DNA from: Pseudoxanthomonas composti
Lineage (GTDB): Bacteria > Pseudomonadota > Gammaproteobacteria > Xanthomonadales > Xanthomonadaceae
Reading direction: 5' to 3'
DNA: 64,000 bases
Assembly: GCF_004122095.1 (NCBI RefSeq)
Contig: NZ_SAWZ01000002.1
Span: forward strand, 594,638-658,637
Below the pieces are notes generated by a model. That model searched no databases. It saw only the letters and a list, made by a program, of their open reading frames with translations, and had not been told where the DNA came from. Shown here piece by piece: positions 1-64,000 of the stretch. The translations under genes were made by a program, and so were the position numbers. Position 1 is the first letter of the stretch. The number at the start of each line of letters is the position of its first letter.

Positions 1-241
1 GGTCATGGCCCGTGCGTTGCACGGGCGCATGCGCCTGCCGACGGTGTGTCTCCGTGCCGGCCGGGTTCGCGGCGGCCGCCTGATCGTCGGGCCCGTCAGC
101 CAGCGCATGCCCGTCAGCGTGCTGCGCAGACCCAGGCGTTTCATCGCGGCTAACGCCGTGCCCATGCCCATCCTGGGCACCAGCGAAGCCTGGCAGCAGC
201 GCGCTCAGCAGCGCAGCGGACAGGCGGGTCGGAATGCTCAT
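1..241 (-). CDS. copB: Copper resistance protein CopB, N-terminal part
   Basis: First 80 codons of a gene that runs off the left edge. The ATG overlaps the copA stop as ATGA, so translation is probably coupled. The product begins with a short basic stretch and a hydrophobic Ala/Leu run ending near residue 22 (PGFAGA), a Sec signal peptide, followed by a His-rich low-complexity segment (HGHGV, QHADGHA, THRRQAHA). CopB proteins are outer-membrane copper-binding proteins with a His/Met-rich N-terminal region before a beta-barrel, and they follow copA in cop operons. The barrel domain lies outside the window, so identity rests on position, signal peptide and His-rich start. Confidence 0.8.
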   Translation of the reverse strand, partial: MSIPTRLSAALLSALLPGFAGAQDGHGHGVSRDETPGSAQHADGHALADGPDDQAAAANPAGTETHRRQAHAPVQRTGHD

Positions 242-2079
242 TCGACCACCTGCACCTGCCGCATCATCCCGGCCTCCATGTGGTACAGCAGGTGGCAGTG
301 GTAGGCCCAGCTGCCCAATGCATCGGCGCGCACGCGGTAGCTGCGGCGCGTACCCGGCGGCATGTCCACGGTGTGCTTGCGCACCATGAACTCGCCCTGC
401 GCGTCCTCCAGGTCGCTCCACATCCCGTGCAGGTGGATCGGGTGGGTCATCATGGTGTCGTTGACCAGCACGATGCGCAGGCGCTCGCCATAGTTGAGGC
501 GCAGCGGCTTGGCATCGTCGAACTTCAGGCCGTCGAAGCTCCAGGCGAACTTTTCCATGTGCCCGGTCAGATGCAGCTCGATCTCACGCCCCGGCTCGCG
601 CCCGTCCGGGTCCTCGAACAGGCTGCGCAGGCGCGCGTAGCTGAGCACATCGCGTCCGTTTCCGCGCAAGCCGATGCCGGGGTCGTCCAGTTTCGGCGTG
701 GGCGACATCGTCTGCATGTCCACCAGCGGATTGCCCCGCTCGCTTTCCGGATGCGTCTGCATGCCCTGCGACGTGGAGCCCATGGCCTGGTGGGCGCCAT
801 GCATCGCATGCGCATTCGCGGCCGCTGTCCCATCCGCCGACGCCGCGTCGCCATGTCCTATGCCCGCGTGCCCCATCTCGGCGTGATCCATGGCGCCATG
901 CACCATTGCGCCATGGCCCATGTCGGCCATGCTCAGGATCGGCCGCGCATCCACGGCGGGAACCGGCGCGCGCAGCCCCTCGCGCGTGGCCAGCGTGCCG
1001 GCCACGTAACCGGTGCGCCCAAGGTCCTGCGCGAACACGGTAAAGGCGTCCTGCCCGCTCGGCGTCACGATCACATCGAAGGTCTCGGCCGTGGCGATGC
1101 GCAGCTCATCCACGGTGACCGGATGCACGTACTGACCGTCTGCGGCCACCACGGTCATCTTCAGGCCGGGAATACGCACGTCGAAGTGCGTCATCGACGA
1201 GCCGTTGATCAGCCGCAGACGCACCCGCTCGCCGTGCTTGAACAGCCCGGTCCAGTTGCCCAGCGTGGTCGTGCCATTGAGCAGGTAGGTGTAGGTGTTG
1301 CCGTTGACGTCGGACAGGTCGGTCGGGGTCATGCGCATCTGTCCCCAGGCTGCGCGGTCCTGCAGCGTGGCGCGCAGGCCACCGCGGCGCGCATCGCGAA
1401 CGAAGTCGCCCACGGTGCGCTGCGCGTAGTTGTCGAAGTCGGACATCTTCTTCAGCCGCGCGAACAGCGCCGCCGGATCCAGGTCCGTCCAGTCGCTCAA
1501 CAGCACCACGTAGTCGCGCTGGTAGGAGAACGGCTCCGGCTCGGCCGGGTCGATGATCAGCGGCCCATACAGCCCGGCCTGCTCCTGGAACCCGGAATGG
1601 CTGTGGTACCAGTAGGTCCCGCCCTGGCGGACGTCGAACCGGTACTGGTAGGTCTGGCCGGGCCCGATGCCATCGAAACTCAATCCCGGCACGCCGTCCA
1701 TGTTGGCCGGCAGCACGATGCCGTGCCAGTGCAGCGAGGTGGTCGTGCCATGCACCGACCCAGGCGGCAGCGCATTGCTGACCCGCAGGTTCACCGTACT
1801 GCCCTCGCGCCAGCGCAGCAGCGGCGCAGGCAGGCTGCCATTGACGGTCACCGCCGTACGCGGCTTGCCAGTGAAGTCGACTGGCGATGTGCCGATCCGC
1901 AAATCGAACTCGGTGCCGGCCAGCACGCCTGGCGCGTGCGCGGTCGCCAGCGCCCAGCCATGCCGCGGCCAACCGCCCAATCCAGCCAGCACGCCGCCCG
2001 CGGCCAGGCCCTGCATGAAACGCCGCCGCGCGGCATGAACCGGCGCACCTTCGGCACGCCCAGTGAAAGGAAACGACAT
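238..2079 (-). CDS. copA: Copper resistance multicopper oxidase CopA
   Basis: 613-residue periplasmic multicopper oxidase that oxidises Cu(I) and sequesters copper. The start at 2079 is chosen because GGAGGT lies 5 bases upstream and the protein then opens with a twin-arginine signal (RRRFMQG at residues 18-24, then an Ala/Gly/Leu h-region). Three cupredoxin domains are visible through their copper motifs: HWHG and WYHSHSG near the N-terminus, HPIHLHGM and HCHLLYHMEAGM at the C-terminus, which supply type 1, 2 and 3 copper ligands. A Met/His-rich insert around residues 375-440 (MGHGAM, MDHAEMGH, HAMHGAH) is typical of CopA/PcoA and is thought to bind extra copper. It sits between copL (100 bases upstream) and copB (overlapping ATGA). 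Confidence 0.96.
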   Translation of the reverse strand: MSFPFTGRAEGAPVHAARRRFMQGLAAGGVLAGLGGWPRHGWALATAHAPGVLAGTEFDLRIGTSPVDFTGKPRTAVTVNGSLPAPLLRWREGSTVNLRVSNALPPGSVHGTTTSLHWHGIVLPANMDGVPGLSFDGIGPGQTYQYRFDVRQGGTYWYHSHSGFQEQAGLYGPLIIDPAEPEPFSYQRDYVVLLSDWTDLDPAALFARLKKMSDFDNYAQRTVGDFVRDARRGGLRATLQDRAAWGQMRMTPTDLSDVNGNTYTYLLNGTTTLGNWTGLFKHGERVRLRLINGSSMTHFDVRIPGLKMTVVAADGQYVHPVTVDELRIATAETFDVIVTPSGQDAFTVFAQDLGRTGYVAGTLATREGLRAPVPAVDARPILSMADMGHGAMVHGAMDHAEMGHAGIGHGDAASADGTAAANAHAMHGAHQAMGSTSQGMQTHPESERGNPLVDMQTMSPTPKLDDPGIGLRGNGRDVLSYARLRSLFEDPDGREPGREIELHLTGHMEKFAWSFDGLKFDDAKPLRLNYGERLRIVLVNDTMMTHPIHLHGMWSDLEDAQGEFMVRKHTVDMPPGTRRSYRVRADALGSWAYHCHLLYHMEAGMMRQVQVVE

Positions 2080-2178
2080 GACACCTCCATCGCAGACTGA
2101 AAGACATCCGCGCCCAGGCAACGGATGCTGGCCAGACACGGCCACGCCCCGGGCGATCAGGCGCCCGGCTTCAGTGCG

Positions 2179-2586
2179 TCATGCGATGGGAGGTCGAAGC
2201 GGCAGGCGCTGGGGTGCGGCGGCCAGACGATGCACCGTCGCGACCACGGCCGAGGGCGGCGGCGGCGAGACCGTCAGCCACCGCAGGCCTGGCATCAGCG
2301 CGCTGGCCTGGTGCAGGCAGTCGCAGCGGCAGGCGTCGCGGTCCTTGCAGCAGGTGTCGTCGCGGGAATGGTCCGCATCCGCATGGTCGGCTGACGCATG
2401 CGCCGCCTTGGTCCCAGCGGCCTTGTCGTGACACGCGGCCATGCCGGGTTGCGGCGCCGGGGACGACATCACTTTCGCCCCGTGTTCCATCGCCGCCATG
2501 CGCACGCCTGCCGCCGCGCCGGCCGCCCCGTTGAACACGAGCAGCACGCTGAGCAGGATCCGCAACAGGAACGAGGCAAGCGACAT
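2179..2586 (-). CDS. copL: CopL family metal-binding regulatory protein
   Basis: 135-residue small protein in the position of copL, directly upstream of copA in Xanthomonas-type copLAB operons, where it is needed for copper-inducible expression. It starts with a hydrophobic segment (SLASFLLRILLSVLLVFNG) that is a signal peptide or membrane anchor. A short Met/His stretch, then a His/Asp/Cys-rich centre (HASADHADADHSRDDTCC, then CRCDC) follows, suited to copper binding. The C-terminal 40 residues are Pro/Arg-rich. I chose this ATG because an upstream extension would run through tRNA-Ala. No strong Shine-Dalgarno is visible. The 100-base gap before copA may carry a regulatory signal, but I see no clear hairpin there. 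Confidence 0.85.
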   Translation of the reverse strand: MSLASFLLRILLSVLLVFNGAAGAAAGVRMAAMEHGAKVMSSPAPQPGMAACHDKAAGTKAAHASADHADADHSRDDTCCKDRDACRCDCLHQASALMPGLRWLTVSPPPPSAVVATVHRLAAAPQRLPLRPPIA

Positions 2587-2742
2587 GGCGCTTACTGTAG
2601 CCCAGCGCCGAGCGCAGGTCAGGCCGCGACCGCCCCGCCTGCCCCATCCGGGCAGCTGCCTCGGCGGCATGCGAATAAAAGTTGCGGCGAACGCTTGCGC
2701 GCTCGTGAAGGCGTCGCTATCATTTCGCGCTCCCAAGACACC

Positions 2743-2818
2743 GGGGCCATAGCTCAGCTGGGAGAGCGCCTGCATGGCATGCAGGAGGTCGGCGGTTCGA
2801 TCCCGCCTGGCTCCACCA
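2743..2818 (+). tRNA. tRNA-Ala (anticodon GGC), copy 1
   Basis: 76 bases with encoded CCA. The acceptor arm GGGGCCA pairs with TGGCTCC and contains the G3:U70 wobble pair that defines alanine identity. The anticodon loop ATGGCAT gives GGC. D-loop (AGCTCAGCTGGGAGAGC) and T-arm (GGTTCGATC) are canonical. First of two copies; followed by tRNA-Glu after 52 bases. Confidence 0.98.
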
Positions 2819-2870
2819 CGTTTCAAGGGACAGAAGATAGGCCCTTCTGTCTTGCTTCAAAGCTCAACGC

Positions 2871-2946
2871 GTCCCCATCGTCTAGAGGCCTAGGACATCA
2901 CCCTTTCACGGTGGCGACCGGGGTTCGAATCCCCGTGGGGACGCCA
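2871..2946 (+). tRNA. tRNA-Glu (anticodon TTC), copy 1
   Basis: 76 bases with encoded CCA. Acceptor GTCCCCA pairs with TGGGGAC; anticodon loop CTTTCAC gives TTC; T-arm GGTTCGAATCC. Forms a unit with the preceding tRNA-Ala that is repeated 259 bases downstream. Confidence 0.98.
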
Positions 2947-3001
2947 TTTCACGATGAGAGCGCAGCGAGACATCGCCGCGCTTTTTCTTCGAAGCAGTAT
3001 C

Positions 3002-3077
3002 GGGGCCATAGCTCAGCTGGGAGAGCGCCTGCATGGCATGCAGGAGGTCGGCGGTTCGATCCCGCCTGGCTCCACCA
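3002..3077 (+). tRNA. tRNA-Ala (anticodon GGC), copy 2
   Basis: Identical in sequence to the copy at 2743-2818, with the same G3:U70 pair and GGC anticodon. The 54 bases between the first tRNA-Glu and this gene differ from the spacers inside each pair. Confidence 0.98.
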
Positions 3078-3129
3078 AGTTCCAAAAGATGGAAGTTAGG
3101 CCCTTCCGTCTTGCGTCAACGCTCAACGC

Positions 3130-3205
3130 GTCCCCATCGTCTAGAGGCCTAGGACATCACCCTTTCACGGTGGCGACCGGGGTTCGAATCCCCGTGGGGA
3201 CGCCA
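3130..3205 (+). tRNA. tRNA-Glu (anticodon TTC), copy 2
   Basis: Identical to the copy at 2871-2946. The Ala-Glu spacer is diverged but alignable with the first spacer (shared AGGCCCTTC and GCTCAACGC). Last gene of the four-tRNA run; an intrinsic terminator follows 9 bases later. Confidence 0.98.
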
Positions 3206-3213
3206 GCAACACA

Positions 3214-3241
3214 AAAAAGCCCGGCTCACGCCGGGCTTTTT
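3214..3241 (+). terminator. Intrinsic terminator of the tRNA operon
   Basis: Stem GCCCGGC / GCCGGGC with a TCAC loop, preceded by six A and followed by TTTTT. It ends the Ala-Glu-Ala-Glu transcript. The A-tract makes it potentially bidirectional. Confidence 0.93.
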
Positions 3242-3299
3242 CTTTGATCGCCTCCCAGTCAAGGCAGAGCGCGCCGCGCCGCCCCGACAGCGACCGTAG

Positions 3300-3566
3300 G
3301 GTGAATGGCGCCCTTCCATCCACCATCGCAAAGCCCGGACGGTGCGGGTGTGCGAGCACCTCACGCTCAACCGTCGCAGACGCCCCGGTGGACAAGCCTC
3401 GCGTTGTCCACCCGACGTAGGGTGGATGGCGCTCCTCCATCCACCATCGCGCGGCACGAACCATGCGGACCTGGCGGAGCCCTAAGCTCTGCCGCCGCGG
3501 ACGCCTCGGTGGACAAGCTTCGCGTTGTCCACCCTACGTAGGGTGGATGGCGCTCCTCCATCCACC
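3300..3566. repeat. REP/BIME-like palindromic array A
   Basis: Alternating copies of two palindromes. Type 1 (3387-3412, 3508-3533) has arms GGTGGACAA / TTGTCCACC around an 8-base loop. Type 2 (3421-3445, 3542-3566, and a degenerate copy at 3300-3324) has arms GGTGGATG / CATCCACC. The motif CGTAGGGTGG joins them. The type 1 + type 2 unit repeats with a 121-base period and includes a shared CATCGCGCGGCACGAACCA tail. The same palindromes recur near 40.97, 41.18 and 54.2-54.6 kb. The array lies just 3' of the minus-strand gene that ends at 3597. Confidence 0.85.
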
Positions 3567-3596
3567 ATCGCGCGGCACGAACCACGCGCACCTGCC

Positions 3597-4175
3597 CTAC
3601 AAGCACTCCGTCGCTTCGGCATCGCTGAAGCGGCTGCAATCCCAGCGCCAGGTGCCGGCGCCGCGCATCGGGTCGACCCGGTAGGTCGCGACCAGGGCGC
3701 GCTCCTGCAGCTGGCTCAGCGGCAGCTGCGTGGGCACCATCGCCGGATCGGTCCAGAAGTTCACCTCACAGGGGCGCTGCTTCCCGCAGATGCGCTCGCC
3801 GGCGGCCTGGAATTCATCCATGTCACGCACGGTCTGCGACATGACCACGAAGTGGCTGCTGCCGATGGTGCCGGCGTCGCGCCAGTTCGGCCGCCCCTGG
3901 AAGGTTTCGGTGACCGGCGTCCCCGGCGGAGGCGCATCAGTGGTCAAGCCACCATCGCCACGGGTGACGAAGAACACCACACCGACGATCACCATGATGA
4001 AGACCACGATGATCAGCCAGCCGCTGTAGTCCTTGTAGGGCGCCTCGCCCATGCCAGGCGAGGCAGGCGCGTCCAGCGGACGGTCCACGTCCTGTCGCCT
4101 GGTGCCACAGTCCGGGCACGTGAATGCATGCTCTTCCATCCGCCCGTCGCATCGATTGCAAGGCACTGCAGACAT
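3597..4175 (-). CDS. Zinc-ribbon single-pass membrane protein of unknown function
   Basis: 192 residues. The N-terminus is a four-Cys zinc ribbon (C6-x2-C9 and C20-x2-C23). A Pro/Asp-rich linker leads to one strong transmembrane helix at about residues 53-70, and a periplasmic domain of about 120 residues follows (conserved-looking WRDAGTIGSSHFVVMSQTV, ICGKQRPCEVNFW, WRWDC). The start at 4175 has GGGGAG about 8 bases upstream; an upstream in-frame ATG at 4223 lacks one. The layout resembles zinc-ribbon sensors or adaptors that sit cytoplasm-side of a membrane anchor, but I do not recognise the extracytoplasmic domain. It is divergent from the gene at 4377 and flanked 3' by the palindromic array. 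Function unknown. Confidence 0.85.
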   Translation of the reverse strand: MSAVPCNRCDGRMEEHAFTCPDCGTRRQDVDRPLDAPASPGMGEAPYKDYSGWLIIVVFIMVIVGVVFFVTRGDGGLTTDAPPPGTPVTETFQGRPNWRDAGTIGSSHFVVMSQTVRDMDEFQAAGERICGKQRPCEVNFWTDPAMVPTQLPLSQLQERALVATYRVDPMRGAGTWRWDCSRFSDAEATECL

Positions 4176-4376
4176 GGTCTTTCTCCCCTGGGGACAGCTG
4201 CACGTTAGACCTGCCCGGTGCAAGGTTCACGTTGCAACGCAGCGCAGGCCTTCGACGCAGCTTCGAGGCAATCGGACACAGTTGTTAAAAGCAAATCAAA
4301 GCGATCAGCCCAATCATCACGCGGAAGCAACGCCGATTCACCAAAGTTAACAGGAGCCCCCAGCCTGAGCCTTTCC

Positions 4377-4853
4377 GTGACCCGAACCCCCAAGAGCCTG
4401 TTCGCCCAGCATGAGGCGGCCTTCACTTCCTGGGTCCGCCGGCACGGCCGCAGCCCGGATGAAGCGGTGGCGATGTTCATCGAACGCTCGCCCTACATGA
4501 AAGAGGTGCTGGCGCATCTGCCTACCGAGGAATCGGACCGCATTCTCGAGGCCACCCGCGAACATCTGCACCGCATCTCCGGCGAGCAGACCTTCAGGGC
4601 GCAGTTCCCCAACATCCACTACTGCCGCAATCGCCAGGGTCGAGAGCTGCGCTATACGATCACCCTGACCCTGGGCGAGAACGAGGCCAGCTGGATCGGT
4701 CGCGTCTGGGCCGACGACGAATACCTGGGTGAGGTGACCGGATCGGGTTCTGGCCCCAAGGCCAACTACCTCAACCTGGCACGCATGCACATCGAGTCGC
4801 AGATCGATTGCGAAGGCGCCATCGTACGGCGCCCGCTCCCCGACTACTGGTGA
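4377..4853 (+). CDS. Conserved protein of unknown function
   Basis: About 158 residues from a GTG at 4377. No membrane segment or signal. The first half is helical and charged (FAQHEAAFTSWVRRHG, EESDRILEATREHLHRI); the second half looks like beta strands (RYTITLTLGENEASWIGRVWADDEYLGEV). Start choice is uncertain. The best Shine-Dalgarno (AGGAG, 4352-4356) is 8 bases before an in-frame CTG at 4365 and 20 bases before the GTG. A further in-frame GTG at 4218 would add 53 residues across an AT-richer stretch that looks like promoter DNA, so I reject it. The 3' end overlaps the convergent DUF1249 gene by 10 bases. I cannot assign a function. Confidence 0.75.
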   Translation: MTRTPKSLFAQHEAAFTSWVRRHGRSPDEAVAMFIERSPYMKEVLAHLPTEESDRILEATREHLHRISGEQTFRAQFPNIHYCRNRQGRELRYTITLTLGENEASWIGRVWADDEYLGEVTGSGSGPKANYLNLARMHIESQIDCEGAIVRRPLPDYW

Positions 4854-5323
4854 ACCGTCGCCTCGCTGCGGCGTAACGTGGCCACGCCGTGCCCGGACTC
4901 AGCCAGGTACTCCAGCCACTTGCCGAGAAAGGTGTTCATGCGCATGCGGTGGCTGATCAGCTCCGCCGGTGGCGGGAACATGCCGATCACATCCTGCCAG
5001 CGCCGCCCCACATAGCAATGCGTGGCCTCGGCCTGGCGCGCGTCGCGGTAGACGCGCACAAAGGCGGACGGGTCGGACTCGCCGGTCACCGGGTCCTGCA
5101 GGTCGTAGGTCAACCGCAGTTCCACCGTGTACGGGTGCGTCTCGATGACTTCGATACGCAGGTCCAGGCCATCGCCGATGCTGGACGTGTACAGGCCGGG
5201 ACGAAGATCGGCCGGCGCGAACAAGCGGGCCAGCCGCGTGTAATTCTCCGCGTACAGTCCCATCAGCCAGCCGAAGCGGCCGATGCGGGGGATGTTCGCG
5301 GAGCGAGCGAGCAGTTCTGCCAT
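4844..5323 (-). CDS. DUF1249 domain-containing protein (YqiB-like)
   Basis: 159-residue soluble protein matching the DUF1249/YqiB family: an N-terminal LMGLYAENYTRLARLF motif, then alternating strands (LDLRIEVIETHPYTVELRLTY), a VRVYRDARQAEATHCY segment and a helical tail (ISHRMRMNTFLGKWLEYL). In other gammaproteobacteria the family lies beside nudF, cpdA or parE, but its biochemical role is not established. Here it follows ppsR on the same strand with a 127-base gap, and its end overlaps the convergent gene at 4377-4853. Function unknown. Confidence 0.85.
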   Translation of the reverse strand: MAELLARSANIPRIGRFGWLMGLYAENYTRLARLFAPADLRPGLYTSSIGDGLDLRIEVIETHPYTVELRLTYDLQDPVTGESDPSAFVRVYRDARQAEATHCYVGRRWQDVIGMFPPPAELISHRMRMNTFLGKWLEYLAESGHGVATLRRSEATVHQ

Positions 5324-5450
5324 GCCTCGATCCTACACGCTGGAACCGGCGCGCGGCAGCATTGACGTCACCGCGGGGCCGGCATAGCGTGGGGATCTAG
5401 CCTGGCTGCCCTGTTGGGCCCTCACCTTTGGCTGCCCGACCTCCCGCGCG

Positions 5451-6275
5451 CTAGTACATCTCGCGCTGCAGGCCCAGGGTCGACATCACCTTGCTGGCGA
5501 TTTCCTCGATGGAGGTGTGCGTGGTGCTCAGCGTGGGCAGGCGCTCCATCTGGAACATGGTCTCCGCCGCCGCCACCTCGCGCCTGCAGGTCTCCAGCAT
5601 CGCATAGCGCGAATTGGGCCGGCGCTCCTGGCGGATCTGGCACAGGCGTTCGGGATCGATGGTCAGCCCGAAGAGCTTCTTGCGATAGGGCTTGAGACGT
5701 GGCGGTAGGCGATCGCTGTCAAGGTCCTCGTCGGTGAGCGGATAGTTCGCCGCGCGCACCCCATAGTGCAGGGCCAGGTAGACGCAGGTCGGCGTCTTGC
5801 CCGCGCGCGAGACCGCCACCAAGATCAGGTCGGCCTCGTCGTAGTTCACCGCGATGCCGTCGTCATGGGTCAGCGCGAAATTCATCGCGTTGATGCGCCG
5901 ATGGTAGGCCTCGAAGTTCACCATGCCATGCGCCTGACCCACGCGCGACTGGCGCTGGGTGCCCAGCTCGGTCTCCATCGGGCTGATGAAGGGTGCGAAC
6001 ACGTCCAGCATCAGCGCGCCGCTCTGGGTCAGGATGGAAGCGATTTCAGGCTCCACGATCGAGTGGATCACGATGGGGCGCGCATCGTGCCGCAGGCCGG
6101 TGTCGCGGATCCTGTCGGCGGCGCTGAGCGCCTTGTCCACGTCGTCCACGAAGGGAATGCGATCGGTGATGAAGCTGTAGCCGGCGAACTGGGTCAACAG
6201 GCTGTGGCCGATGGTTTCCACGGTGATACCGGTTCCATCCGAAACATAGAACACCGGCCTGACTGCACTCGACAT
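5451..6275 (-). CDS. ppsR: PEP synthase regulatory protein PpsR (kinase / pyrophosphorylase)
   Basis: 274 residues, usual length for the DUF299/PpsR family. It inactivates PEP synthase by ADP-dependent phosphorylation of a threonine next to the catalytic histidine and reactivates it by phosphate-dependent removal. Family hallmarks seen are [19 protein letters not shown] at the N-terminus, [18 protein letters not shown], and the P-loop [15 protein letters not shown]. The start at 6275 is preferred over the ATG 9 bases upstream because AAGGA lies about 8 bases before it and is too close to the other. It is divergent from ppsA, its substrate gene, which fixes its identity. Confidence 0.95.
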
Positions 6276-6311
6276 TACGTTCATCCTTCGCGCGGGACAC
6301 TGATAAGACCA

Positions 6312-6342
6312 ATATCGCACCATTGCTTGTGCAGCGCGATAT
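6312..6342. promoter_or_regulatory. Inverted repeat between ppsR and ppsA
   Basis: Perfect 7-base arms ATATCGC and GCGATAT separated by 17 bases, in the 162-base divergent spacer. Could be an operator shared by the two genes. No known consensus recognised. Confidence 0.3.
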
Positions 6343-6437
6343 CGGCCTGCATCATAAGCACACCACTTTCCCCCCAACGGACGCATGGCCCGCCGTTTTT
6401 TTCGCGCGGATTCCACGTCTTCCAAGGAGCTCAGCGT

Positions 6438-8809
<2,372 letters not shown>

Positions 8810-8813
<4 letters not shown>

Positions 8814-9796
8814 TGGCGTTGGGCCTCAATGCCCTGCTGGTCGCCGCGGCCAACGCCGCGGCGCCGGCTGCGGCTGCACAGGCGCGGCCAGCGACGCATG
8901 CCGCGGTCGACTGGCGAGCCATTCCCTGGGGCGACTACCTGGTGAACTGGGCCGCGGCGCTGGTCATCGTGCTGGTGGGCATGTGGCTGGCCAAGCGCAT
9001 CAGCCTGGGGCTGGAGCGCGCACTGACGCGTGCGCGCGTGGAGAGCACGCTCAGCAGTTTCCTGCGCAACGTCGCCTACGCCGCCCTGCTGGTCCTGGTG
9101 TTCGTATCGGCATTGACCAAGATCGGCGTTCCGGCCACCTCGGTGGCCACGGTGCTGGGCGCGGCCGGCCTGGCCGTTGGCCTTGCGCTGAAGGATTCGC
9201 TGTCCAACATCGCCTCCGGGGTGATGCTGATCATCCTGCGACCGATGCGCGATGGCGACCATGTCGTGGCCGGTGGCCAGGAGGGCATCGTCGATGAGAT
9301 CCGCATCTTCCAGACCAGCATCCGCGCCTTCGACCAGCGGGTGATCACCCTGCCCAACAGCACGATCACCTCCGGGCCGATCATCAACTACTCCACCCTG
9401 CCGACCCGGCGGCTGGAGATCACCGTGGGCGTGGGCTACGACGACGACCTCAAGCAGGCGCAGGCGCTGTTGCTGGGCCTGGCTCAGCGCAATCCGCACC
9501 TGCTCAAGGAGCCGGCGCCGTTCGTGCAGGTCACCAACCTGAGCGAAAGCACGGTGGATCTGATGGTGTTCGCCTACGCGCTCAACGGCGAGTTCGGCAA
9601 CGCCAAGAGCACGATGCTCGAGTCGATCCGCAACGAGCTGCTGGAGAAGGGGCTGTCCATCCCCTACCCGCAGCGTGACCTGCACGTGTATCACCACGAC
9701 GCCGACGGACGTCCGCTGGCCGAGTTGCTGGCCAAGTCGGTGACCGACGACGGCGATGTCGGCCCGCCGGGTAAGCCTTTGGCCAAGGGCAACTGA
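8810..9796 (+). CDS. mscS: MscS family small-conductance mechanosensitive channel
   Basis: 328-residue inner-membrane channel that opens under membrane tension to relieve osmotic shock. Three hydrophobic helices are visible: about residues 43-60 ([15 protein letters not shown]), 85-105, and the pore-lining TM3 (Gly/Ala-rich [28 protein letters not shown]). The beta domain follows ([37 protein letters not shown]), then the C-terminal cage. An N-terminal stretch ending [16 protein letters not shown] may be a signal or periplasmic tail. Start ATG 8810 overlaps the ppsA stop. A weak terminator follows. The pairing with ppsA has no obvious metabolic logic. Confidence 0.93.
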
Positions 9797-9834
9797 TTTG
9801 CGAAGCGTTATGCCTGGTGGAAAAGCAGGATAAG

Positions 9835-9860
9835 AGGCGACCGTAGAGCCGCCTTTTTTT
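9835..9860 (+). terminator. Probable intrinsic terminator after mscS
   Basis: Short stem AGGCG / CGCCT around a 10-base loop, followed directly by seven T. The stem is only five pairs, but the T-tract is strong and it lies 38 bases after the mscS stop. Confidence 0.6.
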
Positions 9861-10003
9861 CAGCTGCCTACCCGTTTCAAGGCTCCCAATCGCGCAGTTG
9901 TGTTCTGCAAGCGCAGCGGTCCACTGGGCGTTGGCTCGTTCTCGCTGAAAGCGGCAGGCCGCACCTCATCGAGCACGACTCAGTTTGCCGAAAGCGATAA
10001 CCC

Positions 10004-10093
10004 TGTAGGAGCGGCTCCAGGTGGCCTAGGGCCATCAGCCGCGAAGAGGCTTCACCCGTAAAGCCCATTCGCGCCTGAAGCCGCTCCCATAGG
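10004..10093. repeat. REP-like palindrome (GTAGGAGCGGCT family)
   Basis: Begins TGTAGGAGCGGCTCCAG and ends CTGAAGCCGCTCCCATAGG, with an inner CAGCCGCGAAGAGGCTTCACC. The outer arms pair. Same family as 11345-11437 and 63722-63793; such GTAG-headed palindromes are widespread in Stenotrophomonas and Xanthomonas genomes. Confidence 0.75.
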
Positions 10094-10174
10094 CCCATGT
10101 TGCCTCCTCGCCACCATCGCCCGTTCGCTGCCGCAAGCGAGATGTCTGATGACTTTCGTTGCATGAGACATGGG

Positions 10175-10329
10175 AAACCGGGGTCAGAGTGCAGTTTCTC
10201 GGCCACTTCTGACTAAGGTCAGCGCACGCGCGGGCTCCAGCACGCCTTTGTCAATCGCGTTCCAACGTCAGAGGTGGCTACGCGTGAGCCGGCCTCCCGG
10301 GGCGGAAACTGCACTCTGACCCCGGTTTT
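10175..10329. mobile_element. Miniature inverted-repeat element (155 bp)
   Basis: Bounded by perfect 24-base inverted repeats at 10175-10198 and 10306-10329, whose core reads GGGGTCAGAGTGCAGTTTC. A second inner pair, GCCACTTCTGAC at about 10202 and GTCAGAGGTGGC at about 10268, has one mismatch. There is no coding capacity. No clear flanking target duplication is visible. Similar GGGGTCAGAGTG motifs are found next to REP-associated transposases in xanthomonads, but no transposase is present here. Confidence 0.6.
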
Positions 10330-10349
10330 CGCTTTGAGTTGGCTTTCGT

Positions 10350-10413
10350 GGAGAGGCTTCCTGCGAAGAGGCTTGCCGCGTAAATCCCATTCGGCTGAAG
10401 CGCCCCCACAGGA
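10350..10413. repeat. Degenerate REP-like palindrome
   Basis: GGAGAGGCTTCCTGCGAAGAG at the left and CGGCTGAAGCGCCCCCACAGG at the right: a decayed copy of the palindrome at 10004-10093. The two copies and their right flanks align as a diverged direct duplication on either side of the 155-bp element. Confidence 0.55.
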
Positions 10414-10650
10414 CCATTCCGCCTTCTGCCTCATTGCAGCCATCACCGCCCGCCGGTCCGCTGTCGCAAGCGCGATGTCTGATGACTACGCCGCATAAGA
10501 AATAGGCATCAGATAGCGCACCGATGCATCACACCCGGCGTGGGGCCAGGACGATTGCCGAAGTGATGGAACAAGGCCGACGAGCACCAGGAGCATCAAG
10601 CCCCAGCGCGTGCCGGGAAACCTCGAAACCGCTCGCGCGGGCTCAGCGCC

Positions 10651-11217
10651 TCAGGCCGCAGGATCGGCCAGCGCGGCCATGTGCTTGCGGTAGTGCCGCA
10701 GCTCGGCGATCGAGTCGTGCACGTCGCTCAGCGCGGTGTGCGATGACTGCTTCTTGATGCCATCCAGCACCTGCGGCGCCCAGCGACGCGCCAGTTCCTT
10801 GAGCGTGCTGACATCCAGGTTGCGGTAGTGGAAGAAGCGCTCCAGCCGCGGCATCAGCCGGTGCAGGAAGCGACGGTCCTGGCAGATCGAATTGCCGCAC
10901 ATCGGCGAGGCGTTGGCCGGCAGCCATTGCAGCAGGAACTCCACGGTCCTGGCCTCGGCCTGGGCGATGGACACATCGCTAGCCACCACGCGGTCCCACA
11001 GGCCGGAACGACGATGCTGATTGCGGTTCCAGTCGTCCATCGCCTCCAGCGTCTCCAGCGAATGGGCGATGGCGCATTCGGGGCCCTCGGCCAGCACGTT
11101 GAGCTTGCAGTCGGTCACGACCGTGGCGATCTCGAGGATGGAATCGCGGTCGGTATCCAGACCCGTCATTTCCAGGTCGATCCAGATCAGGTGGCTGGCA
11201 TTGGGATGGGCGCTCAT
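10651..11217 (-). CDS. orn: Oligoribonuclease
   Basis: 188 residues, usual length. Degrades 2-5-nucleotide RNAs, including pGpG from cyclic di-GMP breakdown, to mononucleotides. DEDDh exonuclease motifs are all present: D14 and E16 in [12 protein letters not shown]114 in [10 protein letters not shown], and H160 with D165 in [14 protein letters not shown] at 11217; no neighbour on the same strand within 200 bases, so it is probably transcribed alone. The 3' side is the repeat-rich interval. Confidence 0.97.
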
Positions 11218-11344
11218 GCGGCTCTTCTTCTGGTCTCGGTGACGATGGGCGCAGCATCATAGCTCACTGCAGCGAGCCGATCGGACGGGCACGCAGGCGC
11301 GCTGTCAGGGCCATGGGGAACTTTGAATGATCCTCAAAGCATCC

Positions 11345-11437
11345 CGTGAGGACGCGGCTGGAGGTCGCTTCGGGCCATTACCCGCGAAGTGGCTTGACCG
11401 GGAACGCCACCTCGCGGCTGAAGCGGCTCCCACAGGA
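11345..11437. repeat. REP-like palindrome between orn and tadA
   Basis: GAGGACGCGGCTGGAGGTCG at the left, CTCGCGGCTGAAGCGGCTCC then CACAGG at the right, with an inner CCCGCGAAGTGGC. GTAGGAGCGGCT family. It occupies much of the 264-base spacer; the rest shows nothing recognisable. Confidence 0.65.
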
Positions 11438-11481
11438 TGCGCGCGCGGCCAGATTGGCGAAGCGGATTCATCCGCTGTTGG

Positions 11482-11991
11482 CTACAGCAGCGGGCGTCCG
11501 CGCTTGGCGCGGAAGTAGTTGGTCAGGCGGCGACCGGCCTGCTCGCCCAGCACGCCGGCGGTGACCTGCACGCGATGGTTGTGCCGAGGGTCCTGCAGCA
11601 GATCGAACACGCTGCCGCAGGCGCCGGTCTTGGGATCGGCGGCGCCGTAGACTACGCGGGCGATACGCGCGTGCACCATGGCCATGGCGCACATCGCGCA
11701 GGGTTCGAGGGTGACGTAGAGCGTGCAGCCGACCAGACGATGGTTGGCCAGCGCCTGCCCGGCCGCGCGCATCGCCACGATTTCCGCGTGTGCGGTAGGG
11801 TCGTGGTCGCAGCGATTGCGGTTGACGCCTTCGGCCAGCAACTGCCCGTCGGCGCCGATCAGCACCGCCCCGACGGGAATCTCGTCCAGTGCCTGCGCGG
11901 CATGCTCGGCCAGGGCCATTGCGCGCGCCATCCACGCCTCGTCGCGCGAGGCGTGCTCGACCGGTTGCGCAGGCGCCTCGGGCAGGCTCAC
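11482..11991 (-). CDS. tadA: tRNA-specific adenosine deaminase TadA
   Basis: 169 residues. Deaminates wobble A34 to inosine in tRNA-Arg(ACG). Zinc and catalytic residues are visible: H68 and E70 in PTAHAEIVAMR, and C98/C101 in LEPCAMCAMAM. The N-terminal DEAWMARAMALAEHA and the IPVGAVLI strand match the family. It starts at GTG 11991; the next in-frame ATG (residue 21) would remove the conserved first helix. It lies 11 bases after the LysR gene on the same strand, so the two are probably co-transcribed. Confidence 0.95.
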   Translation of the reverse strand: MSLPEAPAQPVEHASRDEAWMARAMALAEHAAQALDEIPVGAVLIGADGQLLAEGVNRNRCDHDPTAHAEIVAMRAAGQALANHRLVGCTLYVTLEPCAMCAMAMVHARIARVVYGAADPKTGACGSVFDLLQDPRHNHRVQVTAGVLGEQAGRRLTNYFRAKRGRPLL

Positions 11992-12002
11992 GGCAACGCC
12001 GC

Positions 12003-12890
12003 TCAGCGCTTGAGGTGCGGCATCTCGCTGGCGAGCTGGCGCCAGGCCTGGGCCGCGTGCGAGAGGAAGGCGCCCTTGCGCCAGATCAGCGCCATCTGCC
12101 AGTCCATGTCCGGCTCGTCCAGCAGCACGGTGGCCACGTCCTGGCGCGGGCGCTCCTGCGCCATCATCTGCGGCAGCATGGCCAGGCCCATGCCCGCGGC
12201 GACCAGGGCGACGATGAAATCGATCTGCCCGCTGCGCGCGGCCTCGGTCGGGGTGAAGCCGCGACGCTGGCAGCCATCGATGATGGTGCGATTGAGCGCA
12301 AAGCCCTTGTCGAACAGGATGAAGGGCGTGTCCTTGAGCGCTTCCAGCTTGACCTTGGCCAGCCGAGCAGCCGGGTGCTGCAGCGGCAGCAAGACCACCA
12401 GCGGCTCGCGGCGCACCGGTTGGGCCTCGAACGCCTCGGACACCGGCAGCAGGCTGCCGGCGATCTCGATCTCGCCCGCCATCAGGCTGTCTTCCAGGTT
12501 CTGGCTACCCTGCTCGAACAGACGGATGTCGATCTCCGGATACTTGGCGCGGTAGGCAGCGAACATCGGCGCGAACACCGTGTCGTTGCCCAGCGGCGGA
12601 ATGCCCAGGCGCAGCTCGCCGCGACGCAGGCCACGCATCTCATCCAGCTCGGTCAGCAGGCTGTCGCGTTCGGCCAGCAGGGTCAGGGCGCGGCGATACA
12701 CAACCTCGCCTGCCTGGGTCATGCGCACGCCTTGATTGGAGCGCTCCAGCAGGGGCAGCCCCAGCTCGTCTTCGAGCTGCTTGATGGCCTTGCTGACGGT
12801 CGGCTGGGTGGCGTAGAGGGTCTTGGCAGCCGCGGAGAAGCCGCCACGACGCACCACTTCGGCGTAGGCACGCAGGTTTCGCAACTCCAT
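12003..12890 (-). CDS. LysR family transcriptional regulator
   Basis: 295 residues. An N-terminal winged HTH (MELRNLRAYAEVVRRGGFSA, then TQPTVSKAIKQLEDELG) is followed by a linker helix and a periplasmic-binding-protein-like effector domain from about residue 90. Start ATG 12890 has GGAGGGG 6 bases upstream. It is the first gene of a pair with tadA. The effector is not predictable; the usual divergent target would be the acyltransferase at 13246, but a 355-base spacer makes that uncertain. A perfect 10-base palindrome overlaps its likely promoter, which suggests autoregulation. Confidence 0.92.
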   Translation of the reverse strand: MELRNLRAYAEVVRRGGFSAAAKTLYATQPTVSKAIKQLEDELGLPLLERSNQGVRMTQAGEVVYRRALTLLAERDSLLTELDEMRGLRRGELRLGIPPLGNDTVFAPMFAAYRAKYPEIDIRLFEQGSQNLEDSLMAGEIEIAGSLLPVSEAFEAQPVRREPLVVLLPLQHPAARLAKVKLEALKDTPFILFDKGFALNRTIIDGCQRRGFTPTEAARSGQIDFIVALVAAGMGLAMLPQMMAQERPRQDVATVLLDEPDMDWQMALIWRKGAFLSHAAQAWRQLASEMPHLKR

Positions 12891-13245
12891 GGATTCCCCT
12901 CCGGAATCTGTACAAGTTGATGAATGCATTCTACTTATGCGGGTAGGCGATCCGCTAGGGCTGCGGTAGAGTCGGACTCGCCTCATGCGACAGGGCGGGC
13001 GCCCGCCAAGCGCTCCGCGCACCGTTCAATCTCGAACGGTTGGGCCCTGCCCGCCTCCGCGAGCCACGATCCGGCCCGCAAATCCACCGAAGCGGCACAG
13101 CGCCGCGCCTACAACCCAAGGCCGCGGCATCTCCGGGCTGAGGTCATGCAGACGCTCCCGATAGCGATGCGATCCGGCCCAAGGCCTGATGCCCTCCGCC
13201 CACGGCCTTCGCGCCGCGCCGGCCTTGCAACGTCAGGAGTCCTGC
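12891..13245. other. Divergent spacer between LysR and acyltransferase genes
   Basis: 355 bases, no gene. The LysR-proximal end has the palindrome GAATGCATTC. A small hairpin (ACCGTTC / GAACGGT, about 13021-13039) lies in the middle without a T-tract. Otherwise nothing recognised. Confidence 0.6.
12922..12931 (-). promoter_or_regulatory. Palindrome at the LysR gene promoter
   Basis: Perfect 10-base palindrome GAATGCATTC, 32 bases before the LysR start. On the minus strand it overlaps a TAGAAT that could be a -10 box. Possible autoregulatory site. Confidence 0.3.
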
Positions 13246-14394
13246 ATGCCTGTGCCCGCCGCCGCAAGTCCAACCGACCGCGCCACTCGCCAGGCCGCCA
13301 CCTTGCCCACGCGGGCGCCGAGGCAACACATGTCCGAGCTGGACGGGCTGCGCGGCCTGGCGGCGCTGTCGGTGGTGCTTTCGCACCTGCCCAATCGTGC
13401 CGCCGAACTGGCGCGCTCGGACTTCGGCGCCTGCGGGGTGCTGATCTTCTTCGTGCTGAGCGGCTTTCTGATGGGCCACCTGTACCTGCAAAAGCCCCTC
13501 ACGGCGGATCACGCGCGAAAGTTCGTGGTCTCGCGCGTGGCGCGCATCGTGCCGCTGTACTACACCGTGGTCGTGCTCGCGTTCATTGCCTCGCACTGGT
13601 TGGGTGAAGGCTTCACCTACCGGATGGACGCGGCCCAGCTTGCGCGCCTGCTGTCCTTCACCGGCTCGCTGAGCGTGTTCTGGTCGGTGGGTCCGGAGTT
13701 CCAGTTCTATTTCTTCTTCCTTTGCGTGTGGCTGATCCCCTCGCTGCACGGGCGCCTGCGCTGGCTGTCGATGCTGGCGCTGATGGCGGTCGTGGCACTG
13801 AGCTATGTCACCTCCCCGTATACGCCCGGCGTGCTGTTCTTCTCCAAGCTGCATATCTTCATGGCCGGTGTTGGCGTGGCGGTGCTGCGCGGCGTGTTGG
13901 TCGAGCGCGCGTGGCTGACCCAGGCCCGCGTGCGCCTGCTGCAGGGGCTGTCGGTGCTGGCGATTGTGGCTCTGCTGGTCCCGCTGGAACAGATGCTGCT
14001 GGACGTCTTTCCGTGGAAGGACGTGGCCGATGAGAGCAAGTGGTACTACAGCGACCTGCCCCGCACGGCGATGGCGGCGCTGATCGTGCTGTCCTTCAGC
14101 TTCAGCACGGCGCCGGCCAAGGCGGTGCTAGGAGGACGCCTGGTGCGGGAGATCGGCCAGGCCAGCTTTGCCATCTACCTGCTGCACGTGCCGGTGATCG
14201 ACCTGTTCGAACACCAGGGCATCTTCGTGCTGGTCAGTCCCTGGCTGTCGGGCTTGCTGTGCACAGCCGCGGTGATCGTGCTGGCGATGCTGGTCAATCG
14301 CGCCTTCGAGGCGCCGGCGCGCCGATGGATCACCCAGCGCTTCGCCCAGCCTGAGCGCGTGGCCGCCTATGCGGGCTCACGCGGCGGCTCCTGA
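13246..14394 (+). CDS. Acyltransferase family 3 (OafA/YrhL-like) membrane protein
   Basis: 382 residues. Integral membrane O-acyltransferase that usually acetylates or succinylates extracellular sugars of LPS, exopolysaccharide or peptidoglycan. The AT3 signature is at the start of the membrane domain (ELDGLRGLAALSVVLSHLPN, with the catalytic-type His), followed by LIFFVLSGFLMGHLYL, an SRVARIVPLYY Arg-containing motif, WSVGPEFQFYFF, and about ten hydrophobic helices to the C-terminus. No SGNH domain is fused. Start ATG 13246 is supported by AGGAG 6 bases upstream. No glycan biosynthesis genes adjoin it, so the substrate is unknown. Confidence 0.9.
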   Translation: MPVPAAASPTDRATRQAATLPTRAPRQHMSELDGLRGLAALSVVLSHLPNRAAELARSDFGACGVLIFFVLSGFLMGHLYLQKPLTADHARKFVVSRVARIVPLYYTVVVLAFIASHWLGEGFTYRMDAAQLARLLSFTGSLSVFWSVGPEFQFYFFFLCVWLIPSLHGRLRWLSMLALMAVVALSYVTSPYTPGVLFFSKLHIFMAGVGVAVLRGVLVERAWLTQARVRLLQGLSVLAIVALLVPLEQMLLDVFPWKDVADESKWYYSDLPRTAMAALIVLSFSFSTAPAKAVLGGRLVREIGQASFAIYLLHVPVIDLFEHQGIFVLVSPWLSGLLCTAAVIVLAMLVNRAFEAPARRWITQRFAQPERVAAYAGSRGGS

Positions 14395-14611
14395 CGGCAG
14401 GCCTGCAAGGGTTGCCGCACCGCAAGTGGCGCCCTTCATCATCAGACCAGTCGCGTTGAACGATAATCGAGCCCGCTTGGACGGATTGCAGGACTGCGCC
14501 CTGTGGCCGTCCAACGTCGCCCCGCTCCGGCGGGGCATCGCCCGAGGCCCGCCAGCCGCTGCATGCACGCCAGCTCGGTTCTTCTTCAGACCCTGATGAG
14601 GTAATCCCGAT

Positions 14612-15223
<612 letters not shown>

Positions 15224-15250
15224 GCTGCCGCGCTTTGTTCAAGACAACGG

Positions 15251-15274
15251 CGCCGCCTTCCCTGGCGGCGTCTT
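15251..15274 (+). terminator. Probable terminator after sodA
   Basis: Seven-pair stem CGCCGCC / GGCGGCG around TTCCCT, 27 bases after the sodA stop. The following TCTT is a weak T-tract. Confidence 0.55.
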
Positions 15275-15377
15275 CGTAGGTCACGTTGGCAGACTCAGCA
15301 GTCGCTGCACCGGGTCGATGGCGAGCGCTCGACCCGGCTGCGCTGACGGCCAGTCCAGACAGTGTTCCGAACCTGGA

Positions 15378-16163
15378 CTAGACCACCGTGGGCACGGTGC
15401 CGCCGTCGATCCGGTACTCGGCCCCGGCGATCGAAGCCGACCGCGGCGAGGCCAGGAACACGATCAGGTCGGCCACCTCCCGCGGTTTTGCCGGACGGCC
15501 CACGGGGATCCCGCCCAGCCAGTCCATGATCATCTGCTTGCCGCCCTCGTAGTCCGTGCCGGCCTGCGCCGCCATCCGTTCGGCGAAGGCCACCGAGGCT
15601 TCGGTCTCGATCCAGCCCGGGGCCACGCTGAGCACGCGCACGCCCTTGGGCGTGACTTCGCGCGCCAGTGCCTTGCTATAGGTCGTCAGCGCTCCCTTGG
15701 CCGCCGCATAGGCGGTGGTGGACTCGGTCAGCGGCAACACGCGCTGGATGGAACTGACATGGATCACCACACCCGATCCCTGGGACAGCATGGCCGGCAG
15801 CAGCGCCCGGTCCAGGCGCACGGCGGGCATCAGGTTGAGATTCAATTCGGCGAACCAGTGCGCGTCGGTGATCGCGGCAAAGCCGCCTTGCGGCGTGTTC
15901 GACCCGCCCAGGGCATTGATCACGATATCCACGCCGCCAAGTGCCTCCAGCGCTGCCTCTGCCAAGAGCGCGGCCCCTTCGGCGGTGGACAGGTCGGCGC
16001 TGACATAGGTCACGCCCTCCACCGGATGCACCGGCTTGCTGCGCGCGGCGGTGACCACCCGCGCGCCGGCTTCCACCAGGGCCTCCACGACGGCGGCGCC
16101 CAGGCCCAGGGTGCCACCGGTCACCACGGCGCGCAGGCCGCTCAGCTGCAGATCCAAGATCAT
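15378..16163 (-). CDS. SDR family oxidoreductase
   Basis: 261 residues. Classical short-chain dehydrogenase/reductase: TGGTLGLG cofactor loop at residues 15-22, NALGG (NNAG equivalent) around residue 83, catalytic S138, Y152 and K156 (VSSIQ, TTAYAAAKGAL), and a C-terminal FLASPRSASIAGAEYRIDGG. An Arg after the second strand (TAARS) suggests NADP(H). The start overlaps the stop of the upstream NTF2-like gene as ATGA. The substrate is unknown. The divergent LysR gene is the likely regulator of the pair. Confidence 0.92.
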   Translation of the reverse strand: MILDLQLSGLRAVVTGGTLGLGAAVVEALVEAGARVVTAARSKPVHPVEGVTYVSADLSTAEGAALLAEAALEALGGVDIVINALGGSNTPQGGFAAITDAHWFAELNLNLMPAVRLDRALLPAMLSQGSGVVIHVSSIQRVLPLTESTTAYAAAKGALTTYSKALAREVTPKGVRVLSVAPGWIETEASVAFAERMAAQAGTDYEGGKQMIMDWLGGIPVGRPAKPREVADLIVFLASPRSASIAGAEYRIDGGTVPTVV

Positions 16164-16489
16164 GCGCTGATCTCCAGGCTGGCGACCAGTCCACATTCCA
16201 GGCGGAAGGACAAGGTCATGTCGATCGGGCTGCCGGGAAAGCTCCCCGCCACGTGGCTGCGCACGACATGCTTGCCATCGACCAGGGTCATGGCGAACGG
16301 GTCGTTGGTGTAGGTGTACAGGGTTTCGGTTTCGGCCTTCCAGGCCTTGATCGCGTCGCGACCGATGTGGTTTTGGCCCTTGTCCCTGACGCTCCCCTGC
16401 GGCGTGAAGCAACGGGCAAGCTCGTCAGGGCCCTGGGTGTCGGCCAGGAAGTAGGCGACGATGGGTTCGGGCAGTGTCAGCGCAGTCAT
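16160..16489 (-). CDS. NTF2-like (SnoaL-type) small protein
   Basis: 109 residues. Matches the NTF2/SnoaL cone fold: helical start (EPIVAYFLADTQGPDELARCFTPQGSVRDKG), GRDAIKAWKAETETLY, then strands ending VASLEIS. Family members are small enzymes, isomerases or binding proteins. GGAGA lies 5 bases before the ATG at 16489. It is the first gene of a two-gene operon with the SDR, overlapping by ATGA, which suggests the pair acts on the same small molecule. Confidence 0.85.
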   Translation of the reverse strand: MTALTLPEPIVAYFLADTQGPDELARCFTPQGSVRDKGQNHIGRDAIKAWKAETETLYTYTNDPFAMTLVDGKHVVRSHVAGSFPGSPIDMTLSFRLECGLVASLEISA

Positions 16490-16535
16490 GGTGCTCTCCG
16501 GGTTGGGATGGCGCACAGCCTGCGCCCCGGTCATC

Positions 16536-16546
16536 ATTCAGTGAAT
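16536..16546. promoter_or_regulatory. Candidate LysR-type operator
   Basis: Palindrome ATTCA-G-TGAAT in the 97-base spacer between the NTF2/SDR operon and the LysR gene, where a divergent LysR regulator would bind. Only the position and the dyad support it. Confidence 0.35.
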
Positions 16547-16586
16547 ACGGTAGATTCCTCATGGCTTATGTAGACCGGAGTGCATA

Positions 16587-17492
16587 ATGCGCGGATCCGA
16601 ATACGCCGAACTCAAGGCCTTCGTCGCCGTGGTCGAGCGCCAGAGCTTTGCCCGGGCCGCCGAGCACCTGGGCCTGTCGCCCTCGGCTTTGAGCCAGACC
16701 ATCCGCCAGCTCGAGAGCCGCATCGGCGCCCGCCTGCTCAACCGCACCACCCGCAGCGTGGCGCCGTCGGCGAGCGGCGAACGGCTCTATCAACGCATCG
16801 CGCCGTTGTTCCGCGAGATGACCGCCGCGGTGTCTGAAGCCAGCGAAGCGACGGGACAGGTGCGCGGCACGCTGCGCATCAACACCCTCGGCATCGCCGC
16901 GCGCACCCTGATCGGACCGCGGCTGGCGCGCTTCCACCAGGCCCACCCCGAGGTGCTGCTGGACATCGTGGTCGATGACACGTTGACGGACATCGTCGCC
17001 GGCCGGTTCGATGCGGGGATCCGCGTGGGTGGGCGGCTGGAAAAGGACATGATCGCCGTGCGCCTGACGCCGGACCTGGACATGGTCGCGGTGGCCTCCC
17101 CGGACTATCTGGCACGCCGCGGCACGCCGCGCACGCCCGAGGATCTGCATGACCACGCCTGCATCAACTGGCGGCTGCAGACCGACGGCAGACACTATCG
17201 TTGGGAGTTCGAGCGCAAGGGCCAACGACTGGACATGGCGGTCAATGGCCCGGTGGTGACCAACCACGCCGACATCGGCATCGCCGCCGCGCTGGAAGGC
17301 CTGGGCATCGCCTATCACTTCGAACGCGACGGCGTGGCCGAGCACCTGTCCCAGGGCAGGCTAGTGCAGGTGCTCGCGGATTGGTCGATCTCACGCCCCG
17401 GGCTGTTTCTCTACTACCCCAACCGACAGCATCGCCCCGCCCTGCTTGGGATGTTTATCGACTGCTTGTTGGATCGGCCCCAAGGGGTTTAG
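16587..17492 (+). CDS. LysR family transcriptional regulator
   Basis: 301 residues. HTH at the N-terminus (ELKAFVAVVERQSFARAAEH, then SPSALSQTIRQLESRIGARL) followed by the effector-binding domain; the TTRSVAPSASGERLYQRIAP linker is typical of the CrgA-like LysR subgroup that often controls an adjacent dehydrogenase. GGAG is 7 bases before the ATG. Divergent from the NTF2-like/SDR operon, its probable target. The 266 bases after it hold no recognisable gene. Confidence 0.94.
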   Translation: MRGSEYAELKAFVAVVERQSFARAAEHLGLSPSALSQTIRQLESRIGARLLNRTTRSVAPSASGERLYQRIAPLFREMTAAVSEASEATGQVRGTLRINTLGIAARTLIGPRLARFHQAHPEVLLDIVVDDTLTDIVAGRFDAGIRVGGRLEKDMIAVRLTPDLDMVAVASPDYLARRGTPRTPEDLHDHACINWRLQTDGRHYRWEFERKGQRLDMAVNGPVVTNHADIGIAAALEGLGIAYHFERDGVAEHLSQGRLVQVLADWSISRPGLFLYYPNRQHRPALLGMFIDCLLDRPQGV

Positions 17493-17704
17493 CCGTGCCT
17501 TCCGCGCAGCAACACCGGCGGAACTACAAGTTCCCCGGAGCAGTAGCTGTTCTGTCTCCTAGCCTGCAAGACCCGCTTTTTCGCCATGGCGATCATCTCG
17601 CCCGGCAAGTCCGACTCGAAACAAGCTGTCGGACTGCGATCCGATCCTGCGTCATGCCAGGGCACGTCATCGCTTGCGCCCAATAACGTTCTAGCAAGGC
17701 AGAC

Positions 17705-17731
17705 AAAAACAAAGGGCGCCTCAGCGCCCTT
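17705..17731 (-). terminator. Intrinsic terminator of guaB-guaA
   Basis: Eight-pair stem AAGGGCGC / GCGCCCTT with a four-base loop. On the minus strand it is followed by a T-rich tract (TTGTTTTTGTC). It lies 28 bases after the guaA stop. Confidence 0.9.
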
Positions 17732-17758
17732 CGTTTCATCAAGCTATGCCGAGCAGGC

Positions 17759-19324
<1,566 letters not shown>

Positions 19325-19438
19325 GAGGGCAGGAACGAGTTGGGAGGAACGAGGAACGAGAGAAAACAGGAGCAGGGGGCCGATGTGAAAAGAGGAACGG
19401 AAACATTCGTTTCTCGTTCCTCTCCACTCGTTCCTGCC
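19325..19438. repeat. Hairpin-forming insertion between guaB and guaA
   Basis: The spacer is built from copies of AGGAACGAG on the left and the complement CTCGTTCCT on the right. The outer arms GGCAGGAACGAGT (19328-19340) and ACTCGTTCCTGCC (19426-19438) are a perfect 13-base inverted repeat, and inner copies extend the pairing. The right arm abuts the guaB stop and the left arm reaches the guaA start. Confidence 0.8.
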
Positions 19439-20934
<1,496 letters not shown>

Positions 20935-21103
20935 GCCCCAAGACCGGCCCGGCTGCAGCCTGGCAGGGGCCGCGACGCTGCGTTTCCGCCGTGGCATGAC
21001 GGGCGATGGGCGGTGTGCATCAAAGCCATGATGCGCGCGACTCAGATCAGGGCGTGCGCAGTCGCGCGGGCGCACGCTGGGCGGTTGCCTCACCTGCCCA
21101 GGC

Positions 21104-21985
21104 TCAGCCCTCGCCCGCGCCCAGTCGCTCCCGCAGCGCGGTGCGATAGCTGCGGCTGCACGGCAAGACCGTGCCATCCTTCAGGTGGATGCGGGCCTCG
21201 CCGCCGTCGATGGGCTCGATCGAGGCCACCTGGGCCAGGTTGACGATGTAGCTGCGCTGGATCCGCACGAACCGGCCCGGGTCCAGGCGGCCTGAGATCT
21301 CGGTCATCGTGCTGCGCAGCGGATAGTCGTGGCCGCGCACCTGCAGGTTGACGTAGTTGCCGGCCGCGCGGATCCATTCGATCTCCTCGGTGGCCACCAG
21401 GAAATCGCGGCCCAGCTTGCGCACCAGGAAGCGCTCGGGCCGCTCGACCGGCTCCAGCGGCGGCCCCTCGTCGGGCGCGGCCAGCAGCTGGGCCTCGCCC
21501 TGCAGCCGCCGCATCAGCAGGCGCCAGGTCTCGATGAACACCACCAGCACGAAGAAGCCGCGCACGTCCTTGAGATACTCGTAGGGCCAGGCCGAGAGCC
21601 AGCCGCCGAATCCGTACTCGCCACCCATCCAGCGATACACCCAGGCGCGCAGGGCATACATGCCGACCACGTGCAGCATCGAGAACACCACGCTGGCCAG
21701 CAAGTACTCGGTCAACGTGCGCCCCCAGCCGGTCCACCGCAGCGGCCGCCAGGCAGTGAAGCGCACCACCGGCCAGACCAGCAGCAGCCAGGTCAGGCCG
21801 CTGGACCACTCCCACACCACCGGCTCCCAGTCGGCGAAGGCCAGTGACGACTTGTGCACGTCCATCAGCACGGTGATGCTGTTGAAGCTGGCGTTCCAGG
21901 CGATGTAGACGACCCAGAACCCCACCTCGACCATCTGCTTCCAGGGCAACAGCCGCTCGTAGGCGGTGGGCGATGATGCTTGCAT
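21104..21985 (-). CDS. LytTR-type DNA-binding protein with N-terminal membrane domain
   Basis: 293 residues. Four to five hydrophobic helices fill the first 165 residues (VGFWVVYIAWNASF, LTWLLLVWPVV, LLASVVFSMLHVVGMYAL, GFFVLVVFIETW). A LytTR domain follows at about residues 188-285 (FLVRKLGRDFLVATEEIEWI, AAGNYVNLQVRGHDYPLR, FVRIQRSYIVNLAQV, GTVLPCSRSYR). LytTR proteins bind imperfect direct repeats and control virulence or surface factors. Here the sensor and DNA-binding parts are in one polypeptide, without a kinase, so the membrane domain presumably senses directly. Divergent from the GT39 gene. Confidence 0.9.
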   Translation of the reverse strand: MQASSPTAYERLLPWKQMVEVGFWVVYIAWNASFNSITVLMDVHKSSLAFADWEPVVWEWSSGLTWLLLVWPVVRFTAWRPLRWTGWGRTLTEYLLASVVFSMLHVVGMYALRAWVYRWMGGEYGFGGWLSAWPYEYLKDVRGFFVLVVFIETWRLLMRRLQGEAQLLAAPDEGPPLEPVERPERFLVRKLGRDFLVATEEIEWIRAAGNYVNLQVRGHDYPLRSTMTEISGRLDPGRFVRIQRSYIVNLAQVASIEPIDGGEARIHLKDGTVLPCSRSYRTALRERLGAGEG

Positions 21986-22130
21986 GCCTGCATTCTACGG
22001 GGCACCAGCCGGTCCCACCCGCCCCTGTGGGCCCGCGGCTGGTCCCAAAGCCGCGCCGGATCGTCACATTTACCTGGCCGGGGCAGGCTGCCGCGCCAAC
22101 ACTGGCCGCCTCTCCAGACCATGACTTGCC

Positions 22131-23702
22131 ATGACTGCTCCCCTGCCCGCCGCTCCGTCTCCTCCAGCGCCCGGACACCCGCATGCGGCCGCCCCATCGG
22201 TGGCCCCGGTCCATCGCGAACTGAAATGGCTGCTGGTCCTGGCGCTGGTGCGTTTCCTGGCCCATCTGTGGCTCAACGGCGCCTACGGCTTCCACCGCGA
22301 CGAACTGCAGGTGCTGGACGATGCCCGGCACCTGGACTGGGGCTATGTGCCCTACCCGCCGCTGGTGCCCTGGCTGGCACGGCTGGAGCTGTTCCTGTTC
22401 GGAACCTCGCTGGCAGGCTTTCGCGCGGTCGCCACCCTGGCCCAATGCGGGGCGATGGTGCTGGCGGGCCTGATCGCCGCCGAACTCGGCGGCCGGCGCC
22501 TGGCCCAGCTCGCCGCCGCGCTGACCACCGCCTGCATGCCCTTCGGCCTGGTCAACAGCAGCATCCTCATGTACTGCGGCCCGGACCTGCTGTGGGTGGT
22601 GGCGGCCGCCTGGCTGGCGCTGCGCCTGGCCAACGGCGGCGATCTGCGCCTGTGGCTGGTCATGGGCGCAGTCTTCGGCCTGGGCCTGATGACGCGCTAC
22701 ACCATCGTGTACTGGGCCATCGGCCTGGCCGCGGGCGTGCTGGCCACGCCGATGCGCGCCCAGCTGCGCACGCGCTGGCCGTGGCTGGGGGTGGCCGTGG
22801 CCTTGGCGATCTTCCTGCCCAACCTGATCTGGCAGGTGAGGCACGACTTCATTTACCTGGACTTCGTCGCCCACATCCACGCGCGCGATGTCGCCATCGG
22901 CCGCACCGACCTGTTCCTTCCCGAGCAGCTCTACGCCAACGCCAGCGCGCTGACCCTGCCGATCTGGCTTGCCGGCCTGGGCTTCCTTACGCTGGCCGCC
23001 ACGATGCGCCGCTACCGCGTGCTGGTGTGGATGTATGCACTGCCGCTGCTGCTGTTCGCCCTGTCGCGCGGGCGCGGCTACTACATGGCGCCGGGCTATC
23101 CGATGCTGCTGGCCGCCGGCTGCGTGGCCATCCAGGCCTGGTGCGCCCGCCTGCCGGCTAGCCGCGCGCGCGGCCTGCGCATGGCGCTGGTCTGCCTGCT
23201 GGTGGTGGCGCTACCGCTGGGCTGGGCCCTGCACCTGCCTATCGCGCCGGTCAATTCCCCGCTCTGGCATGTCAACCAGCGCCTGCACCGCGATTACGCC
23301 GAGGAGATCGGCTGGCAGGAACTGGCTGAGCAAGTGGCATCCATCTATCACGCCCTGCCCGAGGCCGAGCGCGCCCGTACCGCCATCCTGGCCAACAACT
23401 ACGGCGAAACCGGCGCCATGGCCTTGTACGGCCCGGCGCTGGGCCTGCCGCCGGTGATCAGCCGGACCAACACGGCCTGGTATCGCGGCTACGGCGAGCC
23501 GCCGCCCCAGGTCATCATCGAACTGGGCAATACCGCCAAGGACCAGCGTGGCAGCGTTGCCAGGTGCACCTCGCACGGTCCGGTCCGCAACCGCGAGAAC
23601 GTGGCCAACGAGGAATCGAACAACGGCTACGAGATCTTCGTCTGCCGCGACATCCCGCCGATCTGGCCGCAGATCTGGGGCACCAAGCCCAGGTTCGGTT
23701 GA
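22131..23702 (+). CDS. Glycosyltransferase family 39 (ArnT/PMT-like) membrane protein
   Basis: 523 residues with an N-terminal Pro/Ala-rich tail and about ten transmembrane helices. The first periplasmic loop has YGFHRDELQVLDDARHLDWGYVPYPPLVPW, the acidic catalytic-loop signature of GT39/GT-C enzymes that use polyprenyl-phosphate sugars. A soluble C-terminal portion (residues about 400-523) ends EIFVCRDIPPIWPQIW. Likely modifies a lipid or glycan at the periplasmic face; substrate unknown. Divergent from the LytTR gene with a 145-base spacer, so they may share control. Confidence 0.85.
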   Translation: MTAPLPAAPSPPAPGHPHAAAPSVAPVHRELKWLLVLALVRFLAHLWLNGAYGFHRDELQVLDDARHLDWGYVPYPPLVPWLARLELFLFGTSLAGFRAVATLAQCGAMVLAGLIAAELGGRRLAQLAAALTTACMPFGLVNSSILMYCGPDLLWVVAAAWLALRLANGGDLRLWLVMGAVFGLGLMTRYTIVYWAIGLAAGVLATPMRAQLRTRWPWLGVAVALAIFLPNLIWQVRHDFIYLDFVAHIHARDVAIGRTDLFLPEQLYANASALTLPIWLAGLGFLTLAATMRRYRVLVWMYALPLLLFALSRGRGYYMAPGYPMLLAAGCVAIQAWCARLPASRARGLRMALVCLLVVALPLGWALHLPIAPVNSPLWHVNQRLHRDYAEEIGWQELAEQVASIYHALPEAERARTAILANNYGETGAMALYGPALGLPPVISRTNTAWYRGYGEPPPQVIIELGNTAKDQRGSVARCTSHGPVRNRENVANEESNNGYEIFVCRDIPPIWPQIWGTKPRFG

Positions 23703-23826
23703 GCGGGAACCGCGCCGCGGACGCCGCCGTGGCCTGGCTCAGGTCGCGGCGGTCGGGGCCGCAGGCGTGCCTCCCACTGGCATGCCATCCCGCCCCGACG
23801 AGGCGCCAGCGCCCTGCCGGCGCGAC

Positions 23827-24684
23827 TCAGCCAGCCGCTTCGGCCGCCTCGATGGTGTTCTGCATCAGCGTGGCCACGGTCATCGGACCCACGCCACCCG
23901 GCACCGGCGTGATCCAGCTGGCGCGCTGGGCGGCGGCTTCGTAGCCGATGTCGCCGGTCAGGCTGCCATCATCCAGGCGGTTGATGCCCACGTCGATCAC
24001 CACCGCGCCCGGCTTGACCCACTCGCCCGGCACCAGGTTGGGCCGGCCCACCGCCACCACCAGGATGTCGGCGTCGCGCACGCGCGCTTCCAGCACCTCG
24101 GCCGGGGTGAACTTGTGGCAGCAGGTCACTGTGCAGCCGGCGATCAGCAGCTCCAGCGCCATCGGCCGGCCGACGTGGTTGGACACGCCCACGATGGTGG
24201 CGTTGCGGCCACGCACGGGTTGGTCGGTGTGGGCCAGCAGGGTCACGATGCCACGCGGCGTGCAGGGCCGCAGGCCGAACTCGCGCAGGGCCAGGTGGCC
24301 CACGTTCTCCGGGTGGAAGCCGTCCACGTCCTTGCGCGGGTCGATGCGGTGGATCAGGTGGCGCGCGTCGGGAATGCCCGGCAGCGGCAGCTGCACCAGG
24401 ATGCCGTGCACCTTGGGGTCGGCATTGAGTTCATCGATAAGCTTGAGCAGCTCGGCCTCGGTGGTGCCTTCGGGCAGGTCGTAGTCGAACGCTTCGATGC
24501 CCACCTTCTCCGCGGCGCGGCGCTTGTTGCGCACGTAGACGCTGGAGGCCGGGTCCCCGCCCACCAGCACCACGGCCAGCCCCGGGCGCGACTGCCCTGC
24601 GGCCACGCGCGCATCCACGCGGGTCTTGAGGGTGTCGAGCAGGTCTTCGGCCACGCGGCGGCCATCGAGAATGCGGGCAGTCAT
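23827..24684 (-). CDS. folD: Bifunctional methylenetetrahydrofolate dehydrogenase / cyclohydrolase
   Basis: 285 residues. Interconverts 5,10-methylene-THF and 10-formyl-THF with NADP. Catalytic-domain motifs: [22 protein letters not shown] (with the active Lys) and VQLPLPG. The Rossmann part carries [19 protein letters not shown]; the usual GRSxxVG appears here as GVSNHVG. The C-terminus has [16 protein letters not shown]. The start MTARILDG at 24684 is chosen by family alignment; upstream in-frame starts would only add unrelated residues. Head-to-head with the DUF1244 gene. Confidence 0.96.
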
Positions 24685-24778
24685 CGGTCTGTTGGGGGTG
24701 TACAGTCGGCCGCCTATTGTCCCCGATTCATCCAGCAGCGGGTAGGCGCACCGCCCTGCCCCGTCCACAGGAGTTCCC

Positions 24779-25075
24779 ATGACCGACACCACCGCCCTGG
24801 AAGCGGCCGCCTTCCGCCGCCTGCTGGCGCACCTGAACCAGGACCGCCTGGACGTGCAGAACATCGACCTGATGATCCTGGCCGGCTTCTGCCGCAACTG
24901 CCTGGCCGACTGGTATCGCGAGGCGGCCCAGGACGCCGGCCAGGACATAAGCAAGGACCAGGCGCGCGAGGCGATCTACGGCATGCCCTTCGCCGACTGG
25001 AAGGCCAAGTACCAGCAGCCGGCCACGCCAGAGCAGCTGGCCGCCTTCGAAGCCGCCCAGCAGCGCCACGGCTGA
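24779..25075 (+). CDS. DUF1244 domain-containing protein
   Basis: 98-residue soluble protein matching DUF1244: [24 protein letters not shown], then [18 protein letters not shown]. The conserved Cys pair (FCRNC) and acidic residues suggest a metal or redox site, but no activity is established. AGGAG lies 7 bases before the ATG. It is divergent from folD with a 94-base spacer and convergent with the antiporter gene at 25125. Confidence 0.9.
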
Positions 25076-25124
25076 CTCCGAGCCCGCACCGCCCGCATCG
25101 CCACACCGCAGGCGGATGCGGGGC

Positions 25125-26951
25125 TCAGGCGCCGGTCGCGTCCTGCACTGGCGCTGAGGCATCCAGCCGCTTGCTCTCGCGGCGCGGCACGGTGAAGGGC
25201 GTGGGCGTGGCCGGCGCGGTATTGCCGATCAGCAGCGGAATCCCGGCGCGCGAGGTGCCGGCGGCCACTTCCAGGTCGAAGCGCTCGGCGTCCAGGCGCC
25301 TGACCTCGGCGGCCACGTTGCGCGCCTCGGCCTCGTCCATGCCCAGCTCCACCAGCGCCGCCTGGCCAAAGCGCACCGCCGATTCGAAGGTCTCGCGGAT
25401 CTGGTAGTCCACGCCCGCGTTGACCAGCTCCAGGGAGTGCTCGCGGTCGAACGAACGCGCCAGCACCTTGGCCTGGCCGAACTCATGCCGGCACAGTTCG
25501 ACGATGCGGTTGGTCGCCTCGCGGTCGTCGATGCAGATGGCGATCTGCCGCGCCGTGGCCGCGCCCGAGGCGTGCAGCACGTCCAGGCGCGTGCCGTCGC
25601 CGTAGTAGATCTTGAAGCCGAATTCCTCGGCGCTGCGGATCATGTCCAGGTCGGTATCGATGATGGTCACGTCCACGTCGCGCGCCAGCAGCGCCTGGCT
25701 CATGACCTGGCCGAAGCGGCCGAAACCGATGATCAGCACGCTGCCGGTCTGCCCCTCGACCTTCTCGATGCCCTCCATCGACTGCTCGGCTTTGGGCATG
25801 AAGCCGCGTGCCAGGATCACCACGATGGGCGTGAGCACCATGGACAGCACCACGATGGCGGTGAAGTTGGCATTGAGCGTGGCGTCGATCAGCCCCTCCG
25901 AGGCCGCGGCCGAATACAGCACGAAGGCGAACTCGCCGCCCTGGGCCATCAGCACCGCCCGGTCCAGCGCCTCGCCATGGCCGCTGCGCGCCACCCGCGC
26001 CACGAAGTAGATGCACAGGCCCTTGACCAGCATCATCGCCAGCACCGCCGAGACGATCAGCGGCCAATTGCGCGCCACCACCGCCAGGTCCAGCGACATG
26101 CCCACGCTGAGGAAAAACAGGCCCAGCAGGATGCCGCGGAAAGGCTCGATGTCCGCCTCGATCTGGTGGCGGAAGGTGGACTCGGACAGCAGCACGCCAG
26201 CCAGGAAGGCGCCCATTGCCATCGACAGGCCGCCGAGCTGCATCAGCAGCGCCGCGCCCAGCACCACCAGCAGCGCGGCGGCGGTCATGACCTCGCGCGC
26301 CCGCGCCCTGGCCAGCACGCGGAACAACGGGTTCAACAGCCAGATGCCGGCCGCGACCAGCCCGGCCACGCTGGCCATGCCAATGCCGATGGCCGTCCAA
26401 CGCGAGCCTGCCCCGGCCGATTCGCTCGGCGCCAGGAAGGCCACCAGCGCCAACAGCGGCACGATCAGCAGGTCTTCGAACAGCAGCACCGAGACGATCT
26501 TCTGGCCGCCTGGCGAGGCGATATCGCCACGCTCGCCCAGCAACTGCATGACGATCGCGGTGGAGGTCAGCACGAAGCCGGCGCCCCCGACGAAGGCCAC
26601 CGGCCAGGAGAAGCCGAACAGCTTGCCGACTACGGTCAGCGCCGCGGCGCAGGCGGCGATCTGCAGCGTGCCCAGGCCGAAGATCTGCTTGCGCAGGCTC
26701 CACAGGTGCGAGGGCCGCATCTCCAGGCCGATCACGAACAGGAACATCACCACGCCCAGCTCGGCCGTGTGCAGAATAGCCTGCGGGTCGGAGAACCAGC
26801 CCAGCCCGAACGGGCCGATCACCAGGCCGCCGGCCAGATACCCCAGCACCGAGCCCAGCCCCAGCCGTCTGAACAGCGGCACGGCCACCACGGCCGCGCC
26901 CAGCAAGGCCACGACACTGACCAGTTCGCTGGTGTCGGAAGGGGCGCTCAT
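25125..26951 (-). CDS. CPA2 family monovalent cation:proton antiporter (KefB/C, YbaL-like)
   Basis: 608 residues. Residues about 8-390 form a Na+/H+ exchanger-type membrane domain of roughly 12 helices (YLAGGLVIGPFGLG, ELGVVMFLFVIGLEMRP, FEDLLIVPLLAL). A cytoplasmic RCK/TrkA-N domain follows from about residue 405 (SVLIIGFGRFGQVM, with IIDTDLDMIRSAEEFG), followed by a tail. Glutathione-gated Kef proteins share this plan, but the C-terminal region differs and no KefF/KefG partner gene is present. Probably K+/H+ efflux for pH or electrophile stress; exact ion uncertain. Confidence 0.9.
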   Translation of the reverse strand: MSAPSDTSELVSVVALLGAAVVAVPLFRRLGLGSVLGYLAGGLVIGPFGLGWFSDPQAILHTAELGVVMFLFVIGLEMRPSHLWSLRKQIFGLGTLQIAACAAALTVVGKLFGFSWPVAFVGGAGFVLTSTAIVMQLLGERGDIASPGGQKIVSVLLFEDLLIVPLLALVAFLAPSESAGAGSRWTAIGIGMASVAGLVAAGIWLLNPLFRVLARARAREVMTAAALLVVLGAALLMQLGGLSMAMGAFLAGVLLSESTFRHQIEADIEPFRGILLGLFFLSVGMSLDLAVVARNWPLIVSAVLAMMLVKGLCIYFVARVARSGHGEALDRAVLMAQGGEFAFVLYSAAASEGLIDATLNANFTAIVVLSMVLTPIVVILARGFMPKAEQSMEGIEKVEGQTGSVLIIGFGRFGQVMSQALLARDVDVTIIDTDLDMIRSAEEFGFKIYYGDGTRLDVLHASGAATARQIAICIDDREATNRIVELCRHEFGQAKVLARSFDREHSLELVNAGVDYQIRETFESAVRFGQAALVELGMDEAEARNVAAEVRRLDAERFDLEVAAGTSRAGIPLLIGNTAPATPTPFTVPRRESKRLDASAPVQDATGA

Positions 26952-27112
26952 GCGCGAGGGGTTCCGGTCATGGGGCTTTGGTCATCGAGAGGTGGCTGGA
27001 TGAGATGCGGCTCGCGCAGGCGCAGGCAAGCCACGGGCATTGCAACGTAGCATCGCAGGCACGGCGCTGACATGGACCGCTGCCGCATCCACGACGTGTG
27101 CCTCATGATCAG

Positions 27113-28252
27113 TCAGCCGGCGCGGACCTGGTCCGCGCCGTTTGTCGATGGCTGTTCGCTCACCGCGCCAGGCGCGCAGACCGGGCACGCGGGATCGGCC
27201 GCCAGGCGCATCTCGTGGAAGCGCATGGTCAGCGCATCGACATGCAGCAGGCGACCGCTGAGCGGCTCGCCGATGCCCAGCAGCAGCTTGATCGCCTCGC
27301 TGGCCTGGATCATCCCGACCAGCCCGGGCAGCACGCCCAGCACGCCCGCCTGCGCGCAGTCCGGCGCCAGTTCCGGCGGTGGCGGTGCGGGGAATAGGCA
27401 GCGATAGCACGGCAGCTGTCCGCGATGACGGCCGGCATCGAACACACTGGCCTGGCCTTCGAAGCGCTGCACCGCCCCATACACCAGCGGCTTGCCCAGC
27501 CGCACGCAGGCATCGTTGAGCACATAGCGCGTGGCGAAATTATCCGCACCATCGACCACCACATCGATGCCGTCGAGCAGCCGATCGACATTGCCCGCGG
27601 TGACACGCTCAGGGACCGCCTCCACGCACACGCCTGGATTGAGCGCCTGCAAGGCCACGGCCGCCGACGCCACCTTGGGCATGCTCACGCGCGCCTCGGC
27701 GTGCAGGATCTGTCGCTGCAGGTTGCTGCGCTCGACCACGTCGTCGTCGGCGATGCGCAGCGTCCCCACCCCGGCCGCGGCCAGATAGAACGCGGCCGGC
27801 GAGCCCAGCCCGCCCGCACCCACCAGCAGCACGCGCGAGGCGCGCAGGCGGCGCTGGCCGGCCTGTCCCACCTGCGGCAGCAGCAGGTGGCGCGCGTAGC
27901 GCTCGTTGAAGTCGCGTGTGTGGGCATCCTGCTCGGGCACCACCATGGGCAGCCCCTCTGCCATCCAGCCCGAGGTGCCGCCATCGATCGAGGCGACCTG
28001 CGCGAAGCCGGCGGTGCGCAGCATCTGCGCCGCCTCCAGCGAGCGCGCCCCGGACTGGCAGATCAGCAGCGCTTGGGCGCCCCCGGCCGGCAGGTGGCGC
28101 GCCGGTTCGGCCAGCAGGCTGGCCTTGGGCACCAAGGCGGCGCCCTGGGCGTGGCCACCTGCGTGTTCGTGCGGCTCGCGCACATCGATCAGGAAGGCCC
28201 CCTGCCGGAGGCGCTGCTGGGCCTCCCGTGGGCTGATGCGTTCGATGCTCAT
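27113..28252 (-). CDS. moeB: Rhodanese-MoeB/ThiF fusion (sulfur-carrier adenylyltransferase)
   Basis: 379 residues. N-terminal rhodanese domain (about residues 1-108), with FLIDVREPHEHAGGH and a likely active Cys in LLICQSGARSLEA. The E1-like ThiF/MoeB domain occupies about residues 115-355: GAGGLGSPAAFYLAAAGVGT nucleotide loop, RSNLQRQILH, DGADNFATRYVLND and Cys-x2-Cys zinc pairs (PCYRCLF, CPVC). MoeB adenylates MoaD in molybdopterin synthesis; a fused rhodanese resembles eukaryotic MOCS3 except that here it is N-terminal. It follows moeA by 28 bases, supporting a molybdenum-cofactor role, though ThiS or another carrier could be served too. Confidence 0.88.
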   Translation of the reverse strand: MSIERISPREAQQRLRQGAFLIDVREPHEHAGGHAQGAALVPKASLLAEPARHLPAGGAQALLICQSGARSLEAAQMLRTAGFAQVASIDGGTSGWMAEGLPMVVPEQDAHTRDFNERYARHLLLPQVGQAGQRRLRASRVLLVGAGGLGSPAAFYLAAAGVGTLRIADDDVVERSNLQRQILHAEARVSMPKVASAAVALQALNPGVCVEAVPERVTAGNVDRLLDGIDVVVDGADNFATRYVLNDACVRLGKPLVYGAVQRFEGQASVFDAGRHRGQLPCYRCLFPAPPPPELAPDCAQAGVLGVLPGLVGMIQASEAIKLLLGIGEPLSGRLLHVDALTMRFHEMRLAADPACPVCAPGAVSEQPSTNGADQVRAG

Positions 28253-28280
28253 GCGCCGATTATGGGCGCTGGCCAGGCGA

Positions 28281-29498
28281 TCAGTACGGGAACACCGTGA
28301 CGCGTTCGCCCAGCGCGTATTCGCGCTCGCCTTCTTCCAGCAGGATCAGCGCATCGCTCTGCGCCGCGCCGCGCAAGCGGTGCGAGGCGTCGGCCGGATT
28401 GGGCAACACGCCCAGCGTTGCATCCTCGCCGTACTGCAATTGCCCGCGCAGGAACTCCAGCCGTGCATGAGTCTTGCGCCAGGGCGCGCGTAAGGCCGCA
28501 GTGACCACCGGGCGCGCGTCCTGGCGACCCTGCAGGCCGTCCAGCAACGGCCGGCTCAGCATCAGGAAGGTGGCCAGCACCGAGACCGGATTGCCCGGCA
28601 GCCCCAGGAACACCGCCTGGTCCATGCGCCCGAACAGCACCGGCATGCCGGGCTTCATGCGCACCTTCCAGAAATCGATCTGGCCATGCTGCTGCAGCAG
28701 CCCCGGCAAGTGGTCCTTCTCCCCGGCCGAGACCGCGCCGCAGGTGATCACCACATCGAAGGCGCTGGCCGCATCGCGCAACAGCAGTTCGATGCGCGCC
28801 GGATCGTCCGGCAGGCGCGGCCAGGCCACCGGTTCCAGTCCCTGCGCGCGCAGCAGACCCATCAGCAGGTCGCGATTGCTGTCGTAGATCTGCCCCGGCA
28901 GCAGCGGCATGCCCGGCTCGATAAGCTCATCGCCGGTGGTGAACACGGCCACGGTCGGGCGGCGCGCCACCGCCAAGTCGCTCACGCCCAGCGCAGCGGC
29001 CAGCGAGACCCGGGCCGGCGTCAGCACCTGCCCGGCGCGCAGCACCAGCTCGCCCTCACGCACATCCTCGCCGGCCCGGCGAATGTCCGCGCCCAGCGCG
29101 ATGCCCGCCGGCACGCGGATCCCGTCCTCGACCAGGATCACCGCTTCCTTGATCACCACCGTGTCCGCGCCAGCGGGCAGCGCCGCGCCGGTGGTGATGC
29201 GCGCGCATTCGCCTGGACCGACACTCAGGCCCTCGCCTGCCCCAGCGAACTGCTCGCCCACCAGGCGCAAGCGCGTGGGCGCATCTGTGGACAGGTCGGC
29301 ATGGCGCAGCGCGAAGCCATCCATGCGGCTGTTGTCGAACGGTGGCAACGCCATCGGCGCCACCAGATCCTGGCCCAGCACCCGGCCATCCACGCGCCCC
29401 AGGCTCAGCCGCTCCAGCGGCAGACGTCGCGCCTGCGCGGTGGCCGCCACGATCTCCAGCGCCTCACGCCAGGCGATGCGGCTCGGGTAGGCCTGCAC
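28281..29498 (-). CDS. moeA: Molybdopterin molybdenumtransferase MoeA
   Basis: 405 residues. Inserts molybdate into adenylylated molybdopterin. Motifs: PPFDNSRMDGFALR near the N-terminus, ITTGAALPAGADTVV, RRAGEDVREGELVL, VAVFTTGDEL, GQIYDSNRDLL, CGAVSAGEKD, MKPGMPVLFG and GLPGNPVSVLATF, then domain IV. It begins at GTG 29498, three bases after the der stop, so translational coupling is likely. moeB follows after 28 bases. Confidence 0.95.
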   Translation of the reverse strand: MQAYPSRIAWREALEIVAATAQARRLPLERLSLGRVDGRVLGQDLVAPMALPPFDNSRMDGFALRHADLSTDAPTRLRLVGEQFAGAGEGLSVGPGECARITTGAALPAGADTVVIKEAVILVEDGIRVPAGIALGADIRRAGEDVREGELVLRAGQVLTPARVSLAAALGVSDLAVARRPTVAVFTTGDELIEPGMPLLPGQIYDSNRDLLMGLLRAQGLEPVAWPRLPDDPARIELLLRDAASAFDVVITCGAVSAGEKDHLPGLLQQHGQIDFWKVRMKPGMPVLFGRMDQAVFLGLPGNPVSVLATFLMLSRPLLDGLQGRQDARPVVTAALRAPWRKTHARLEFLRGQLQYGEDATLGVLPNPADASHRLRGAAQSDALILLEEGEREYALGERVTVFPY

Positions 29499-29501
29499 GG
29501 C

Positions 29502-30899
29502 TCAGCGGCCTTTCACGTGGCGGATCAGGCGCTTCTTCTTGGCGATCTGGCGCTCGGTCAGCACGTTCTTCTTGCCCTCGTAGGGGTTGGTGCCCTCGCG
29601 AAACATGAAGCGCACCGGCGTGCCTACCAGCTTGAAGCGCTTGCGGAAAAAGTTCTCCAGGTAGCGCTTGTACGACTCCGGCAGCACCTTCAGGCGGGTG
29701 CCGTGGACGACGAAGGTCGGCGGGTTGGCCCCGCCTGGGTGGACATAGCGCAGCTTGGAGACATGGCCGCGGATGCTCGGCGGCGGGTTGGTCTCGTAGG
29801 CGATCTCCAGGGCCTTGTTGACCTCGCTGGTGCCGAACTCACGATTGGCCGAGGCATGCGCGCGATGCACGGCCTTGAACAGCTCGCGCAGGCCCGAGCC
29901 ATGCAGCGCGGAGATGCGCACCACCTCGGCCCATTCCACGAAGCTCAGCTTGCGCGAGAGCAGCGCCTCGGCCTGTTCGCGCTGGTAGGTCGTCAGGCCG
30001 TCCCACTTGTTGATCACCACCACCAACGCACGGCCGGCGTCGAGCACCGCACCCAGCACCGTGGCGTCCTGGTCGGTCACGCCCTCGGTGGCATCGAGCA
30101 TCAGCACCGCGACCTGGCACTGTTCGATCGCCTGCAGGGTCTTGAACACCGAGAACTTTTCCACCGCCTCCTCTACCCGGGCGCGGCGACGCAGGCCGGC
30201 GGTATCGATCAGCCGGTACAGGCGGCCATCGCGCTCCAGATCCACCGCGATCGAATCGCGGGTGGTGCCCGGCACGTCCGAGGCGATCATCCGCTCCTCG
30301 CCCAGCAGGCGGTTGACCAGCGTGGACTTGCCCACGTTGGGGCGCCCGACGAAGGCCACGCGGATGCGGTTGGGGTCGGTATCCAGGATCTCGCCGGCGC
30401 CCTCCTCGGGCAGCCGCGCCAACGCCTCGTCGACCAGGTCGTCCACGCCCTGGCGATGCGAGGCGGCGATGGTCAGCACGTCCTCGAAGCCGTAGCGGGC
30501 GAACTCCGAGCGCGCCGCCTCCTCGTCGATGCCGTCGATCTTGTTGATCACCAGCACCGTCGGGCGGGCGGCCTTGCGCAGCCAGCGCAGGATGTCGTCG
30601 TCCAGAGCCGAGGGGCCCTCGCGGCCATCGACCACGAACAGCACCAGGTCAGCTTCCTCGGCCGCGGCCCGCGCCTGGCGCGCGGTGGCGCCGGCCAGGC
30701 CTTCCTCATCGCCGGCGATACCGCCGGTATCGACCACGACGAAATGGCGTTCCTCGTCCAGGCGGCAGACCCCGTAGTTGCGGTCGCGCGTCACGCCCGG
30801 CTGGTCGTGGACCAGCGCGTCGCGGCTGCGGGTCAGCGCGTTGAACAGCGTCGATTTGCCCACGTTGGGGCGCCCGACCAGGGCGACGAGGGGAAGCAT
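29502..30899 (-). CDS. der: Ribosome biogenesis GTPase Der (EngA)
   Basis: 465 residues. Two tandem Era-like G domains followed by a KH-like domain, needed for 50S assembly. G1 motifs [15 protein letters not shown] (domain 1, near residue 10) and [15 protein letters not shown] (domain 2, near residue 190); DTGG and DTAG G3 motifs; NKID and NKWD G4 motifs. The C-terminal KH domain includes [28 protein letters not shown] Lys/Arg-rich tail ends the protein. Upstream of moeA; downstream of bamB, separated by 144 bases with a hairpin. Confidence 0.98.
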
Positions 30900-30994
30900 A
30901 GGAACACCAGGAAAGAATGAGGAATCGGCGCTTGCGCGCCGACAAGATTACCGGAGTTGGCCCGGCAGGCCGATCACGCCCGGTCCGACACGAC

Positions 30995-31023
30995 AACGGC
31001 GACCCGCAAGGCAGGTCGCCGTT
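30995..31023. terminator. Strong hairpin between bamB and der
   Basis: Perfect 10-pair stem AACGGCGACC / GGTCGCCGTT with a 9-base loop, 21 bases after the bamB stop. The T-tract is poor on both strands, so it may attenuate or stabilise the 3' end rather than stop transcription fully. Confidence 0.5.
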
Positions 31024-31043
31024 TGGGACCCAGGCCGGCTGGA

Positions 31044-32225
31044 TCAGCGCAGCTTGAACGCGGTCAGCTTGCCGTCGGTGTTCTGCACGATCAGGATGCC
31101 GTCGGCCACCACCGGCTGGCCCTTGATCGGGTCGCCGCCGGCACGCTCGCGCGCCACGACTTCGCCATTGTCCAGGCGCATCCAGTGCACGTAGCCCTTG
31201 TAGTCGGCCACCACCGCGTAGTCGCCCTGCACGGCCGGGGCCGTCACCGAACGCCGCGCCAGGGTGGTGTTGGACCACAGCGAACCGCCGCTGCTCTTGT
31301 CCAGCGCCCACACGCTGCCATCCGGGTCGGTCACCACCGCCGCCGAAGTGCCGATGCCGATACCGCCCATGCCGCCATTCTCGCGAGTCCACATCGGACG
31401 GCCGCTGGGGCCGTCGATGGCCACCGTGTCGCGCTTGAAGCTGGTCGCCAGCAAGGTGGTGCCATCGATCACCGGGGCGCCGTCCACGTCGGCCATGCGC
31501 TCCAGCTCGGTGCGGCCCTCGCCCGAACCGATCGGCAGGTCCCACATCTGGCGGCCATCGGCCAGGCTCAGTGCGGTCAGGGTGCCGTCGTCGTTGCCGA
31601 CGAAGACGATGTTCGGCGCCAGCGTCACCGGGCTGCCGCCACGGACCGTCAGCGAGGGCAACTCATGGCTCCAGAACCAGCGACGCTCGCCGGTATCGTG
31701 GTCGTAGGCGGTGACGCGACCATCGTTGGAATGCACCACAACATTGTTCTGGCCGATCGTCGGGGCCGCGATGACCTCGCTGTTGATCTTGGCCTTCCAC
31801 TTCTCCTCGCCGGTGGCGCCATCCAGGGCAATCAGCTGGCCATCCAGGGTGCCGGCCACGACCAGGCCATCGCCCGCACCGACCGCGGAAATCCGGTCGT
31901 CGGACTTGTAGCGCCAGATGCTCTTGCCGGTCTGCAGGTCGAAGGCATGCACGCCACCTTCGATGGCCGCCGCGTAGACGCGGCCCTGCGACACCGCCGG
32001 GCGCTGACGCGTGCCCAGCTTCTTCTCGCCATTGCCAGCCGAGGCGGTCCAGACCTTGTCGATGGCGATGCTGTTCTTCAGCTTCACCAGCTCGGCCGGC
32101 TCGGCGGCCTTCTTGTCGGAATCCTTGCTGCTGAACCAGCCTTTGACGGTGCTGCAGCCGCCCAGCGCAAGCGCCATGGCGGAGATCACCAGCGCGCGCT
32201 GGACGAAAACGGACTTGCGTTGCAT
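31044..32225 (-). CDS. bamB: Outer membrane protein assembly factor BamB
   Basis: 393-residue lipoprotein of the BAM complex that inserts beta-barrel proteins. The signal peptide ends in a lipobox LALGGC with lipidated Cys24. The rest is an eight-bladed PQQ-type beta propeller (repeats such as GRVYAAAIEGGVHAFDLQTG, GQLIALDGATGEEKWKAKI, VTAYDHDTGERRWFW, GSVWALDKSSG). Its ATG overlaps the upstream YfgM-like stop as ATGA. Confidence 0.97.
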   Translation of the reverse strand: MQRKSVFVQRALVISAMALALGGCSTVKGWFSSKDSDKKAAEPAELVKLKNSIAIDKVWTASAGNGEKKLGTRQRPAVSQGRVYAAAIEGGVHAFDLQTGKSIWRYKSDDRISAVGAGDGLVVAGTLDGQLIALDGATGEEKWKAKINSEVIAAPTIGQNNVVVHSNDGRVTAYDHDTGERRWFWSHELPSLTVRGGSPVTLAPNIVFVGNDDGTLTALSLADGRQMWDLPIGSGEGRTELERMADVDGAPVIDGTTLLATSFKRDTVAIDGPSGRPMWTRENGGMGGIGIGTSAAVVTDPDGSVWALDKSSGGSLWSNTTLARRSVTAPAVQGDYAVVADYKGYVHWMRLDNGEVVARERAGGDPIKGQPVVADGILIVQNTDGKLTAFKLR

Positions 32226-32854
32226 CAGGTGGACTCCGCGACTTCAGGCGGTGTGCCGCCGGCATGGGTGAGCTTGATTTCGACCAGGCGCCGCTCCGGC
32301 GCGGCCACGTCCATCGAGGTCAGCGCCTTCAGATAGGCGGCCTTGGCTTCTTCCTGCTTGCCCGCGGCCAGCAGCGCATCGCCGCGGATTTCCAGGTCGG
32401 ACGCCAGCGAGGACTCGCCGATGACCTTGACCGCCTCGTCCGGCTTGCCGGTCTCGATCAACAGGCGCGCCAGGCGCTGGTTGACCACCAAGCGCAGCGC
32501 CGGCTCGGGCTTGATCGCGCGCAGGGTGGCGATGGCCTCGTCCAGCTTCTTGCCATCGACCTGCGCCTTGGCCAGCGACAGCTGCGCCAGGGTGCCGTAG
32601 ACGCCGCTGTCGGCGCCCATGGCCGAAACCTCGGCCTTGGCCAGATCGCCGGCGGCCACCGCCTTGCTCGCCTGGTCGTAGCGGTCGTAGGCCTGTTGGT
32701 CCTGCAGATGCGTGCGCTTCTGCCACCACTGCCAACCGAAGATCAGCGCCAGGCCGATGAGCACACCGCCTGCCAGTCCCGCGCCGTTGTTTCTCAGCCA
32801 GCCGCGGACGCGCTCGCCTTGTTCGTGCTCGTCGAGCAGATCATCAATCGCCAT
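32225..32854 (-). CDS. YfgM-like tetratricopeptide membrane protein
   Basis: 209 residues. A short cytoplasmic N-terminus (AIDDLLDEHEQGERVRGWLRNN), one transmembrane helix (residues about 26-43, GLAGGVLIGLALIFGWQWW) and a periplasmic tetratricopeptide-like helical domain (AYDRYDQASKAVAAGDLAKA, LAQLSLAKAQVDGKKLDEAI). This is the layout of YfgM, an ancillary SecYEG/PpiD partner, and of its place directly before bamB. The start MAIDDLL at 32854 is chosen by family; an upstream start would add seven residues. Confidence 0.92.
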   Translation of the reverse strand: MAIDDLLDEHEQGERVRGWLRNNGAGLAGGVLIGLALIFGWQWWQKRTHLQDQQAYDRYDQASKAVAAGDLAKAEVSAMGADSGVYGTLAQLSLAKAQVDGKKLDEAIATLRAIKPEPALRLVVNQRLARLLIETGKPDEAVKVIGESSLASDLEIRGDALLAAGKQEEAKAAYLKALTSMDVAAPERRLVEIKLTHAGGTPPEVAEST

Positions 32855-32945
32855 GCTTACTCTCGCCCCGCACACCGGCAGGGTGTTGTCGTTCTAAGAA
32901 GTGTTCCGGTGCCGCCGCATCAAAACGGACGAACCCCCGGGCAGG

Positions 32946-33806
32946 TCACTGCTGGACCGGCACGAGGGAGCCGTCGGAGGATACCTCAAAGCGGGCCACG
33001 TTGCCCCGCCGGTAGGGATCGAGGGCTACCGTACTCCCGGCTCGCTGAACATCCACCGCAGCCGCATTGCCCAGCACCACGCGCTGCACCTGGCCGGCCG
33101 GGAAGTCACGCACGTCGCCGGCCTTGAGCACGCCCTTCTCCAGGGCGGTGCCATCGGCGGCGATGACCTGCACCCAGCTGTCGCCGCGGAAGCTCAGGCG
33201 CAGCCCGGCGCTGTCCGATGCCTCGGCGACGGGAGCATCGCGCGTGCTCGACAGCGGTGGCGTCATCGAGGCCGCCAGCGGAGACGGGTCCGGACGACGC
33301 GCCGCCTGCTCGGTCTGCTGCTTCTGCACCTGCGGCGCCAGCTCGCCGGCCGCAGGTGCGGTCGGGGCCTCGTCCAGCGAGGCGGTGGTCTGCGGACCGG
33401 GTCCGCGGGTGGCCAGCCACACCGGCACGGCGAAGAAGCACACCGTGATCACCACGTAGACCGCGCGGCGGGCGGTGGCTTCGAACAGGCGCTGGTAGGC
33501 CGGCGTGTGGACGTGGCTGACGATGTCCGAAGGGCGCACCGCGCCGACCTCGGCACCGTCCAGATAGGGCGCGACATCGACCTTGAGCAGGCGCGCATAG
33601 CTGCGCAGCTGTCCGCGCACGAATACTGGTGCGCCCAGGCGCTCCCACTGTCCGGCCTCCAGGGCGCTGACGATGCGCATGGGCACCTTCAAGGACTGGC
33701 TGACCTGGGCGATGTCCAGCCCGGCATCCTCGCGCGCTTGCCGCAGCATCGCGCCGCATTCAGCAGCCTGCCCGGCCGCGTTGGGACTGCGGTTGTGTTC
33801 CGTCAT
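32946..33806 (-). CDS. rodZ: RodZ-like cytoskeletal protein (HTH, membrane helix, DUF4115)
   Basis: 286 residues. Cytoplasmic HTH_25 domain (about residues 17-85: LRQAREDAGLDIAQVSQSLKVPMRIVSALE; FVRGQLRSYARLL), one transmembrane helix (about residues 113-132) and a periplasmic low-complexity linker ending in a DUF4115 beta domain (LRLSFRGDSWVQVIAADGTALEKG). RodZ links MreB to the envelope and sets rod shape. It overlaps the upstream pilF stop (ATGA). In E. coli ispG and hisS follow rodZ; they are absent here and a 91-base spacer leads straight to yfgM. Confidence 0.92.
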   Translation of the reverse strand: MTEHNRSPNAAGQAAECGAMLRQAREDAGLDIAQVSQSLKVPMRIVSALEAGQWERLGAPVFVRGQLRSYARLLKVDVAPYLDGAEVGAVRPSDIVSHVHTPAYQRLFEATARRAVYVVITVCFFAVPVWLATRGPGPQTTASLDEAPTAPAAGELAPQVQKQQTEQAARRPDPSPLAASMTPPLSSTRDAPVAEASDSAGLRLSFRGDSWVQVIAADGTALEKGVLKAGDVRDFPAGQVQRVVLGNAAAVDVQRAGSTVALDPYRRGNVARFEVSSDGSLVPVQQ

Positions 33807-34630
33807 GGTCTTGCGGAATCCCCGGAATTCGCCGCGCCCTGGCGGGGAAACTCCGTCCCCAGGCGCTGCAGGTATCGGCTGGCGGCTACCTTGTCGCCCA
33901 GCCCACTTTCGATGTCTGCTGCAAGTTGTAACACGCCAGCATCCGCTGGTGCAGCTGCCAGGCGACGTTCGATGAAGGCGCGGGCCTCGAAATCGCGGCC
34001 TTTGCGGTGCTCATTGGAGGCCATGGAAGCCAAGGCGTAGGCATTGACCGGGTCGAGCTCGAGCGCCTTGCGCAGATCGCGCTCGGCACGCTCGTACTGG
34101 CCCACCTGCAGCGCGCAGCCGCCGGCATTGGCCAGCGCCGAGGCCGGACTGGTGTAGTTCGGCAGCGCCAGCGCACGGTCGAACCACACCAGCGCCTCGG
34201 CCGGACTGCCATTGCCGCACAGCCAAGCCCCGTAATTGTTGATGACGCCCGGATCCTTGGGCGACAGCTCGGCGGCGCGGCGGTAGTGCTGGCCGGCGGC
34301 CGCGGCCTGGCCCCGGCTGGACTGGACGATGCCCATGATGGTGTGGGCCGCCACATTGTCCTGGTCGGCCTTCAACACTGCCGAGGCCTCGCGCCCGGCT
34401 TCCTCCACATCGCCCGCCGTCAGCCGCTGCCAAGCCCGGTCCACGCGCGCCTGCTCGGCCAGGCGCTGCCGGGTCGCGGCGCTGTCCTTTACCTCATAAG
34501 GCGACTCGTGCTTCTTGAACTTGACGATCTCCGGCTTGGTCTTGACGAAAGTCAGGCGCGAACAGCCGGCCAGCACCAGCACGGCTGCCAGCAGCGGGAT
34601 CAAGACCAGGGCTCGCTCAGGCCGCCGCAT
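33803..34630 (-). CDS. pilF: Type IV pilus biogenesis lipoprotein PilF (PilW)
   Basis: 275 residues. Outer-membrane lipoprotein pilotin for the PilQ secretin. Lipobox VLVLAGC with Cys23. Tetratricopeptide repeats fill residues about 60-260 ([60 protein letters not shown]). It overlaps rlmN by 14 bases upstream and rodZ by 4 bases downstream, the conserved gammaproteobacterial order. Confidence 0.95.
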
Positions 34631-35828
34631 CGTCCAGCCCCTGCTCCCGCAGATGGCGTTTGAACTCGGCCTGGCGGCGGGTGCGGTCCATCACCTGCCC
34701 CTTGAGCTGCCCGCAGGCCGCATCGATATCGTCGCCACGCGTGCGGCGGACCATCGTCAGCACCTGCGCATCCAGCAGGATCTTCTGGAAGGCGCGGATG
34801 CTGGTCTCGTCCGAGCGCTCGTAGCGCGTGCCGGGGAACGGGTTGAACGGAATCAGGTTGACCTTGCCGGCCTCGCGCGACTGCATCTGGTTGCCGAAGC
34901 TGCGCATCAGCCGGGCCAGCGCCCGAGCATGCGCGGGCTGGTCGTTGACCCCGCGCATCAAGGTGTACTCGAAGGTGATCGAGTCGCGCTTGGGACTGGC
35001 CTTGAGATAGCGCGCGCAGGCGGCCATCAGCTGCTCGACCGGGTACTTCTTGTTCAGCGGCACCAGCTCGCTGCGCAAGTCGTCCTCGGCCGCATGCAGG
35101 GACACGGCCAGGGACACGTCGCTCTCGGTGGAGAGGCGGTCGATCATCGGCACCATGCCGGCGGTGGACAGGGTCACCCGCTTGCTGGCCAGGCCATAGC
35201 CCAGGTCGTCGCGCATGATGCTCATGGCGCGCACGACGTTGTCGAAATTGGCCAGCGGCTCGCCCATGCCCATCATCACCACGTTGGTGAGGCGACGGAT
35301 CTGCGCCGGCACGTTGCCCAGGTGGCGCGCGGCCACCCAGACCTGGCCGATGATCTCGGCCGTGGACAGGTTGCGGTTGAAGCCCTGGGTGGCGGTCGAG
35401 CAGAACTGGCAGTTCAGCGCGCAACCGACCTGCGAGGACACGCATAGCGTGCCGCGGGTCTTGTCCGGGATGTACACCGTCTCGATGGCGTTCTTGCCAT
35501 CGGCGCCCATCGACAGCAGCCACTTATGGGTGCCGTCGGCGGAAGGCTTGTCGAACACCACGTTCGGCACGACCACCTCGGCATGCTGCTGCAGCTTGGC
35601 GCGCAGCGGCTTGCCCAGGTCGGTCATCTCGTCGAAGTCGGTGACGTAGCGGTGGTGGATCCACTTCATCACCTGGTGGGCGCGGAAACGCTTCTCGCCA
35701 AGGGTGTCCTCGAAGAAGCGTTCCAGCCCGCCGCGATCGAGATCGAGCAGGTTCTGCTTGCGCACGGCCACCGTGGCGAGGGGCTCGCCGGTGGTCGTCA
35801 CGCTGGGAATCAACACGATCTCTTTCAC
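34617..35828 (-). CDS. rlmN: Dual-specificity RNA methyltransferase RlmN
   Basis: 403 residues. Radical-SAM enzyme that makes 2-methyladenosine at 23S rRNA A2503 and tRNA A37. The [4Fe-4S] motif is C136-x3-C140-x2-C143 ([10 protein letters not shown]). Cys129 just upstream and a Cys in DAACGQLKG near the C-terminus are the methyl-carrying and catalytic cysteines. Begins at GTG 35828 with GAGG 10 bases upstream, 12 bases after the ndk stop. The N-terminus ([17 protein letters not shown]) is about 20 residues longer than usual. Confidence 0.97.
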
Positions 35829-35840
35829 GGTGGCGCTACC

Positions 35841-36266
35841 TCAGCGCGAAACCACTTCGGTGGAGGCGAACCAGTAAGCCACTTCGATGGCGGCGTTCTC
35901 GACCGAGTCCGAGCCATGGGCGGCGTTGGCATCGATGGAGTCGGCGAAGTCGGCGCGGATGGTGCCCGGGGCGGCGTCCTTGGGGTTGGTCGCGCCCAGC
36001 AGCTCGCGGTGCGCGGCCACGGCGTTCTCGCCTTCCAGCGCCTGGATCATCACCGGGCCGGAAATCATGAACTCGACCAGCGCGTTGAAGAACGGGCGGT
36101 CCTTGTGCACGGCGTAGAAGCCCTCGGCCTCGCGGCGCGACAGCTGCTTGTACTTGGCCGCCACGACCTTCAGGCCGGCCTTCTCGAAGCGGGCGTAGAT
36201 CTCGCCGATGACGTTCTTGGCGACGGCATCGGGCTTGATGATGGACAGGGTGCGCTCCAGCGCCAT
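35841..36266 (-). CDS. ndk: Nucleoside diphosphate kinase
   Basis: 141 residues. Transfers the gamma phosphate between nucleoside triphosphates and diphosphates through a phospho-histidine, H117 ([12 protein letters not shown]). Family motifs: [61 protein letters not shown] lies 7 bases before the ATG. First gene of the ndk-rlmN-pilF-rodZ run. Its leader contains an intrinsic terminator and a second hairpin, which suggests regulated read-through. Confidence 0.98.
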
Positions 36267-36283
36267 GGATGTTCTCCGGTGGG

Positions 36284-36302
36284 CGGGTCACTCAAGGACC
36301 CG
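36284..36302 (-). promoter_or_regulatory. Second hairpin in the ndk leader
   Basis: Six-pair stem CGGGTC / GACCCG with a 7-base loop, between the leader terminator and the ndk ribosome-binding site. It ends 17 bases before the start codon. Confidence 0.4.
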
Positions 36303-36312
36303 AGGTTACATG

Positions 36313-36337
36313 AAAAAAACCCGCGTCGAAACGCGGG
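36313..36337 (-). terminator. Intrinsic terminator in the ndk leader
   Basis: Stem CCCGCGT / ACGCGGG with a 4-base loop, followed on the minus strand by seven T. It lies 47 bases upstream of the ndk ATG, with no minus-strand gene on its upstream side. A TAGAAT (-10-like) is at 36360-36365, so transcripts from it would meet this terminator within about 40 bases. Confidence 0.75.
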
Positions 36338-36411
36338 CTTAGGCTTTATTCCTGCGCAAATTCTAACGCAAGCCGGGCGCTCGTGCACCTCTGCGGATGC
36401 GGCGATGCAGC

Positions 36412-36439
36412 ATGACAGGGCGCACGGGCGGCGTAGACT
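36412..36439 (+). promoter_or_regulatory. Candidate psrA promoter
   Basis: ATGACA (36412-36417) and TAGACT (36434-36439) with a 16-base spacer. The palindromic operator begins at the last base of the -10, so bound repressor would block RNA polymerase. Confidence 0.4.
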
Positions 36440-36454
36440 CAAACAATCGTTTGA
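36439..36454. promoter_or_regulatory. PsrA-type operator
   Basis: Perfect palindrome TCAAAC-AATC-GTTTGA. It fits the published Pseudomonas PsrA consensus (G/C)AAAC-N2-4-GTTT(G/C) exactly. It is 17 bases upstream of the psrA start, in position for autorepression and for control of the following beta-oxidation genes. Confidence 0.75.
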
Positions 36455-36471
36455 TTCATGTGCCAGGCCAG

Positions 36472-37134
36472 ATGGGACCCGCTGCGCAGTTCTCCACCAA
36501 AGACCGCATCCTTGGCGCTGCCGAGGAGCTGTTCGCGCTCCACGGGTTCGCCGGGACCTCGCTGCGCCAGGTGACCAGCAAGGCCGACGTGAACATCGCG
36601 GCGGTCAACTACCACTTCGGCTCCAAGGAAAACCTGGTCAACGAGGTGTTCCGCCGGCGCATGGACGTGATGTCCGCGCTGCGGCTGTCGCAGCTGGAGC
36701 GCGCGCTGTCGGCGCATCCGGGCCAGCTGCGCCCGATCCTGGCGGCCTTCGTCGAGCCGGCCCTGGCCATGGCGCTGGACCGCAACGGCGGTGGCGCCTT
36801 TGTCCGCGTCATCGCCCGTGCCTACGCGGAAAAAAACGACAGCTTGCGGCGCTTCCTGTCCGACCACTATGGCCACGTGCTGCGCGACTTCGGCCGGGCC
36901 ATGGCCGCCTGCCTGCCCGACCTGGACAAGGAAACCCTGTACTGGCGGCTGGACTTCCTGGCCGGCGCCCTGACCTACGCAATGGCCGACTTCGGCGTGA
37001 TCAAGCGCCCGCAGGGGGTCAGCGAAGCCCAGCACCGTGCCCAGGCCGCCGCAGAACTCATCCGCTTCGCCGAAGCCGGCTTCCATGCCGGCGGCGGGCG
37101 TCCCACCGCTTCCCCTGATCCTTCAGAGGCTTGA
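36472..37134 (+). CDS. psrA: TetR family fatty-acid-responsive regulator, PsrA-like
   Basis: 220 residues from ATG 36472. The HTH region closely resembles Pseudomonas PsrA (TSLRQVTSKADVNIAAVNYH, then FGSKENLVNEVF), and the C-terminal part shares YGHVLRDF and YWRLDFLAGAL with it. PsrA senses long-chain fatty acids or acyl-CoA and controls beta-oxidation, itself and, in pseudomonads, rpoS. The ATG after the operator is preferred to 36397, because the longer form would be translated through the promoter and operator. Five bases separate its stop from the fatty-acid oxidation genes, so they are probably one operon. Confidence 0.88.
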   Translation: MGPAAQFSTKDRILGAAEELFALHGFAGTSLRQVTSKADVNIAAVNYHFGSKENLVNEVFRRRMDVMSALRLSQLERALSAHPGQLRPILAAFVEPALAMALDRNGGGAFVRVIARAYAEKNDSLRRFLSDHYGHVLRDFGRAMAACLPDLDKETLYWRLDFLAGALTYAMADFGVIKRPQGVSEAQHRAQAAAELIRFAEAGFHAGGGRPTASPDPSEA

Positions 37135-37139
37135 TCCGC

Positions 37140-39512
37140 ATGTCCCAGAAACTTCTCGTCCGCCGCGTGGCCGTCCTCGGCGCCGGCGTCATGGGTGCCC
37201 AGATCGCGGCGCACCTGACCAACGCAGGCGTCGATACGATCCTGTTCGATCTCCCTGCCAAGGAGGGACCGGCCAGCGGCATCGTGCTCAAGGCCATCGC
37301 CAACCTGGGCAAGCTCTCGCCCGCCCCGCTGGCCGCCAAGGGCCTGGCCGAGGCCATCACCCCGGCCAACTACGGCAGCGACCTGGAGCTGCTGCGCGAG
37401 TGCGACCTGATCATCGAGGCCATTGCCGAGCGCATGGACTGGAAGCAGGACCTGTACGCCAAGATCGCCCCGTTCGTGGCCGACCACGCGGTGCTGGCCT
37501 CCAACACCTCGGGCCTTGGCATCAACAAGCTGTCCGAAGTGCTGCCCGAGCAGCTGCGCCACCGCTTCTGCGGCGTGCATTTCTTCAACCCGCCGCGCTA
37601 CATGCACCTGGCCGAGCTGATCCCGGCCAGGACCACCGACGTGGCCGTGCTGGAGGGCCTGGAGACTTTCCTGGTCACCACCCTGGGCAAGGGTGTGGTC
37701 TACGCCAAGGACACGCCGAACTTCATCGGCAACCGCATCGGCGTGTTCTCCATCCTGTCCACGATTCACCACACGCAGGAGTCCGGGCTGGGCTTCGACG
37801 AGGTCGATGCGCTGACCGGCCCCCTGGTGGGCCGGCCGAAGTCGGCCACCTATCGCACCTCCGACGTGGTTGGCCTGGACACCATGGCCCACGTCATCAA
37901 GACCATGGCCGACACCCTGCCCGACGACCCCTGGCATGCCTATTTCAAGTCGCCCAAGTGGCTGGAGGCGCTGATCGCCAAGGGCGCGCTGGGCCAGAAG
38001 ACCGGCGCCGGCATCTTCCGCAAGGCCGGCAAGGACATCCTTGTCCTTGATCTGGAGAAACAGGACTACCGCGCTTCGGACCGCACAGCTGCACCGGAGG
38101 TCGTCGAGATCCTCAAGATCAAGGACCCGGCCGAGAAGTTCGCCAGGCTGCGCGAGAGCCAGCACCCACAGGCGCAGTTCCTGTGGGCGACCTTCCGCGA
38201 CCTGTTCCACTACAGCGCCTATCACCTGGCCGACATCGCCGAGACCGCGCGCGACGTGGATTTGGCCATCCGCTGGGGCTACGGCTGGTCGCTGGGGCCG
38301 TTCGAGACCTGGCAGGCCGCGGGCTGGAAGCAGGTGGCGCAGTGGATCGCCGATGACATCGTGGCCGGCAAGACCATGTCCGACGCGCCGCTGCCGGATT
38401 GGGTGTTCGACGGCCGCGAGGGCGTGCACGGTGCCGAAGGCTCCTACAGCCCGGTGCAGAACGCCAAGCTGCCGCGCTCGTCGCTGCCGGTGTACAAGCG
38501 TCAGCGCTTCCCCGACCCGGTGCTGGGCGAGCGCTTCCTGCAGGGCGAGACCGTCTACGAAAACGATGGCGTGCGCATGTGGCACGACGGCGACGACGTG
38601 GCCGTGGTCAGCTTCAAGACCAAGATGCACACCGTGTCCGACCAGGTCCTCGACGGCCTGCAGGAAGCGGTGACCCGCGCCGAGAAGGACTACAAGGGTC
38701 TGGTGATCTGGCAGCCCAAGGAGCCCTTCTCCGCCGGTGCCGACCTGGCCGGTGCGCTGGGCCTGCTGCAGGCGGGCAAGGTGGACGCGTTCGAGGCCAT
38801 GGTCGCCAATTTCCAGGCCACCAGCCAGCGCATCAAGTACTCGCTCGTGCCGGTGGTGGCCGCGGTGCGCGGCCTGGCCCTGGGCGGCGGCTGCGAATTT
38901 CAGATGCACAGCGCCAAGACCGTGGCCGGCCTGGAGAGCTACATCGGTCTGGTCGAGGCCGGCGTGGGCCTGTTGCCGGCCGGTGGCGGCCTGAAGGAAC
39001 TGGCCGCGCGCGCCTCGGTGGCCGCCGGCCCGGGCGGCGACGTGTTCGCCGAGCTGAAGAAGACCTTCGAGACCATCGCCATGGCCAAGGTCTCCAACTC
39101 GGCGGTCAATGCGCAGGAACTGGGCCTGCTGCGGCCGACCGACAAGGTGGTCTTCAACGCCTACGAGTCGCTGTACATCGCCAAGAACGAGGCCGCGGCG
39201 CTGGCCGAGTCGGGCTACCGCCCGCCCCTGCCCGCACGCCGCATCCAGGTCGCCGGCGACGTCGGCATCGCCACCTTCAAGATGCTGCTGGTCAACATGC
39301 TGGAAGGCCGTTTCATCAGCGAGTACGACTACGAGATCGCCACCCGCATCGCCACCGTGCTGTGCGGCGGCGAGGTGGATCGCGGCGCGCTGGTGGACGA
39401 GGAATGGCTGCTCAAGCTGGAACGCCGCCACTTCGTCGAGCTGGCCCAGCAGGACAAGACCCAGGCGCGCATCGCGCACATGCTCAAGACTGGGAAGCCG
39501 CTTAGGAACTGA
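37140..39512 (+). CDS. 3-hydroxyacyl-CoA dehydrogenase / enoyl-CoA hydratase (FadN-type domain order)
   Basis: 790 residues. Carries out the hydration and NAD-dependent oxidation steps of beta-oxidation. The NAD-binding dehydrogenase domain is at the N-terminus (VAVLGAGVMGAQIAAHL, then CGVHFFNPPRYMHLAELIP near residue 145), its C-terminal domain follows, and the crotonase fold lies at about residues 490-740 (WQPKEPFSAGADLAGAL; VRGLALGGGCEFQMH oxyanion loop). This is the reverse of E. coli FadB and matches Bacillus FadN. ATG 37140 with AGAGG about 10 bases upstream is preferred to a TTG at 37131. It follows psrA and precedes the thiolase. Confidence 0.93.
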   Translation: MSQKLLVRRVAVLGAGVMGAQIAAHLTNAGVDTILFDLPAKEGPASGIVLKAIANLGKLSPAPLAAKGLAEAITPANYGSDLELLRECDLIIEAIAERMDWKQDLYAKIAPFVADHAVLASNTSGLGINKLSEVLPEQLRHRFCGVHFFNPPRYMHLAELIPARTTDVAVLEGLETFLVTTLGKGVVYAKDTPNFIGNRIGVFSILSTIHHTQESGLGFDEVDALTGPLVGRPKSATYRTSDVVGLDTMAHVIKTMADTLPDDPWHAYFKSPKWLEALIAKGALGQKTGAGIFRKAGKDILVLDLEKQDYRASDRTAAPEVVEILKIKDPAEKFARLRESQHPQAQFLWATFRDLFHYSAYHLADIAETARDVDLAIRWGYGWSLGPFETWQAAGWKQVAQWIADDIVAGKTMSDAPLPDWVFDGREGVHGAEGSYSPVQNAKLPRSSLPVYKRQRFPDPVLGERFLQGETVYENDGVRMWHDGDDVAVVSFKTKMHTVSDQVLDGLQEAVTRAEKDYKGLVIWQPKEPFSAGADLAGALGLLQAGKVDAFEAMVANFQATSQRIKYSLVPVVAAVRGLALGGGCEFQMHSAKTVAGLESYIGLVEAGVGLLPAGGGLKELAARASVAAGPGGDVFAELKKTFETIAMAKVSNSAVNAQELGLLRPTDKVVFNAYESLYIAKNEAAALAESGYRPPLPARRIQVAGDVGIATFKMLLVNMLEGRFISEYDYEIATRIATVLCGGEVDRGALVDEEWLLKLERRHFVELAQQDKTQARIAHMLKTGKPLRN

Positions 39513-39660
39513 GATTGGGGATTGGGGATTCGTTGAAGCGGATCTCCTCCCCTCGACCCTCTCGCCTCCAACACATTCATCCGCCGGGCAGAAGCGTTCG
39601 TGTCGGGATCCGCACTTACGAATCCCCAATCCCGAATCCCCAATCCCGGCCTCCGGAGAA
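39513..39660. repeat. Hairpin-forming insertion between the fad genes
   Basis: Outer arms: GATTGGGGATTGGGGATTCG at 39513-39532, and its complement built of two CGAATCCCCAATCCC copies at 39619-39647. A nested pair GCGGATC (39538-39544) / GATCCGC (39607-39613) extends the dyad. The frame stays open across the insert, but codon use does not look coding. Confidence 0.8.
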
Positions 39661-39666
39661 ACCCAA

Positions 39667-40875
39667 ATGACCAAGCAGATCCAGGACGCCTACATCGTCG
39701 CCGCCACCCGCACCCCGGTCGGCAAGGCGCCCAAGGGCGTGTTCCGCAATACCCGCCCTGATGACATGCTGGCGCATGTGCTGAAGGCGGTCGTGGCGCA
39801 GGCGCCGGGCATCGATGCGAGCCGCATCGACGATGCCATCATCGGCTGCGCCATGCCCGAGGGCGAGCAAGGCATGAACGTGGCGCGCATCGGCCTGCTG
39901 CTGGCCGGCCTGCCCGACGTGATCGCCGCGCAGACCATCAACCGTTTCTGTTCCTCCGGCCTGCAGGCCGTGGCGCTGGCCGCCGACCAGATCCGCCTGG
40001 GCAACGCCGACCTGATGCTGGCCGGCGGCACCGAATCGATGTCGATGGTGCCGATGATGGGCAACAAGGTCGCCCTGAGCCCGTCGGTGTTCAAGGACGA
40101 CCATGTCGCTATCGCCTACGGCATGGGCATCACGGCTGAGAAGGTCGCCGAGGAATGGAAGGTCTCGCGCGAGGACCAGGATGCCTTTGCCCTGGCGTCG
40201 CACCAGAAGGCGATCGCGGCGATCCAGGCAGGCGAGTTCGCCTCGGAAATCACGCCGTACGAGATCCACTCCTACCAGCCCAACCTGGCCGACGGCAACA
40301 CCATCGCCCTGCGCAAGCTGCTGGTCGAGCACGACGAGGGCCCGCGTCCGGATTCCTCGCTCGAAGGCCTGGCCAAGCTGCGCCCGGTGTTCCGCAATGG
40401 CCAGTTCGGGGGCAGCGTGACCGCGGGCAATTCCTCGCAGATGAGCGATGGCGCCGGTGCGGTGCTGCTGGCTTCCGAGCAGGCGATCAAGGACTACGGC
40501 CTGACCCCGCTGGCCCGCTTCGTCAGTTTCTCGGTGGCCGGTGTGCGCCCGGAAGTGATGGGCATCGGCCCGATCGCGGCGATTCCCAAGGCGCTCAAGC
40601 AGGCGGGCCTGAGCAAGGACCAGCTGGACTGGATCGAGCTCAACGAGGCCTTCGCTGCCCAGTCGCTGGCGGTGATCCGCGACAGCGAGCTGGACCCGTC
40701 CAAGGTCAACCCGCTCGGCGGCGCCATCGCCCTGGGCCACCCGCTGGGGGCGACCGGTGCAATCCGCACCGCCACCCTGGTCCATGGCCTGCGTCGCCGC
40801 CAGCAGAAGTACGGCATGGTGACCATGTGCATCGGCACTGGCATGGGCGCGGCGGGCATCTTCGAAGCGCTCTGA
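39667..40875 (+). CDS. fadA: Acetyl-CoA acyltransferase (3-ketoacyl-CoA thiolase)
   Basis: 402 residues. Last step of beta-oxidation: thiolytic cleavage of 3-ketoacyl-CoA. The acyl-enzyme Cys is C95 in NRFCSSGLQA; GHPLGATGA and CIGTGMGAAG supply the catalytic His and second Cys; NEAFAAQ is the thiolase loop. Start ATG 39667 with GGAG about 9 bases upstream. It follows the FadN-type gene with a 154-base spacer that is a large hairpin, so expression relative to its partner may be tuned by RNA structure. A terminator-like hairpin follows. Confidence 0.97.
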   Translation: MTKQIQDAYIVAATRTPVGKAPKGVFRNTRPDDMLAHVLKAVVAQAPGIDASRIDDAIIGCAMPEGEQGMNVARIGLLLAGLPDVIAAQTINRFCSSGLQAVALAADQIRLGNADLMLAGGTESMSMVPMMGNKVALSPSVFKDDHVAIAYGMGITAEKVAEEWKVSREDQDAFALASHQKAIAAIQAGEFASEITPYEIHSYQPNLADGNTIALRKLLVEHDEGPRPDSSLEGLAKLRPVFRNGQFGGSVTAGNSSQMSDGAGAVLLASEQAIKDYGLTPLARFVSFSVAGVRPEVMGIGPIAAIPKALKQAGLSKDQLDWIELNEAFAAQSLAVIRDSELDPSKVNPLGGAIALGHPLGATGAIRTATLVHGLRRRQQKYGMVTMCIGTGMGAAGIFEAL

Positions 40876-40920
40876 GCCTGGCGCGGCAGGGGCTCCGTTC
40901 CCTGCCCTGTCCGCGAGACA

Positions 40921-40947
40921 AAGAAGGCGGCCCATGGCCGCCTTCTT
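40921..40947 (+). terminator. Terminator hairpin after fadA
   Basis: Perfect 12-pair stem AAGAAGGCGGCC / GGCCGCCTTCTT with a CAT loop, 45 bases after the fadA stop. The 3' tract is CTTG, so U-richness comes mainly from the stem end. Confidence 0.8.
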
Positions 40948-40964
40948 CTTGCCCACAACCGTAG

Positions 40965-40989
40965 GGTGGATGACGCTCCTACATCCACC
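40965..40989. repeat. Type 2 palindrome (GGTGGATG family)
   Basis: Arms GGTGGATG / CATCCACC, preceded by CGTAG. Same palindrome as in the arrays at 3.3-3.6 and 54.2-54.6 kb. It lies between the fadA terminator and the candidate small RNA. Confidence 0.75.
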
Positions 40990-41070
40990 ACCGCGGCAAA
41001 AGCACACCGCCGGCCGGTCCGCCGGAGTCATCCCATCGGAAGGTTCCACGAATGTGGGCTCGATGGGCAC

Positions 41071-41175
41071 AAAAAAATCCGATGCCAGAAACCTGACATC
41101 GGATGCTGTGAGACTTAGTCGTTCAAGTGTGGAATGACGGGCCCTCGGATACTTCCTAGGGCTCCGTGTCTCAGC
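41071..41175 (-). ncRNA. Candidate small RNA or processed 3' UTR downstream of galU
   Basis: On the minus strand the 3' end is a strong intrinsic terminator: stem ATCCGATG / CATCGGAT (41077-41104) followed by seven T. Just upstream, TGAGAC (41168-41173) pairs with GTCTCA (41109-41114), enclosing a 53-base domain with an inner GCCCT / AGGGC stem (41141-41145, 41158-41162). There is no open reading frame. The 5' end is a guess. It could be an independent sRNA or the 3' UTR of galU, whose stop is at 41220. The two terminator arms are separate from the flanking palindromic repeats. Confidence 0.45.
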
Positions 41176-41181
41176 GCGTCA

Positions 41182-41207
41182 GGTGGACAAGCTTCGCGTT
41201 GTCCACC
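41182..41207. repeat. Type 1 palindrome (GGTGGACAA family)
   Basis: Arms GGTGGACAA / TTGTCCACC around GCTTCGCG, ending CCCTAC. It lies 12 bases after the galU stop, at the 5' side of the candidate small RNA. Confidence 0.75.
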
Positions 41208-41219
41208 CTACAGGCCTTC

Positions 41220-42122
41220 TCAAGCCGAGGCGCGCACGCCCAGTTCCTTGAGCGCATTGCGCATGGCCTCGGCCGCCGCGTCACCGATCTTTTCGCTCTG
41301 CAGCGCGTAGTGGATCGTCGCCTCGACCAGGCCGATGTGCGCGCCGCAGTCGAAACGCGTGCCCTGGAAGCGATAGGCATGCACCGGCTTCTGCTTGAGC
41401 AGCGTGGCGATGGCGTCGGTGAGCTGGATCTCACCGCCGGCGCCCGGCTTGGTCTCTTCCAGCAGCTTGAAGATGCTGCCGTCGAGCACGTAACGGCCGA
41501 CCACGCCCAGGTTGCTCGGCGCGTCTTCCGGCTTTGGCTTTTCGACCATGGCATTGATCTTGCCGCTGCGGCCGTCGAAGGCGTCTGTGGCCACGATGCC
41601 GTAACTGGCGGTCTTGGAGGGCTCGACGTCCTGCACCGCGATCTGGCTGGCGCCGGTGGCCGCGTGCGCCTCGGCCATCTGCTTGAGCGCACCGTCACCG
41701 CCCTGGTTGACGATCATGTCGTCCGGCAGCATCACCGCAAACGGCTCGTCGCCGACGATCGGCTTGGCGCACAGCACCGCATGGCCCAGGCCCAGCGCCT
41801 CGCCCTGGGTGACGAAAATCGCGCGTACGCCCTTGGGCAGCGGATTGCGCACCTTGTCCAGCAGCTCCAGCTTGCCCGAGGCCTCCAGCTTGTCTTCCAG
41901 CTCGTAGGCTTTGTCGAAGTAGTCGCCGATGGCGTGCTTGTAGCGGTTGGTCACGAAGATCAGCGTGTCACAGCCGGCCTCGACAGCCTCGTCCACCGCG
42001 TACTGGATCAGCGGCCGGTCGATGATCGGGAGCATCTCCTTGGGTACCGTCTTGGTAGCGGGCAAAAAGCGCGTGCCCAGGCCTGCGACTGGGAAAACGG
42101 CCTTACGGATGCGTTGCGTCAT
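41220..42122 (-). CDS. galU: UTP-glucose-1-phosphate uridylyltransferase
   Basis: 300 residues. Makes UDP-glucose for LPS, exopolysaccharide and trehalose. Nucleotide-binding signature GLGTRFLPATKTVPKEMLP at the N-terminus, then DRPLIQYAVDEAVEAG, FAVMLPDDMIV and VEKPKPEDAPSNLGVVGRYVL. Overlaps the stop of the upstream WbpM-type gene as ATGA, so it is coupled to O-antigen precursor synthesis. Confidence 0.97.
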   Translation of the reverse strand: MTQRIRKAVFPVAGLGTRFLPATKTVPKEMLPIIDRPLIQYAVDEAVEAGCDTLIFVTNRYKHAIGDYFDKAYELEDKLEASGKLELLDKVRNPLPKGVRAIFVTQGEALGLGHAVLCAKPIVGDEPFAVMLPDDMIVNQGGDGALKQMAEAHAATGASQIAVQDVEPSKTASYGIVATDAFDGRSGKINAMVEKPKPEDAPSNLGVVGRYVLDGSIFKLLEETKPGAGGEIQLTDAIATLLKQKPVHAYRFQGTRFDCGAHIGLVEATIHYALQSEKIGDAAAEAMRNALKELGVRASA

Positions 42123-44038
42123 CTACTGTTTCTCGCTTCTCGGATGGGGAACTGAACGATCGTATCAGTCGACTCGTGAGGATTATCTGGAGAAAACTCC
42201 GGGACCGTGGTTTTCAGCAGACGCCAGATCTGGTCCTCGTCGTAGTCGATGACGGCCTGGCGCAGCTGGACCAGGGCCTTGCTCAGCGCCTCGGCCGACA
42301 CCTCGCGGGCACGGGCCTGCAAAATCTTCGGGTGCGAGGTCGGCCGGTACGCCTCTTCCTCGTGGAACAGGGTCTCGTGGAGCTTCTCGCCCGGGCGCAG
42401 CCCCGTGTAGACGATGGCGATATCCCGGCCGGGCTGCTTGCCTGCCAGGCGGATCATCTGCTCGGCCAGCACCCGGATGGCGATCGGCTCGCCCATGTCC
42501 AGGGTGTAGATCGATGCATGGGCCGCACTGGCCGCGGCCTGCACGATCAGCTGGCAGGCCTCGGGAATGGTCATGAAGTAACGGGTCACGTCCGGGTCGG
42601 TCACCGTGACCGGGCCGCCGGCGCGGATCTGATCGCGGAACAGCGGCACCACGCTGCCCACCGAATCGAGCACATTGCCAAAGCGCACGGTGACGAACCG
42701 CGTGGAGGTCAGATCATCGGCGGACTGGCACAGCATCTCGGCCAGGCGCTTGGTCGCCCCCAGCGTGTTGGCAGGATCGACCGCCTTGTCGGTGGAGATC
42801 AGCACGAAGGTGCCGACACCGGCGGCCTTGGAGGCCTTGATCATCGTCTCGGAGGCCAGCGCGTTGTTGCGAACGGCTTCGCGCAGCTGGGTTTCCAGCA
42901 GGGGCACCTGCTTGTAGGCCGCGGCATGGAAGACCGCGTCGGGTTGCGCCAGCTCCAGCGCGCGACGCGCCAGAGCCGGATCTCCGCAGTTGCCCAGGAT
43001 CGGCACGATCTCCACGTCCGGGAAGGCCCGATGCAGATCTGCCTGGGCCTTGAGCAGGGAGTACTCGCTGATTTCCAGCAGTGCGATCTTGGTCGCGCCA
43101 TGGCGCGCGCACTGGCGACACAGCTCCGAGCCGATCGAACCACCCGCCCCTGTCACCAGGACCGCACGCCCGCCCAGCCAGCCACGGATGAGCTTCCAGT
43201 CCGGCGTGATCGGCTTGCGGCCGAGCAGATCGTCGATGGCCACCTCTTCCAGCGCGCCGGGCGCCGAGCGGCCTTCCAGCACGTCGACCAGGCGCGGCAC
43301 CTTGCGAAACGGCAGGCCGGTGCCCTCACAGATCGCCAACACGCGCTGCATGGACGAGGCGTCCAGCGAGGGCATGGCAATGACCAGCATCTTGGCGGCC
43401 GACTCCTTGGCCACGCGATTGGCGTCATCCAGGCCGCCCAGGACGCGGATGCCATGCACCCGCGTGCCGTGCAGCTCGCGTGCATCGTCCAGGAATCCCA
43501 CGGGCTGGTAGGCACCATTGCGCAGCAGGTCGCGCAACAGCGCCTCGCCGGCCTGCCCCGCGCCCAGGATCAGCACGCGCTGGGCCGAGGCGCCGCGCAC
43601 TTCGCCGAGCTGATGGTCCTTCCAGGCCCGGTAGACCAGGCGCGGGAGCCCCAGGCCGCCCATCAGGGCGAAGGGATAGAGCGCCAGCACGGTGCGCGGC
43701 ACCCCATCGAGCCGGTTGTACAGCCCCAGGCCCAGCGTAATGGCCAGCACGCCCATGACGGCGGACTTCAGGATGTTGATCAGGTCCGGCACGCTGGCGA
43801 ATCGCCACAGCCCCTGGTAGAGCCCCACCAGGCGGAACACCAGCCCCTGCGCCAACAGCACGATGACGACCTCAAGGGAGATCAGCGGGTAATCCGGCGG
43901 GATGGGCAGCATGGCGTAGCGCACATGGTGCAAGGCCTGCCAGCAGATCCAGGTCACCAACAAATCGTGCGCGGACACCGCCAGTCGCGGCAGGCGACCA
44001 GCCAATGAAATGCGCCAGGAATCCTTGGTTAGGGACAT
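42119..44038 (-). CDS. WbpM/FlaA1/CapD-type nucleotide-sugar dehydratase, membrane-anchored
   Basis: 639 residues. The first 125 residues have about four transmembrane helices, then a CoA-binding-like Rossmann domain (RVLILGAGQAGEALLRDLL) and a C-terminal SDR domain from about residue 285 (AVLVTGAGGSIGSELCRQ). These enzymes are UDP-GlcNAc 4,6-dehydratases that start N-acetylfucosamine, quinovosamine or bacillosamine synthesis for O-antigen. The segment ISTDKAVDPANTLGATKRLAEM aligns with the catalytic motif. At the usual SDR Tyr (Met in WbpM) this protein has Leu426, with Lys430 conserved. It overlaps galU and follows the WbpL/WecA-like gene. Confidence 0.9.
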   Translation of the reverse strand: MSLTKDSWRISLAGRLPRLAVSAHDLLVTWICWQALHHVRYAMLPIPPDYPLISLEVVIVLLAQGLVFRLVGLYQGLWRFASVPDLINILKSAVMGVLAITLGLGLYNRLDGVPRTVLALYPFALMGGLGLPRLVYRAWKDHQLGEVRGASAQRVLILGAGQAGEALLRDLLRNGAYQPVGFLDDARELHGTRVHGIRVLGGLDDANRVAKESAAKMLVIAMPSLDASSMQRVLAICEGTGLPFRKVPRLVDVLEGRSAPGALEEVAIDDLLGRKPITPDWKLIRGWLGGRAVLVTGAGGSIGSELCRQCARHGATKIALLEISEYSLLKAQADLHRAFPDVEIVPILGNCGDPALARRALELAQPDAVFHAAAYKQVPLLETQLREAVRNNALASETMIKASKAAGVGTFVLISTDKAVDPANTLGATKRLAEMLCQSADDLTSTRFVTVRFGNVLDSVGSVVPLFRDQIRAGGPVTVTDPDVTRYFMTIPEACQLIVQAAASAAHASIYTLDMGEPIAIRVLAEQMIRLAGKQPGRDIAIVYTGLRPGEKLHETLFHEEEAYRPTSHPKILQARAREVSAEALSKALVQLRQAVIDYDEDQIWRLLKTTVPEFSPDNPHESTDTIVQFPIREARNSR

Positions 44039-44045
44039 TCAGACC

Positions 44046-45014
44046 TCAAGCCCAGTGGCGGGTGACCTTCCACCAGGCCGCAGCGGCGCTGACCAACAAC
44101 AGCAGCGCCAGCAGCAACGGGAGGGGGGACAGGGGGGTGGAAAATTGCAGCGCAACAAGTACCGCGCAGGCAGTGAACAGACCATAAGCACCTGTCACAG
44201 CGGGATGGCCCCACCGTCGGGCCAGGCGCTGATAGGCGTGGGAGGCGTGTGGCGTCCACCAGCGTTCGCCGGCGAGCATGCGCCTGAGCAAAGTGAAGCC
44301 GGCGTCGACTGCGAAGGCGATCAGGGGCAGGACCACCGCCAGCGACCATCCGGATGCTGGCCACGCCAATACACCGAACAAGGCCAGCAGATAGCCCAGG
44401 GAACCGCTTCCAACATCCCCCAGGAAAATGCGGGCGCGGGGAAAGTTGAATGGCAAAAAGCCCAGCGCGCATGCCACCAGGCACAGCGCCAGCATGGCCC
44501 ACGCGGACGGCCACAACAGCACCGCGAATCCCGCCGCAACCAGCCCCGCCTGCGTGGTGGCGATGCCGTTGATGCCGTCCATGAAGTTCCAGATATTCAC
44601 CAGCGCAAGGCTCGCCGCAAATCCCACCGCGGCATGCAGCAGCGACTGGCTCGCGCGCCAGGCCAGGACCGCGACACAGACGGCCGCAAGCGCGTGGGCC
44701 AGCAGCCTGGGCCAGACCGGCAGGGAGCGGTGGTCATCGATCCAGCCCGGCACCGCGACCAGGCCCAGGCCGGCCAACGCCAAGGCGACCTCCACCACGG
44801 CGAGCCGGCCCGCCAGGCAAAGCAGCAGGCTGGCCAGCCCCATGACCACCACGATGGCGACCCCGCCACCGCGTGGCGTGGCCTGGACGTGACTGCGGCG
44901 CTCGCCCGGTGCGTCGATTAGGCCTGCGCGCTTGGCATAACGGATCGCCATCCAGGTCAGCACCGCCGTCAAAGCGCAGCATCCGGCCCACAGTGCGAGG
45001 CTCGCAGGCGTCAT
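44046..45014 (-). CDS. WecA/WbpL-like undecaprenyl-phosphate sugar-1-phosphate transferase
   Basis: 322 residues, about ten transmembrane helices. Transfers a HexNAc-1-phosphate to undecaprenyl phosphate, the first step in O-antigen or common-antigen assembly. Family motifs: AGLIDAPGERRSHVQATPRG, VPGWIDDHRSLPVWPR (DD motif), NFMDGINGIA and ARIFLGDVGSGSLGYLLA. Start ATG 45014 overlaps the lapB stop (ATGA), chosen over an upstream in-frame start inside lapB. Seven bases separate it from the WbpM-type gene. The WbpL-WbpM pairing is that of Pseudomonas O-antigen loci. Confidence 0.92.
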   Translation of the reverse strand: MTPASLALWAGCCALTAVLTWMAIRYAKRAGLIDAPGERRSHVQATPRGGGVAIVVVMGLASLLLCLAGRLAVVEVALALAGLGLVAVPGWIDDHRSLPVWPRLLAHALAAVCVAVLAWRASQSLLHAAVGFAASLALVNIWNFMDGINGIATTQAGLVAAGFAVLLWPSAWAMLALCLVACALGFLPFNFPRARIFLGDVGSGSLGYLLALFGVLAWPASGWSLAVVLPLIAFAVDAGFTLLRRMLAGERWWTPHASHAYQRLARRWGHPAVTGAYGLFTACAVLVALQFSTPLSPLPLLLALLLLVSAAAAWWKVTRHWA

Positions 45015-46189
45015 ACGACCGCGTAGTTGAGCAAGGGCTTGATCGACCCCCACTCCTTGCAGCTCGGACACTGCCAGTGGTGCGTGCGCGCACCGAAGCC
45101 GCAGCGGTTGCAGCGATAGCTGGGATTACGCACCAGCAGCTGATCGGTGATGTGCTTCAGGTCGGACAGCGTGGCGGTGGAGTCTGCGCCTTCGGCCAGG
45201 GTGAGATCGATCAGCGCCGCTTCGCCGCGCACCGACGGACGGTCCTTCAGCTGTCTTGCCAGGTACGCACGCGCGGCAGGCACCCCGTCCTGGGCTTCGA
45301 CCAGCTTGGTCAGCGCCAGCACTGGCGAGATGCCGCGATAGTGCTCGCACATCTCCGACAGGAAGGCGCGCGCCCCGGACAGGTCGCCAACCTCCTGGTA
45401 GGCGGCCAGCAGGCTCGCCATCAGCTCGGGCAGGAACTCCGGGTCGTGGCGGGCAGCCCGTTCGAATGCGCGGATCGCCGCCTCGTAGTTGCCTGCCTCG
45501 GACTCGATGCGGCCCTCGATCAGGCCGGCGCGCACGCTTTTGGCATCGGCCTGGTAGGCCCGCGCGACGGCCGCGCGCGCATCTTCTTGCTGGTTGGCGG
45601 TGCGATAGCGCTCGGCCAGCTCGCACTCGAACTGGCTGATCAGCTTGCCCATCGGCTCGCCGGTGACTTCCTCGTAGCGCGCGGCGTTCTCGATCGCCTT
45701 GGCCCAGTCGCGCTCGGCTTGGTAGATCCCGATCAGGTGCTTGAGCGCCTGCGGCGCGCGCTGGTCGATCTTGGCCAGATCGCCGAACACCGTCTCGGCC
45801 CGATCCAACAGGCCTGAACGCATGTAGTCCTCGCCCAGGGCGAGCAAGGCCTGCACGCGCTGCTGGTCGCTCAGGTCCGGGCGCTGTACCAGTCCCTGGT
45901 GCAGGCGGATGGCACGGTCGACCTCGCCGCGACGACGGAACAGATGACCCAGCGCGACCTGGGTCTCGAAGGTTTCCTTGTCCAGCTCGGCGATATGCAG
46001 GAACAGCTCGATCGCCTTGTCCGGCTGCTCGTTGAGCAGATAGTTCAGGCCCCGGAAATACGTACTGGACAGCCGGCTGACCTGGGAAAACCCATGGCGC
46101 TGCCCGCCCCTGCGTCCAATGATCCAGCCCGCCAGCGCCGCCAACGGCACGAACAGGATGAACCAGATCCATTCATTGAGCGCTTCCAT
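45011..46189 (-). CDS. lapB: LPS assembly protein LapB (YciM)
   Basis: 392 residues. One N-terminal membrane helix (residues about 7-24), a long series of tetratricopeptide repeats (FRGLNYLLNEQPDKAIELFL, LGHLFRRRGEVDRAIRLHQG, GIYQAERDWAKAIENAARYE) and a C-terminal rubredoxin-like metal site with two Cys pairs (YRCNRCGF, WQCPSCKEWG). LapB delivers LpxC to FtsH for degradation and so limits LPS synthesis. Preceded by lapA (gap 3) and overlapping the WbpL-like gene. Confidence 0.96.
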   Translation of the reverse strand: MEALNEWIWFILFVPLAALAGWIIGRRGGQRHGFSQVSRLSSTYFRGLNYLLNEQPDKAIELFLHIAELDKETFETQVALGHLFRRRGEVDRAIRLHQGLVQRPDLSDQQRVQALLALGEDYMRSGLLDRAETVFGDLAKIDQRAPQALKHLIGIYQAERDWAKAIENAARYEEVTGEPMGKLISQFECELAERYRTANQQEDARAAVARAYQADAKSVRAGLIEGRIESEAGNYEAAIRAFERAARHDPEFLPELMASLLAAYQEVGDLSGARAFLSEMCEHYRGISPVLALTKLVEAQDGVPAARAYLARQLKDRPSVRGEAALIDLTLAEGADSTATLSDLKHITDQLLVRNPSYRCNRCGFGARTHHWQCPSCKEWGSIKPLLNYAVV

Positions 46190-46192
46190 GCG

Positions 46193-46480
46193 TCAGAGAC
46201 CTGCGGGCGGCGTGGTCGGCGGCTCAGAGACGGGCACGGCACGGGCCGCTTCGCGGTTCAGGCGGCGCAGCTTGCTGTACAGCGGCCAGACCATGGTCGC
46301 CAGCACGATCAGCACCCCAGCGATGGCGCCGATCAGCACGGAAAGCATGATGGCCACACCGGAAGAGGTCTGGACAGAAGCGGTCAGGAACTTGAGCGTG
46401 ACCTGGTCGGTGTTCTGGACACCTGCCACCAGCCCCACTGCAATAAGAAGAATCGCCACGATCAGGCGAAGGACATTCAT
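46193..46480 (-). CDS. lapA: LapA family (DUF1049) membrane protein
   Basis: 95 residues with two transmembrane helices (about residues 3-20 and 40-66) and a short basic then Pro-rich cytoplasmic tail (KLRRLNREAARAVP). Matches LapA/YciS, partner of LapB in controlling LpxC turnover. The intermediate loop has QNTDQVTLKFLTASVQTSSG, typical of the family. Located 3 bases before lapB. Confidence 0.93.
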   Translation of the reverse strand: MNVLRLIVAILLIAVGLVAGVQNTDQVTLKFLTASVQTSSGVAIMLSVLIGAIAGVLIVLATMVWPLYSKLRRLNREAARAVPVSEPPTTPPAGL

Positions 46481-46548
46481 GAAGCCACTCCTAGCTGGGA
46501 CCGCCCTAGCTTAGCCGAGCGCGCGTCGTCCAGACGCATGGGCCGGTG

Positions 46549-46854
46549 TCAGTCGGCGCCGTCCTCGATGGGGACGACATCGCTGACGCGCTCGCGCAAT
46601 TCCTTGCCAGGCTTGAAGTGCGGAACATGCTTGGCCGGCAGGGCCACCGAATCGCCGGTCTTGGGATTGCGACCGATGCGGGGCGGACGGTAATGGAGCG
46701 AAAAACTGCCGAAGCCGCGGATCTCGATGCGCTCACCTTCGGCCAGGGCGCCCCCCATCATTTCCAGCAGCGACTTGACCGCAAGGTCCACGTCGTCTGG
46801 CTTCAGGTGCGGCTGGCGCTGGCTGAGGATCTCGATCAGTTCGGACTTGGTCAT
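46549..46854 (-). CDS. ihfB: Integration host factor subunit beta
   Basis: 101 residues. DNA-bending histone-like protein, partner of IhfA. Family pattern: [33 protein letters not shown] helices, then [26 protein letters not shown] with the intercalating beta-ribbon Pro. The start MTKSELI at 46854 is chosen by family; the bases upstream lack a Shine-Dalgarno, and an in-frame GTG at 46884 would add ten unrelated residues. It follows rpsA, the conserved order. Confidence 0.97.
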
Positions 46855-46885
46855 CGGCGGAGGGTGTGGGGCGATACGCACCACG

Positions 46886-46910
46886 ACCGGCCCGGATGAT
46901 CCGGGCCGGT
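46886..46910. other. Perfect hairpin between rpsA and ihfB
   Basis: 11-pair stem ACCGGCCCGGA / TCCGGGCCGGT with a TGA loop, 19 bases after the rpsA stop. It has no T-tract. Likely protects the rpsA 3' end or partially separates the two messages. Confidence 0.6.
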
Positions 46911-46929
46911 GTGGGAGGTTGAAGCAGAC

Positions 46930-48621
46930 TTACTCGGACTTGCCGCCGTCCAACTGAGCGCGCAGCAGGGCGCCCAGGCTGGTGGTGCCGGTGGAAGCCT
47001 CGGCAGCGGCCTTGTTGTACTCAGCCAGCGCCTCGGCGGTTTCCGCCTCGTCCTTGGCCTTGATCGACAGCTGCAGGGTGCGGCCCTTGCGGTCCATGCC
47101 CATGAACTTGGCTTCGACCTTGTCGCCGACCTTCAGGTGCTGGCTGACGTCGTCCACACGGTCGTGTGACACGTCGCGGGCCATCACATAGCCTTCGACA
47201 CCGTCGGCCAGTTCGATCGTGGCGCCCTTGGCGTCCACTTCCTTGACCACGCCTTCGACCTTGGAGCCCTTCGGATGCGAGGCCATGTACTGGCCGAACG
47301 GATCCTGCTCCAGCTGCTTGACGCCCAGGCTGATGCGCTCGCGCTCCGGATCGACCGCCAACACGACGGCGTCGACGTTGTCGCCCTTCTTGAAGTTGCG
47401 GGCCAGGTCTTCGCCGGTGGAGTTCCAGCTGATGTCCGACAGGTGGATGAGGCCGTCGATGCCGCCGTCCAGACCGATGAAGATGCCGAAGTCGGTGATC
47501 GACTTGATCTGGCCGGACACCTTGTCGCCCTTCTTGTGGACGGCCGCGAAGGTCTCCCACGGATTGGCGGCCACCTGCTTCATGCCCAGCGAGATGCGGC
47601 GACGCTCCTCGTCCACGTCCAGGACCATGACCTCGACCTCGTCACCGACCTGCACGACCTTGGACGGGTTGACGTTCTTGTTGGTCCAGTCCATTTCGGA
47701 CACGTGCACCAGGCCTTCCACGCCCGGCTCGATCTCGACGAACGCGCCGTAATCGGTGACGTTGGAGACCTTGCCGTAGACGCGGCTGTTGGACGGATAA
47801 CGACGCGAGATGTTGTCCCACGGATCCTCGCCCAGCTGCTTCAGGCCCAGGCTGACACGGTTGCGCTCGCGGTCGTACTTGAGCACGCGCACGTCCAGCT
47901 CCTGACCCACTTCCACCACTTCGGACGGATGGCGCACGCGCTTCCAGGCCATGTCGGTGATGTGCAGCAGGCCATCGATGCCGCCCAGGTCGACGAACGC
48001 GCCGTAGTCGGTGAGGTTCTTGACCACACCCTTCAGCACCACGCCTTCCTGCAGCTTCTCCATCAGCTGCTCGCGCTCTTCCGAGTGCTCGCTCTCGACC
48101 ACCGCGCGGCGGGAGACGACCACGTTGTTGCGCTTGCGGTCCAGCTTGATGAGCTTGAACTCGAGTTCCTTGCCTTCCAGGTAGGCCGGGTCGCGCACCG
48201 GGCGCACATCGACCAGCGAGCCGGGCAGGAACGCGCGGACGTCCTTGATGTCGACGGTGAAACCACCCTTGACCTTGCCGCTGATGCGGCCGGTGATGGT
48301 CTCGTTCTTCTCGAGGGCTTCTTCCAGCTCGTCCCACACCATGGCGCGCTTGGCCTTCTCGCGCGACAGGACGGTTTCGCCGAAGCCGTTCTCGATGGAA
48401 TCCAGCGCGACCTTGACCTGGTCGCCGATGCCCACGTCGATCTCGCCTGCGTCGTTACGGAACTGTTCGATCGGCACGATGCCTTCGGACTTCAGGCCGG
48501 CGTTGATCACGACGACGTCGTTGCGCACGTCGACGACGGTGCCGATAACGATGGCACCCGGCTTCAGCTTGGCGAGCTGGCTCTGGCTCTGCTCAAACAG
48601 TTCTGCAAATGATTCGGTCAT
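46930..48621 (-). CDS. rpsA: 30S ribosomal protein S1
   Basis: 563 residues, usual length. Six S1 RNA-binding domains in tandem: two N-terminal ones that attach to the ribosome and four that hold mRNA, shown by repeats such as [41 protein letters not shown] and [21 protein letters not shown]. The order cmk-rpsA-ihfB is conserved in gammaproteobacteria. A 146-base spacer separates it from cmk. Confidence 0.99.
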
Positions 48622-48767
48622 TAGTTGAATACTCGGTTGGACACTGGACGCTCGCCCGGCGTTTGCCGGAATGCGTTCGCCCGCGCTTGCCTGCTAGTCG
48701 CACAGGCTGTCTTGAGGTTGGATTGATCAGCCCCCAGGATTGGGTGACCGGGCTTTCTGCTGCGGCA

Positions 48768-49448
48768 TCACACCGCCGCCGGACGCACCAGCGACAGCAC
48801 CTTGTCGACGACGGCCTCGATGGGCATGCCGGTGGAATCCAGCAGGACGGCGTCTTCCGCCGGCCTGAGAGGCGCCACCGTGCGCTGTGCATCTCGGGCG
48901 TCGCGGGCAAGGATCTCCCGCAACAGACCGTCCAATGTAACCGAAACCCCCTTGTCATTCAACTGCTTATAGCGCCTGTCGGCGCGCTCCTGGGCGCTGG
49001 CGGTCAGGAACACCTTGAACGGCGCATCCGGGAAGATCACCGTGCCCATGTCGCGCCCGTCGGCCACCAGCCCCGGGGCGGTGCGGAAGGCGCGCTGGCG
49101 CTCCTTCAGGGCCGCCCGCACCTCGGGGATGGCCGCGATCGCCGAGGCCACTGTCCCGGTGGTTTCCAGCCGCAGCTCGCCGGTCGCGTCCACCCCGTTC
49201 ACCAGCACCCGCAGGTCGCCCTCGCCCTGTTCGCGGAACCGCACTTCGGTATCGAAGGTGCAGCGCACCAGCGCGGCCGCGTCGGACAGGTCCAGGTCGG
49301 CCCAGCTGGCCGCGACCCCGACCGCCCGGTACAGCGCGCCGGAATCGAGGTAGTGCCAGCCCAGGCGGCGCGCCACCAGCCGACTGACCGTACCCTTGCC
49401 TGCCCCGCTCGGGCCATCGATGGTCAGCACGGGAACGGCTTCGGACAT
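48768..49448 (-). CDS. cmk: Cytidylate kinase
   Basis: 226 residues. Phosphorylates CMP and dCMP. P-loop [18 protein letters not shown] at the N-terminus, [10 protein letters not shown], and the NMP/LID regions [17 protein letters not shown] and [17 protein letters not shown]. The start at 49448 has GGAGA 7 bases upstream; the reading frame stays open further upstream, but the extra 50 codons look non-coding. Confidence 0.97.
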
Positions 49449-49621
49449 GGAAATCTCCAGGGGGAATGGGTGGGGAAGGCCGGCATTATGACGCCGCCCG
49501 GGACGGGCCGGCCCGGGCTCATGCGCGGCGTGGCGCCCATGTACTTGATCGTCAAACAAAAACCGGGCTAGAATGCGCGGCTTCGTATTTCCGCCCAACC
49601 CTTTTACGCCGAGGTTTCATC

Positions 49622-49747
49622 ATGAAGGTCCTGTCCTCCCTGAAGTCGGCGAAGGCCCGTCACCGCGACTGCAAGGTGGTCCGCCGTCGTGGCAAGGTCT
49701 TCGTGATCTGCAAGTCCAACCCGCGTTTCAAGGCCCGCCAGCGCTGA
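49622..49747 (+). CDS. rpmJ: 50S ribosomal protein L36, zinc-independent form
   Basis: 41 residues ([20 protein letters not shown]... ending KARQR). It resembles the YkgO/RpmJ2 variant of L36: longer than the 38-residue classical form, and with only two isolated cysteines, C17 and C30, instead of the CxxC zinc site. This variant can be the only L36 gene in xanthomonads or a zinc-starvation paralogue; the window cannot tell. No Zur-like operator is evident. A clear terminator follows. Confidence 0.95.
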
Positions 49748-49775
49748 TCCATCGCGCCAGCGAGTCCACAGAAAG

Positions 49776-49796
49776 CCGCCTTTGAGGCGGTTTTTT
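49776..49796 (+). terminator. Intrinsic terminator after rpmJ
   Basis: Stem CCGCCT / AGGCGG with a TTG loop, followed by six T, 28 bases after the rpmJ stop. Confidence 0.93.
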
Positions 49797-49847
49797 GTTG
49801 CCCGGCCGCTTCTGTTATAAATCGCGCAATTCCGCGGAGCCCAAGCC

Positions 49848-50171
49848 ATGAACGTGCGTGCCCTGTCCCTGATCGTCCTGACCGCCTTCGCCGCCGCACC
49901 GGCCCTGGCCGACACGCTGCTGGTGGAACGCGCGCAGGACTCGGCCAGCAACCTGCCGGTCCGCGGCTGGACCACCTCCCAGGTGCAGGCCAGGTATGGC
50001 GAGCCGCAGCAGCGGCTGGATCCGCGCGGCGGACAGAAGCGCCAGTGGCCCACCATCAACCGCTGGGTCTACCCGCAGTTCACGGTGTACTTCGAGCGCA
50101 ACAAGGTGATCGACGTGGTCGCCAACAAGGCCAGCGCCGAGGAAATCGGGCCCAAGCCGCCGATCCGCTGA
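49848..50171 (+). CDS. Small secreted protein of unknown function
   Basis: 107 residues. Signal peptide of about 21 residues (hydrophobic LSLIVLTAFAAAPALA, cleavage after ALA). The mature part has RGWTTSQVQARYGEPQQRLDP and YPQFTVYFERNKVIDVV, which resembles the beta-strand core of SmpA/BamE-like small outer-membrane accessory folds (a WTxxxVxxxxGEP start and a final strand with a charged hook). No lipobox. GCGGAG lies 8 bases upstream and a TATAAA at 49816-49821 may be its -10 box. I do not assign a function. Confidence 0.85.
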   Translation: MNVRALSLIVLTAFAAAPALADTLLVERAQDSASNLPVRGWTTSQVQARYGEPQQRLDPRGGQKRQWPTINRWVYPQFTVYFERNKVIDVVANKASAEEIGPKPPIR

Positions 50172-50300
50172 ACCGGCGGCAGCGCGGCGCCCCGCCCTGC
50201 CCTTGGCCTGGCGCGATCGCGCGCCAGGCCGCCGCGTTCCGCCTTCCCTGAAAATCCCTGCCGGTGCACGCTTGCCCGGCGCTGTCGATGGAAAGCCCCA

Positions 50301-51338
50301 ATGTCTGACGTACGTTTCCCCGCGGAGTGGGAACCCCAATCCGCGATCCTGATCGCGTGGCCGCATGCCGACACCGACTGGGCCGAGCGCCTGGGCGAGG
50401 TCGAGGAGACCTACGTGGCCCTGGTGGCGGCGGTGACGCGCTTTGAGCCCATCGTGATCTGCGTGGCCGACGACGACCTGCAGACCTATGCCGAGGCGCG
50501 CCTGCGCTCTGCGCGCGTGGACATGGCGCAGGTGCGCTTCGTGACGGCCGAGTACGACGATACCTGGCTGCGCGATTCGGGCCCGATCACCCTGCGCGAT
50601 GGCGAGCGTTTCCGCCTGATGGACTTCCGTTTCACCGGCTGGGGCGGCAAGTTCGAGGCCAGCCGCGATGACCTGCTGGTCGGGGCGCTGTCCGCGACAG
50701 GCTTGTTCGGCAACGCGCAGGTGCACAGCGTGGACTTCGCGCTGGAAGGCGGCGCCATCGAAACCGATGGCGAAGGCACCCTGCTGAGCACCTGGCGCTG
50801 CCTGCACGAGCGTCATCCGGACGCTTCGCGCGAAGCGGTGACCGACCAGCTCAAGACCTCGCTGGCGCAGGACCGGGTGCTGTGGCTGGAGCATGGGTAC
50901 CTGGAGGGCGATGACACCGATGCCCACATCGACACCCTGGCCCGGCTGGCGCCGGACCACGGCATCGTGTTCCAGGCCTGCGACGACCCAGGCGACAGCC
51001 ACTACGCCGAGCTGCAGGCGATGGCTGCCGAGATCGCCGCGCTGCGCACCCGCGATGGCCAGCCCTATCGCCTGTTTCCGCTGCCGTGGGCACAGCCGGT
51101 GCTGGACCAGGGCCGGCGGCTGGCCGCGTCCTACGCCAACTACCTCATCCTCAATGGCGCGGTGCTGATGCCGGCCTATGGCGATGTCGCCGATCAGGCC
51201 GCCGCCGCGGTGCTGGCGCAGGCCTATCCGGGCCGCGAGATCGTCAGCGTGCCGTGCCGTCCGCTGATCTGGCAGAACGGCAGCCTGCACTGCATCACCA
51301 TGCAGTTGCCGGCTGGCGTACTGGCCACCGTCGACTGA
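50301..51338 (+). CDS. aguA: Agmatine deiminase
   Basis: 345 residues. Hydrolyses agmatine to N-carbamoylputrescine and ammonia. Guanidino-modifying fold: FPAEWEPQSAILIAWPH, WLRDSGPITL, FTGWGGKF, VDFALEGGAIETDGEGTLL and DTDAHIDTLAR; the catalytic Cys is C331 in GSLHCITMQ. It precedes aguB with a 129-base spacer. Together they make putrescine from arginine-derived agmatine. Confidence 0.97.
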   Translation: MSDVRFPAEWEPQSAILIAWPHADTDWAERLGEVEETYVALVAAVTRFEPIVICVADDDLQTYAEARLRSARVDMAQVRFVTAEYDDTWLRDSGPITLRDGERFRLMDFRFTGWGGKFEASRDDLLVGALSATGLFGNAQVHSVDFALEGGAIETDGEGTLLSTWRCLHERHPDASREAVTDQLKTSLAQDRVLWLEHGYLEGDDTDAHIDTLARLAPDHGIVFQACDDPGDSHYAELQAMAAEIAALRTRDGQPYRLFPLPWAQPVLDQGRRLAASYANYLILNGAVLMPAYGDVADQAAAAVLAQAYPGREIVSVPCRPLIWQNGSLHCITMQLPAGVLATVD

Positions 51339-51467
51339 GGCGAAGGCGCGCACCTCCGGCGCCGCCTTTGCGCAGGCGCCGGATTCTTCCTGGCGGGACC
51401 GCGTTCCCGGGAAAGTCACGGCGGCGCGGTAACATGTGCGTTTCGCACAGCCCGCATCGATTCCGCC

Positions 51468-52352
51468 ATGCCTCGTACCCACCTGCCGGTCGCGCTGATC
51501 CAGGAGCGCAACCAAGGCGACGCCGACGCCAATCTCACCCTCATCGAACAGCGCGTGGCCGAGGCGGCCGCACGCGGCGCCAAGCTGGTGCTGCTGCAGG
51601 AGCTGCACAACGGCGCCTACTTCTGCCAGCATGAGGCGGTCCACGAGTTCGACCTGGCCGAGCCGATTCCCGGCCCGAGCACGACGCGCCTGTCCTCGCT
51701 GGCCAGGCAGCACGGCGTGGTGCTGGTGAGCTCGTTGTTCGAGCGCCGCGCCGCGGGGCTGTACCACAACACCGCGGTGGTGTTCGAAGCCGACGGCAGC
51801 GTTGCCGGCAAGTACCGCAAGATGCACATCCCCGACGACCCGGGCTTCTACGAGAAGTTCTATTTCACTCCGGGCGATATCGGCTTCAAGCCGATCGACA
51901 CCTCGGTCGGCCGCCTGGGCGTGCTGGTGTGCTGGGACCAGTGGTATCCCGAAGGCGCGCGCCTGATGGCGCTGGCCGGCGCCGACCTGCTGCTGTACCC
52001 GACTGCCATCGGCTGGGACCCGGACGACGCCCAGGAAGAAAAGAACCGCCAGCGCGATGCCTGGGTGCTGAGCCACCGCGGTCACGCCGTGGCCAATGGG
52101 CTACCGGTGCTGAGCTGCAACCGCGTCGGCCACGAAGCCTCGCCGCTGGGCGCATCGGGCATCGATTTCTGGGGCAACAGCCACGTGCTGGGACCGCAGG
52201 GCGAGTTCCTGGCTCAGGCCAAGGCCGAGCCTGAGATCCTGATGGCCGAGGTGGACCTGCAGCGCAGCGAACACGTGCGCCGCATCTGGCCGTTCCTGCG
52301 CGACCGGCGGATCGATGCCTACGGCGACCTGCTCAAGCGCTATATCGACTGA
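51468..52352 (+). CDS. aguB: N-carbamoylputrescine amidase
   Basis: 294 residues. Nitrilase-superfamily enzyme that cleaves N-carbamoylputrescine to putrescine, CO2 and ammonia. Catalytic triad E45 (LLQELHNGAY), K118 (YRKMHIPDD) and C155 (LVCWDQWYPE). Second step after aguA. Nine bases separate it from the GNAT gene that follows, suggesting one transcript. Confidence 0.97.
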   Translation: MPRTHLPVALIQERNQGDADANLTLIEQRVAEAAARGAKLVLLQELHNGAYFCQHEAVHEFDLAEPIPGPSTTRLSSLARQHGVVLVSSLFERRAAGLYHNTAVVFEADGSVAGKYRKMHIPDDPGFYEKFYFTPGDIGFKPIDTSVGRLGVLVCWDQWYPEGARLMALAGADLLLYPTAIGWDPDDAQEEKNRQRDAWVLSHRGHAVANGLPVLSCNRVGHEASPLGASGIDFWGNSHVLGPQGEFLAQAKAEPEILMAEVDLQRSEHVRRIWPFLRDRRIDAYGDLLKRYID

Positions 52353-52361
52353 CGCCGCTCG

Positions 52362-52892
52362 ATGACGCCGACGGTCCGCGACGCCGCACGCGACGACATG
52401 CGGGCCATCACTGCGCTGTACGCGCACGAGGTGCTGCACGGCACGGCGACCTACGAGCGCCAGCCGCCGGATGAAGCGCAGATGTGGTACCGGCACGGCG
52501 AGCTCGTGCAGGCGGGTTTTCCGTACCTGGTCGCCAGCATCGACGGGGCCTTTGCCGGCTATGCCTACGCCAGCGCCTACCGGGCGCGCGCGTCCTATCG
52601 CTGGACCTGCGAGTGCACGGTCTACGTGGCGCCGCAGCTGCGGGGTCGCGGCGCAGGCCGCGCATTGCTGGGCGCGCTGGTGGAACGCTGCACGCAGCGC
52701 GGCTGGCGGCAGATGATCGCGGTCATCGGCGATGAGACCAACCTGGCCTCCGTAGCGCTGCACCAGGCTCTGGGATTCCAGAAGGCCGGGCGCTTCCCGG
52801 GCCTTGGACGCAAGCACGGACGCTGGCTGGATGCCCTTCAACTCCAACGCGCGCTAGGCGACGGCGCGACCACCGCACCCGACGAAGACTGA
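52362..52892 (+). CDS. GNAT family N-acetyltransferase, phosphinothricin acetyltransferase-like
   Basis: 176 residues. GCN5-type fold: DDMRAITALYAHEVLHGTATYE (PAT-family start), GYAYASAYRARASYRWTCECTVYV, and the acetyl-CoA loop QLRGRGAGRALLGALVERC, then GDETNLASVALHQALGFQKAGRF. Family members acetylate phosphinothricin, methionine sulfoximine or related amino-acid analogues. Its place after aguB hints at a polyamine-linked substrate but proves nothing. Tail of 20 residues is acidic. Confidence 0.92.
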   Translation: MTPTVRDAARDDMRAITALYAHEVLHGTATYERQPPDEAQMWYRHGELVQAGFPYLVASIDGAFAGYAYASAYRARASYRWTCECTVYVAPQLRGRGAGRALLGALVERCTQRGWRQMIAVIGDETNLASVALHQALGFQKAGRFPGLGRKHGRWLDALQLQRALGDGATTAPDED

Positions 52893-52895
52893 CTC

Positions 52896-54128
52896 TTGAA
52901 CGACATCCCGCAGCCCTCCGGTCACGACACCGCCGCCTTCGGCGGCCAGCCCCATCGCATCGTCGAGCGCGATGGCGTGCGCTACACCTTGCTGGGCACC
53001 GCGCACGTCTCGCGCGCCAGCGTCGATGCGGTGCGCGCCGCGGTGGCCGAGGGGCCCTACGACACGGTCGCGGTGGAACTGGACGCCGGCCGCCTGCAAT
53101 CGCTGTCCGACCCGCAGGCCATGGCCAAACTGGATCTGGTCAAGGTGATCCGCCAGGGCAAGATGCATGTATTTGCCGCCAACCTGGCGCTGGCCGCCTA
53201 CCAGCGGCGCCTGGCCGAACAGCTGGGCGTGGAGCCCGGCGCCGAGCTCAAGGCCGCCGCGCACGATGCCAAGGCGCGCGGGCTGAAGGTGGAACTGATC
53301 GACCGCGAGGTCGGCATCACCTTCAAGCGCGCGATGCAGGCGCTGGGCTGGTGGGGCCGGGTCAAGGTCGGCAGCGGGATCCTGGTCGGCATGTTCGCCG
53401 ATGAGGAGGTCGCCGACGAGGAGATCGAGCGGCTCAAGCAGGGCGACATGCTGGAATCCAGCTTCGGAGAGTTCGCCAGCGAAAGCCCGGCCCTGTACCA
53501 GACCATCATCGCCGAGCGCGATCGCTACATGGCGGCCAAGCTGCGCGAGCATGCCGGCCCGGCCAGCGGTGCGCGCGAGGTCCTGGCGGTGGTCGGCGCC
53601 GGCCACATGGCCGGCATGGCGCGTCACCTGCTGGAAGACCAGGAAGCGCCCTCCAGCGTCGTGCCGGCGCTGGAGCAGACCGTGCAGAAGCGCAAGGTGC
53701 CCTGGATCATGCTGACACTGGGCACGCTGATCCTGGGCGGGATCGCCTGGGGCTTCTACAAGGGCGGCTTCGGCATGGGCGCCAGCCTGCTGTTGCAGTG
53801 GGCGCTGTGGACTGGCGGCCTGGCTGGGCTGGGCTGCCTGCTGGCCGGCAGCCACCCGCTGAGCATCCTGTCGGCGGTGATCGCCTCGCCGCTCAAGCCG
53901 TTCCGTCCCGGCATTCCTTCCGGCGCCATTGCCGCCTGGGTGGAAGTGCACATGCGCAAGCCGGCCTATGGCGATTTCATGTCGTTGCGCGATGACGTGC
54001 AGAGCCTGCGCGGCTGGTACCGCAACCGGGTCTCGCGGGTACTGATGACCTTCCTGCTGACCAACTTCGGCAGCATGATCGGGGTGTGGATCGCCGGGAT
54101 CAGGATCATCGGCAAGGTTGCCAGCTGA
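52896..54128 (+). CDS. TraB family protein
   Basis: 410 residues. N-terminal soluble TraB/PrgY-type domain (about residues 20-265: YTLLGTAHVSRASVDAVRAAV, VAVELDAGRLQSL, AVVGAGHMAGMARHLL) with the two GxxH-like motifs of the family, related to the tiki/EreA-type hydrolase fold. The C-terminal 150 residues hold about four membrane helices (WIMLTLGTLILGGIAWG, LLLQWALWTGGLAGLGCLL, FLLTNFGSMIGVWIAGI). Begins at TTG 52896, 3 bases after the GNAT stop, with no strong Shine-Dalgarno, so coupled translation is likely. Function in bacteria of this type is unknown. Confidence 0.88.
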   Translation: MNDIPQPSGHDTAAFGGQPHRIVERDGVRYTLLGTAHVSRASVDAVRAAVAEGPYDTVAVELDAGRLQSLSDPQAMAKLDLVKVIRQGKMHVFAANLALAAYQRRLAEQLGVEPGAELKAAAHDAKARGLKVELIDREVGITFKRAMQALGWWGRVKVGSGILVGMFADEEVADEEIERLKQGDMLESSFGEFASESPALYQTIIAERDRYMAAKLREHAGPASGAREVLAVVGAGHMAGMARHLLEDQEAPSSVVPALEQTVQKRKVPWIMLTLGTLILGGIAWGFYKGGFGMGASLLLQWALWTGGLAGLGCLLAGSHPLSILSAVIASPLKPFRPGIPSGAIAAWVEVHMRKPAYGDFMSLRDDVQSLRGWYRNRVSRVLMTFLLTNFGSMIGVWIAGIRIIGKVAS

Positions 54129-54196
54129 TCCTGGTGCGAGGGCTGCGGGGCTCAGGCTGGCAGGCCGTGATGGCACGTTGACCGTTTCGCGGTGAT

Positions 54197-54618
54197 GGTG
54201 GATGGAAGAGCGCCATCCACCCTACGGACATACACGCCATGTCCGCGCTGTCTGGCGGATGGAGACACGCGATCCACCCGCGTAGGGTGGACAACGCGAA
54301 GCTTGTCCACCAAGGCGTTCGCCGCGGAAAGACCACGCTACGCTGTTCGTTTCGTGGCGATGGTGGATGAAAGAGCGTCATCCACCCTACGGCCGACACG
54401 CCATGTCCGCGCTGTCTGGCGGATGGAGACACGCGAGCCACCCGCGTAGGGTGGACAACGCGAAGCTTGTCCACCAAGGCGTTCGCCGCGTAAAGACCAC
54501 GCTACGCTGTTCGTTTCGTGGTGATGGTGGATGGGAGAGCGCCATCCACCCTACGGCCAACACGCCACGTCCGCGCTGCCTGTGTGCTGAGGTGGTGGAT
54601 GGTGGAGCGTCATCCACC
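54197..54618. repeat. REP/BIME-like palindromic array C
   Basis: Type 2 palindromes (arms GGTGGATG / CATCCACC or variants) at 54197-54221, 54362-54386, 54526-54550 and 54594-54618, alternating with type 1 palindromes (arms GGTGGACAA / TTGTCCACC, inverted relative to array A) at 54286-54311 and 54450-54475. The composite unit, including TCTGGCGGATGGAGACACGC and GACCACGCTACGCTGTTCG, repeats about every 164 bases for two and a half copies. It fills the convergent spacer between the TraB and RND genes. Confidence 0.85.
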
Positions 54619-54680
54619 CTCAGGGGAGATGACGCGGCGCTTGTTTGGCGATCGCGGGCTCGAAGCGCGCGGTCCTGCGG

Positions 54681-57600
54681 TCAGGGCGTGGCGCCCTGCC
54701 CGGCTGGCTGTGCCGGCGCCTGCACGCGCACTCCGCGCGCGCGGCGCACCAGTTCGCCCATGCCGAGGCTCATGTCGTCCAGCATGGCGTAGATGGTCGG
54801 CAGGAACAGCAGGCTGACGATGGTGGAGAACGCCAGGCCGCCTGCGATCGCGCGCGCCATCGGAAAATACGGCGGACCGTCGCCGCCGATCTGGGTGCCG
54901 CCCATGGCGATGGGCACCATCGCCAGGATCGCCGTGCCCATGGTCATCATGATCGGGCGCAGGCGCTCGCGGCTGCCCTCCACCAGGGCGTCGGTGCGGC
55001 TCATGCCGGTGCGGCGCAGGTTGTTGATGTGCTCGATCATGACGATGCCGTTGTTCACCACCACCCCCATCAGCACCAGGATGCCGATGAAGGACATCAC
55101 GCCGAACACCGTGCCGGTCAGCCAGAACAGCCAGTAGACGCCGAAGATGGAGAACACCACCCCGGACATGATGGCCAGCGGGAACAGCAGCGATTCGAAC
55201 ACCGCCGCCATCACCACGTAGATCATGACCAGGGCGATGATCAGGTTGAACAGCATCTGCTGCATGGCCTTGTTGTCGTCCTGGTAGTTGCCGCCATCGA
55301 AGCTGTAGTTGTAGCCAGCCGGGAAGGTCATGCCCTTCAGCGCGTCTTCCATCGCCTTGCGGCCTTCCGGCACCGTGACCTTCTCGGCCAGGTTGGCCTG
55401 CACGGTCAACATGGTCTGGCGGTCGGTACGGTTGATCTGCGAGGCCGACGGCTTGATGTCCACCTTGACCATGGCCATCAGCGGCACGCTCTGGCCGGCG
55501 GCGTTGCGTACGGTGAAGCCGGCCAGGTCCTCGGCGCGGTAACTTTCGGCACCGGCGAAGCGCAGCCACACCGGCACCTCGTTCTCGCCGCGGCGGAACT
55601 CGCGCAACTGGCCGCCGCGCAGCGCCAGGTTGACGAACCTGGCCACCTCGTCGGCGCTGAAGCCGAAGGACGCCGCCCGCTCCCGGTCCACCCGCACGTT
55701 GAGCTCGCTGCTCTGGTCGCCGCTGTTGATGCGCACGTCGCGCAGCTCCGGACGCCGTGCAAGGATCGGCAGGACCTCGCGGGCGATCTCCTGCAGGGTC
55801 TGGTTGGAGTCGCCGGTCAGGGCCACCTGCACCGTCGGTGGTCCACCGCTGCCGCCGCCACCGCCGTTGTTGGGGTTGTTGCCGATGCCGATATCCGCAC
55901 GCGCCGACTTGGGCATGTGCTTGCGCAGCTCCTCGGTCAGGCGCTCGGTCTCATCGGCCCGCGTGGTCTTGAGCTTGACCTGGGTGCTGGCGCCTTCGCT
56001 TTCGCTGAACCACGAGTAGATCTGGGTAATGCCGTACTTCTCGCGGTTCTGCTCCAGGAACTGCTCGGTGCGCAGCACTTCACGCGAGATCTGGTCGCGG
56101 GTGAAGGAGCCCTTGAACTGGTAGAACAGGTTGATCTCGCCCGGGCGGGTGCCGCCGAACATGTCGGTCTTGGTCAGCTTCATCGGCACCAGCGAGGCGG
56201 CCACGATCACCACGATGCCCAGCACGCTCCAGCCGCGGTGGTTCAAGGTCCAGCGCAGCAGCTGCGCGTAGCGACGCTGCATCCACGGGATCAACCCGCG
56301 ATCCGAGCGCACCTGCGGGGGGGTCTTCATGCGCGCCGACAGCATCGGGATCAGGCTCACCGCCACCAGCCAGGAGGCCAGCAGCGACACCGAGATGGTG
56401 ATGGCGATCTGCGCCATGAAGATGCTGATTTCGTTGGTCTCGCCGAACAGGTTGGGCACGAACACGATGCAGTGGCACAACGTGCCGGCCGACAGCGCGA
56501 TGGCCACGTGGCGCGTGCCAAGGATGGAGGCGGCCACCGGCTGGCCGGGCAGGCGCTCGCGTTCCTGGTAGATGCTCTCCACCACCACCACCGCGTTGTC
56601 CACCAGCATGCCCACCGCCAGCAGCAGGCCCATCATGGTCAGGATGTTGAGCGTGGCGCCGACGAAGTACATGAAGCCCAGAGTCATCACGAAGCAGATC
56701 GGGATGGCCAGGGTCACCATCAGCGTGGAGGGCCAGTGGCGCAGGAAGAAGAACAGCACGGCGATGGACAGCACCAGGCCGATGGCGCCGGCCTCGGCCA
56801 GCTCCAGCAGCGAGGAGGTCACGTTCTTGCCCTGGTTCTCGATGACCTTGACCTGCACGTCGCGCAGCTGCGGCTGGGCGCGGATGGCCTCCACCTCGGC
56901 CAGGGCGGCGCGCGAGACCTCCACCAGGTTGGCGCTGCGCTCCTTGTAGACATCCAGGCCCACCGCAGGGCGCCCGTCCAGGCGACGCCCGTAGTCCATG
57001 CGCTGGGGCTTGAGCCGCACCTGCGCGATATCGCCCAGGCGCAGGCCGCGGTCGCCGATCACCAGGTTGCGCAGCTGGTCCAGGTCGCGCAGTTCGCCCA
57101 CCGGCTGGATGCGCAGGCGCTGGCCGTTGTCGTCGATCTCGCCGGCGGAGACTGAGAAGTTCACCGCCTGCAGGCGCGTGCTCAGGTCGGATAGGTTCAA
57201 ACCGTGCGCGGTCAGCCGGTCCGGGGCGATGGCCACCTCGACCTCATTGGGGGGCGCACCGGAAACCTCCACCCGCGCCACGCCGGGGATACGCTCGATC
57301 CGCCGCTTGAACTCGCGGTCGATCATGTCGTAGGCCTGGGTCAGGTCGCTCTGGCTGGCCAGGCGCACGCGCAGCACCGCTTCATCGCTGGTGGACCACT
57401 TGTGCACGAAGTAGCGCTGCATGTCGTCGGGCAGGCTGCTGCGGATCGCATCGATGCGCTCGCGCGCGTCGGAAGCGGCGATGGCGATATCGCGGTCCCA
57501 GTCGGAGAACTCGATGAAGATGTTGGCGCCATCGGGCCCGGCGCTGGAGCGCAGGCGCTTGATGCCCGGCAGCGTGGCCAGCGCCTCCTCCACCGGCCGC

Positions 57601-57791
57601 AGGATGTTGCGCTCCACTTCCTCCGGGGTGGAGCCGGTGTAGGGCACCTGCACGAACAGGAACGGTGCGGAGATGTCCGGGAAGGCCTCCAGCGGCAGGC
57701 GTACCGCGGCGATGATGCCCACGACCACCATCGACACGAACAGCATGATGGTGGTGACCGGGCGACGGATGCTGAAAGCGGCAACGCTCAT
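54681..57791 (-). CDS. RND efflux transporter permease (second pump)
   Basis: 1036 residues. Inner-membrane proton-driven exporter, 12 transmembrane helices and two large periplasmic domains. Starts with FSIRRPVTTIMLFVSMVVVG; the porter domain has PYTGSTPEEVERNILRPVEE. TM4 holds AVGMLVDNAVVVVESIYQER with one Asp and an Asn at the proton-relay pair, and TM10-11 hold FIGILVLMGVVVNNGIVMIEH. Overlaps the preceding RND gene by ATGA, third in an adaptor-RND-RND operon. The C-terminus ends with a short Ala/Pro-rich tail. Substrate unknown. Confidence 0.93.
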   Translation of the reverse strand: MSVAAFSIRRPVTTIMLFVSMVVVGIIAAVRLPLEAFPDISAPFLFVQVPYTGSTPEEVERNILRPVEEALATLPGIKRLRSSAGPDGANIFIEFSDWDRDIAIAASDARERIDAIRSSLPDDMQRYFVHKWSTSDEAVLRVRLASQSDLTQAYDMIDREFKRRIERIPGVARVEVSGAPPNEVEVAIAPDRLTAHGLNLSDLSTRLQAVNFSVSAGEIDDNGQRLRIQPVGELRDLDQLRNLVIGDRGLRLGDIAQVRLKPQRMDYGRRLDGRPAVGLDVYKERSANLVEVSRAALAEVEAIRAQPQLRDVQVKVIENQGKNVTSSLLELAEAGAIGLVLSIAVLFFFLRHWPSTLMVTLAIPICFVMTLGFMYFVGATLNILTMMGLLLAVGMLVDNAVVVVESIYQERERLPGQPVAASILGTRHVAIALSAGTLCHCIVFVPNLFGETNEISIFMAQIAITISVSLLASWLVAVSLIPMLSARMKTPPQVRSDRGLIPWMQRRYAQLLRWTLNHRGWSVLGIVVIVAASLVPMKLTKTDMFGGTRPGEINLFYQFKGSFTRDQISREVLRTEQFLEQNREKYGITQIYSWFSESEGASTQVKLKTTRADETERLTEELRKHMPKSARADIGIGNNPNNGGGGGSGGPPTVQVALTGDSNQTLQEIAREVLPILARRPELRDVRINSGDQSSELNVRVDRERAASFGFSADEVARFVNLALRGGQLREFRRGENEVPVWLRFAGAESYRAEDLAGFTVRNAAGQSVPLMAMVKVDIKPSASQINRTDRQTMLTVQANLAEKVTVPEGRKAMEDALKGMTFPAGYNYSFDGGNYQDDNKAMQQMLFNLIIALVMIYVVMAAVFESLLFPLAIMSGVVFSIFGVYWLFWLTGTVFGVMSFIGILVLMGVVVNNGIVMIEHINNLRRTGMSRTDALVEGSRERLRPIMMTMGTAILAMVPIAMGGTQIGGDGPPYFPMARAIAGGLAFSTIVSLLFLPTIYAMLDDMSLGMGELVRRARGVRVQAPAQPAGQGATP

Positions 57792-60700
57792 GCGCCGACC
57801 TCGCCCGGGTTGGCCTGGTGCGCCGCATCCTCACCGGACAAGCGGCGGTGGCGGCGGCCGCGCTCCACGTAGGCGGCATCGCCGCGGCGGTCCAGGCGGT
57901 CGTAGACCACCGGGATCACCAGCAGGGTCAGCACGGTGGACACCAGCAGGCCGCCGATGACGGTGACCGCCATCGGCGAGCGCACCTCCGCGCCCTCGCC
58001 AAAGGCCAGCGCCAGCGGCAGGAAGCCGAACAGCGTGCACAGCGTGGTCATGATGATCGGCCGCAGGCGCGAGCGCGCGCCCTCCACCAGGGCCCGGCGC
58101 TTGGGCACGCCGGCCTCGCGCAGCTGGTTGACCTTGTCGATCAGGATGATGGCGTTCTTGGTCACCAGGCCTACCAACAGGATCAGGCCGATGAACACCA
58201 CCACCGAGATCGGCGAGCGCGTCAGCCACAGGGCCAGCACCGCGCCCACCAGCGCCAGCGGGATGGTGAACAGGATCACGAACGGGTGCAGTAGCGACTC
58301 GAACTGCGAGGCCATCACCAGGTACACCAGGAACACGGCCAGGCCGAAGGCGAACAGCAGCGACCGGACCGATTCGGCCAGCTCCTCGCCCTGGCCGCCG
58401 ATGTGCAGGCCCACGCCGGCGCCGAGCGGATGGGCCGCCACCATGGACTGCACCTCGCGTACCGCCGTGCCCAGGTCGATGTCGCGCAGGTTGGCAGAGA
58501 TGATCGCCACCCGCACCTGGTCGGCACGGTGGATCTCGCTCGGACCGGTGGTGGCCACCACATCGGCGACCGCTTCCAGGCGCACGGCACGGCCACCGGC
58601 CGGGTGGATGATCAGCTGGCGGATGCGATCCACCGAACTGCGGTCCACTTCCTGGGCGCGCACCAGCACGTCGATCTTGCGATCGCGGAAGCTGTAGCGC
58701 GTGGCCACCTCGCCGCGCACCTTCTTGACCACCGCATCGGCGATCTGCCGCGTGGTCATGCCCAGCGCCGCGGCACGCTCCTGGTCGAAGCGGATCTGGA
58801 TCTCGGGAAAGCCCTGCTCCACCGTCGACTTCACATCGGCGTAGTGCGGGTTGCCGCGCAGCAACGCGGTCAGGCGCTGCCCGGCCAGCTCGATGCCTTC
58901 CAGGTCCTGCCCGCGCAGCTCCACCTGCAGCGGCGTGGAGAAGCTGAAGAGCTCCGGACGCGCGAAATCCACCTGCGCGCCGGGATGGGCCTGCATGCTC
59001 TTGCGCAGGCGCTCGCTTTCGGCCGCTTCGATCTCTTCGCTGCCGCCGTTTTCCATCACCACGGTCAGCTTGCCGATGTTCTCGCCGCTTTCGGTCGGGC
59101 TGGCGTCCAGCCGCGTGCCGCTGCCGCTGACGCCGTACAGCACCGACACGCCCGGATCGCGGTCGTGCTGTTCCTGCAGGGCGCGCAGCACCCGGTCGGT
59201 ATCGGCCAGCGGCGTCCCCGGCGGCAGCTTCACCGTCATCTCGAAACGGTCCTGCGCCAGTTGCGGAATCAGGTCGGTGCCCAGGGTCGGCACCAGTGCC
59301 ATCGCGCCGGCCAGGATCAGCGCGGCGATGCCAAGCACCCGCCACGGGCGATCCAGCGCCGCCGGCAGCAGCTTGAGGTAGCGGCGCTCGGCCAGCGCGT
59401 AAGGCGCCATGGTGAGGTCGCTGAACTTGCGCATGACCGGCCCGATCACCGCTGCCGCGGCGCGCCACAGGCGCACCACCAGCCAGGCGATACCGAACAG
59501 GCCACCGCGGGTGGCCGCACCCGCCCCCCGCCCGGCCATCGCCAGCGGCTTCTGCCAGCGTGCATCGGGCGACCAGCGCTGGCCTGCCGGCTCTTCCGGG
59601 AAGGACAGCGGCGCCTTGCCCTTGAGCGAGCTCAGCATGGGGATGAGCGTCATCGACACCACCAGCGAGATCGCGATGGCGATGGCCACGGTCAGGGCCT
59701 GGTCGCGGAACAGCTGGCCGGCGATGCCCTCCACGAACACCAGCGGCAGGAACACCGCGATGGTGGTCAAGGTGGAAGCCACCACCGCCATGCTCACCTC
59801 GCGGGTGCCGGCCACGGCCGCTTCCACCACGCCCAGCCCGCGCTCGCGCGCCTTGGCGATGCTCTCCAGCACCACGATGGAGTCGTCCACCACCAGGCCG
59901 GTGGCCAGCGCCAGGCCGCCCAGGGACATGACGTTCAGGCTCAGCCCCAGCTGCTGCATGAAGAAGAACGTGGCAATGATCGACACCGGCAGCGACAGGC
60001 TGATCACGAACGTGCTCCAGCCATCGCGCAGGAACAGGAAGATGATCAGGATCGCCAGCAGGCCGCCGATCACCGCGTCCTTCTTGACGTCGCTGATGGC
60101 GTTCTGGATAAAGCGGGACTGGTCGTCGATGGTGGTCAGCTCCACGTCCGACGGGATCAGCGTCTTGATGCGCTCCAGGCGTTGCTTCAGCGCCGCGGCG
60201 GTGGCGACGGTATTCGCATCGCCCTCCTTGTAGATGGCCAGCTCCACCGCCTCGCGGCCACCCATGCGGATGATCGCCTCGCGCTCCTTGTGGCCCTGGC
60301 TGATGGTGGCCACATCGCGCAACCGCACCGGCATGCCGCCGGCAGCGACGCTGCCGTTGGACGAGGATGCGCTCTGTACCGAGGCGGCCGCGGCCATGGC
60401 GCTGGCATCGCCGGTCGCCGCGGCAATGGCCGCCATCTGCTGCGCGGCCGAGGACACGGCGCTGTCGCCGCTGCCGCCGCCACGCACGGTGAGCAGCAGG
60501 TTGCCGATCTCATCCACGTCGGCGAACTGGTTGACCGTGCGCACCAGGAAGCGCTGGCTGCCCTGCTCCAGGCGCCCGCCGGACAGGTTGACGTTCTCGT
60601 CCTGCAGCCGCTTGATGACCGTATCGATCGGCACGTTCAACTGCGCCAGCTTCTGCTGGTCGATATCGACCTGCACCTCGTCTTCCAGGCCGCCGCCGAC

Positions 60701-61297
60701 CTTGACCGCGGCCACGCCTTCGACCGGCTCCAGTTTCTTCTTCAGGTCCTCGTCGGCGTAGCGGCGCAGGCCGGCCAGCTGGCGCAGCGCATCGGCCTGG
60801 TCCACCGCGCGGCCCTTGGTGGACAGGGCCAGGCGCATGATCGGCTCGGTGGAGGGGTTGAAGCGCAGCAGCACCGGCGCCTTGGCTTCCAGCGGCAGCT
60901 GCAGCGACTCCATCTTGTCGCGCACCTCCAGGCTGGCCTGGTCCATGTTGGTGCCCCAGGCAAACTCCAGCACCACATCGCTCTGGCCGGTGCGCGAGAC
61001 CGACTTGAGCTTGCGCAGGTTCTTGACCACGCCCACCGATTCTTCCACCGGCTCGGTCACCAGCGTCTCGATCTCCGCGGGGGCCGCGCCGGTGTATTCG
61101 GTGCGCACGGTCAGGGTCGGATAGCTCAGATCCGGCAGCAGGTTGACCTTCAGGCTGTTGAGCGCGATGGCGCCGAACAGCAGCAGGGTGACGGTGGCCA
61201 TGGCAATGGTGACGCGGCGCCGGGTGGAAAACTCCACTAGCCCACCGCGCGGCGGTGCCTGTTCGTGTGCAGGCGGCTCCAGGTCGATCGCGCTCAT
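57788..61297 (-). CDS. RND efflux transporter permease (first, longer pump)
   Basis: 1169 residues, about 130 longer than a standard pump. Starts with a hydrophilic segment, then FSTRRRVTIAMATVTLLLFGA. Porter domain: TEYTGAAPAEIETLVTEPVEE. TM4 has ATGLVVDDSIVVLESIAKAR with the Asp-Asp relay pair. The extra length includes a low-complexity Ala/Ser loop near residues 280-325 (an AAIAAATGDASAMAAAASVQ-like stretch) in the porter domain. There is also a longer cytoplasmic loop after TM6 (about residues 570-640, RGAGAATRGGLFG). The C-terminus holds VGLVTKNAIILIDKVNQLRE. It overlaps the adaptor and the next pump by ATGA each. Substrate unknown. Confidence 0.93.
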   Translation of the reverse strand: MSAIDLEPPAHEQAPPRGGLVEFSTRRRVTIAMATVTLLLFGAIALNSLKVNLLPDLSYPTLTVRTEYTGAAPAEIETLVTEPVEESVGVVKNLRKLKSVSRTGQSDVVLEFAWGTNMDQASLEVRDKMESLQLPLEAKAPVLLRFNPSTEPIMRLALSTKGRAVDQADALRQLAGLRRYADEDLKKKLEPVEGVAAVKVGGGLEDEVQVDIDQQKLAQLNVPIDTVIKRLQDENVNLSGGRLEQGSQRFLVRTVNQFADVDEIGNLLLTVRGGGSGDSAVSSAAQQMAAIAAATGDASAMAAAASVQSASSSNGSVAAGGMPVRLRDVATISQGHKEREAIIRMGGREAVELAIYKEGDANTVATAAALKQRLERIKTLIPSDVELTTIDDQSRFIQNAISDVKKDAVIGGLLAILIIFLFLRDGWSTFVISLSLPVSIIATFFFMQQLGLSLNVMSLGGLALATGLVVDDSIVVLESIAKARERGLGVVEAAVAGTREVSMAVVASTLTTIAVFLPLVFVEGIAGQLFRDQALTVAIAIAISLVVSMTLIPMLSSLKGKAPLSFPEEPAGQRWSPDARWQKPLAMAGRGAGAATRGGLFGIAWLVVRLWRAAAAVIGPVMRKFSDLTMAPYALAERRYLKLLPAALDRPWRVLGIAALILAGAMALVPTLGTDLIPQLAQDRFEMTVKLPPGTPLADTDRVLRALQEQHDRDPGVSVLYGVSGSGTRLDASPTESGENIGKLTVVMENGGSEEIEAAESERLRKSMQAHPGAQVDFARPELFSFSTPLQVELRGQDLEGIELAGQRLTALLRGNPHYADVKSTVEQGFPEIQIRFDQERAAALGMTTRQIADAVVKKVRGEVATRYSFRDRKIDVLVRAQEVDRSSVDRIRQLIIHPAGGRAVRLEAVADVVATTGPSEIHRADQVRVAIISANLRDIDLGTAVREVQSMVAAHPLGAGVGLHIGGQGEELAESVRSLLFAFGLAVFLVYLVMASQFESLLHPFVILFTIPLALVGAVLALWLTRSPISVVVFIGLILLVGLVTKNAIILIDKVNQLREAGVPKRRALVEGARSRLRPIIMTTLCTLFGFLPLALAFGEGAEVRSPMAVTVIGGLLVSTVLTLLVIPVVYDRLDRRGDAAYVERGRRHRRLSGEDAAHQANPGEVGA

Positions 61298-62409
61298 CCG
61301 CGCTTATCCGTCGGCTTGGCCGCGGCCACCTTCGGCGCGGCGGTGTCGATGACCTGGACCACGGTGCCATCGCGCAGGGCCACCTTGCCCGCGGTCACGA
61401 CCGCATCGCCGAGTTTGAGCCCCTTGCGCACCTCGATCCATTCGCCGTCGCTGTAGCCCACCGTCACCGGCGTGCGTACCGACTTGCCATCGCGCACCAC
61501 GTAGACCGCCGCATCGCCATCGTCCAGCAGCGCCACGCGCGGCACCACCAGCGCGTCGGCGCGCTTGTCGTAGTCGATGCGCACGCGGCCGAACATGCCC
61601 GGCTGCAGCGCCTGCCCGCCTTCGAAGGTGCAGACCACGCGGAACGTGCCGCTGCCGGAATCGACCACCGGCGCGACACGGTCCACCTGGCCTTCGAAAG
61701 TGCGCCCGGGCAGCGCATCGGCCACCAGCGACACCGGCTGGCCGGCCTTGAGCGTGGCCAGCTCGCGCTCGGGCACGTTGAGCACCGCCTCCAAGCGGGC
61801 GTTATCGACGATGCGCAGCACCGGGGTGTTGATCTGCACGAAGTTGCCGTCCTTGATCGAGCGCGAGGCCACCACGCCGGAGATCGGCGCCACCACCGTG
61901 GTGAAGGACAGCTCCAGCTGCGCCAGCTGGTGCTGGGCGCGCATGTTCTCGGTGTCGTAACGCAGCTGGTCCACGTCGCTGGCGCTGACCATGCGCTGGA
62001 CGACCAGTTGCTCGGCGCGGTGGTAGTTGTTCTCCAGCTTGCGCAGCTGGGCGGCGGTCTGGGCCACCGCCAGGCGGGCGCGGTCCGGGTCCAGGCGGAT
62101 CAGCGGCTGGCCGGCGCGCACCACCTGTCCTTCTTCCACCAGCACCTTCAGCGCCACACCCGAGGTGCGCGCCACCACCTGGGCCTCGGCCCGCGGCTCC
62201 AGCGCGGCCGTGCCGGTGTAGCTGGCGGCGATGGCGCGGTGGGAGGCCTTGACCGCCTCCACCGGCACCGCCGGGACCGCATCCTTGGCCTCGGCCGCCT
62301 TGGCCTCGGGCACATTGCCCTTGCCGCAGGCCGACAGCGCCAGCGCGCATCCGAGAAAGAGAGCGGCCGGGAGCAGGGTCCGGGCGGCGGGGTGCGCAGG
62401 AGTCTTCAT
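61294..62409 (-). CDS. RND efflux periplasmic adaptor lipoprotein
   Basis: 371 residues. Lipobox LALSAC with Cys28, then a membrane-fusion-protein body: a lipoyl half-motif (VVARTSGVALKVLVEEGQVVRAG), an alpha-hairpin with coiled-coil character (LAVAQTAAQLRKLENNYHRAEQLVVQRMVSAS), the second lipoyl half (APISGVVASRSIKDGNFVQI) and beta-barrel and membrane-proximal domains. It joins the two RND pumps to an outer-membrane channel, whose gene is not adjacent. First gene of the operon. The upstream bases contain overlapping short inverted repeats (TTGTCT / AGACAA) that might bind a regulator. Confidence 0.94.
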   Translation of the reverse strand: MKTPAHPAARTLLPAALFLGCALALSACGKGNVPEAKAAEAKDAVPAVPVEAVKASHRAIAASYTGTAALEPRAEAQVVARTSGVALKVLVEEGQVVRAGQPLIRLDPDRARLAVAQTAAQLRKLENNYHRAEQLVVQRMVSASDVDQLRYDTENMRAQHQLAQLELSFTTVVAPISGVVASRSIKDGNFVQINTPVLRIVDNARLEAVLNVPERELATLKAGQPVSLVADALPGRTFEGQVDRVAPVVDSGSGTFRVVCTFEGGQALQPGMFGRVRIDYDKRADALVVPRVALLDDGDAAVYVVRDGKSVRTPVTVGYSDGEWIEVRKGLKLGDAVVTAGKVALRDGTVVQVIDTAAPKVAAAKPTDKRG

Positions 62410-62568
62410 GGCGACGTCGTTGTCTTGGTGTTGTAGACAAGTACACCACCAGCACCCGAAAGACTCATGCGCCGAAGGTCATGGTGACCAAGGTCATGTG
62501 TCAGCCCTTGCCATCTTCAGACACACGGATTTGCTGCGTTGCACCAGTAAATTCAATAGTTTGGCTAA

Positions 62569-62599
62569 TTGATGCGCCCCATCCACCCCGGGCTATACT
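62569..62599 (+). promoter_or_regulatory. Candidate promoter for the cytochrome genes
   Basis: TTGATG (62569-62574) and TATACT (62594-62599) with a 19-base spacer, longer than ideal. The -10 is strong and lies about 60 bases before the cytochrome start. Confidence 0.4.
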
Positions 62600-62659
62600 C
62601 CGGCGCAGCCAAGCGCCCCAGCCTGTGCGGGCGCACGCTAGAGAGGGGTCCAGACACCG

Positions 62660-63064
62660 ATGAAGCGATCGTTGCGGCTGTTCAGCTGGCTTGTCGTTGC
62701 CTTGTTCGCGCCACTGGCGCCCGCGTTCGCCCAGGACTCACCCGCCCCCGCCCCCGCCGCGGCACCCGCGACTGCCGCTCCGGCCCCGGCTCCCGCTCCG
62801 GCAGCGGCACCGACCGGTCGCCCGGACGAGGGCCGCCTGCTGGCCTACACCTGCCAGGGCTGCCACGGCGTCACCGGCTACAAGAACGCCTACCCGAACT
62901 ACCACGTGCCCAAGATCGGCGGCCAGTCGGCGCAGTACCTGACCCAGGCGCTCACCGAATACCGCAAGGGCACGCGCAAGCATCCGACCATGGAAGCCCA
63001 GGCGCAGAGCTTTTCCGACCAGGACATCGCTGACCTGGCCGCCTACCTCTCCAGCCTGAAGTGA
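62660..63064 (+). CDS. Secreted c-type cytochrome (class I, monoheme)
   Basis: 134 residues. Signal peptide to about residue 24 (AFA), a Pro/Ala linker of about 25 residues, then one heme site C65-x2-C68-H69 (YTCQGCHG) with Met111 as the probable axial ligand (KHPTMEAQ). Ends with the class I helix DQDIADLAAYLSSL. Resembles half of a cytochrome c4 or a c5-type protein, a periplasmic electron carrier to terminal oxidases. The next gene encodes a related lipoprotein form. Confidence 0.92.
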   Translation: MKRSLRLFSWLVVALFAPLAPAFAQDSPAPAPAAAPATAAPAPAPAPAAAPTGRPDEGRLLAYTCQGCHGVTGYKNAYPNYHVPKIGGQSAQYLTQALTEYRKGTRKHPTMEAQAQSFSDQDIADLAAYLSSLK

Positions 63065-63069
63065 GCGCC

Positions 63070-63525
63070 ATGGCCAAGAAATCGACCATCACCACCGTGG
63101 CATCGCTGCTGTTCGCCGGCCTGCTGCTCACCGGCTGCTCCAAGATCGAGACCAACGAGACCGCGGCGGCCGACCCCGGTCACGCCAGCGGGGAGCATGG
63201 CTCGTCCTCGTCCGCAGGACTGCCTGCCGGCCGCATCGAGGCCGGCGAGAAGCGCGCCCAGGTCAAGAGCCAGGCCACCAAGCAAAGCTGCATCGATTGC
63301 CACGGCGCCGAAGGCAACGCCCCGATCGATGCCACCTATCCCAAGCTGGGCGGCCAGTACGCCGACTACCTGGCCCATGCGTTGCAGAACTACCGCGACA
63401 AGCAGCGCGAGCACGCGCTGATGAGCCCGCAGGCCTCGGAGCTGAGCGATCAGGACATCTCCGACCTGGCCGCCTACTTCGCCTCGCGCCCCACCCAGCT
63501 GCGCGACCTGCATGGCTTGAAGTAA
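63070..63525 (+). CDS. c-type cytochrome lipoprotein (class I, monoheme)
   Basis: 151 residues. Lipobox LLLTGC with Cys23, so membrane-anchored. A short Ser/Gly/His linker precedes the heme site C74-x2-C77-H78 (SCIDCHGAEG); Met118 (HALMSPQ) is the likely axial ligand. The core shares YPKLGGQYADYLAHALQNYR and DQDISDLAAYFAS with the preceding cytochrome, so the two are tandem paralogues. An in-frame GTG at 63061 would overlap the previous stop; I prefer the ATG at 63070. A terminator follows. Confidence 0.9.
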   Translation: MAKKSTITTVASLLFAGLLLTGCSKIETNETAAADPGHASGEHGSSSSAGLPAGRIEAGEKRAQVKSQATKQSCIDCHGAEGNAPIDATYPKLGGQYADYLAHALQNYRDKQREHALMSPQASELSDQDISDLAAYFASRPTQLRDLHGLK

Positions 63526-63552
63526 GCCCTCAAGCCCGCTCGAATGTCCAAG

Positions 63553-63582
63553 AAAATCGGGGCCGCGTGCCCCGTTTTCTTT
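63553..63582 (+). terminator. Intrinsic terminator of the cytochrome operon
   Basis: Stem CGGGGC / GCCCCG with a 5-base loop, preceded by AAAAT and followed by TTTTCTTTT. 28 bases after the stop. Confidence 0.9.
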
Positions 63583-63721
63583 TGGGCTTCCACCTGCCGG
63601 TGCAAAGCGCACCCGCGACGCCAGGAGCACAGCCCAAGCACGCGGACTCCATCACCAGCCTGACTAGCAGGCGCCCCTAGCGAGCGGATTGAGCGCGCAC
63701 GGGTCGTTGTCAGTGAACTTT

Positions 63722-63793
63722 TGTAGGAGCGGCTCCAGCCGCGAAGAGGCTTTACCGGGAGCGCCCCTTCGCGGCTAAAGCCGCTCCCACAGG
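63722..63793. repeat. REP-like palindrome (GTAGGAGCGGCT family)
   Basis: TGTAGGAGCGGCTCCAGCCG at the left, CGCGGCTAAAGCCGCTCCCA then CAGG at the right, with a central CTTTACCGGGAGCG. The best-preserved copy in the window, paired arms of about 15 bases. Confidence 0.8.
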
Positions 63794-64000
63794 AAAACCT
63801 GCAATTGGTTCGTTCGTGGAGCGGACCGGTGTCTCGAGGAACCTCCCAGGCGAGGCTGGGTGCGGCTGCATGGAGAAACCAGCCGCTCCCCTTGCCAGAT
63901 CCAGGCCTTCCAAAGTGGCGCCGCGCATCGCCTTACTCCATTCGCGAGGCGCGGCCTTTCCGCCTCAAGTCGCGCAGGGTTGCGGATCTAACTCCCGACA

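Follow-up and report, generated by a model that had tools for sequence, protein, structure and literature searches.

In the genome of Pseudoxanthomonas composti, a PsrA-like TetR gene is followed by fadB and fadA and is preceded by a palindromic PsrA-type operator that overlaps the end of a predicted promoter, and this arrangement is conserved in most genomes of the Xanthomonadaceae. It is very probable (about 0.9) that the locus represents the PsrA switch in its Xanthomonadaceae form, in which a PsrA-like TetR dimer bound to the operator autorepresses psrA-fadB-fadA and is released by fatty acids. The operator-promoter switch is already known, and the same switch has been tested in the close relative Stenotrophomonas maltophilia. 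The window, that is, the whole stretch of DNA that was analysed, comprised 64,000 nucleotides of contig NZ_SAWZ01000002.1, and contained the following features:

36264-36381, minus strand: leader of ndk, which is divergent, with TAGAAT at 36360-36365, directly followed by a hairpin with a T run at 36317-36340, and the ndk start at 36266
36412-36417, plus strand: -35-like hexamer ATGACA, from the promoter scan, belonging to the sole promoter-like site in 36200-41200
36434-36439, plus strand: -10-like hexamer TAGACT, from the promoter scan, sharing one base with the operator
36439-36454, no strand: operator palindrome TCAAAC-AATC-GTTTGA, PsrA-type, from the sequence and its conservation in relatives
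36445-36456, no strand: possible second inverted repeat AATC-GTTT-GATT, shifted by 4 bp and overlapping the operator, from the pairing count
36472-37134, plus strand: PsrA-like TetR regulator of 220 aa, from the match to 2fbq, NCBIfam and Pfam
37140-39512, plus strand: fadB-like 3-hydroxyacyl-CoA dehydrogenase/enoyl-CoA hydratase of 790 aa with the dehydrogenase part first, from Pfam (3HCDH/ECH) and NCBIfam
39667-40875, plus strand: fadA-like acetyl-CoA C-acyltransferase (thiolase), from NF006553 (736.4 bits, cut-off 567) and Pfam, with the ATG taken from the sequence

The regulator carries the Pfam domains TetR_N and TetR_C_30, and its best match in the Protein Data Bank is 2fbq (E 8e-32). 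We take this structure to be PsrA (PA3006) of Pseudomonas aeruginosa; the title of the record reads merely "probable transcriptional regulator". The initial annotation had described a helix-turn-helix very like that of Pseudomonas PsrA, and this was borne out by a TetR fold in which 39 of the 60 residues of the helix-turn-helix region (residues 3-62) were identical to 2fbq. The regulator did not reach the cut-off of 300 bits in the NCBI curated PsrA model NF053516 (score 156.7), and because that model refers by name to the Vibrio type, the shortfall speaks against the Vibrio subtype rather than against the wider PsrA group. The regulator was found in 77 of the 79 family genomes, including all 72 with a completeness of 90% or more and a contamination of 5% or less. 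A TetR paralogue (L004; 33% identity over residues 7-95) was considered as a second PsrA and was rejected because its C-terminal domain is AefR-like.

The operator consists of TCAAAC (36439-36444), a spacer of AATC (36445-36448), and GTTTGA (36449-36454), and the regulator's own promoter contains the pattern (G/C)AAAC-N2-4-GTTT(G/C). The sigma-70-like promoter ATGACA-16-TAGACT (36412-36439) was the single find of the scan in 36200-41200, for which shuffled sequences gave a mean of 0.2. The operator and the -10 box share one base, the first of the operator and the last of the box, and the operator covers the transcription start that would be expected from this promoter. The ATG of the TetR gene (36472) lies 17 bases 3' of the palindrome, and an ATG occurs at the same place in many relatives. 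The palindrome, its adjoining -10-like TAGACT (the overlap being one base) and the distance of 17 bases to the TetR gene were thus found as the initial annotation had placed them. The promoter stretch is shared with a genome of the same genus (L016) and with P. beigongshangi (L058). Among 102 distinct relatives, a promoter hexamer pair with at least 9 of 12 matches was present in 48, and the T and the A of the TAGACT box were kept in 72 and 84, respectively.

Conservation was assessed in 114 loci, 111 of which contained the regulator gene (80 from named genomes, 29 from other family genomes, and the window twice, as L001 and L003). These 111 loci are the nearest relatives, the named ones being the best 80 of 556 and the others the best 30 of 79 family genomes by score; their upstream stretches gave 102 distinct 76-mers for position-wise counts, in which kinship is uncorrected. 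TCAAACN4GTTTGA was present upstream in all 111 close-relative loci (83 exact, 25 with one mismatch and three with two), always with a spacer of 4, whereas in one shuffle per upstream stretch the best match had 2, 3, 4, and 5 mismatches in 4, 28, 56, and 23 loci. The AAC of the left half and the GTTT and last A of the right half were invariant in the 102 distinct close relatives. Because these loci were nearest relatives, the 20 leftover family members were read afterwards: a spacer of 4 occurred in 19 of them, with one, two, and three mismatches in 12, 5, and 2, and the remaining member (L205) had no convincing operator, merely a two-mismatch match without a spacer. Shuffles of these diverged members gave 3, 4, and 5 mismatches in 8, 10, and 2 cases; since three mismatches are reached in 8 of 20, the three-mismatch sites are not above chance. 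The seven diverged members with two or three mismatches and the one without a convincing site count against the best explanation. Over all 77 family genomes with the regulator, the operator was exact in 51, differed by one, two, and three mismatches in 18, 5, and 2, and was not convincing in one.

Counting sites genome-wide was rejected as evidence. The loose motif CAAACN2-4GTTTG occurred at three sites in the P. composti genome and its reversed-pattern control at one, composition predicts about 1.1 sites per spacer length, and the count at two mismatches equalled that of its control. The operator is not a product of chance; conservation decides this, and genome counting alone does not. Beyond the family, a class-wide search of 229 genomes detected relatives (E <= 1e-20) in 22, three of them in the family itself. 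A PsrA-like site with at most one mismatch and a spacer of 2-6 was present at 12 of the 19 loci outside the family, four of them exact. Single-locus shuffle values were 0 to 0.12 for these 12 loci and 0.135 to 0.95 for the other seven, and taken locus by locus this evidence is weak.

Downstream of the operator, the window contains regulator, fadB, and fadA in one direction, as in the Smlt2053-2051 type of operon. The beta-oxidation genes had been annotated as following the regulator after five bases; this holds for fadB, whose ATG (37140) is separated by 5 bases from the TetR stop codon (37132-37134), but not for fadA, whose ATG (39667) comes after a gap of 154 bases with a dispersed repeat. 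In this gap, GGGATT(C/G)G repeats stand in inverted arrangement (39513-39650), and a 20-base unit has 25 forward and 31 reverse copies genome-wide with at most two mismatches (control 0). Because of the 154-base gap and the inverted dispersed repeat, fadA might be uncoupled from psrA-fadB; no terminator-like site was found on the plus strand of 36200-41200, and psrA, fadB, and fadA would be expected to form a single transcript. In 110 of the 111 loci, fadB comes after the regulator, the exception (L017) ending before the fadB position. The fadA gene is present in 76 of the 80 named loci, and the four without it end early; this count covers the named loci, as the 30 other family loci and L001/L003 do not extend as far as fadA. 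Named relatives in the family include Stenotrophomonas, Xanthomonas, Pseudoxanthomonas, Lysobacter, and Luteimonas, and the P. composti genome comprises 4.33 Mb. The initial annotation had inferred a shared transcript for regulator and targets here. The gene order is confirmed and conserved, and the layout is not new, being described in PMC10304680 and PMC6637906.

Judging from the S. maltophilia orthologue, the product of the first gene of the operon would bind TCAAAC-N4-GTTTGA as a PsrA-like TetR dimer. Because the operator extends from the end of the -10 box across the expected start site, the bound dimer would exclude RNA polymerase, and psrA-fadB-fadA would be repressed. Free long-chain fatty acids would bind to the C-terminal domain and release the dimer, iso-branched acids or DSF probably being further releasing ligands, and the beta-oxidation enzymes would then be produced until the acids are consumed. 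The autoregulated, fatty-acid-responsive operon that was proposed from the letters is supported, as such control was demonstrated for the orthologous Smlt2053-2051 and the operator, promoter position, and gene order were confirmed here.

Two other accounts of the same locus were weighed against this switch. The protein might be a global regulator that also acts on distant rpoS, fad, and lipid targets via degenerate sites, as in Pseudomonas; the broad regulons of P. aeruginosa and Shewanella PsrA speak for such a role, but in P. composti it is improbable. The exact 12-base motif (the TCAAAC and GTTTGA halves) has one site in this genome, at psrA, sites with at most two mismatches number 29 against 29 in the control, and the search for RpoS found none at the curated cut-off and four matches below it. 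The wider regulon of fad, rpoS, and lipid genes that the earlier reading had envisaged was not recovered, and a global regulon of the Pseudomonas type was not found in this genome. In the S. maltophilia mutant, too, the confirmed changes were limited to two operon genes, according to PMC10304680. On the other hand, the exact motif occurs at 61 sites in 54 of the 79 family genomes, 51 of them immediately before psrA and the other 10 at different places (a second site in each of G013, G036, G050, G051, G055, G061, and G078, and the single site in each of G014, G025, and G076). Because these 10 exceed the 2-3 sites predicted by composition for 79 genomes (~0.02-0.035 per genome; the reversed pattern occurs once in 79), further targets may exist in a few lineages. 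One exact site of G036 (L146, 1501-1516) lies upstream of a citrate synthase gene, and gltA is reported as a target of Shewanella PsrA. Within the 3 kb locus around the exact site of G014, matches to psrA, fadB, fadA, and ndk were all absent. Two loose sites, one before a gltB-like gene with a class-II glutamine amidotransferase domain (L002) and one before an acyltransferase gene (L005), were examined and not accepted as targets.

It is more improbable still, and indeed scarcely credible, that the palindrome serves ndk or another regulator while the TetR protein acts elsewhere. The palindrome does sit in the region that separates psrA from ndk, and the two genes are divergent in 110 of 110 loci examined, but ndk has its own conserved TAGAAT on the minus strand, 74 bases from the palindrome. 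Furthermore, the palindrome is the motif reported as bound in the orthologous promoter of S. maltophilia (PMC10304680), and the similar sites outside the family (12 of 19 loci) also lie upstream of the regulators.

The ndk leader has a feature of its own. A script found a terminator-like hairpin with a T run in 98 of the 111 upstream regions on the ndk strand and in one on the other strand; a general terminator scan found four, against a shuffle mean of 2.9, and would not by itself single out this hairpin. In an alignment of 40 leaders (the window and 39 of the 78 distinct named leaders), 96.7% of the cells pair, five of the ten pairs are invariant, and three of the ten have one cell each that is changed on both sides. 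At gathering scores, the Rfam matches in the window were four tRNAs only, with none at the ndk hairpin, which is a candidate attenuator or short-RNA end. The available part of a survey of premature terminators names rnk and does not contain the word ndk. The four tRNA genes stand in a row at 2743-3202 (62.7, 56.8, 62.7, and 56.8 bits), a pattern suggestive of a duplicated pair.

The conserved bases of the operator are asymmetric. Among the 102 distinct close relatives, 49 have the spacer AATC and 45 have AAGC, two have a self-complementary spacer, and the 3' flank is TT in 94, whereas the mirrored 5' AA occurs in 13. A repeat shifted by 4 bp, AAnC-GTTT-GATT, has three or four of its four pairs in 93 of the 102, against 16 for the mirror shift. 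A tentative and rather unlikely interpretation is that the genus and its near relatives have two overlapping operators offset by 4 bp (CAAAC-AATC-GTTTG and CAATC-GTTT-GATTs) for two dimers. If true, this would explain why the spacer and the 3' flank are kept and the 5' flank is not, and it would account for the second EMSA complex reported with Smlt2053 (PMC10304680). The authors of that study, however, point to an additional inverted repeat in the Smlt2053 promoter, and none is visible here beyond the overlapping one; a scan of 18 loci for a separate second repeat gave only weak two-mismatch matches besides it. The 20 diverged family members, in which the flank is mostly AATC, do not retain the offset repeat. 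Alternatively, the asymmetric bases may be held by transcription initiation.

The closest known system is Smlt2053-Smlt2051 of S. maltophilia K279a, which resembles the present operon in gene order, in the operator motif on its own promoter, and in its orthologous proteins (PMC10304680). An S. maltophilia strain among the relatives (L088) contains TCAAACAATCGTTTGA without a single change. According to PMC10304680, the Smlt2053-2051 operon is autorepressed: EMSA showed the protein on its own promoter, fatty acids longer than C12, iso-C15:0, and DSF each released it, and deletion of Smlt2053 raised the expression of both downstream genes; RNA-seq of the mutant indicated seven changed genes, which was confirmed for the two operon genes only. 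Binding, autorepression, and release by fatty acids or DSF were thus measured in K279a, whereas the P. composti operon is known from its sequence. XAC2014-2012 of Xanthomonas citri is described as having the same operon and operator (PMC10304680, PMC6637906). In the available parts of these two reports no direct binding test of XAC2014 was found, and PMC6637906 concerns TfmR, a different regulator. A DSF/Rpf study of X. citri lists XAC2014, 2013, and 2012 together as changed (-1.29, -1.66, and -1.25). Smlt2053 and Xac2014 share a common operator and operon layout, whereas P. aeruginosa has psrA as a single gene (PMC10304680). Further related papers are PMC13104628, PMC5343134, PMC3223726, PMC6337780, PMC2965389, and PMC11089167.

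PsrA of P. aeruginosa is described as a TetR protein with the motif G/CAAAC(N2-4)GTTTG/C, autorepression, and a long-chain fatty-acid ligand; the regulator considered here is like it in fold and motif and probably in autorepression and ligand. In contrast, P. aeruginosa PsrA is encoded by a single gene and has a broad network that includes rpoS, whereas the P. composti regulator heads a fad operon, and a single exact site was detected in its genome. FadNAE/FadR of Bacillus subtilis likewise combines a TetR-type fatty-acid regulator with a dehydrogenase-first FadB, but it belongs to another TetR lineage and has another operator. Other families of the class also have regulator-first fad operons: 9 of the 19 loci outside the family contain a downstream fadB match (the stretches of L177 and L182 are too short to show one), and at all seven loci tested, the long gene immediately after the regulator encodes a FadE-type acyl-CoA dehydrogenase. 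The P. composti genome has a single match to the FadE-type family, at a separate locus where it follows a hydrolase gene and a divergent TetR gene. This locus appears to be the tfmR-mhpC-fadE arrangement of PMC6637906, TfmR being identified from the order of the genes and a TetR_N domain rather than from the TfmR sequence. Two independent regulators of beta-oxidation were already proposed in that report. Because fadE adjoins the other TetR gene here and a fadE-type gene stands directly behind the PsrA-like regulator in other Gammaproteobacteria, the pathway seems to be split between two fatty-acid sensors. These results extend a switch known from one strain to the whole family, which is a refinement rather than a surprise, and they suggest that the switch is nearly local, most genomes having a single operator at a fixed place on the regulator's own promoter.
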